DNA of 33,819 nt from an uncultured Actinomycetes bacterium (lineage in GTDB: Bacteria > Actinomycetota > Geothermincolia > Geothermincolales > RBG-13-55-18), in assembly GCA_937128055.1 (NCBI GenBank), contig CAKZMC010000050.1, forward strand, positions 1 to 33,819, written 5' to 3'. A program made the translations under genes and the position numbers. The notes beneath the pieces are model-generated. The model was not told the DNA's origin. It made no database searches and saw nothing but the letters and a program-made list of their open reading frames with translations. How positions within the stretch are numbered: the first letter of the stretch is position 1; each line of letters opens with the position of its first letter. Below are positions 1-33,819 of the stretch, piece by piece.

Positions 1-84
1 CGAGAGCGAGGCGGCGTGAGTTATAATCGGCGGGAGATCAAGACCAAAGCGGTGTCCAAGAAACCGGGGGCGGTTCAGATGTAG
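1..84 (+). CDS. C-terminal end of an unidentified protein (partial)
   Basis: Frame 1 is open from the first base to a TAG at 82-84 and gives a 27-residue basic tail that includes SYNRREIKTKAVSKKPGAV. Its composition (alternating Lys/Arg, Gly, Val) and GC-rich third positions look like a genuine protein end. I do not recognise the family. The rest of the gene lies outside the window. A chance open frame of this length is quite possible, so the call is tentative. Confidence 0.4.
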   Translation, partial: RERGGVSYNRREIKTKAVSKKPGAVQM

Positions 85-303
85 GCGTGTCCACGATCGC
101 AACCTATGAGATCAAGAAGTTGGATGCCGACTATTTCGCCGAAGATTGACATACTATCAGACGTGACGATATTTTCCGGACTGAGAATCGTTTCCGCACG
201 CTTGATTAGTTCGAATCCATCCTCTACCGTGATAGATAAGGAGGCAGGCCGGAAAGAATTCTTACACTTGAGGGAAGCGGGTTGTGGAGCGAAGGGGGCG
301 AAT
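85..303. other. intergenic stretch with lower GC
   Basis: This stretch between the partial gene and the SDR gene is visibly richer in A/T (especially 95-270) than the rest of the window. An open plus frame from 106 runs into the SDR gene but its extra 66 residues do not resemble an SDR N-terminus. A minus frame gives a protein-like tail (…SMSIFGEIVGIQLLDLIG…), but it overlaps the SDR start in antisense. I see no convincing gene, clear promoter or terminator here. Confidence 0.4.
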
Positions 304-1119
304 ATGAAGGATCTGCGGGGGAAGGTGGTGCTGGTAACGGGGGCGGCGCGGGGGATGGGCAAGCTGCAGGCCATGAACTTCGCTCGCGAGGGGGCGCGGG
401 TGGCCATCACCGACATCGACGCCGCTGAGCTGGAAAAGACCGCCGGCGAGATGCGCGACGCGGGGCACGACGTCTACCATTACATCCTGGACATCTCCGG
501 CCGCGAGGCCTGCTTCCGCGTGGTGGAGCAGGTGGAATCCGACCTGGGCCCCATCGACGTGCTGGTCAACAACGCCGCCATCGCCATCAACGAGACGGTG
601 CTCGAGACGCCGGAGGAGCACTTCCGGCGCATCACCGACGTCAACTACCTGGGGCAGGTGTGGATGATGCAGGCGGTGGTCCCCGGCATGGTGCGGCGCG
701 GCTCCGGCCACGTGGTCAACATGTGTTCCGTCGCCGGCAAGGTGGCGGCTCCCTACCTGGGGGCCTACTGCGCCACCAAGTTCGCCTTAATCGGCATCAC
801 CGACTCCATCCGCCAGGAGCTGCGGGGCAGCGGCGTTGACTTCACCATCGTAAACCCCGGCTACATCTCCACGGGCATGTTCGAGGGCTCCAAACCTCCC
901 CTCCTCACCAGGTGGGTGGATCCCCAGAAGGTGGCGGACGCCATTGTGGACGCGGTGAAGAAGAACAAGGCGGAGATCTTCGTGCCCCGGGCGATAATGC
1001 GGCTGGCCGCCTTCATGCGCGGGCTGGGACTCCCCAAGATGATGGACTTCCAGTTCCACTACCTGGGCCTGGGGAAGAGCTTCGCCGACATGAAGAAAGA
1101 GCGCGGGCGCCCCTTCTGA
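304..1119 (+). CDS. short-chain dehydrogenase/reductase (SDR)
   Basis: This 271-residue protein has the classical SDR layout. The nucleotide-binding TGAARGMG motif is at residues 12-19 and the acidic TDID stretch follows beta 2 (residues 36-39). NNAA is at 89-92 and Asn114 lies in VNYLG. The catalytic Ser142, Tyr155 and Lys159 form the YxxxK motif (YCATK). SDRs of this kind interconvert alcohols and ketones with NAD(P)H; the substrate cannot be read from the sequence. The ATG at 304 is chosen because it places the Rossmann motif at the usual distance from the N-terminus and follows a purine-rich GAAGGGGGCG. The longer frame from 106 adds non-SDR residues. The extended C-terminus after residue 225 (…RAIMRLAAFMRGLGLP…) resembles SDRs with a membrane-associating tail, which is an inference. 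Confidence 0.9.
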   Translation: MKDLRGKVVLVTGAARGMGKLQAMNFAREGARVAITDIDAAELEKTAGEMRDAGHDVYHYILDISGREACFRVVEQVESDLGPIDVLVNNAAIAINETVLETPEEHFRRITDVNYLGQVWMMQAVVPGMVRRGSGHVVNMCSVAGKVAAPYLGAYCATKFALIGITDSIRQELRGSGVDFTIVNPGYISTGMFEGSKPPLLTRWVDPQKVADAIVDAVKKNKAEIFVPRAIMRLAAFMRGLGLPKMMDFQFHYLGLGKSFADMKKERGRPF

Positions 1120-1174
1120 GCAAGTGAGGCATGGGGGCCATTGCCTGGACCTTGTATGGAGCCGTTAAGCGGAT

Positions 1175-1270
1175 GAGATTGCTTCGTCGCTTCGCTCCTC
1201 GCAATGACGTTGTCCGGGGGTCCTCGCAATGACGTTGTCCGGGGGGTCCCTCGCAATGACGTTGTCCGTG
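1175..1270. repeat. dispersed-repeat core followed by three ~25-bp tandem copies
   Basis: Bases 1175-1208 hold a 34-nt core containing ATTGCTTCGTCGCTTCGC and ending CTCGCAATGAC. Its reverse complement gives spurious peptides such as CEERSDEAIS and ARSEATKQS, which recur in over-called ORFs of many unrelated bacteria, so I take it as the widespread dispersed intergenic repeat. Its end overlaps a short tandem: TCCTCGCAATGACGTTGTCC plus a G run at 1196-1220, again at 1221-1245, and a variant at 1247-1270. The repeat sits in a 289-bp gap between two convergent genes. The rest of the gap (1271-1408) shows nothing recognisable. Confidence 0.75.
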
Positions 1271-1408
1271 GTGGCTGTGAAAAGACGAGTGGCACCGGCC
1301 CCCGGCTGCGGTGCCGGCGATAGCCTGCCGGCAATAGCCCATCCTTCCCCCACGGGTGAAGGCTGCGGCGCCGGTGACAGCCCAACGACAACGGGCCGCT
1401 AACGCCTC

Positions 1409-2023
1409 TCAGGTGCAGGCCGCGGCTCCGGCGCTCCTGCCGCCCCCGCCCGACGAGAGGAGATCCCTCCAGTCCACGGGCGGGTCCCCCGACATGGCCT
1501 GCATGTAGCGTACGGCGAGTGCCACGCGGTTCTCGCGGCGTGCGGCCATGTTGAGGGTGTCCGAGTAATAGTAGTCAAGGGTCCGCGCGGAATAGGTCTC
1601 CAGCTCGCATCGGGAGTAGGTCTCGGAGGAGACCACGCCGGGGGCGTCCTCGCTGGCATAGATGGGCCTCACCAGGGTAGCCCCCGGGTTGGCACGGAGG
1701 TACTCCTCCGCCCAAGCGCATTCCTTGCGCACGATGCGGGAGATGATGTTTTCCACGTCCGGATTGGGAGAAGGGATGAGCCCCTGCATGAGCGCGTACT
1801 TCTCGGTCATGAGGTTGCGTCCCGCGCTCTTGGCCATCTTCAGGTCGAGCAGGTAGCTGGCCAGGGTGGCGTCGGACCAGGTGAGAAAGCCCGCGATGCG
1901 CACGATGCGAAAGGACTCCTCGTCCTCCTGGCAGACGGCGCTCCTTTCCTCGGCCGGTACGGCGCGAAACATCTCCCATTCCAGCTCGATTATCTGCGTG
2001 ATGAGTTCTTCTCTTCTTTCCAT
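1409..2023 (-). CDS. DUF4125 family protein
   Basis: This 204-residue protein has the family pattern of DUF4125. It opens with an acidic helix ending EWEMFRAV, continues with CQEDEESFRIVRIAGFLTWS (about residues 35-55), then SYLLDLKMAKSAGRNLMTEKYA, a middle PxxxP-like region, and a C-terminal YSRCELETYSARTL segment. The function of the family is unknown. The ATG at 2021-2023 is chosen because AGGAGGAAG lies 5-14 bases upstream; the longer frame to 2098 adds a basic, non-conserved leader. The protein ends in a Gly/Ala/Ser-rich tail. It is convergent with the SDR gene. The gene on its upstream side (2265-2537) has the same orientation, but a 240-bp gap suggests a separate promoter. Confidence 0.82.
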   Translation of the reverse strand: MERREELITQIIELEWEMFRAVPAEERSAVCQEDEESFRIVRIAGFLTWSDATLASYLLDLKMAKSAGRNLMTEKYALMQGLIPSPNPDVENIISRIVRKECAWAEEYLRANPGATLVRPIYASEDAPGVVSSETYSRCELETYSARTLDYYYSDTLNMAARRENRVALAVRYMQAMSGDPPVDWRDLLSSGGGGRSAGAAACT

Positions 2024-2264
2024 TTTCTTCCTCCTCTTGCTACGGGAAAAACGGCTTTTCGTACAGGACTGGGAGGTATGCCCGCCCCTCTGCCGCAATC
2101 CTTGCCTTCAACAGCCGGCCTCAGCCACAGGCATATGATATCCCAAACCGCGCGCGTCCCTCAAGCCGGCACATGGCTCTTTTCTGGCACTATAACTTAA
2201 CAAGCAGTGGAGAAACGCGGCAAGCCTAGCGATGCGGTACCTCAAGCGCGCCGCGGCAGCTCGC

Positions 2265-2537
2265 CTACCCCTTGCGCCCCGCCAGGAGCCAGGCGAAGAA
2301 CTTCACCACCATGAGCAGCACCACCGCCCCCACGAAGGCCACGAAGAAGCTCCACCAGTCGAAGGCGAAGGTGACCTTTTCGTTGCGCAGGTAGGTGAAG
2401 ATGAAACCACCGATGAAAGCGCCGATGATCCCCACCACGGGGTTCAAGAGGCAGCCGAAATGCTTCTTGGTGCCGGTCACAAGGCCGGCCAGCCAGCCGG
2501 CGAAGAAACCGATGACGATCCAGCCCAAAAGCGACAT
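2265..2537 (-). CDS. GlsB/YeaQ/YmgE-type small membrane protein
   Basis: This 90-residue protein is made of three hydrophobic helices (about residues 4-22, 32-50 and 64-86). Its Gly-rich pattern (GWIVIGFFAGWLAGLVTG, then GCLLNPVVGIIGAFIGGF) is typical of the transglycosylase-associated/GlsB family (PF04226). Members are small inner-membrane proteins often induced by general stress; their biochemical role is unclear. The typical C-terminal segment is a little longer than in YeaQ. The start ATG (2535-2537) is preceded by AAAGGGG, the last unit of a long GGGAAA-type purine repeat that fills the gap to the upstream gene. Repeat-number changes there could alter expression (inference). It probably shares a transcript with the gene at 2607-3299, which ends 69 bases upstream. 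Confidence 0.85.
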   Translation of the reverse strand: MSLLGWIVIGFFAGWLAGLVTGTKKHFGCLLNPVVGIIGAFIGGFIFTYLRNEKVTFAFDWWSFFVAFVGAVVLLMVVKFFAWLLAGRKG

Positions 2538-2545
2538 GTCAGCTA

Positions 2546-2606
2546 CCCCTTTCCCTTTCCCTTTCCCTTTCCTTTTCCTTTTCCTATCCTTTTCCCTTTC
2601 CTTCCT
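2546..2606 (-). repeat. GGGAAA-type polypurine microsatellite
   Basis: The plus strand is an almost pure pyrimidine run built from CCCTTT and CCTTTT hexamers, with one TATCC interruption near 2585. On the coding (minus) strand it reads as repeated AAAGGG/AAAAGG units between the stop codon of the 2607-3299 gene and the start of the GlsB-type gene. Each AAAGGG resembles a weak Shine-Dalgarno sequence, and the last one lies at RBS distance from the ATG. Such tracts are prone to slipped-strand length change and can form triplex DNA. Confidence 0.85.
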
Positions 2607-3299
2607 CTACTCCGTTTCCTCTTTCTCTTTACTTTCCGCCTTTTCCGCCCGCGCTATTTCCAGGGCCTTCCTTTCCAGCTGTTCGGTGTACTTCTCCCAC
2701 TGCGATTTCTCCTCATCCGCGGCGCGCCAGAGCACGAACCGGCAGGTCTCGGCGCCGGCAGGTATGGTCTGGGTGAAGCGCAGCTGCCAGTCGGTGAGCA
2801 TGTCCTTCTCCCACGCGGCCTCCAGCATCCCCTGCACGAAGTAGCGCTGCACGCGGCAGTCGAAGGCGCTGTAACAGTCCTGGTGGGGACACCACAGGAT
2901 GTGGAAGCTGACCTCGCCCTCGCTGTCGATGCTCGGCTCCTCCAGGGAAGCGTAAGCGACGCAGTTGATCACGGTGGCGAAGAAGCTCGCCATCTCGGCT
3001 TCGGAGATGCCCGCGGGCTTCTCCAGGTCCCCTATCATCTGACGGCCTATGTCCCTGCCCACCTCGACCAGGGCCTCCTTCACCACCCTCTGCCCCTCCG
3101 TGCCGAACTCGCGCTCGCAGGCTTTGAGGATGCCGATCACCGCCATGGCCTGCATGGTGCCCCATACCCACAGGACGGAGGGGTCGAAGTCCGTCTTCGC
3201 CAGCACCTCTTCCCGCAACCTCCGCAACCCTTCCCGGTAGGGGAAATTGAACTTGAAACCCTTCCAGCTCTCCTCCGTCCGGTGCTCGTAATGCGCCAT
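2607..3299 (-). CDS. hypothetical protein, possibly ATC-hydrolase/V4R-like
   Basis: This is a 230-residue cytoplasmic protein without signal peptide or membrane helix. An alpha-helical N-terminal half (WVWGTMQAMAVIGILKACER, then GRDIGRQMIGDL) is followed by a beta-rich half. That half has VSFHILWCPHQDCYSAFDC (Cys at about 160, 165 and 171) and a late AETCRFVLWRA strand. This layout reminds me of the L-2-amino-thiazoline-4-carboxylic acid hydrolase-like family (PF14196) and related small-ligand V4R folds, but I am not certain. The C-terminal 30 residues form a Lys/Glu-rich coiled-coil-like tail. The ATG at 3297-3299 follows GGGAGG at about 8 bases spacing; the frame extends 20 residues further without a good RBS. 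It is the first gene of a likely two-gene unit with the GlsB-type gene. Confidence 0.6.
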   Translation of the reverse strand: MAHYEHRTEESWKGFKFNFPYREGLRRLREEVLAKTDFDPSVLWVWGTMQAMAVIGILKACEREFGTEGQRVVKEALVEVGRDIGRQMIGDLEKPAGISEAEMASFFATVINCVAYASLEEPSIDSEGEVSFHILWCPHQDCYSAFDCRVQRYFVQGMLEAAWEKDMLTDWQLRFTQTIPAGAETCRFVLWRAADEEKSQWEKYTEQLERKALEIARAEKAESKEKEETE

Positions 3300-3354
3300 C
3301 TTCTCGACCTCCCTGCTCCTCATCCTCTCCACAACGACCCATGCCCCGCAGGCC

Positions 3355-3552
3355 GTCACTCCCCTATCCTGGCCTCCCCGCCCTCCGCTTGCGCCAGGCG
3401 AGTCCTCGCCGGCCTTGCGTCACTCCCCTGCCTAAGCATTACTCCATTCATCTTTCCCAGCCGCGCGCCGCTCATGGTCCCAGCCGCGCACCGCTCATGG
3501 TCCCAGCCGCGCGCCGCTCCCCTGTTCCCCGCCGGCTGTCACTCCCCTATCA
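3355..3552. repeat. short direct repeats in the intergenic gap 3300-3694
   Basis: The gap between divergent genes holds a 23-bp tandem starting TCCCAGCCGCG: copies at 3455-3477 and 3478-3500 (one difference), and a third truncated at 3501-3521. Separately, the 11-mer GTCACTCCCCT occurs at 3355-3365, 3419-3429 and 3539-3549. The first and third copies extend to GTCACTCCCCTATC, so they bracket the tandem. No coding sequence is convincing here. The remaining bases 3553-3680 are less GC-rich and probably carry the promoter of the lipoprotein gene, but I cannot fix its hexamers. Confidence 0.7.
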
Positions 3553-3694
3553 TATTATGCTGACGTGGTCATTATGCGGACAGTATATGCCGGCTTGGCT
3601 CGCGATGGCCAATGGAGCCGGGGAGAGCTGCGGTTTCGGGAATGAACAGCGGCGCGCCTCGGACAACGCTGGCAACACGCGGAAAGGAGTTGTG

Positions 3695-4348
3695 ATGGAC
3701 AGGGACGGGTTATTGCGGGACAGGTTATTGCGATGTTGCGTGGCGGCCTTGGCGCTTGCCCTGCTGGCCTCAGCCGCCCTCCTCGCGGGATGCGGCAAGG
3801 CCACGCCCGGCGCCGAGGAGAGGCAAGACGGGCAGGCAAAAGAAGGTGAGGAAAAGGAAGGCGAGGAACAGGGCGGCGAGGAAGGGCCCGTCACTCTCAC
3901 CCTCTATTTCATGGAGGTGACGGCCAGCGACTTCTACCTGGTGCCGGAGAAACGCACCATTCCCTACACCCAGGCAGTGGCCCGCGCGGCCATGGAGGAG
4001 CTCTTCAAGGGGCCGGCGGAGGGAAGCGGGCTAAAGGCCATCTTCCCCAACACGGTCAGGGTGCTGGACATCAGCATCGAAAACGGTGTCTGTACCCTCA
4101 ACGTGAGCAAGGAAATCATCACCGAAAAGGTGCAGCAGGGTGGAGCCGGCGCCATGGTCGAGGGGCTGGCGTTGGATTCCATCGCCAACACCCTCACCGA
4201 GTTCCCCACCATCCAGAAGGTGAAGCTGCTCGTCGAAGGCCAGCAGAGCGGCATGGTCGACGGCCTCTTCATCGAGGATTTCTGGGGGCATGTCGGCCTC
4301 CCCGAGTACCTGGAACGCGACATGTCTTCGGTGAAGTCCCACACTTGA
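3695..4348 (+). CDS. GerMN-domain lipoprotein
   Basis: This 217-residue secreted lipoprotein has a basic start (RDRLLR), a hydrophobic helix at about 14-30 and a lipobox LLAGC with the lipidated Cys33. A Glu/Gly/Lys-rich linker spans about 38-62. A GerMN domain follows at about 65-180: VTLTLYFMEV at its start, then AVARAAMEELFKGP, SGLKAIFPNTVRVLDISIENGVCTLNVS in separate strands, and a late VKLLVEG strand. GerMN domains occur in the spore germination protein GerM and in actinobacterial envelope lipoproteins such as LpqB. Here a role in the cell envelope is likely but the ligand is unknown. The ATG at 3695 follows GGAAAGGAG with about 5 bases spacing. The gene is single, with a tRNA gene convergent to it. 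Confidence 0.88.
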   Translation: MDRDGLLRDRLLRCCVAALALALLASAALLAGCGKATPGAEERQDGQAKEGEEKEGEEQGGEEGPVTLTLYFMEVTASDFYLVPEKRTIPYTQAVARAAMEELFKGPAEGSGLKAIFPNTVRVLDISIENGVCTLNVSKEIITEKVQQGGAGAMVEGLALDSIANTLTEFPTIQKVKLLVEGQQSGMVDGLFIEDFWGHVGLPEYLERDMSSVKSHT

Positions 4349-4380
4349 GAGGCGTGACGGCTAAAGGGAGGGCACGGCAG

Positions 4381-4420
4381 GAAAATAAAGGATAAAGGCC
4401 GGAGAGAAATCCCCGGCCTT
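4381..4420 (-). terminator. Rho-independent terminator of the tRNA gene
   Basis: AAGGCCGG (4395-4402) pairs perfectly with CCGGCCTT (4413-4420) around a 10-base loop. On the minus strand the stem is followed by TTTATCCTTTATTTTCC, a T-rich run that fits termination of the tRNA transcript, whose 3' end is 8 bases upstream. On the plus strand there is no T run, so it probably does not serve the lipoprotein gene well. Confidence 0.7.
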
Positions 4421-4427
4421 CCTCCGC

Positions 4428-4504
<77 letters not shown>

Positions 4505-4528
4505 TCGCTTTACCGCTTTCAAATGTAT

Positions 4529-4558
4529 ATGTTACAGGAAAAACCATGCAAGCAACAA
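4529..4558 (-). promoter_or_regulatory. probable promoter of the tRNA-fMet gene
   Basis: On the minus strand TTGTTG (4553-4558) and TAACAT (4529-4534) are 18 bases apart. An overlapping alternative is TTGCTT with ACATAT at 17 bases. Either places the transcription start some 15-20 bases before the mature tRNA. The local A/T enrichment in a GC-rich window supports a promoter, but the hexamers are only partial matches. Confidence 0.4.
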
Positions 4559-4578
4559 GAGGGGAGGCGGGGCGCAGT

Positions 4579-4784
4579 GGTGCCAACATAATGGGGTCAG
4601 GACTCAAATGTTACGTTTCCACAGTGTAATCAACGCAACAGGGTCAACGAAACGGGGTCAACGCGGTGGAGTCAACGCAGTGGGGTCAGGCATCAAATGT
4701 TGCCTTTCCGCGGTGGGGTCAACGAAACGGGGTCAACGAAACGGGGTCAACGCAGTGTGGTCAACACCCCCGGGGTGTCGACCA
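4579..4784. repeat. nested 14-bp repeat array ending in a near-perfect palindrome
   Basis: The array is built from 14-mers of the type GGGGTCAACGAAAC and has a two-level order. A 33-nt block starting GGGGTCAGG and containing TCAAATGTT (4593-4625) is followed by four 14-mers (4626-4681). The same block recurs at 4682-4714, followed by three 14-mers (4715-4756) and a partial unit. A degenerate 14-mer precedes the first block (4579-4592). The array ends in an inverted repeat, 4759-4770 against 4772-4783 (11 of 12 paired, axis base 4771), which starts in the last GGTCAAC unit. It is noncoding. It may derive from a transposon end or a REP-like element, but no transposase is present. Confidence 0.85.
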
Positions 4785-4794
4785 TGGGTGCTGG

Positions 4795-4822
4795 CTTTGC
4801 CGTCGGGAGCAACGGTTATAAT
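4795..4822 (+). promoter_or_regulatory. possible promoter upstream of the sortase
   Basis: A perfect TATAAT (4817-4822) stands in an otherwise GC-rich stretch. CTTTGC (4795-4800) is a weak -35 candidate at 16 bases. Transcription starting near 4829 would cover both copies of the duplicated sortase 5' end. Confidence 0.4.
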
Positions 4823-4857
4823 AGGCACCGGGAGCGCGAGGAGGGGCGGATCTCGTG

Positions 4858-5083
4858 CTCGACGCCGGGGGAGAAAGCGCCGGGGGTGAAATGCCTTGAG
4901 AGGACGTCACACCGCATACATCGCGGCGTTCGCCTCCGTGCTGATCGTCGCCTCCTTCGCGGTGCTGATGCTCGACGCCGGGGGAGAAAGCGCCGGGGGT
5001 GAAATGCCTTGAGAGGACGTCGCACCGCATACATCGCGGCGTTCGCCTCCGTGCTGATCGTCGCCTCCTTCGCGGTGCTGATG
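4858..5083 (+). repeat. 113-bp tandem duplication of the sortase 5' end
   Basis: Bases 4858-4970 and 4971-5083 are directly adjacent copies of the same 113 bases. They differ only at 4909 (A) versus 5022 (G). Each copy contains a G-rich RBS-like stretch, a TTG start and the first 25 codons of the sortase (its membrane segment). Because 113 is not a multiple of three, the first copy cannot extend the sortase frame. Confidence 0.95.
4896..5012 (+). pseudogene. truncated duplicate of the sortase start (38-residue leader ORF)
   Basis: In the first copy of the duplication the TTG at 4896 opens a frame for the same 25-residue membrane segment as the sortase (one change, Arg5 to His). It then runs into the second copy out of frame (LDAGGESAGGEMP) and stops at TGA 5010-5012. 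That stop overlaps the sortase TTG start (5009-5011) as TTGA, an arrangement typical of translational coupling. The ORF has the same upstream G-rich sequence as the sortase, so it could be translated and could affect sortase expression. It may equally be an inert scar of a recent duplication. Confidence 0.5.
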
Positions 5084-5650
5084 CCCTTCCTCTACGACCG
5101 GGTGAGGCGCGGCGCCGCGGAAGAGGGAGACGCGAGCGCGGATGCCGACGTGGCCAGGCCCCTCACCCACGACGAGCTGCTCGGCCCTCCCCTTTCCTTC
5201 GAAACGCCGGCCTTCATGCGCATCCCCGCCATAGGCCTGGACGAGGAGGTCAGGGAGGGGAGCGACGACGAGGAGGAGCTCTACGAGATCCTCGCCCTGG
5301 GGCCCATCCACCTGCCCCACACCGGTTTCCCGGGCTGGCCCGGGAACTGCGTCATCTCCGGCCACCGCACCACGAAAACCAAGCCCTTCAACCGCCTGGA
5401 CGAGCTCAAGGTGGGAGACGCCATCTTCATCCAGAACCCGCGGGGTATCTACGAATACCGGGTTTACGAGCTCAGGTTCATCGACCCCAGCGAGAACGTG
5501 ACCCTGCAGACGGAGGACCCCATACTCACCCTCACCACCTGCGCCCCCGAGGGCCAGGCCACCCAGCGCCTGGTGGTGCGCGCCAGCCTGAAGGGCTACA
5601 TTCCCGTGGAGGAACTGGAAGAGCAAGGAGGCGGCGAGAGGACGCCGTAG
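5009..5650 (+). CDS. class E sortase
   Basis: This 213-residue sortase has one N-terminal membrane helix (about 8-28), a low-complexity Asp/Ala/Glu linker (36-50) and a catalytic beta-barrel. The catalytic residues are visible: His119 in VISGHRTT, Cys178 in LTLTTCAP and Arg187 in QRLVVRA. The TLTTC and H-R-T pattern with a short C-terminus fits class E/D sortases of actinobacteria. Sortases cleave LPxTG-like (class E: LAxTG) signals and link proteins to peptidoglycan or to pili. No substrate gene is visible in the window, so it appears as an orphan housekeeping-type sortase. The TTG start follows a GGGGGTG stretch. The ATG five bases upstream opens only ATG-CCT-TGA. See the duplication at its 5' end. 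Confidence 0.9.
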   Translation: MRGRRTAYIAAFASVLIVASFAVLMPFLYDRVRRGAAEEGDASADADVARPLTHDELLGPPLSFETPAFMRIPAIGLDEEVREGSDDEEELYEILALGPIHLPHTGFPGWPGNCVISGHRTTKTKPFNRLDELKVGDAIFIQNPRGIYEYRVYELRFIDPSENVTLQTEDPILTLTTCAPEGQATQRLVVRASLKGYIPVEELEEQGGGERTP

Positions 5651-5683
5651 CCGGGCGGGTTTTACGCTCTCCCGCATGTTCGG

Positions 5684-6784
5684 TCACAAGGTGTTTATCT
5701 GCACTTCCAGGACGTGAGGTTCCGTCATCCGCTGCTCGACCACCGCCTCCTGCCCCTCCAGCCCCTCGAAGACCGCCGTGATCATCCCCAAGAGGCGGGA
5801 AGGGAAAAAGGGGTTCCCGATTCTCAGTTCCAGGTGCCCCACCCCGAAGTTGACGCTCAAGGGAAAGCCGTATCCCCAGGAATGCAGGCGGTCCAGCAGT
5901 TGACGGTAGGTCACCCCCCTGTCCCGACCCTCCAGGTCCTCCATGGTCTCCATATGGTAATTCTTGGTAATTTCAAAAAATGTCTGCTCCAGCGAGGTCC
6001 CGGTGATCCTTTCCAGCTCGCGCAGCACGCTGAGCATGACGTGTCCGGAGCTGAAAACCATGCGCCTCCCCTCGGGGACGAGGACGATGCAACCCTCCTC
6101 CTCCCTCCATGCACACGAGATGAGCTCGGCGGGTATGCCGCAACGGGGGCAGGAGGGCAACCGCCTCTCGTGGCCGGGGAACGAGGCTGCGACCTGCGAG
6201 AGCTCCTTCTTGGCCTGACGCAAGGCCAGCTGGGCCTCCAGGTCCGGCCCCTCCTCCGCCTGGCTCCCCGGCAGCGGAGTGGCAGTGAGGAGGTAATCCT
6301 TGCCTTCCCTGGTCCAGGCCATTTCCATGGGGATACCGTCAACCAGCGCGCAGAATCCCTTGGTCCCCCATGCCAGGGAAATTATGTCAAATGCGTTGGT
6401 GACCCTGAGCAGCACCACTTTGTGCCTGCGGTACTCGAGCAGCTCGAGGTGGCCAAACCCGAAAAAGGCCAGCTCCTCGATGACTCTGCGGAGCAGGAAA
6501 GAGAAGGGCAGCCTGCGCAGGACCGATCCACGCCAGCCGTAGAGGACGTTCTTCTCCAGGTAATCGAGGACGGAGGCTTTCTGGCCGCGAATGTAGGTCT
6601 CCGAGATCACCACCCCCAGCCTTTCCTCGAGTTCTTTCCAGACATAGGGATAGTAATCGGCCTCGAAGAACACCATGCGCATGGTGGGATCGTTGCGGGA
6701 AAAAATAGTGCCGTTGCCGGACCACAGGTAACCTCGTGAAAGCCGCCTGGGCAATCCGCATCCCTTGCAACGTGGCAGGGCCAT
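5684..6784 (-). CDS. zinc-knuckle protein with an internal duplication, unknown function
   Basis: This 366-residue protein has two parallel halves. Each starts with a CxxCGxP knuckle (Cys6/Cys9 and Cys212/Cys215) and continues with an RMVF segment (36-39 and 241-244). A predicted helix ELEERLG or ELERITG follows, then a long alpha/beta part with FGFGHLELLEYRR or FGVGHLELRIGNPF. The alignment of both halves shows a tandem domain duplication. The helix-plus-sheet pattern ending in GxGxLEL resembles small-ligand V4R-type folds, but I do not recognise a named family. There is no signal peptide or membrane helix, so it is probably cytoplasmic. The ATG at 6782-6784 is chosen because the longer frame to 6880 would overlap the likely -35 element. 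A zinc-dependent sensor or regulator is a guess. Confidence 0.75.
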   Translation of the reverse strand: MALPRCKGCGLPRRLSRGYLWSGNGTIFSRNDPTMRMVFFEADYYPYVWKELEERLGVVISETYIRGQKASVLDYLEKNVLYGWRGSVLRRLPFSFLLRRVIEELAFFGFGHLELLEYRRHKVVLLRVTNAFDIISLAWGTKGFCALVDGIPMEMAWTREGKDYLLTATPLPGSQAEEGPDLEAQLALRQAKKELSQVAASFPGHERRLPSCPRCGIPAELISCAWREEEGCIVLVPEGRRMVFSSGHVMLSVLRELERITGTSLEQTFFEITKNYHMETMEDLEGRDRGVTYRQLLDRLHSWGYGFPLSVNFGVGHLELRIGNPFFPSRLLGMITAVFEGLEGQEAVVEQRMTEPHVLEVQINTL

Positions 6785-6851
6785 CTTTACACCTGCCTTC
6801 CGCAACCCTTGGCACCTTACGGCCCAAGTCCATCCGCCCCGTCGTAAGCTT

Positions 6852-6880
6852 ATCTTATCCGCTCCCACCCCGGTTGTCAC
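6852..6880 (-). promoter_or_regulatory. probable promoter of the zinc-knuckle protein gene
   Basis: On the minus strand GTGACA (6875-6880, five of six to TTGACA) is followed after exactly 17 bases by TAAGAT (6852-6857). The predicted 5' leader is about 60 bases. This supports the ATG at 6784 as the start. Confidence 0.5.
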
Positions 6881-7015
6881 TCTGTCGGGCTCTTCCCGCG
6901 CAAGGGCCCGCCATACCGCGTCGAGGCACGGGCACGAGAAGCAGCCTCCCGCGCGCGTCTGCCCTCCGCCCCCAACCCCGCCGCTCGCGGCAGTCGTCCG
7001 CGCTGCGAGCCTCTC

Positions 7016-9922
7016 TCATGGAGCCGTAGGAGCCGTCGGAGCCGTCTGCTCCGTGAGCGAAGCCATCTGGTCCAGGAGCTGGCTCAGCCTGCCCATCCTG
7101 TCCCCGTAGGTCGCCCAGTCTCCGTTGCGCAGAGCGGTCTTGGCCTCGTCGTAGACCTGGTTGGCCTCCTGGATCAAGGCCGCGAGGTCCCCTTCGGGCT
7201 GCGGCTGCGGCTCGCGCTCCGGTTCGGGCTGCGGCTCCGCCCCGAAAACAGCCCGCAGCGCTTCCTCGAGTGTGGGCCTCATCTCCACTTGCGTGCCGTA
7301 TCCCACGATCACCCGCTTGAGCTGGGGTATGGCGGGGTTGGTGGCCAGGAGGTAGAGGGGCTCCACGTAGATGAGGGAATTCTCGATGGGGATGACCAGG
7401 GTGTTCCCCCGGATAACCCGCGATCCCGCCTGGTTCCACAGGGTTATCTGCTCCGAGATCTCCGTCTTCTGGTCCACCAGCGATTCGAACTGCTGGGTGC
7501 CGTTCACCAGCTTTCCCGCCGGGAAGGAGAAGTTCAGCAGCTCCCCGTAATGCGGGAAGTCGCAGCGCGCCGCCACCCAGTCCACCATGTTGTCCTTGCC
7601 GCGGGGGGTGAAGGGGAGCATGAGGACCATCTCCTCCTTCTCCTCGCCGGGAATCTTGAGGATCACGTAATAGGGCGTCACCGGCTGCGGCTCGGCGCCG
7701 GCGCCGTAGGTCTCGGTGGAGACGTCCCACACGTCCTCCTTCTGGTAAAAGGCGGTGATGTCGTCGATGTGGTAGGTGCGGAACATCTCCATCTGCACGG
7801 AGAAGAGGTCCTCCGGGTAGCGCAGGTGGCGCTTGATGTCCTCGGGCATCTCCTGCATGGGGGTGAAGAGGTCGGGGAAGATCTTGCCGTAGGTGAGGGC
7901 TATGGGGTCGTTCTCGTCCACCAGGTAATAGGTGAGGGTCCCGTCGTAGGCGTCGATGACCACCTTCACCGAGTTGCGTATGTAGTTGAAGTCATCCTGG
8001 TAGCGCTCGGAATAGGGATAGAGGTCGCTGGTGGTGTAGGCGTCGATGATCCACACCAGCCTCCCCTCGTCGGTGACCACCAGGTAGGGGTCGCCGTCCA
8101 GGCGCAGGAAACGCGCCACCTCCAGCGCCCTGTCCCGGATGTTCCTGCGGAACATGAGGCGCGACTCGCTCTTTACGTAGCCGCTGAAGAGGAAGGTGAT
8201 GTCCCGGTTGCGAATGGAAAAGGCCACCCTCTTCAGGAAGTTGGAGACGGGCACGCCGCCCTCGCCCTCGTAGTATGGGTCCACGAACTTGTTGGTGTTC
8301 CCCAGCGGGTAATCGATCTCCTGGGCTCCCGTGCGCACCACCACGTAATCGTGGGCCTGCTCGCCGTAGTAGAGTTCCGGGCGCTTCACCTCCAGCCCCA
8401 ACCCCTCCTGGGAAACGGGCGGTATATCCTTTATCACCAGCACCGGGTCGCCCTCCTGCGTGATCTGGTTGGTAGGGCTCATCACCAGGCCGTAGCCGTG
8501 GGTGTAGGAGAGGCGCTCGTTCTGCCAGGTGCGGGCGTCCTCGCGCAACTGATCCACCAAGAGCTCGCGCCCCGAAACCAGCATCTGGGTGTAGACGTCG
8601 CCGAACACGGTGTAGCGCTCCACGTCCGCGTCGTTGAAACTATATTCCTGCCGCAACTCCTGCCGCTGGTTGTAGACCTGCTGCACCAGGCGGGGGTCCC
8701 AGAGGCGGATGTTGCCCACCGTGGCCTGGTTCTCCTGGATGTCCTCGTAGGTTAGGTCGAGCTCCGCCGGGAAGAGGCGCCTCTCCACCACCGCCTCCTC
8801 CCCCTCGTCCTGGATACGGAAGGCGTCCTGGGTGAACTCTATGTTGTAACCTATGTACTCGCTCTCGCGGGCAAGCTCCTTGGGCCTCACCACGTAGGTC
8901 TGCACGATGAAGGGGTAGAGGGAGCCCGCAATCAGGGATACCGCCACTATGCCCACCAGCCCGGCCAGCGGCAGCTTCCATCCCCGGTAGCGGATGTTGA
9001 GGATGAAGAGCCCGGCGCATATGAAACAGGTGGCGATGAGTATCCAGTAGGCGGAGATCTGCGCGTGGACGTCCGTGTAGGTGGCGCCCGTCACCGGGCC
9101 GCGTTGCGAATAGAGGAGGCCGAACATGCTGAGGCGGAAACGCCACGCCTGCAGCAACAGCAGCAGCCCGGCCAGCACGGAAAGGTGGGCCTTGACGTGT
9201 GCCGCGAAGCGCTGTTTCCTGTCGCCGAAGTTGATGGCGCCGTAGAGGAAATGCACCAGGGCGGAGACGATGACGGTGAACACGAGGGTGGTGAAGAGCC
9301 AGCCGGTGAAGTAGCGGAGAAAGGGGTACTCGAACATGTAGAAACCGAGGTCCTTCCCGAAGATGGGATCGGCCTTGCCGAAGGAGGCGTGGTTGAAGTA
9401 CTTGAGCACGTTCTCCCACTGGCCCGCGGAAGACCACCCCACGACGAAGGCTATGAACGCCGACACCCCCAGGATGCCCCGGTCCAGCCAGCGGCCGGCA
9501 CTCTCCCGGAAGTTCTGCAGCGACTCCTCGATGGGGGAAAGCTCACCCGGTGGCCTCTCGTAGCGCGGCGTCAGCCTGCGGGCCAGGTAGATGTTCCCGT
9601 AGAAGATGACGAAGAAGATGATGCCGAAGGCGAAGAAGAGCCATATCTGGGTGGTTATTCTTTTCCAGAAAACGGAAGTGTATCCCACCTCCTTGTACCA
9701 GAGGTAGTCCGTGTAGAAGGTGGACAGCCAGGAGGCGCTGAGGATGAGGACCAGGAGGACCACGAGGACGACACCCGCTATCCACTTGGTGCGGGTGCTC
9801 ACTTTCTTCCATCTCTCGCCGAACCCTCCACCCTCCTTCGCGCCCCTACGGCGGAAGAGGAGCGGCGGCTCCCCGCCACCACCCTTGAAAAGCGACTCCC
9901 AGGGAAATTTTTCCTCCGGCAA
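7016..9922 (-). CDS. UPF0182 family large membrane protein
   Basis: This 968-residue protein has the UPF0182 (PF03699) architecture. A cytoplasmic N-terminus of about 45 residues is followed by seven hydrophobic helices (about 47-65, 88-110, 148-165, 205-228, 246-262, 292-312 and 316-338). Then comes a large extracytoplasmic domain with family signatures such as WYKEVGYTSVFWK, FTQDAFRI, NIRLWDPR, YTHGYGLVMSP and PELYYGE. The family is found in actinobacteria, cyanobacteria and some clostridia and its function is unknown. The C-terminus carries a Pro/Gln/Glu repeat linker (PEPEREPQPQPEG), a short coiled-coil-like helix and a terminal TAPTAPTAP. The TTG start at 9920-9922 follows AAGGAGGA; an ATG in between is out of frame. 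The sir2-type gene lies 78 bases upstream on the same strand. Confidence 0.93.
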   Translation of the reverse strand: MPEEKFPWESLFKGGGGEPPLLFRRRGAKEGGGFGERWKKVSTRTKWIAGVVLVVLLVLILSASWLSTFYTDYLWYKEVGYTSVFWKRITTQIWLFFAFGIIFFVIFYGNIYLARRLTPRYERPPGELSPIEESLQNFRESAGRWLDRGILGVSAFIAFVVGWSSAGQWENVLKYFNHASFGKADPIFGKDLGFYMFEYPFLRYFTGWLFTTLVFTVIVSALVHFLYGAINFGDRKQRFAAHVKAHLSVLAGLLLLLQAWRFRLSMFGLLYSQRGPVTGATYTDVHAQISAYWILIATCFICAGLFILNIRYRGWKLPLAGLVGIVAVSLIAGSLYPFIVQTYVVRPKELARESEYIGYNIEFTQDAFRIQDEGEEAVVERRLFPAELDLTYEDIQENQATVGNIRLWDPRLVQQVYNQRQELRQEYSFNDADVERYTVFGDVYTQMLVSGRELLVDQLREDARTWQNERLSYTHGYGLVMSPTNQITQEGDPVLVIKDIPPVSQEGLGLEVKRPELYYGEQAHDYVVVRTGAQEIDYPLGNTNKFVDPYYEGEGGVPVSNFLKRVAFSIRNRDITFLFSGYVKSESRLMFRRNIRDRALEVARFLRLDGDPYLVVTDEGRLVWIIDAYTTSDLYPYSERYQDDFNYIRNSVKVVIDAYDGTLTYYLVDENDPIALTYGKIFPDLFTPMQEMPEDIKRHLRYPEDLFSVQMEMFRTYHIDDITAFYQKEDVWDVSTETYGAGAEPQPVTPYYVILKIPGEEKEEMVLMLPFTPRGKDNMVDWVAARCDFPHYGELLNFSFPAGKLVNGTQQFESLVDQKTEISEQITLWNQAGSRVIRGNTLVIPIENSLIYVEPLYLLATNPAIPQLKRVIVGYGTQVEMRPTLEEALRAVFGAEPQPEPEREPQPQPEGDLAALIQEANQVYDEAKTALRNGDWATYGDRMGRLSQLLDQMASLTEQTAPTAPTAP

Positions 9923-10000
9923 GACATTCCTCCTTGTACGGCTCTTGTACGCGCTTTCGCGTCCAGCAACATCATAGTACCAAGCCCGCGGGCCCCCGCG

Positions 10001-10771
10001 TCACTTGACCCCGGCCAGTTCCTTATATGCCTCCACGACGGCCGGCAGGTTCTCCCCCGCCTTCCCCAAGCATATCAGATCGGCCATGCGGTCGTGGTGC
10101 GTGGTCACGGTGTTGAAGAAGATGAGCCGGCCCCGCCGCCTCTTGGTGTACTCGGGAAGGGCTGCCGCGGGGTACACTTCCAGGCTGCACCCGATGACCA
10201 GCATGAGGTCCGAGGTGGAAGCCAGCTCCGCGGCCCTGGCAAGGACCCGGGAGTCCAGGGGTTCCCCGAAAAAGACCACGTCCGGCTTGATGGCCGTCCC
10301 GTCCTCCGGGCAGCAGGCCACGCATTCCCCTCCCTTGCTCAGCTCCTTTATCACCTCCAGGTCGAAGATGCGCCTGCACCGCATGCAGTGGCCGGTCCGG
10401 TGCGTGCCGTGCAACTCGAGCACGTCGGTGGAACCGGCTCTCTGGTGAAGGTTGTCGATGTTCTGGGTGATAACCGCCCGGCACTTTCCTAATTTTTCCA
10501 GATCAGCCAGGGCGTAATGGGCCGGGTTCGGTTCCGCTCTCTCCAGGGTCGGGTTCAGCTCCTTGGCCATCTCATAGAAGCGTTCCGGGTGGTTGATAAA
10601 GGACTCGTAGGTGCCGTAAAGCAACGGGTCGTACTTGGTCCACAGGCCGCCCGGGGACCGGAAGTCGGGGATTCCGGACTCCACCGATATGCCCGCCCCC
10701 GTCAGCGCCACGACCTGGGTGGATTCCAGGATCATCGCGGCCGCCTGCCGCACGCATTCCTCGTCTAACAT
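10001..10771 (-). CDS. cobB: NAD-dependent protein deacylase, sirtuin (Sir2/CobB type)
   Basis: This 256-residue sirtuin removes acyl groups from protein lysines while consuming NAD. The NAD-binding GAGIS is at 25-29, followed by GIPDFRSP (33-40). TQNIDNLHQRAG starts at 102 and the catalytic His121 lies in ELHGT. The zinc site is formed by Cys129, Cys132, Cys150 and Cys153 or Cys154. IKPDVVFFGE follows at 161-170, and GCSLEVYPAAALP near 200 closes the Rossmann part. Zinc cysteines and catalytic residues are intact. The ATG at 10769-10771 follows AGGTGA; eight further in-frame residues upstream lack an RBS. The gene has its own extended -10 promoter and may share a transcript with the UPF0182 gene downstream. 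A GC palindrome directly after its stop (around 9986-9999) lacks a T run. Confidence 0.93.
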   Translation of the reverse strand: MLDEECVRQAAAMILESTQVVALTGAGISVESGIPDFRSPGGLWTKYDPLLYGTYESFINHPERFYEMAKELNPTLERAEPNPAHYALADLEKLGKCRAVITQNIDNLHQRAGSTDVLELHGTHRTGHCMRCRRIFDLEVIKELSKGGECVACCPEDGTAIKPDVVFFGEPLDSRVLARAAELASTSDLMLVIGCSLEVYPAAALPEYTKRRRGRLIFFNTVTTHHDRMADLICLGKAGENLPAVVEAYKELAGVK

Positions 10772-10827
10772 TCGCTCACCTGCCGGACAGCTCAAGCCAA
10801 CCTCTTTCCCTCCGCATTCACGTTGAG

Positions 10828-10836
10828 ATTATAGCA
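10828..10836 (-). promoter_or_regulatory. extended -10 promoter of the sirtuin gene
   Basis: On the minus strand TGCTATAAT gives a perfect TATAAT (10828-10833) preceded by a TG at the extended -10 position. No good -35 is seen, as is common for extended -10 promoters. The start would lie about 50 bases before the ATG. Confidence 0.6.
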
Positions 10837-10913
10837 CGGGTCGGTAGCAGGATTTAGTGACGCGCGAGGGATTCGCGGCCCGCCCCTCGAGGCCGCCCCG
10901 CGGACGCCGCCGC

Positions 10914-11624
10914 TCACGGGGACATCCCCAGGGTATCGTGTCCCCCGTCCCAGGCGTCGTGGTAGAGGAAGTACATGGCGCGCTCGGCGACGATTCCCTG
11001 CGGCGAGGCCACCTTCACGGCCACGTCCCTGCCCGGCCCCACGACCTGGTTGACGTAGATGGTGGCCCTCCTTCCCGCCGCCACCACCAGCGACGGCGGC
11101 ATGTCCCTCTCGGTCACGCCGTATCTCTCCACGGCATCGCGTGAGGCGGGCGCGGCGGCGTGACCCGTCCCCGGCTCGTAGACGAGGCATACGCCCCCCG
11201 GCTTTAAGGCCCGGTGCACGCCGCGCAGGGCCGCCTCCTCGTCTTCCGTGTGGTGCAGGGCGGAGAAGAAAAGGGCGCAGTCGAATTCGCCCGCGAAACC
11301 CGGCAACTCGAAATCATGGACCAGGAAGCGCAGGTTGCCGACGTTCTCCTCCCGCCGCATGCGTTCCGCGCAGGCGATCATATCCTGAGAGATGTCCACC
11401 CCGGTGACCTCGTATCCGTGCCTGGCTAGGAAACGGCTGGTCCAACCGGTGCCGCATCCCAGGTCGAGCAGCTTGGCGGGCGGCGGGGGGAGCAGGGACA
11501 TCACTACCCCTATCTGCACCAGGTACACGCCGCAGTCGGCGTCGGAGAAGGGCTTGTTGGCGGCATGTTCGGCTCCCGCCTCCCCTATATTCTTCAGATA
11601 GTCAATCTCCCCCTGCTTGCTCAA
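10914..11624 (-). CDS. class I SAM-dependent methyltransferase
   Basis: This 236-residue Rossmann-type methyltransferase carries motif I LLDLGCGTGW (52-61) and the acidic end of beta 2 in VDIS (76-79). HDFELPGF (103-110) precedes motif IV FDCALFFSALHHTED, and RALKPGGVCLVYEPG (138-152) is the motif V/VI region. It belongs to the Methyltransf_11/25 type; small molecule, lipid or quinone-like substrates are possible and cannot be told apart here. The C-terminal 85 residues are less conserved. The TTG at 11622-11624 is chosen because GGAGGGGGAGAA lies directly upstream; the open frame continues far upstream as antisense of the lipoprotein gene and is not credible. The gene is divergent from the lipoprotein at 11853. 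Confidence 0.88.
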   Translation of the reverse strand: MSKQGEIDYLKNIGEAGAEHAANKPFSDADCGVYLVQIGVVMSLLPPPPAKLLDLGCGTGWTSRFLARHGYEVTGVDISQDMIACAERMRREENVGNLRFLVHDFELPGFAGEFDCALFFSALHHTEDEEAALRGVHRALKPGGVCLVYEPGTGHAAAPASRDAVERYGVTERDMPPSLVVAAGRRATIYVNQVVGPGRDVAVKVASPQGIVAERAMYFLYHDAWDGGHDTLGMSP

Positions 11625-11684
11625 TTCTCCCCCTCCTGCACGCAAACCTTGCTTGCCCGGGGGCACGCCTGCGGCCAGGAAACC

Positions 11685-11714
11685 ATGATAATCCCATACA
11701 TGTTGCGGTGTAAA
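11685..11714 (-). promoter_or_regulatory. probable promoter of the methyltransferase gene
   Basis: On the minus strand TTTACA (11709-11714, five of six) and TATCAT (11685-11690, five of six) are 18 bases apart. The predicted leader is about 55 bases. It lies in the divergent region shared with the lipoprotein gene. Confidence 0.5.
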
Positions 11715-11852
11715 TGAAGGGGGTGCGGGAAAGGGAATGGACCCCGTGGGGATGTAGAATAGAATGAGGGGATGTGGCGGGTGGGGGGAATCGGAGTCGC
11801 GGACCACCTGCCGGCCCGTCATGGCCGGTACGGTTGGGAGGAAGGAGGAGAG

Positions 11853-12569
11853 ATGGGACCTGCTGGCGGAATGAGGAAGCGGGGGTGGGTCTTCGCCCTC
11901 TGCTGCGCGGGCCTGTTCCTGCTGGCGTCGCTCTTCGTGTCCTGCCAGTGCGGCAGGAGCGTGAAGGGCGAGCAGGAGGAGGTGGAGCAGAAAGAGGAGG
12001 AGATAGACGGGGACGAAAGCGAGGAGGAAGGCGCACGCACCGGCGATGGGGAGGACGAGGAGGAGGACGAGGAGGGAGGAGAGGACGAGATCCCGGAATC
12101 GGGGGGCATAAGCGAGTTCGACCTGAACGAGAAGAGCATAGGGTCGGGCAGCACGGTCTCCGACCTGGAAGTCGCCGATATAAGGTGGGCGGACCACGGG
12201 GATTATTTCCGCATCGTCTTCGAGTTCGCCAGGTCGGGCGGCGGAGAGGTCACCGCCGTTCCCAACTGCCATACCTGGTACTCGGGCGCTCCCGGGGACA
12301 AGGAGTACCATAAGATCTACATCACGCTGGAAGACATCCCTACCTACAGGTTCGACTACGCGCCCTTCGCGGCGGACGACACGCCCGTCAGCCTGGGAGA
12401 TCCCCTGGTGGAGACCCTGCAGAGGGTGGGGACCGCGGATACCGAGCCGGTCTTCTTCCTGGTAACCTGCTCGTATTCCCCCGCCCACCCGGGAGTCTCA
12501 TCGCGGCCGCACCGGCTCATATACCAGACCCATCCCATGCGGATCATCCTGGACATCCTCAAGTATTGA
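11853..12569 (+). CDS. lipoprotein with acidic linker and AMIN-like domain
   Basis: This 238-residue protein has an N-terminal signal with basic MRKR, a hydrophobic helix at about 12-30 and a lipobox ending FVSC (Cys31). A strikingly acidic linker of Glu/Asp/Gly spans about 38-85. The C-terminal domain (about 95-238) starts VSDLEVADIRWADHGDYFRI, continues with FEFA, and ends in RLIYQTHPMRIILDI. This strand pattern resembles the AMIN-like domain of actinobacterial secreted lipoproteins, which binds cell-wall material; I am only moderately sure. Two Cys in the domain (VPNCHTW and LVTCSY) could form a disulfide. The ATG at 11853 is 3 bases after GGAAGGAGGAG; 27 further upstream residues are unlikely. 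Function unknown, cell-surface location likely. Confidence 0.72.
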   Translation: MGPAGGMRKRGWVFALCCAGLFLLASLFVSCQCGRSVKGEQEEVEQKEEEIDGDESEEEGARTGDGEDEEEDEEGGEDEIPESGGISEFDLNEKSIGSGSTVSDLEVADIRWADHGDYFRIVFEFARSGGGEVTAVPNCHTWYSGAPGDKEYHKIYITLEDIPTYRFDYAPFAADDTPVSLGDPLVETLQRVGTADTEPVFFLVTCSYSPAHPGVSSRPHRLIYQTHPMRIILDILKY

Positions 12570-12758
12570 GCCCTGAGCGGATAGCGGCTCGCCGTCAGCG
12601 GCGGAGGGCGGGCGACCCAGCCGGCGGGGGAGCGAGGGCAGGACGCGGAGCGCCTGCGGGCAGGGGGGCGGGAAGGCGACGGGAGCAAAGGCCGCCGGCT
12701 GCACATCCTCTCCCGGCGCACATATGCCTGCGTGAGGGCTCAGGCGGCGCGGGAGCTA

Positions 12759-12787
12759 TTCAGTTGCGGGGAAGTATGGTCTATATT
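12759..12787 (+). promoter_or_regulatory. possible promoter of pdxST
   Basis: TTCAGT (12759-12764) and TATATT (12782-12787) are 17 bases apart, about 60 bases before the pdxS start. The -10 is a five-of-six match and the -35 is weak. The preceding gap 12570-12758 shows only GC-rich sequence without features. Confidence 0.4.
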
Positions 12788-12849
12788 TAGAGATGGAGAG
12801 CCCGTGGGGCTCTGTCTTGATAGATGTACCGTTTGGAGGGATCCGGAAG

Positions 12850-13734
12850 ATGGTGGAAAAAGGGACGATGCGGGTTAAAACCGGCCTGGCGGAGATGCTC
12901 AAGGGCGGCGTGATCATGGACGTCACCTCGCCGGAGCAGGCGAAGATCGCCGAGGAGGCGGGCGCGGTGGCGGTCATGGCCCTGGAGAGGGTACCCGCCG
13001 ACATACGCGCGGCGGGAGGGGTGGCCAGGATGGCCGACCCCGGGGTCATCGAGGCCATCATGGAGGCGGTGACCATACCGGTGATGGCCAAGGCGCGCAT
13101 CGGGCATTTCGTCGAGGCGCAGATACTGGAGGCGCTGGGCGTGGATTACATCGACGAGAGCGAGGTGCTCACTCCCGCCGACGAGAAGCATCATATCGAC
13201 AAGTGGCGCTTCACCGTGCCCTTCGTCTGCGGCGCCATCAACCTGGGTGAGGCGCTGCGGCGCATCGCGGAGGGCGCGGCCATGATCCGCACCAAGGGGG
13301 AGGCGGGGACCGGCAACGTGGTGGAGGCGGTGCGCCACATGCGCACCATCAACGATGAGATAAGGCGCCTGACGGTGACCCCGAAGGACGAGCTCATGGC
13401 GGCGGCCAAGGAGATGGCCGCCCCCTACGACCTGGTCTGCTGGGTGGCCGAGCAAGGCAGGCTGCCGGTGGTGAACTTCTCGGCGGGCGGCATAGCCACG
13501 CCGGCGGATGCCGCCATGATGATGCAGCTGGGGGCGGACGGCGTGTTCGTGGGCTCGGGGATCTTCAAGTCCGAGGACCCCGCCGCCCGGGCAAAGGCCA
13601 TCGTCATGGCCACGACCCATTACCACGACCCCAAGATACTCGCCGAGGTGTCACGCGGCCTGGGAAAGGCGATGGCGGGGAAGGAGATCTCGGAGATCGG
13701 CCGCGAGAACCTCATCCAGTTCCGCGGCTGGTGA
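12850..13734 (+). CDS. pdxS: pyridoxal 5'-phosphate synthase subunit PdxS
   Basis: PdxS forms the TIM-barrel synthase that builds PLP from ribose 5-phosphate, glyceraldehyde 3-phosphate and ammonia supplied by PdxT. The protein has 294 residues, the usual length. With the ATG at 12850 the catalytic residues fall on the numbers known from Bacillus: Asp24, Lys81 ([10 protein letters not shown]) and Lys149 ([11 protein letters not shown]). The phosphate-binding [10 protein letters not shown] and GVFVGSGIF motifs are intact. GGAGGG precedes this ATG. The frame is open for 19 more residues upstream, but these are not part of the family. pdxT follows after 26 bases, so both subunits should be made together. 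Confidence 0.97.
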
Positions 13735-13760
13735 GGAAGGCTGTAAGGGCGAGGGGCGGA

Positions 13761-14360
13761 ATGATGAAGAAACCGACCATCGGCGTGCTCGCGCTGCAGG
13801 GCGCGGTGCGCGAGCATGTGCGGATGATCGAGGGATGCGGAGCTCGGGGGATCATGGTCAAATATCCCGCCGAGCTTCACCTTTGCCAGGGACTGATCAT
13901 CCCCGGGGGAGAGAGCACCGCCATAGGGAAGTTGATGCAGGCCCACGGTTTCCTTGACGAGATCCGCTCGCTGGTGCTTGCGGGGATGCCGCTTTACGGT
14001 ACCTGCGCGGGGTTGATCATGATGGCCAGCCGCCTGGTGGAGGGAGACCAGCCGTTGCTCGGTCTCATGGATATCACCGCCAGGCGCAACGCCTTCGGCC
14101 GCCAGGTGGACAGCTTCGAGGCCGACCTTTCCCTGCGCGACGTCGAGGAGGCGGAGAGGCCGTTTCGCGCCGTCTTCATCCGCGCGCCGTGGATCGAGGA
14201 GGTGGGCCGGCACGTGAGGGTCATGGGCGAGTTCGAGGGGAGGCCGGTGATCGCCCGCCAGGACGGCATGCTGGTGTCCGCCTTCCACCCGGAGCTTACC
14301 GGCGATGAGCGCGTGCACCGCTATTTCCTGAACATGGTGGAGGAGCTCTCGGGCGGTTGA
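13761..14360 (+). CDS. pdxT: pyridoxal 5'-phosphate synthase glutaminase subunit PdxT
   Basis: PdxT hydrolyses glutamine and channels ammonia to PdxS. It is a class I glutamine amidotransferase of 199 residues. The nucleophile Cys82 lies in YGTCAGLI, and His176 and Glu178 in SAFHPELT complete the triad. IGVLALQGAVREH (7-19), PGGEST (48-53) and NAFGRQVDSFEADL (110-123) are all family signatures. Two adjacent ATGs (13761 and 13764) follow GAGGGGCGGA; the first is taken. An in-frame GTG overlapping the pdxS stop has no RBS. The gene forms an operon with pdxS. Confidence 0.96.
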   Translation: MMKKPTIGVLALQGAVREHVRMIEGCGARGIMVKYPAELHLCQGLIIPGGESTAIGKLMQAHGFLDEIRSLVLAGMPLYGTCAGLIMMASRLVEGDQPLLGLMDITARRNAFGRQVDSFEADLSLRDVEEAERPFRAVFIRAPWIEEVGRHVRVMGEFEGRPVIARQDGMLVSAFHPELTGDERVHRYFLNMVEELSGG

Positions 14361-14483
14361 CGGGCGCGGCGGTCGCCGGGCGGGCTGCCGCGGCGCTCGC
14401 CGCTGCGGCGGGTGGGCGAGAGGTGAGGAGATCGGCAGGCAGGCTTCACGGGAACAAGCCGCTTAGAAAAACAGGAGGAGGAG

Positions 14484-15239
14484 ATGTCCGGACATTCCAA
14501 GTGGTCTTCGATCAAGCATAAAAAGGCCGCGGAGGATGCCAAGCGCGGGCAGATGTTCAGCAAGCTCTCGCGGGCCATCATCGTGGCGGCGCGGGAAGGG
14601 GGAGGCAACCCGGAAACGAACATAGCCCTGGCCAACGCGATAGAGAAGGCGAGGAGCTACTCCATGCCCAAGGAGAACATCGAGCGGGCCATCAAGAGGG
14701 GCACCGGGGAGGGTTCCGCCGAGGAGTTCGAGAAGATTACCTACGAGGGATACGGCGCCGACGGCGTGGCCATCATGGTGGACGTGATGACCGATAACCG
14801 CAACCGGGCGGCCTCCGATATCAGGCGCATCTTCAACCGCACGGGAGGGAGCCTGGGGACCAGCGGCTGCGTCGCCTGGATGTTCGAGAAGAAGGGGAAC
14901 ATCATCGTGAACAAGGGGGGCGGGGTGGACGAGGATACCCTCCTGGAGACGGCGCTGGAGGCGGGGGCCGAGGACGTGGCCTCCGAGGACGATCACTGGG
15001 AAGTGATAACCGACGTGGAGTCCTTCCGGGGCGTGGTGGAGGCGCTGGGGAAGACGGGTATCGAGGTGGCTTCCGCGCAGGTAACCATGCTTCCGAAGAG
15101 TACCGTGAAGCTGGACAAGGAGGCGGCCAAGAAAGTGCTCAAGCTGGTCGACGCGCTGGAGGATTACGAGGACGTGCAAGAGGTATACGCCAACTTCGAC
15201 ATCCCGGACGAGATACTGGCGGAGATCGCTGAGGAATAG
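14484..15239 (+). CDS. yebC: YebC/PmpR family protein
   Basis: This 251-residue protein carries the full family signature: SGHSKWSSIKHKKAAEDAKRG at the N-terminus (split here over residues 2-22), then FSKLSRAIIVAAREGG, PKENIERAIKRGTGE and YEGYGADGVAIMVDVMTDNRNR. Family members were first described as transcriptional regulators; later work links some of them to translation of difficult proline-containing motifs. Its place next to ruvC-ruvA-ruvB is conserved in many bacteria and carries no clear functional link. The ATG follows an excellent AGGAGGAGG. ruvC starts 15 bases after the stop, so the genes are probably cotranscribed. The 123-bp gap upstream is GC-rich with many short inverted repeats. 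Confidence 0.96.
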   Translation: MSGHSKWSSIKHKKAAEDAKRGQMFSKLSRAIIVAAREGGGNPETNIALANAIEKARSYSMPKENIERAIKRGTGEGSAEEFEKITYEGYGADGVAIMVDVMTDNRNRAASDIRRIFNRTGGSLGTSGCVAWMFEKKGNIIVNKGGGVDEDTLLETALEAGAEDVASEDDHWEVITDVESFRGVVEALGKTGIEVASAQVTMLPKSTVKLDKEAAKKVLKLVDALEDYEDVQEVYANFDIPDEILAEIAEE

Positions 15240-15254
15240 GGGCGCGCGGCACAC

Positions 15255-15797
15255 ATGGTCATCATGGGCATCGACCCCGGGCTTTCGTCCACCGGCTATG
15301 GGGTGATCGAGAAGAAGGGCGACCGCTTGCGGGCCCTGGGCTTCGGGGGCATCAATACCTCTTCCCGCGAAAAGCTGTCATCGCGTCTTGCTAAGATATA
15401 CGGCGAGGTCAAGGCGTTGATCGAGGAGTACCGCCCGGAGCTGGTGGTCATCGAGGAGCTGTTCTTCAGCAGCAACGCCCGCAGCGCGATGGTGGTAGGG
15501 GAGGCCCGGGGAGGGGTGATCCTCGCTGCCGCGCACTGCGGGGTTAGAGTGGAGGAATATACGCCGTTGCAGGTCAAACAGGCCCTGGTGGGACACGGTC
15601 GCGCCGACAAGAAGCAGGTGAGCTACATGGTGCGTGCGCTGCTCTCCCTGGAGGGGGAGATATCTTCCACCCATGCCAGCGACGCCCTGGCCCTTGCCAT
15701 ATGCCACGCGCACCGCGAGAAGCTGCAGGATAAGCTGGAAAAAGCTGCCGGGAAGGGCGCGAGGGAAGGCGGGGCGCGTGGGCGCGGGACGCGGTGA
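15255..15797 (+). CDS. ruvC: Holliday junction endonuclease RuvC
   Basis: RuvC is the dimeric nuclease that resolves Holliday junctions with RuvAB. The four acidic or equivalent active-site residues are visible in an RNase H fold: Asp7 (GIDPG), Glu67 (VVIEELFF), His140 and Asp143 (STHASDALALA). The length of 180 residues is normal, with a basic Lys/Arg/Gly tail after about 155. The ATG at 15255 has a weak RBS; the ATG at 15264 would also fit. The gene follows yebC by 15 bases and precedes ruvA by about 100 bases. Confidence 0.95.
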   Translation: MVIMGIDPGLSSTGYGVIEKKGDRLRALGFGGINTSSREKLSSRLAKIYGEVKALIEEYRPELVVIEELFFSSNARSAMVVGEARGGVILAAAHCGVRVEEYTPLQVKQALVGHGRADKKQVSYMVRALLSLEGEISSTHASDALALAICHAHREKLQDKLEKAAGKGAREGGARGRGTR

Positions 15798-15898
15798 CGG
15801 GACCGGGCGCCTGAAGGGGCCGGAAGACGGCGGCGCGGGAGGGAGAGGATGGGAACCGCCCTGGGTCCTGGAGCGAGCATAACGCGGCAGGTGTGGGA

Positions 15899-16492
15899 AT
15901 GATCGATTTCGTGGAAGGCGTACTGGTAGAGAAGGCCGAGGACTGCGCGGTGGTGGCCCTGGGGGGGATGGGCCTCGCCCTCCACCTCACCACCGGGACC
16001 CTGGGCGGCCTCCCGCCGGTTGGGAAGAAGGTGCGTCTCTACGCCCATCTCTACATCAAGGAGGACGTGGTGCAGCTTTACGGGTTCCGGGACCGGCGCG
16101 AGAGGGAGGTGTTTCTGAGGCTGATCGGCGTGACCGGCATCGGCCCCCGGGCGGCCCTGGCCATACTCTCCGCCTACGACCCGGACACCTTCGTGCGGCT
16201 GGTGGCCAGCGAGGACCTGGAGGCCATCACGGCCGTTTCGGGCGTGGGCAAGAAGAGCGGCCAGCGCATCATCGTCGAACTGAAGGACAAGCTGGCGCCG
16301 CTGGCCGGCGACCTGGGAGCGGTGGCGGCGGGCCCCGACGGGGGGGACCTGCTGCGGGAGGCGCGCGAGGCCCTGAAGGGACTGGGCTACAGCGTGGCGG
16401 AGGCGAACCGCGCCCTGGACGGTTACCGTTGCGAGGAGCCGCGGGTCGAGGACATGATCCGCTACGCGCTGCGGCGCCTGGGGGGCAAGTGA
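15899..16492 (+). CDS. ruvA: Holliday junction DNA helicase subunit RuvA
   Basis: RuvA is the tetrameric junction-binding protein that loads RuvB. The 197 residues show the N-terminal OB fold (MIDFVEGVLVEK, then LYGFRDRREREVFLRL) and two helix-hairpin-helix motifs (VTGIGPRAALAIL and VSGVGKKSGQRIIVEL). A linker and the C-terminal UBA-like domain III (EAREALKGLGYSVAEANRAL) contact RuvB. The ATG at 15899 matches the family start; a GTG two codons earlier would only add Met-Gly. It lies between ruvC and ruvB in the common order. Confidence 0.95.
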   Translation: MIDFVEGVLVEKAEDCAVVALGGMGLALHLTTGTLGGLPPVGKKVRLYAHLYIKEDVVQLYGFRDRREREVFLRLIGVTGIGPRAALAILSAYDPDTFVRLVASEDLEAITAVSGVGKKSGQRIIVELKDKLAPLAGDLGAVAAGPDGGDLLREAREALKGLGYSVAEANRALDGYRCEEPRVEDMIRYALRRLGGK

Positions 16493-16635
16493 TGAGAGGT
16501 GCCGGGAGGGGCGGGCGCCGAAGCGGCGGAAAGAGGCACCCAGTTTATTTAGGTCATAGATCTTGCGGGTGAGGGCGATGGCGGCGGCGGGCGGGGTCGC
16601 CCCGCACCGCAGGGCCGGAAAGGGATGGATGCCTG

Positions 16636-17691
16636 ATGGCGGAGGAAGAGAAGGACCGCGAGGCTGATCGGGATGCCGAGGAGGAGCGCCTCCTGGACCC
16701 GGAGCCCCGGGAGGACGAGCAGGAACTCGACCTGACCCTGCGTCCGCGCTGGCTGAGCGAGTTCGTGGGGCAGGACCGCATCCGCGAGCACCTGGAGATC
16801 TTCATCGGGGCGGCCAGGGAGAGGAGGGAGCCCCTGGACCACGTGCTGCTGTCCGGGCCTCCAGGCCTGGGAAAGACCACCCTAGCCGGCATAATCGCCA
16901 ACGAAATGGGGGTCTCCCTGCGCCAGACCTCGGGCCCCGCCCTGGAGAGGGCGGGAGACCTGGCCTCCGTGCTGACCAACCTGGAGCCGGGAGACGTCCT
17001 CTTCATCGACGAGATCCACCGCCTTAACCGCGCCGTGGAGGAGGTCCTGTACCCGGCCATGGAGGATTTCCAGCTTGATATCGTCATCGGCAAGGGGCCG
17101 GCAGCCCGTTCCATCCGGCTGGACCTGCCGCCCTTCACCCTGGTGGGAGCCACCACCCGCTCCGGCCTGCTCACCTCGCCGCTGCGCGACCGTTTCGGGG
17201 TACAGTGCCGGCTCGATTATTACGACGTGCGGGAGTTGAGGGCCATCATCCTGCGCTCCGCGCGCATACTGGAGGTGGAAATAGACGAGGATGGCGCGCA
17301 TGAGCTGGCCCGCCGTTCCCGGGGAACCCCCCGCATAGCCAACCGGCTGCTGCGGCGGGTGCGCGATTTCGCCCAGATACGCGCGGAGGGGAGCATAACC
17401 CATGAGGTCGGCTGCCGCGCGCTCGCCCTTTTCGAGGTGGACGAGATGGGCCTGGACAAGGTGGACAAGCTCATCCTCACCACCATCATAGAGAAGTTCA
17501 ACGGGGGACCGGTGGGGGTGAACACGCTGGCGGTTTCCATAGGCGAGGAGATCGACACCCTGGAAGAGGTATACGAACCCTACCTCATGCAGATAGGTTT
17601 CATGCAGAGGACCCCCCGGGGCAGGGTAGCCACGGAGAACGCTTACCGGCACCTCGGCATGGAGGAACGGCGCGGGAACACGCTTTTCTAG
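16636..17691 (+). CDS. ruvB: Holliday junction branch migration ATPase RuvB
   Basis: RuvB is the hexameric AAA+ motor for branch migration. The 351 residues contain Walker [10 protein letters not shown] (74-82), Walker B DEIHR (125-129), a sensor 1 region GATTRSG, an arginine finger in LRDRFG and the winged-helix C-terminus with RTPRGRVAT. The first 30 residues are an unusually acidic, charged extension before the usual start ([12 protein letters not shown]). The ATG at 16636 follows AGGGATGG. The 143-bp gap after ruvA is GC-rich and holds no other gene. Confidence 0.96.
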
Positions 17692-17743
17692 CCCTTTCCC
17701 GGGAAGGCCCGCGGCACGGAGGAGAGAAGGGCTCGGGCTGGAT

Positions 17744-18331
17744 ATGCACTTGGGAGAACTGCTCGTGGACGGTTGCTGCGGGCCGTGTGCCCTGGCCGCG
17801 CACCGCTCGCTTAACCTCGCTGGGCGAGGGGCGCACTACCTTTTTTACAACCCGAACGTGCATCCCTTCCGCGAATACCGGCGGCGGCTGGAGAGTTTCG
17901 AGGAGCTCATGGCGTGGATGGGGAGCGAGTTCACCGTCCTGGCTTACGAACCGGAAGAATGGGTGAGGGCGGTGGCTTTTCGGGAGGAAAGCCGCTGCGA
18001 GCTGTGCTACCGCCTGCGCCTGCGCCGGGCGGCGGATTTCGCCCTGGAGCGAGGGATGGTAGCTCTCACCACCACCCTTCTGGCCAGCCCCTTCCAGGAC
18101 CATGACCTGCTGAGGCTGCTCGGGGAGTCGGTGGCGCGCAGCCGGGGGTTGCAGTTCGTGGCCTGGGACGGCCGCGGCATCTACCGTGAGATCCTCGCGG
18201 AGGCGAGGGAGCGCGGCATGTACACCCAACCCTATTGCGGCTGCCTCTTCAGCGAGAGGGAGCGCTACGACCGCGCTTACTGGGAGAGGATGCGCGCGGA
18301 GGGCTCTCCGCGGGGTGAGGGCCAGACATGA
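17744..18331 (+). CDS. queH: epoxyqueuosine reductase QueH
   Basis: QueH reduces epoxyqueuosine in tRNA to queuosine, the last step of Q synthesis, and replaces the cobalamin-dependent QueG. The 195 residues carry the expected cysteines: Cys11, Cys12 and Cys15 (CCGPC), Cys85 and Cys88 (RCELCYRLRL), and Cys165 and Cys167 (YCGCLFS). These bind an iron-sulfur cluster and a second metal. FYNPNVHPFREYRRR (34-48) is the family signature. The gene stands directly before queA and tgt, so the last steps of the pathway are encoded side by side. The RBS of the ATG at 17744 is unclear: a GGAGGAGAG is rather distant. Confidence 0.94.
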   Translation: MHLGELLVDGCCGPCALAAHRSLNLAGRGAHYLFYNPNVHPFREYRRRLESFEELMAWMGSEFTVLAYEPEEWVRAVAFREESRCELCYRLRLRRAADFALERGMVALTTTLLASPFQDHDLLRLLGESVARSRGLQFVAWDGRGIYREILAEARERGMYTQPYCGCLFSERERYDRAYWERMRAEGSPRGEGQT

Positions 18332-18388
18332 GGCGGGAGAGCGGACGGTAACGCCGCTAAGTTGAAAGGAAGGCGCGGGAGCCGGTAA

Positions 18389-19441
<1,053 letters not shown>

Positions 19442-19562
19442 CCCGGTACCGCGGGCGGGCGTATGATTCCCGGGAACGCGGCTCAGCTGAACGGGCATAG
19501 CGCGGGCCACACAGAGGGAAACAGGCTCCCGTCGCCACACGGGCGCCGGGAAAGGAGGATCA

Positions 19563-20678
19563 TTGCGTTTCGAGATCCTGCATCGGGACGGTGACACCGG
19601 GGCGAGGGCGGGACGCATTCTCACTGCCCACGGGGAGGTGCACACGCCCGCCTTTCTACCCGTGGGCACCAGGGGCACGGTCAAGGCCATGGCCCCCTGG
19701 GAAGTCGCCGATATCGGTTACGAGATGGTCCTTGCCAACACCTACCACCTCTTCCTGCGCCCCGGTGTGGAGCTCATCGAGAAGGCGGGCGGCCTGCACG
19801 ACTTCATGGGCTGGCGGGCACCGGTGCTGACCGACAGCGGCGGCTTCCAGGTGTTCTCCCTCTCGGCCGCCGCGCGCGTGGAGGAAGGAGGAGTGCGTTT
19901 TCGCTCCGTGTACGACGGCAGCGAGCACTACCTCACTCCGCAGGCGGTGGTGCGCATCCAGGAAAGCCTCGCATCCGACGTGGCCATGGTGCTGGACCAC
20001 TGCGCTCCCTACCCTTCCTCGCGTGAGGAGATCAAGAGATCCGTGGACACCACCCTGCGCTGGGCGGAGGCCTCGCTCGCGGCGCACGGGCGCGAGGACC
20101 AGGCCCTCTTCGGCATCTTGCAGGGCGGCGCCTACGAGGACCTGCGCAAGGTGAGCGCGGAGCTAACGGCGGCCTTGGATTTCCCGGGGTACGGCATAGG
20201 AGGGCTCTCGGTCGGCGAACCGCGGGAGGCCATGCTCCGTTGCCTGGAAATACAGACAGGGATACTTCCCGAGGGCAAACCCCGCCACCTGCTGGGTATC
20301 GGGGATCCCGAGGGCATGCTGCGGGCGGTGGCCCTCGGAGTAGACCTCTTTGACTGCGTGCTTCCCACGCGCATGGCGCGCACCGGGGTGGCGCTCACCA
20401 GACAGGGAAGGATGAACCTGCGCAATGCGCGCTACCAGGACGACCTGAGGCCGCTCGAGAGCGGTTGCCCCTGCCCCGCCTGCGCGCGCTTCACCCGGGC
20501 ATATATCCGTCACCTTCACCAGGTGGGCGAGATACTCGCCCACCGCCTTCTCACCTGGCATAACCTCACCTTCGTGTACCGCCTGATGCTCGATTGCAGA
20601 GCCGCGATAGAGGCTGGTAGAATGTTGGAGTTAATCCGGGAGTGGAAAGGCTGGGACGAGCGAAACCCCGGAGAATAA
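19563..20678 (+). CDS. tgt: tRNA-guanine transglycosylase Tgt
   Basis: Bacterial Tgt exchanges the wobble guanine of tRNAs for Asp, Asn, His and Tyr against preQ1. The 371 residues show the nucleophile or base Asp91 in LTDSGGFQ and Asp264 in DCVLPTRMARTG. The zinc ligands are Cys302, Cys304, Cys307 and His333 in the usual spacing. The start is a TTG at 19563 preceded by AAAGGAGGA; no ATG is available nearby and the family N-terminus (FEILHRDG…ARAGRI) begins right after it. It closes the queH-queA-tgt cluster. yajC starts 42 bases downstream. Confidence 0.97.
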   Translation: MRFEILHRDGDTGARAGRILTAHGEVHTPAFLPVGTRGTVKAMAPWEVADIGYEMVLANTYHLFLRPGVELIEKAGGLHDFMGWRAPVLTDSGGFQVFSLSAAARVEEGGVRFRSVYDGSEHYLTPQAVVRIQESLASDVAMVLDHCAPYPSSREEIKRSVDTTLRWAEASLAAHGREDQALFGILQGGAYEDLRKVSAELTAALDFPGYGIGGLSVGEPREAMLRCLEIQTGILPEGKPRHLLGIGDPEGMLRAVALGVDLFDCVLPTRMARTGVALTRQGRMNLRNARYQDDLRPLESGCPCPACARFTRAYIRHLHQVGEILAHRLLTWHNLTFVYRLMLDCRAAIEAGRMLELIREWKGWDERNPGE

Positions 20679-20720
20679 TGGTCGAAGATCGTATGGTAAT
20701 TATTGGGAAGGATGGTTGAG

Positions 20721-21110
20721 ATGAACCTGCATGCGGCGTCCGTACCCCTGGTGGCGGCGGCGAGCGACAGTTACATGTCCATCATACTCATAGTGGGCCT
20801 CATCGTCATCTTCTACTTCATGCTCATACGTCCGCAGCAGAAACGCATGCGCCAGCAGATGGAGCTCATGAGCAACCTGCGGGCTGGAGACGACGTGATG
20901 ACTTCCTCCGGGATTTACGGCACCATAAGCGAGGTGGAGGAGGACACCGTCCTCATGGAGGTGGCGGAGGACGTGGAGATACGCGTAGCCAAGAGCGCCA
21001 TCGCCAAGGTCTTCACCGTCAGGGAGGAGCCGGAGGAGGAAGGACCGGGCGAAGAGGAGAGCGAAGGGGAGGAGAGTACGCCGGAAGGCCCCCCAGAGGA
21101 AGCCGAATGA
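20721..21110 (+). CDS. yajC: preprotein translocase subunit YajC
   Basis: YajC is a small accessory membrane protein of the SecDF complex. The 129 residues have one membrane helix (about 17-35), directly followed by the family signature MLIRPQQKRMRQQMEL and the small beta domain (RAGDDVMTSSGIYGTISEVEEDTV in two stretches, then VEIRVAKSAIAKV). The last 30 residues are a very acidic Glu/Gly/Pro tail. The ATG at 20721 has GGAAGG about 9 bases upstream; an ATG at 20712 lacks room for an RBS. secD follows after 195 bases. Confidence 0.93.
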   Translation: MNLHAASVPLVAAASDSYMSIILIVGLIVIFYFMLIRPQQKRMRQQMELMSNLRAGDDVMTSSGIYGTISEVEEDTVLMEVAEDVEIRVAKSAIAKVFTVREEPEEEGPGEEESEGEESTPEGPPEEAE

Positions 21111-21305
21111 GCTTCTCCGCGCGTGAAGGCCTTATCCAGGCCACAGGCAGTCCATGATGCTCGCATCGCCTTGCCCGTGATGGATGACATGTCGGCGTAA
21201 AGGGCCGCGGTCCCGCGAGGGCCGCGGATACCTCCATCTCCGAGGAACCCACGGGGACGATAAGGGACGGAGGCGGAAGGAAGTGCGTGCTTTGGGAGGT
21301 GGAAT

Positions 21306-22706
21306 GTGAAAAAGGGCAGGTCCCTGGGCATGCTGGCCGTGGTGGCGGTGATCCTCGTCGCCATGTACGTGCCCATACTGGTCGGGGGATATTCGCCCCG
21401 CCTGGGGCTGGACCTGCAGGGGGGGATAAGCGTGACCCTGCAGGCGCTTCCGGAAGAGGGGGCGGGGGACATGGCCGCCAAGATGGAGAAGGCGGCCGAA
21501 ATAGTCCGCCGCAGGGTCAATGCCCTGGGCCTCACCGAGCCCGTGGTGGCGGCGCAAGGCAACAACCGCGTGCTGGTGCAGATCCCGGGCGAGCAGGACC
21601 CGGAACGGGTACTCAAGATCATCGGCAGCACGGCTCAACTGCAGTTCCGCGAGGTGCTGGAACTCATTTCCCCGGACAGCGAGAACTACGAGCAGACCCA
21701 GGTGACCTCCATCAACCCCGATGACCTCGAGGCCTACCAGGCATTGAAGGACCAGGAGATAGTGCTGGAAAAGGAGGTGGAGGGAGAGGTCTACAAGGTG
21801 AGGCTGGGGCCGACGCGCCTCACCGGGGATATCATCAAGAATGCCGAGGCGGCGGTGGATACCAGCGAGAAGGGCGGCTTCAAGATCACCTTCGAGCTCA
21901 CCGACGAGGCCACCCCGCAGTTCGCCGCCCTCACCAGGGAACTTCTCAACAAGCAGCTGGCCATAGTCCTCGACTACCGTATCGAGTCCTTCCCCACGGT
22001 GCAGTCGGAGATAACGGAGGGCACGGGGGAGATCACTGGCAGTTTTTCACGCGAGGAGGCACGTGACCTGGCCCTGGTGCTGAAGATGGGCGCCCTGCCA
22101 GTGGAGTTCGAGCCCGATCCCCTGGTGGAGAACATCAGCGCTACCCTGGGGAGGGATTCCCTGCGGCAGGGGCTGGTCGCCGGCCTGGTGGGATTGATCC
22201 TGGTGGCCCTCTTCATGCTGGCCGTGTACAGGATGCTGGGGATTGTCACCTGCTTCTCCCTGGGGGTTTTCGGGCTGCTCATGTTCGGGATCGTGGTGCT
22301 CCTTGGCCGCTTCGTCAACTGGTCGCTGACCCTGGCGGGCATCGCCGGCATCGTGGTCTCGGTGGGTATCTCCGCCGATTCCAGCGTGGTCTTCTTCGAG
22401 CGGCTCAAGGAGGAGGTGCGGGAGGGCAAGGCGGTGCGCTCGTCCGTGGAGCGCTCCTACAGGTCTGCCTTCCGCACCATCATCGCCGCCGACGCGGCCA
22501 CCTTCATCACCGCCTTCATCCTGTGGATCCTGGCCATGGGCGCGGTGAAGGGCTTCGCCTTCACCCTGGGCATCGCCACCATCCTCGACGTCTTCATCTC
22601 CTATTTCTTCACCCGCAACGCGGTGTCCCTCCTCTCCCGCCTCGAGGTCTACAACCGCCCGCGCATGGTGGGCGTGGGGCGGGAGGCCGCGGGGGGTGAG
22701 GCCTGA
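21306..22706 (+). CDS. secD: protein translocase subunit SecD
   Basis: SecD works with SecF to pull exported proteins through SecYEG by use of the proton gradient. The 466 residues have a first membrane helix (about 8-27), the D1-like motif LGLDLQGG (33-40), a large periplasm-side P1 region, and five C-terminal helices (about 285-440). The latter include the ISADSSVVFFERLKEE motif and GFAFTLGIATILDVFIS. The GTG at 21306 follows GGAGG by six bases. The 195-bp gap before it holds two copies of GGGCCGCGG around 21202-21229, probably a hairpin. The stop TGA overlaps the secF ATG (TGATG), indicating coupled translation. Confidence 0.96.
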   Translation: MKKGRSLGMLAVVAVILVAMYVPILVGGYSPRLGLDLQGGISVTLQALPEEGAGDMAAKMEKAAEIVRRRVNALGLTEPVVAAQGNNRVLVQIPGEQDPERVLKIIGSTAQLQFREVLELISPDSENYEQTQVTSINPDDLEAYQALKDQEIVLEKEVEGEVYKVRLGPTRLTGDIIKNAEAAVDTSEKGGFKITFELTDEATPQFAALTRELLNKQLAIVLDYRIESFPTVQSEITEGTGEITGSFSREEARDLALVLKMGALPVEFEPDPLVENISATLGRDSLRQGLVAGLVGLILVALFMLAVYRMLGIVTCFSLGVFGLLMFGIVVLLGRFVNWSLTLAGIAGIVVSVGISADSSVVFFERLKEEVREGKAVRSSVERSYRSAFRTIIAADAATFITAFILWILAMGAVKGFAFTLGIATILDVFISYFFTRNAVSLLSRLEVYNRPRMVGVGREAAGGEA

Positions 22707-23929
22707 TGTACGTAAGGGGCCGGGAACTGAAGTACAGCCTGGTGGGAGGGCGGCCTTTCGCCCCGCCCAACCTCTACTGGTTCGCATTTTCCGCTGCACT
22801 CATCGCGGTGTCGGTAGTGGTGCTGTCGGTCATGGGCCTCGACCTGGGGATCGAGTTCCGGGGCGGGTACCTGGTCAAGATGAACCTGGAGCGCCCCGCT
22901 GACGTGGGCGAGGTCCGGTCCATGCTGGGCGATTACGCGGAACAGGGCCTGGACAAGACCATAGTGCAGGTATCCGGCGACGGCTTGACCCTCACCCTGC
23001 GCATGCCCTACATCGAGGATGCGCAGTCGCGGAAGGAAACCATAGAGGCAGTCGAAAAGCGCCTGGGGGAGGCATACGGAATCGCCGAGGTGCTGCAGGA
23101 GGAGCAGGTGGGCTCCGAGTGGGGGCGAGAGGTGAGCGGCAAGGCCCTCATAGCCCTGGGCGTCTTCCTAGTGGTGATCCTCGTCTACATCACCCTGCGC
23201 CTGGAGTTCAAGATGGCGGTGACGGCCATCGCCGCCCTCATCCACGACACCGTGATAACGGTGGGCATCTACGCCTTGACGCGCAGGCAGGTGACGCCGG
23301 TCACGGTGATCGCCTTCCTCACCATACTGGGGTACTCTCTCTACGACACCATCGTGGTCTTTGACCGCGTGGAGGAGAACACCAACCTCATGGCACGCAC
23401 CGGGAGGGTGTCCTTCTCGGGAATCGTGAACGAGAGCGTCAACCAGACCCTGATGCGATCCATCGGGACCACCCTGACCACGCTTCTTCCCATCGTGACC
23501 ATCCTTGCCTTCGGGGGTGAGACCCTGAAGGACTTCGCTTTCGCCCTCTTCCTGGGGGTGCTCCTGGGCGGGTATTCCTCCATCTTCGTCGCTTCCCCGC
23601 TGCTGGCCATGTGGAAGGAGAGGGAGCCGCGCTACGCGGCGGTGCGCGCGAGGGCGGACACCAGGGGCGCCCGCGAGGCCATCCTCGTCAGCAAGGCGAG
23701 GACTTCCGGGCCGGATACGGCGGCTTTAGAGGGCGCCGGGGAGGCGGCGGAGGAGGCGGGACTGCAGCCGGAGGCCGCGGGCGTCGGGACCGTGGCGGAG
23801 GCTGCCCGCAAACCGGCGACCGCCGCACGCAAAGCCCAGGCGGCCAGGAAACCCACCGGGGCTCAGCAGCGCAAGAAGGCCACCACCAAGGGCCCGGGGG
23901 GAGGTAAGAAGAAGAAAAAGAAGCGCTGA
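22706..23929 (+). CDS. secF: protein translocase subunit SecF with basic C-terminal tail
   Basis: SecF is the partner of SecD in the translocase. The 407 residues have the first helix at about 24-43, GLDLGIEFRGG (44-54) and the five-helix core with GYSLYDTIVVFDRVEEN, NQTLMRSIGTTLTTLLP and GVLLGGYSSIFVASPLL. From about residue 302 a soluble tail of some 105 residues follows. It is first Ala/Glu-rich, then contains repeated AARK(P/A) units and ends in KKKKKKR. Such basic tails are known from actinobacterial SecF and may contact ribosomes, nucleic acid or acidic lipids (inference). The gene overlaps secD by one base and is followed by a terminator. Confidence 0.95.
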   Translation: MYVRGRELKYSLVGGRPFAPPNLYWFAFSAALIAVSVVVLSVMGLDLGIEFRGGYLVKMNLERPADVGEVRSMLGDYAEQGLDKTIVQVSGDGLTLTLRMPYIEDAQSRKETIEAVEKRLGEAYGIAEVLQEEQVGSEWGREVSGKALIALGVFLVVILVYITLRLEFKMAVTAIAALIHDTVITVGIYALTRRQVTPVTVIAFLTILGYSLYDTIVVFDRVEENTNLMARTGRVSFSGIVNESVNQTLMRSIGTTLTTLLPIVTILAFGGETLKDFAFALFLGVLLGGYSSIFVASPLLAMWKEREPRYAAVRARADTRGAREAILVSKARTSGPDTAALEGAGEAAEEAGLQPEAAGVGTVAEAARKPATAARKAQAARKPTGAQQRKKATTKGPGGGKKKKKKR

Positions 23930-23982
23930 GCAAACGGCAGTGCCTCGGCTTCCCGGTTTTTACGCGGCGCGAGACGGCAGGG

Positions 23983-24017
23983 CGCTCCGGCTGGCAAGCG
24001 TCCGGAGCGGTCTTTCT
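23983..24017 (+). terminator. terminator after secF
   Basis: CGCTCCGG (23983-23990) pairs perfectly with CCGGAGCG (24002-24009) around an 11-base loop and is followed by GTCTTTCT. The T run is short but the stem is strong. It separates the yebC-to-secF block from rel. Confidence 0.6.
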
Positions 24018-24125
24018 CCCGGCTTTCCACGAGAGGCCACCTCCCCGCAGCGGCTTTTCATGCGACGCCAGGTTGTGGCACTATCAGAATAGAGATTTCG
24101 GGCGAGGAAAGGGGAGGTAAGCGCC

Positions 24126-26288
24126 TTGTCGCAGTCCCTGGAATCCCTTCTCCAAAAGGTCAAATCCTACAACGGGAAGGGGGACATCAAGCTTATCCGG
24201 GAAGCCTACGAGTTCGCCCGCCAGCATCACGGCGACCAGCTGAGGATGAGCGGAGAGGAATACATACTGCACCCCCTGGGCGTGGCCCACATCCTTGCCG
24301 ACATGCAGATGGACGAGATCACCCTCGCCGCCGCGCTCCTCCACGACGTGGTAGAGGACACCGACATCACGCTGGACGAGGTGAAGAGGAAATTCGGCCC
24401 CGAGGTGGCGGAGATCATCGACGGGGTGACCAAGCTCGACCACCTCTCTTTCCGCAGCCGCGAGGAGGAGAAGGCGGAGAATTTCCGCAAGATGTTCGTG
24501 GCCATGGCGCGCGATATAAGGGTGGTGATCATCAAGCTCGCCGACCGGCTGGACAACATGAAGACCATAGGGCACCTCTCGGAGGAGAAGCAGAGGGAGA
24601 AGGCGCGGGAGACGCTGGAGATCTACGCGCCCCTCGCGCACCGCCTGGGCATATCCCAGCTCAGGTGGCAGCTGGAAGACCTCGCCTTCGCCACCCTCTA
24701 TCCCCTGCGTTTCCAGGAGATCGTGCAGATGGTCAACCAGCGGCGGGGCGAACGCGAGGAATACATAAGGAAGGTAGAGAGAGAGCTGCATGCGCTGCTC
24801 CGCCAGTCCCACGTCAAGGCGGAGACGAGCGGCCGCGTGAAGCACTACTACAGCATCTACACCAAGATGAAGGAACGCGGCAAGCAATTCGACGAGATTT
24901 ACGACCTCTTCGCGGTGCGCATCCTGGTGAACACCAAGGAGGAGTGCTATACCGTGATGGGCATCGTGCATTCCCTCTGGCAACCCGTCCCGGGGCGCAT
25001 CAAGGACTACATCGCCAAGCCGCGCTTCGGCATCTACGAGAGCCTGCACACCACGGTCATAGGTCCCCAGGGAAAGCCGCTGGAGATCCAGATCCGCACC
25101 CACGATATGCACCGCACGGCGGAATTCGGCATCGCCGCGCACTGGCGTTACAAGGAGGCGCGTCGCTCCCAGGACCGCATACGGGAGCGGCTGGCGTGGA
25201 TCAAGCGTATTGTGGAGTGGCAGCAGGACCTCTCGGATGCCCAGGAATTCATGGACACCCTGAGGGTCGACCTTTTCGAGGACGAGGTCTTCGTCTTCAC
25301 GCCCAAGGGGGACATCGTCGACCTCCCCAAGGGCTCCACGCCCATCGATTTCGCCTACGCCATACACACGGAGGTGGGGCACCGTTGCGTGGGGGCCAAG
25401 GTGAACGACAGGCTGGTGCCCCTGGAGTACAACCTGCGCAACGGGGATATCGTGACCATCATCACCTCGCACACCTCTCCCGGGCCCTCCAAGGACTGGA
25501 TGAACATCGTCAAGACGGCGCGCGCCAAGACCAAAATACGCCAGTATTTCTCGAAGGAGCGACGGCAGGAGGACACCCAGGAGGGCAGGGAGATGCTTCT
25601 CAAGGGGATGCGCAAAGCGCGCCTGCCCCTGCAGAAGATCTTGAGCTCGAGCATCCTGGAAGATATTGCCAAGGAAGAATATGGGTTCACCCAGCTGGAC
25701 GACCTCTACGCGAGCATCGGTGCCGGCAAGACCTCGGCCCGTCAGGTGGTCAACCACCTAATCACGCGGCTGGGTCCTCCCGAGGAGACAGCGGAGCCGC
25801 CGGCCCCGAAACGCCGCCGCAAGGCACCCGCCTACACCAAGGGGGTCAGGGTGGAAGGGGTGGAGAACGTCCTGGTGCGCATCGCCCATTGCTGCAATCC
25901 CGTACCCTACGACCGCATCACGGGCTTCGTCACCAGGGGTCGCGGGGTATCCGTGCACAGGGAGGATTGCCCCAACGCCCAGCACATGAGGGAACAGGAT
26001 TACCGCAGCATCGAGGTGAGCTGGGATACCAAGCAGCCGACCAGCTTCCAGGTGGAGATCTGCGTGGAGGCCATGGACCGGCCGCGCCTGCTGCGGGACA
26101 TCACCACGGTGATGGGCGAGTACCACGTCAACATCCTCTCCGCGACCATGAACATCAACCGGGAGAACGTGGCGGTCAGCCGCTTCGTCTTCGAGCTGGG
26201 CAACATCAGCCACCTGGAGGATATCCTGCGCAACATACGCAAGATCGATTCCGTATACAACGCATATCGGGTGGTCCCGGGGAGTTGA
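24126..26288 (+). CDS. relA: bifunctional (p)ppGpp synthase/hydrolase (Rel)
   Basis: This long RelA/SpoT homolog of 720 residues makes and degrades the alarmone (p)ppGpp. The HD hydrolase domain is intact (His49 in YILHPLGVA, His73-Asp74 in LLHDVVED, then KLADRLDNMKT). The synthetase domain (about 230-340) has YDLFAVRIL and YESLHTTV. The charge motif Arg291-Ile-Lys-Asp294 is the RxKD form of bifunctional enzymes, not the ExDD of synthase-only RelA. TGS (about 385-445) and a C-terminal ACT domain (about 645-720) complete the ribosome-sensing half, with CCNPVP in between. The start is a TTG with GGGGAGG ten bases upstream. dtd follows after 57 bases, the usual neighbour. Confidence 0.96.
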   Translation: MSQSLESLLQKVKSYNGKGDIKLIREAYEFARQHHGDQLRMSGEEYILHPLGVAHILADMQMDEITLAAALLHDVVEDTDITLDEVKRKFGPEVAEIIDGVTKLDHLSFRSREEEKAENFRKMFVAMARDIRVVIIKLADRLDNMKTIGHLSEEKQREKARETLEIYAPLAHRLGISQLRWQLEDLAFATLYPLRFQEIVQMVNQRRGEREEYIRKVERELHALLRQSHVKAETSGRVKHYYSIYTKMKERGKQFDEIYDLFAVRILVNTKEECYTVMGIVHSLWQPVPGRIKDYIAKPRFGIYESLHTTVIGPQGKPLEIQIRTHDMHRTAEFGIAAHWRYKEARRSQDRIRERLAWIKRIVEWQQDLSDAQEFMDTLRVDLFEDEVFVFTPKGDIVDLPKGSTPIDFAYAIHTEVGHRCVGAKVNDRLVPLEYNLRNGDIVTIITSHTSPGPSKDWMNIVKTARAKTKIRQYFSKERRQEDTQEGREMLLKGMRKARLPLQKILSSSILEDIAKEEYGFTQLDDLYASIGAGKTSARQVVNHLITRLGPPEETAEPPAPKRRRKAPAYTKGVRVEGVENVLVRIAHCCNPVPYDRITGFVTRGRGVSVHREDCPNAQHMREQDYRSIEVSWDTKQPTSFQVEICVEAMDRPRLLRDITTVMGEYHVNILSATMNINRENVAVSRFVFELGNISHLEDILRNIRKIDSVYNAYRVVPGS

Positions 26289-26345
26289 GCGAAGCGGCAG
26301 GGGCGCTTTCCCGGGACGGCGCAACCGCTCGCGAGGAGGACGGCC

Positions 26346-26798
26346 GTGAGGGCTTTGCTGCAGAGGGTGAAGAGCTGCGCGGTGCGCGTGGAAGGCAGGG
26401 AGGTCTCCCGCATCGGGGCGGGCATGCTGGTGCTCCTGGGCATCTCCGCCCGGGATGACCAAAGGGACGTCCATTACATAGTGAACAAGGCCGTGAACCT
26501 GCGCATATTCGACGACCACCTGGGGAAGCTGAACCTGTCGCTGGCGGATACGGGAGGGGAGATCATGGTGGTCTCGCAGTTCACCCTCTACGGGGATGCC
26601 AGCAAGGGGAGGCGGCCGAGCTACGTGGCGGCGGCTTCTCCGCAGAGGGCGGAGGAGATCTACCGGGAGACGTGCGAGGCCTTCGCCGCCGCTGGCTTCC
26701 CCCCCGCCCGGGGGGTTTTCGGGCAGCACATGGAGGTGGAGCTGGTGAACGACGGCCCGGTGACCATCCTCCTCGAGTCTCCCGCCCACCCCGCATGA
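26346..26798 (+). CDS. dtd: D-aminoacyl-tRNA deacylase
   Basis: Dtd removes D-amino acids (and glycine from tRNA-Ala) from mischarged tRNAs. The 150 residues, a normal length, show the active-site SQFTLYGD (77-84) and the Gly-cis-Pro motif in NDGPVT (135-140). The N-terminus MRALLQRVKSCAVRVEGR is also typical. The GTG start follows AGGAGG with a good spacing. The order rel-dtd-MBL-hisS-aspS is common in Firmicutes and Actinobacteria and groups translation quality control with two tRNA synthetases. Confidence 0.95.
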   Translation: MRALLQRVKSCAVRVEGREVSRIGAGMLVLLGISARDDQRDVHYIVNKAVNLRIFDDHLGKLNLSLADTGGEIMVVSQFTLYGDASKGRRPSYVAAASPQRAEEIYRETCEAFAAAGFPPARGVFGQHMEVELVNDGPVTILLESPAHPA

Positions 26799-26823
26799 CC
26801 CGCTCGCTGATCGACGCGGCTTG

Positions 26824-26852
26824 TGGAGAAGGCCGCCTTTTGAGGATATAAT
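26824..26852 (+). promoter_or_regulatory. probable promoter before the MBL-hisS-aspS genes
   Basis: TGGAGA (26824-26829, four of six) and a perfect TATAAT (26847-26852) are 17 bases apart in the 99-bp gap between dtd and the MBL gene. The start near 26859 would give a leader of about 40 bases. Confidence 0.55.
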
Positions 26853-26897
26853 GACTGCTGTCCCGTGGAGAGAAGGCTGAGGGATGCCGGAGGTTTC

Positions 26898-27542
26898 ATG
26901 TTTCTCGAGGCTTTGACCGTGGGAATGCTCGCCACCAATTGCTATATTCTGGCGCCTGGACGGGGTTCGCCGGCTCTGGTCGTCGATGCGGCGGGGGAGA
27001 TAAGGAGCATCGTATCCCGCCTGCAACGGGCGGAGCTGGATTGCAAGGGGATCCTCTGCACGCACGGCCACGTCGATCACGTGGCGGGGGCGGGGCCCCT
27101 GAGCGAGGCGTTGGACGTACCCGTCTACATACACGAGGCGGATGCGGGAGTGCTGGCCGCTCCCCGCACCAAGCTCATGGGGCTCGCGGGGGGCACGCTT
27201 CCCGCGCGCCCCCGCCGGGTGGTCCATGTCAAGGAAGGCGACGAGGTAAGGGCGGGGGAGCTGGCCTTGCGCGTCCTGCATACCCCGGGGCACACCCCGG
27301 GAAGCGTGAGCTTTTACACCCCCGGCTATCTTCTCTGCGGGGACCTCATCTTCCAGGGATCCATAGGCAGGACAGACCTGCGGGGCGGCTCCTTGCGGGA
27401 GCTCATGCGGTCGGTAAGGGAGAAGGTCTGGGACCTGCCGGATGATACCGTCATCCTGCCGGGACATGGGCCGGAGACCACCCTGCGGGAAGAGAAGGCG
27501 CGCAACCCCTTCCTCGTGGGCTTGAGGGGGAGCGCCAGGTGA
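26898..27542 (+). CDS. MBL-fold metallo-hydrolase (glyoxalase II-like)
   Basis: This 214-residue metallo-beta-lactamase-fold protein carries the metal motif THGHVDH with His56, His58, Asp60 and His61. A further ligand, His132, lies in HTPGHTPGSVS. CGDLIFQGSIGRTDL supplies the bridging Asp, and the last ligand is His in ILPGHGPET. Proteins of this short type stand next to rel-dtd-hisS in many Firmicutes and Actinobacteria (YqgX-like). They are annotated as hydroxyacylglutathione hydrolase-like, but bacteria without glutathione probably use another thioester or thiol substrate. The ATG at 26898 follows GGAGG by five bases; a GTG eleven codons upstream is less likely. Confidence 0.9.
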   Translation: MFLEALTVGMLATNCYILAPGRGSPALVVDAAGEIRSIVSRLQRAELDCKGILCTHGHVDHVAGAGPLSEALDVPVYIHEADAGVLAAPRTKLMGLAGGTLPARPRRVVHVKEGDEVRAGELALRVLHTPGHTPGSVSFYTPGYLLCGDLIFQGSIGRTDLRGGSLRELMRSVREKVWDLPDDTVILPGHGPETTLREEKARNPFLVGLRGSAR

Positions 27543-27636
27543 GCATGGCCGCGATGCGGGATGCCGTCCGCGGGGAGGGCGCAGGCGCTGGTATCCGCGA
27601 GGCGCGTATGCGCGTCCCGTGAGAAAGGAAATTTGC

Positions 27637-28887
27637 GTGGAGGCGAAATCACCTAAGGGGATCGCGGACATCCTGCCGCCGGAAAGCGGGCGCTGGCGGC
27701 GGGTGATGGACATGGGGTCCGCCCTTTTCCGCGCCTACGGTTACGAGGAGATCATGCTCCCCGTGTTGGAGCACACCGAGATATTTGCCAGGGGCATCGG
27801 CGAGGGAACGGACATCGTGCGCAAGGAGATGTTCACCTTCGAGGACAAGGGCGGCCGCAGCCTGACCTTGCGGCCCGAGGCCACCGCGGGGGTGGCGCGG
27901 GCTTTCGTGCAACACCGCCTGGACAAGTCGGGTTTGCCGGTGAAGCTCTATTACCGCGGACCCATGTTCCGTCACGAGCGCCCTCAGGCGGGCCGCTACC
28001 GCCAGTTCACCCAGTTGGGAGTGGAGCTCATGGGCTCTTCCCATCCCAGCGCCGACGCCGAGGTCATCCTGCTCTGCCGTGAATTCTTCTCGCTCCTCGG
28101 CATCGAGAGCGTGCTGGTGGTCAACAGCGTGGGCGACCGCGCGTGCAGGCCCGCCTACGTGGATGCCCTGCGGGCCTACCTGCGGGGAAGGGAGGGCGAG
28201 TTGTGCGCCGACTGCCGCAGGCGCATGGAGGAGAACCCCTTGCGGCTGCTGGATTGCAAGGAGAAGACGTGTGGCGGCGTCATGCGCGGGGCGCCGGACC
28301 TGGGAGAGTTCATATGTACGGCTTGCCGGGAGCACTTCCGGCGCGTGGAGGAGCTGCTGCGGGTGGCGGAAGTGGAGTTTCGCGTCGACAGCAGGCTGGT
28401 GAGGGGCCTTGATTATTACACGCGCACGGTGTTCGAGTTCCAGGACCCCGCGCTGGGGGCGCAGAACTCCCTGGCGGCCGGGGGGAGGTACGACTACCTG
28501 GTGGAGGAGATGGGGGGCGAGCCCACGCCTGCGGTGGGATTCTCCATAGGCCTCGATCGCGTGATGAACGCGGAGCCCCGGCTCGCGGGCGAGGGAGAGG
28601 AGGGCGTTTACGTGGTGGCCATAGGCGAGGAGGCGAGGCGCAAGGCCTTTGTCGTCGCCTGGAGGATAAGGGGCATGGGGATCCGTGCCGACCTCGACCA
28701 CATGGAGCGCAGCCCGAAGGCCCAGATGCGGGAGGCCGACAGGGGCGGGTTCCGCTATTGCCTGATCATGGGAGGGGAGGAGCTGGAGGGAGGCTATCTC
28801 ACCCTGCGCGACATGAAGGAGGGCACCCAGGAGAGGGTGGAAGAAGATGCTGTATGGGAGACGCTGCGGGGGCGCATGGCGTGTTGA
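27637..28887 (+). CDS. hisS: histidyl-tRNA synthetase
   Basis: HisRS charges tRNA-His. The 416 residues are of normal length and have the class II core. RPEATAGVARA (79-89) is followed by motif 2 with YYRGPMFRHERPQAGRYRQF (105-124; Arg112 is the ATP-binding arginine). The histidine-specific LVRGLDYYTR starts at 254, GGRYDYLVEEMGG is followed by motif 3 GFSIGLDR, and the anticodon-binding domain lies at the C-terminus. The internal Cys pairs (CADC, CTAC and single Cys around 190-230) lie in the insertion domain, as in many bacterial HisRS. The GTG at 27637 is preferred because AAAGGA lies seven bases upstream; an in-frame GTG at 27619 has no RBS. aspS follows after 34 bases. Confidence 0.96.
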   Translation: MEAKSPKGIADILPPESGRWRRVMDMGSALFRAYGYEEIMLPVLEHTEIFARGIGEGTDIVRKEMFTFEDKGGRSLTLRPEATAGVARAFVQHRLDKSGLPVKLYYRGPMFRHERPQAGRYRQFTQLGVELMGSSHPSADAEVILLCREFFSLLGIESVLVVNSVGDRACRPAYVDALRAYLRGREGELCADCRRRMEENPLRLLDCKEKTCGGVMRGAPDLGEFICTACREHFRRVEELLRVAEVEFRVDSRLVRGLDYYTRTVFEFQDPALGAQNSLAAGGRYDYLVEEMGGEPTPAVGFSIGLDRVMNAEPRLAGEGEEGVYVVAIGEEARRKAFVVAWRIRGMGIRADLDHMERSPKAQMREADRGGFRYCLIMGGEELEGGYLTLRDMKEGTQERVEEDAVWETLRGRMAC

Positions 28888-28921
28888 GCGCGGGGGGTAG
28901 TGCTTCGAGGATGCGCTTACC

Positions 28922-30706
<1,785 letters not shown>

Positions 30707-30855
30707 TCTCCGGTGGCGGGAAAGAGCATGGGCGTGGGCGGTGCGGCGTCACGGCCGGCGGCGGTGACCTGCAAACCCACCCGGCCAGCTGCCGATGACC
30801 TGTGATGCGGGCCAGGGAGGCATGGGTTCCGTTGGAGGAGCGGGCGAGAGGAACC

Positions 30856-31773
30856 ATGGAGATCAAGATAGCGCGCTACGTGGGTTTCTGCCCCGGGGTC
30901 AGGCGTGCCCTGCGCCTGGCGGATGAGGCCCTCGCAAGCGCGGAGGGAAAGGTGTTCTCGCTGGGGCCCATCATACACAACCCGCGGGTGGTGGAGGAGT
31001 TGCGGGGGAAGGGCCTGGAGATACTGCCCGAGGAAGAACACGCGCTGCGGGAGATCCCACTGAAAGGGGCGCTGGTGATAGTGAGGTCGCACGGCATCCC
31101 CCCGAGCACCGCGCGGCTCCTGCAGGAGCGCGGGGCGCTGCTCGTGGACGCCACCTGCCCCACGGTGAAAAAGGCGCAGAGGGCAGCCATGCGCCTCGTG
31201 GGAGAGGGGTACCGCCTCTTCGTCATCGGCGATGCGAAGCACCCGGAAGTGGTGGCCATACTCGGCCACGTGGGAGGAAACGCCGAGGTGATCAAGGACA
31301 CGCAGGAACTCAAGGAATGGTGGCGCGTTCGGGCGGAGAAGGTGAGGAAAGTGGGCCTTATCGCCCAGACCACCGTGGACCTGCTCATGTTCCGCAGCCT
31401 CCTTGACGGCCTGATCAACGATGTCCCGGAGTTGATGCGGGAGTTGGGGGAGATGAAGCTCATCAACACCCTGTGCCGCAACACCCTGGCCCGCCAGACG
31501 GAGGCCCTCAAGGCGGCGTTCGAGTCGGACCTCGTGGTGGTGGTGGGGGGGAGGAACAGCTCCAACACCGAGTTCCTGCGCAAGATCTGCGCGACCACGG
31601 GCACCAGGACCCTGAAGGTGGAATGCGCCGAGGAGCTGACGGCGGATTCCATCGGGGAAGCCAGCAGGATTGCGGTTCTGGGAGGGGCATCGACCCCCGC
31701 GTCGAGCATCGACGAAGTGTATCGCAAGCTGGCGGAGCTGAGCACGGGCGGGAGCGCGCCCGCTGATGCGTGA
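30856..31773 (+). CDS. ispH: 4-hydroxy-3-methylbut-2-enyl diphosphate reductase IspH
   Basis: IspH makes IPP and DMAPP in the last step of the MEP isoprenoid pathway. The 305 residues contain the three cluster cysteines Cys12 (GFCPGVRRAL), Cys101 (DATCPTVKKAQ) and Cys207 (NTLCRNTLARQ). Substrate histidines are His41, His79 (RSHGIPP) and His129 (KHPEVV). SSNTEFL and GASTPASSIDEV near the end are family signatures. The ATG at 30856 follows GAGAGGA; the frame is open 18 residues further upstream but these are not conserved. The usual DT before the third Cys is NT here. It is 149 bases downstream of aspS and may belong to the same transcript. Confidence 0.96.
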   Translation: MEIKIARYVGFCPGVRRALRLADEALASAEGKVFSLGPIIHNPRVVEELRGKGLEILPEEEHALREIPLKGALVIVRSHGIPPSTARLLQERGALLVDATCPTVKKAQRAAMRLVGEGYRLFVIGDAKHPEVVAILGHVGGNAEVIKDTQELKEWWRVRAEKVRKVGLIAQTTVDLLMFRSLLDGLINDVPELMRELGEMKLINTLCRNTLARQTEALKAAFESDLVVVVGGRNSSNTEFLRKICATTGTRTLKVECAEELTADSIGEASRIAVLGGASTPASSIDEVYRKLAELSTGGSAPADA

Positions 31774-31838
31774 CCCGTCCGGCCAGGAAGAGCCCGCGGA
31801 AAAGACGCGCTTCGTTCAGCGGCCGTTTGGAGGGGTGA

Positions 31839-31866
31839 TTGCGCTCGGCGTGCGGTGGCATATAAG
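31839..31866 (+). promoter_or_regulatory. promoter candidate upstream of rarA
   Basis: TTGCGC (31839-31844) and TATAAG (31861-31866) are 16 bases apart; TAAGAT at 31863 gives 18 bases. If used for rarA, it implies a leader of about 340 bases that contains the three hairpins. Confidence 0.4.
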
Positions 31867-31974
31867 ATTAATATGACGCGGTTTACGGGCTCGACCTTGT
31901 GCGTTATGCGCCGCGAGTTATCGTTGAGCCAACACTTCGAGAAAGGGAACCGCTTTCCGCGGGCGGACGCCATG

Positions 31975-32037
31975 CCCCCAACCCGGGTGGGGGACCGCGG
32001 AGGCCCGCGGTAGGTGCCCACCTGCATGGGTGCAGGT
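31975..32037 (+). other. cluster of three inverted repeats (possible structured leader or small RNA)
   Basis: Three stems follow each other. CCCCC (31975-31979) pairs with GGGGG (31989-31993) and has an inner CCCGGG. CCGCGG (31995-32000) pairs with CCGCGG (32005-32010). ACCTGCA (32020-32026) pairs perfectly with TGCAGGT (32031-32037) around TGGG. No T run follows. I cannot match it to a known riboswitch. Confidence 0.35.
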
Positions 32038-32211
32038 TCAAGATGGCGGCGTGGACGGCAAGGTGGGGCCCGTTCCTATGCGGGGAAGCGCCCATGGGGG
32101 ATCCGCCCGCTTTTCCGCCTGCAACGCGTGCCCGCCCGCATGTCCGGGGTGCGAAATATAATGGAAGAGGGGACGTGGAGGAAGAGACCCGCGGGAGAGG
32201 GGGAATAGAGC

Positions 32212-33570
32212 TTGGACCTCTTCGAGTCGGCTCGCGAGGAGCTGCTCAGGACCGAGGCGCCGCTGGCCCTGCGCATGAGACCGCGTTCGCTGGAGGAATT
32301 CGTGGGCCAGGAAGAATTGGTGGGCGAAGGCACCTACCTGCGGCGGGCCATAGAGGAGGACCAGCTCGGCGCGGCCATCTTCTGGGGTCCTCCGGGTTCG
32401 GGCAAGACCACGCTGGCGGCGATCATCGCCGGCATGACGCAGGCACATTTTCAGCAGATATCCGCGGTGGCGAGCGGCGTCGCCGAAGTGCGAAGCTTGA
32501 TCCGGGAAGCCAGGGATCGCCGGGCCATGCACGGGCAGCGGACCATCATCTTCATAGACGAGATACACAGGTTCAACAAGGCCCAGCAGGACGCGCTGCT
32601 CCCCGCGGTTGAGGACGGGACCATCACCCTCATCGGGGCCACCACTGAAAACCCTTATTTCGAGGTCAATTCGGCCCTGGTGTCGCGCTGCAAGATATTC
32701 CGCCTCAGGGCCCTGAACGAGGAGGAGGTCAGGGCCATCGTGGAGAGGGCCCTCGCGGACGGGGAGAGGGGCCTGGCACGGCTCGGCCTGGAGGTGGAGG
32801 AGAAGGCCCTGGAGCACATCGTGCACCTCTCGGGAGGCGACGCGCGCGTGGCCTTGAACACGCTGGAGGCGGCCTCCCTGCTTGCCGAGGAGGTCGCGGG
32901 GGCGAAACGCATCGACCTGCGCGCGGCGGAGGAGGCGGCGCAGCGCAAGGCGCTTCTCTACGACAAGTGGGGGGACGCCCATTACGACACCATCTCGGCT
33001 TTCATCAAGTCCCTGCGTGGCTCCGATCCCCATGCAGCCATCTATTGGCTGGCGCGCATGCTCAACGCGGGCGAGGATGCGAGGTTCATCGCCCGGCGCA
33101 TGGTGATCTTCGCTTCCGAGGACGTGGGACTGGCCGACAGCGGCGCCTTGCAGGTGGCGGTGGCGGCGGCACAGGCGGTGGAGTTCGTGGGGCTTCCGGA
33201 GTGCAGGTTAAACCTCGCACACGCGGCGCTTTACCTTTCCCTGGCCCCGAAGAGCAACTCCGCCACCCGCGCTATCGGGGAGGCGGACAGGGAGGTGGAG
33301 GCGGGCCTGACCCCGCCGGTGCCGGCACACCTGAGGGACGCTCACTACCCCGCCGCCGCCTCGCTGGGCCACGGCGAGGGGTACCTCTACCCCCACAACT
33401 TCCCGGGCTCATACGTGGAGCAGCGCTACCTCCCTCCCGAGCTGGAGGGCCGGGAGTATTACCGGCCGGGAAGAGGAGGGCGGGAGGCCGCCCTGGTGGA
33501 GGAGTGGAAGCGCAGGACAGGGAAGGAGACGGGGAAAGGGCCGAGGGAGGGGTCCGGGGAAGAGGGATGA
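32212..33570 (+). CDS. rarA: replication-associated recombination protein A (RarA/MgsA), AAA+ ATPase
   Basis: RarA is a clamp-loader-like AAA+ ATPase that acts at stalled replication forks. The 452 residues begin with the RuvB/clamp-loader-like RMRPRSLEEFVGQEEL. Walker A is GPPGSGKTT (59-67) and Walker B DEIHRFNKAQQD (116-127), followed by sensor 1 GATTENP. The family-specific C-terminal half contains KWGDAHYDTISAFIKSLRGSDP, AIYWLARML, ASEDVGLAD and YPHNFPG. The last 30 residues are a basic/Gly tail. The TTG start follows GAGGGGG; the common MDLF N-terminus begins there. It is probably transcribed alone after the 438-bp gap. Confidence 0.95.
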   Translation: MDLFESAREELLRTEAPLALRMRPRSLEEFVGQEELVGEGTYLRRAIEEDQLGAAIFWGPPGSGKTTLAAIIAGMTQAHFQQISAVASGVAEVRSLIREARDRRAMHGQRTIIFIDEIHRFNKAQQDALLPAVEDGTITLIGATTENPYFEVNSALVSRCKIFRLRALNEEEVRAIVERALADGERGLARLGLEVEEKALEHIVHLSGGDARVALNTLEAASLLAEEVAGAKRIDLRAAEEAAQRKALLYDKWGDAHYDTISAFIKSLRGSDPHAAIYWLARMLNAGEDARFIARRMVIFASEDVGLADSGALQVAVAAAQAVEFVGLPECRLNLAHAALYLSLAPKSNSATRAIGEADREVEAGLTPPVPAHLRDAHYPAAASLGHGEGYLYPHNFPGSYVEQRYLPPELEGREYYRPGRGGREAALVEEWKRRTGKETGKGPREGSGEEG

Positions 33571-33743
33571 GGCGCAGCTCCGCCTCCACATGCTCTTTCC
33601 GGGCGGGGAGAGGAGAGGTTGAGGGTACGCCCGCCGTCCGGGCAGGGCAGGAGGATTAGGCGGGCAGAAAAGGATGGTTCACCGGGCGCGCCACACAGGC
33701 CACGGTGCTGCGAGCGGGCAAGGGGCGCAAGGGGAGCAGTTTG
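33571..33743. other. intergenic, nothing recognised
   Basis: GC-rich bases between rarA and the probable insertion-sequence end. A short frame of the rarA antisense or +3 phase crosses it but shows no protein features. No terminator with a T run is visible. Confidence 0.5.
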
Positions 33744-33819
33744 TGTCTAGGTTCAGAAACATGGTGGACACCCCCTATACTTGCTTTGTAGTAAAAGAAG
33801 CAGAGCAAGGAGGTGTCCA
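33744..33819 (+). mobile_element. probable left end of an insertion sequence (cut by the window end)
   Basis: The sequence turns A/T-richer here and reads TGTCTAGGTTCAG, then GTGGACACC, which resembles the terminal repeat of IS3/IS481-like elements. TGGACACCCCC (33765-33775) is complementary to GGAGGTGTCCA (33809-33819) in ten of eleven positions. Inside it CTTGCT (33780-33785) pairs with AGCAAG (33804-33809). The AAGGAGGT of the right arm is a perfect Shine-Dalgarno sequence, so a transposase start codon is expected at or just after base 33819. The family cannot be fixed without the coding part. Confidence 0.5.

Follow-up and report, generated by a model that had tools for sequence, protein, structure and literature searches.

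A tandem duplication carrying the ribosome-binding site and start codon of a sortase gene, probably recent and private to one lineage

The DNA analyzed here, a stretch of 33,819 nucleotides from an uncultured Actinomycetes bacterium (contig CAKZMC010000050.1; hereafter, the window), carries an intact sortase gene whose start region is present twice. The encoded protein matches the Pfam sortase model PF04203 (E=1.3e-28; 99.7 bits against a cut-off of 26.6). Among the NCBIfam class models, class E (NF033747) fits best, yet it falls below its cut-off (83.9 bits versus 160). The His of ISGHR, the Cys of TLTTC, and the Arg of LVVR/LVIR/LIVR are conserved across the aligned orthologues, and we take these to be the catalytic sortase residues. 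A sortase match with E below 1e-30 exists in all 15 of the family's genomes that were compared. Reading in frame, a TGA codon shuts the sortase frame right upstream of TTG 5009; thus, this TTG is the natural sortase start. Orthologue starts lie at about the same place.

Several other features surround the gene. A tRNA-Met gene on the minus strand adjoins the sortase, and the same tRNA sequence is found upstream of sortase in several relatives; the adjacency appears to be conserved. An array (4573-4765) of two 89-bp copies, about 80% alike and made partly of 14-bp units, GGGGTCAACGAAAC, separates the tRNA-Met gene from the sortase promoter. Only a 26-base piece of this array matches elsewhere in the source genome (contig C177). 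Tandem units TCCTCGCAATGACGTTGTCCGGGGGG occupy positions 1196-1268, and these resemble a common intergenic repeat, CGTCATTGCGAGGA.

The start region itself is a head-to-tail duplication of 113 bp with a single mismatch, just as an earlier note on this DNA had proposed. Specifically, Tandem Repeats Finder reports a period of 113 at 4856-5084 (2.0 copies, 99% matches, 0 indels, score 451), and a self-comparison at a shift of 113 yields 99.1% identity across 4856-4971. The limits given previously, 4858-5083, were roughly right, starting 2 bases late and ending 1 base short. The copies match at 112 of 113 bases, and after them the strongest self-repeat here is the adjoining 89-bp array; together, these findings exclude chance similarity. 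Each unit comprises the ribosome-binding site of the sortase, its TTG start, and 25 codons. No further copy of the unit was found elsewhere in the source genome. The coordinates of all features are collected in Table 1.

Table 1. Features at and around the duplicated sortase start, in window coordinates
Feature	Position	Strand	Remarks
tRNA-Met gene	4428-4504	-	adjoins the sortase
TATAAT	4817-4822	+	probable -10 element of the sortase promoter
GGAGG	4840-4844	+	possible Shine-Dalgarno site for the 14-codon frame, from sequence
14-codon frame	4855-4899	+	GTG CTC GAC GCC ... ATG CCT TGA; from sequence and upstream-ORF scan
Copy 1 of the duplication	4856-4968	+	
Shine-Dalgarno-like site of copy 1	4882-4889	+	GGGGGTGA; from sequence
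38-codon leader ORF	4896-5012	+	first 25 codons of the sortase (membrane segment included), 13 further codons, TGA
Sole mismatch between copies	4909, 5022		A in copy 1, G in copy 2; residue 5 His versus Arg
Copy 2 of the duplication	4969-5081	+	
Shine-Dalgarno-like site of the sortase (copy 2)	4995-5002	+	GGGGGTGA; contains the in-frame TGA 5000-5002
Sortase gene, intact	5009-5650	+	213 codons, TTG start; Pfam Sortase domain at residues 70-194
TGC	5082-5084		3 bases after copy 2, same as the unit start; 3-bp junction homology

Comparison with relatives places the duplication in time. We considered the ten orthologues possessing both upstream DNA and an alignable start (another, L013, has only 20 bases upstream and was not counted). 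The start region is single-copy in 10 of 10, including the same-genus genome G001, in which DNA identity of 84% starts at copy 2. Across all the orthologues with upstream sequence, no second copy is seen at the start; self-repeats there score at best 8-11, versus 113 in the source genome, the exception being G004, with a score of 31 owing to an unrelated repeat spaced by 75 bp. Thus, among the genomes compared, the duplication is private to the source genome. Of the two alternatives offered by the earlier note, that the duplication is recent or maintained, the first is supported and the second is not. An ancient family-wide duplication is rejected, as none is found at the relatives' sortase starts. 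At residue 5, each of the ten aligned orthologues has Lys or Arg; copy 2 has Arg there, and copy 1 has His. For that reason we place the change in copy 1, with A at 4909 most likely the derived base, as expected of a copy freed from the constraint of serving as the sortase start; a single base is thin evidence, both for this direction and for relaxed constraint on copy 1. A different arrangement occurs in G008 (contig C11, L004/L031; 7615-7830 and 7834-8457), a relative in which the orthologous sortase gene is followed directly by a tandem repeat of its own 3' third, the copies having diverged.

The signals expected ahead of the gene can be assigned with varying confidence. The sequence TTATAATAGGCAC is common to the source genome and to G001, where it lies upstream of the sortase, and the TATAAT listed in Table 1 is the probable -10 element, although scanning this stretch with the sigma-70 consensus yielded no promoter call. 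Both copies have a Shine-Dalgarno-like site at the usual distance from the start, and several relatives have GGGAGGTGA or GGGGGTGA at the same place. Either ribosome-binding site can pair with a CCTCC just downstream in the coding sequence, forming an identical hairpin in both copies. The z-scores of these hairpins are -1.6 and -2.0, and that of the whole leader is -1.4. These values are not unusual, and we reject an RNA switch at the ribosome-binding site.

The duplication gives copy 1 an open reading frame of its own. Its product would be LRGRHTAYIAAFASVLIVASFAVLM-LDAGGESAGGEMP*, in which the first codon is TTG, read as Met if used as a start. The leader ORF ends at TGA 5010-5012, which overlaps the sortase TTG (5009-5011) as TTGA (5009-5012). 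The overlap is 4 nt, one of the two stop/start overlaps (1 or 4 nt) that mark a termination-reinitiation coupled pair. In this respect the earlier note was accurate: copy 1 encodes the membrane segment, its stop lies over the sortase start, and the layout is compatible with translational coupling. Its description of the last 13 residues as new does not hold, for they are an old 14-codon frame read through. Specifically, the frame opening at GTG 4855 has its TGA at 4897-4899 and so overlaps the copy-1 TTG, again as TTGA. Because this frame already stops over the copy-1 TTG, the TTGA predates the duplication. The 14-codon frame is itself probably incidental; GTG 4855 is absent from the aligned G001 leader, and the frame is not kept there. 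A conserved leader ORF can also be rejected, as the upstream ORFs of relatives differ in sequence and position and the GTG 4855 frame is lost in G001.

How often would such a junction arise by accident? Any TTG start that precedes an A-initial codon produces TTGA, and in-frame ORFs that reach it terminate there. We simulated 10050 arbitrary duplications, each unit starting in the leader and finishing in the coding sequence. In 3250 of these (32%), the leader ORF stops exactly at the TTGA of the sortase start. All 3250 have lengths of 2 modulo 3, and they make up nearly all of that length class (3250/3350). Thus, the overlap is no evidence of selection. The suggestion that the duplication created the coupling junction is not borne out, given that the TTGA is older and that 32% of arbitrary duplications end likewise.

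We favor an ordinary explanation, and we regard it as likely: a recent, lineage-private slippage duplication carried along a complete ribosome-binding site with its start codon, so that expression of the sortase continues behind an incidental short ORF. The event itself was probably replication slippage or microhomology joining at TGC, and it doubled the ribosome-binding site together with the TTG and 25 codons. Functional sortase would still come, unaltered, from copy 2. Copy 1, which has kept the original position relative to the promoter, is therefore probably translated, yielding a 38-residue peptide. Ribosomes terminating at TTGA could reinitiate at the sortase TTG; alternatively or additionally, ribosomes could load directly at the second Shine-Dalgarno site. 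An altered sortase level is plausible, and any change in output would probably be modest. Most likely, the arrangement has little effect on fitness, is probably short-lived, and readily collapses back to a single copy; loss of one copy through slippage or recombination is plausible.

The principal competitor is an assembly artefact, in which two contigs overlapping by about 113 bp, with one strain variant between them, were placed end to end, the organism itself being single-copy. Such a join produces precisely the pattern seen, left flank plus unit followed by unit plus right flank; the source genome is a draft of 210 contigs, and all relatives are single-copy at the sortase start. We nonetheless judge this account unlikely. 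A sample of 776 kb of unmasked sequence, drawn from the window and from other parts of the genome (about 29% of its length), contains no second near-identical tandem duplication of about 113 bp, which counts against a systematic overlap error, though not against a single one. Moreover, 3-bp homology at the join is expected in only about 5% of blunt random joins, as calculated for equal base frequencies.

The one other exact tandem case in this sample, of about 330 bp, lies on contig C45 within a repeat-domain protein. This protein is subtilase-like (L096, 10101-13583), and the exact tandem copy repeats its C-terminal domain (AFYFAEGTCRPGFTPYLCIQNPNDT...); the protein adjoining it (8621-9739) has three related domains.

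Two adaptive readings fare less well. The first is that the duplication was fixed for raising or lowering sortase translation, with no switching involved. It exactly covers the ribosome-binding site and start and leaves the sortase intact; however, a surviving duplication at this place is expected to spare the sortase anyway, so its placement is uninformative, and only one genome has it. We consider this reading very improbable. The second, put forward in the earlier note, is a reversible switch, in which gain and loss of a copy set the sortase level via a membrane-inserted leader peptide and translational coupling. The membrane segment and the 4-nt overlap would suit it, and there is precedent in phase-variable tandem copies ahead of Mycobacterium tuberculosis genes (PMC12817950) and in a phase-variable leader peptide controlling pil1 in Streptococcus gallolyticus (PMC3894217), but the duplication is private to one genome, no variant of another copy number was seen (one genome represents the species), the junction is older than the duplication, and the RNA structure is not unusual. 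Furthermore, while tandem copies of 113 bp permit loss, the homology available for re-formation is only 3 bp; collapse would therefore be near one-way, re-formation rare, and a two-way switch unlikely, in contrast to the M. tuberculosis and pil1 repeats. With relatives single-copy and the remaking of a lost copy dependent on those 3 bp, the switch finds no support, and we deem it very improbable. The same can be said of the proposal that unit copy number varies in the living population and that the self-copied leader ORF sets the sortase level by reinitiation, making a partial copy of the gene its own translational regulator.

Known systems show how the locus is familiar and how it is distinct. 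Promoter tandem repeats of M. tuberculosis, for example the 57-bp dop repeat, vary in copy number between strains and within cultures (PMC12817950). The likeness lies in near-identical tandem copies, tens of bases long, just upstream of or at a gene start, which short reads easily miss or miscount. Unlike those promoter units of variable number, the unit here spans a ribosome-binding site and start and is present as two copies in one genome. In S. gallolyticus, GCAGA repeats alter the length of the pil1 leader and act through a transcription terminator (PMC3894217). There, as here, a short leader ORF lies ahead of a cell-surface gene and has had its form changed by a repeat event; in contrast to pil1, the present locus lacks a tract of short repeat units, and the interval from leader to sortase gene showed no terminator on the plus strand. 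Spontaneous tandem duplications in pneumococcal capsule genes (Waite 2001, 2003), as the article citing them describes (PMC4022640), similarly repeat part of a gene in tandem, and losing one copy would restore the earlier state. By that description they lie within the gene's reading frame and abolish expression, whereas here the sortase frame is intact. Finally, other prokaryotes provide established cases of coupling at overlaps of 4 nt, and in Escherichia coli, coupling and de novo initiation can coexist (PMC6728339). The sortase locus resembles such termination-reinitiation pairs in its TTGA layout and in the Shine-Dalgarno-like site within the upstream ORF (PMC6728339). The known cases are pairs of genes, however, while in the present locus the sortase is preceded by an ORF freshly copied from part of the sortase gene itself.

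Two lessons follow from this locus. A TTGA overlap alone is no evidence of evolved coupling, because arbitrary duplications around this start would yield one in a third of cases. If the duplication is real, it neatly illustrates how a single slippage event can turn a gene's own start into a translated leader ORF while leaving the gene itself intact.
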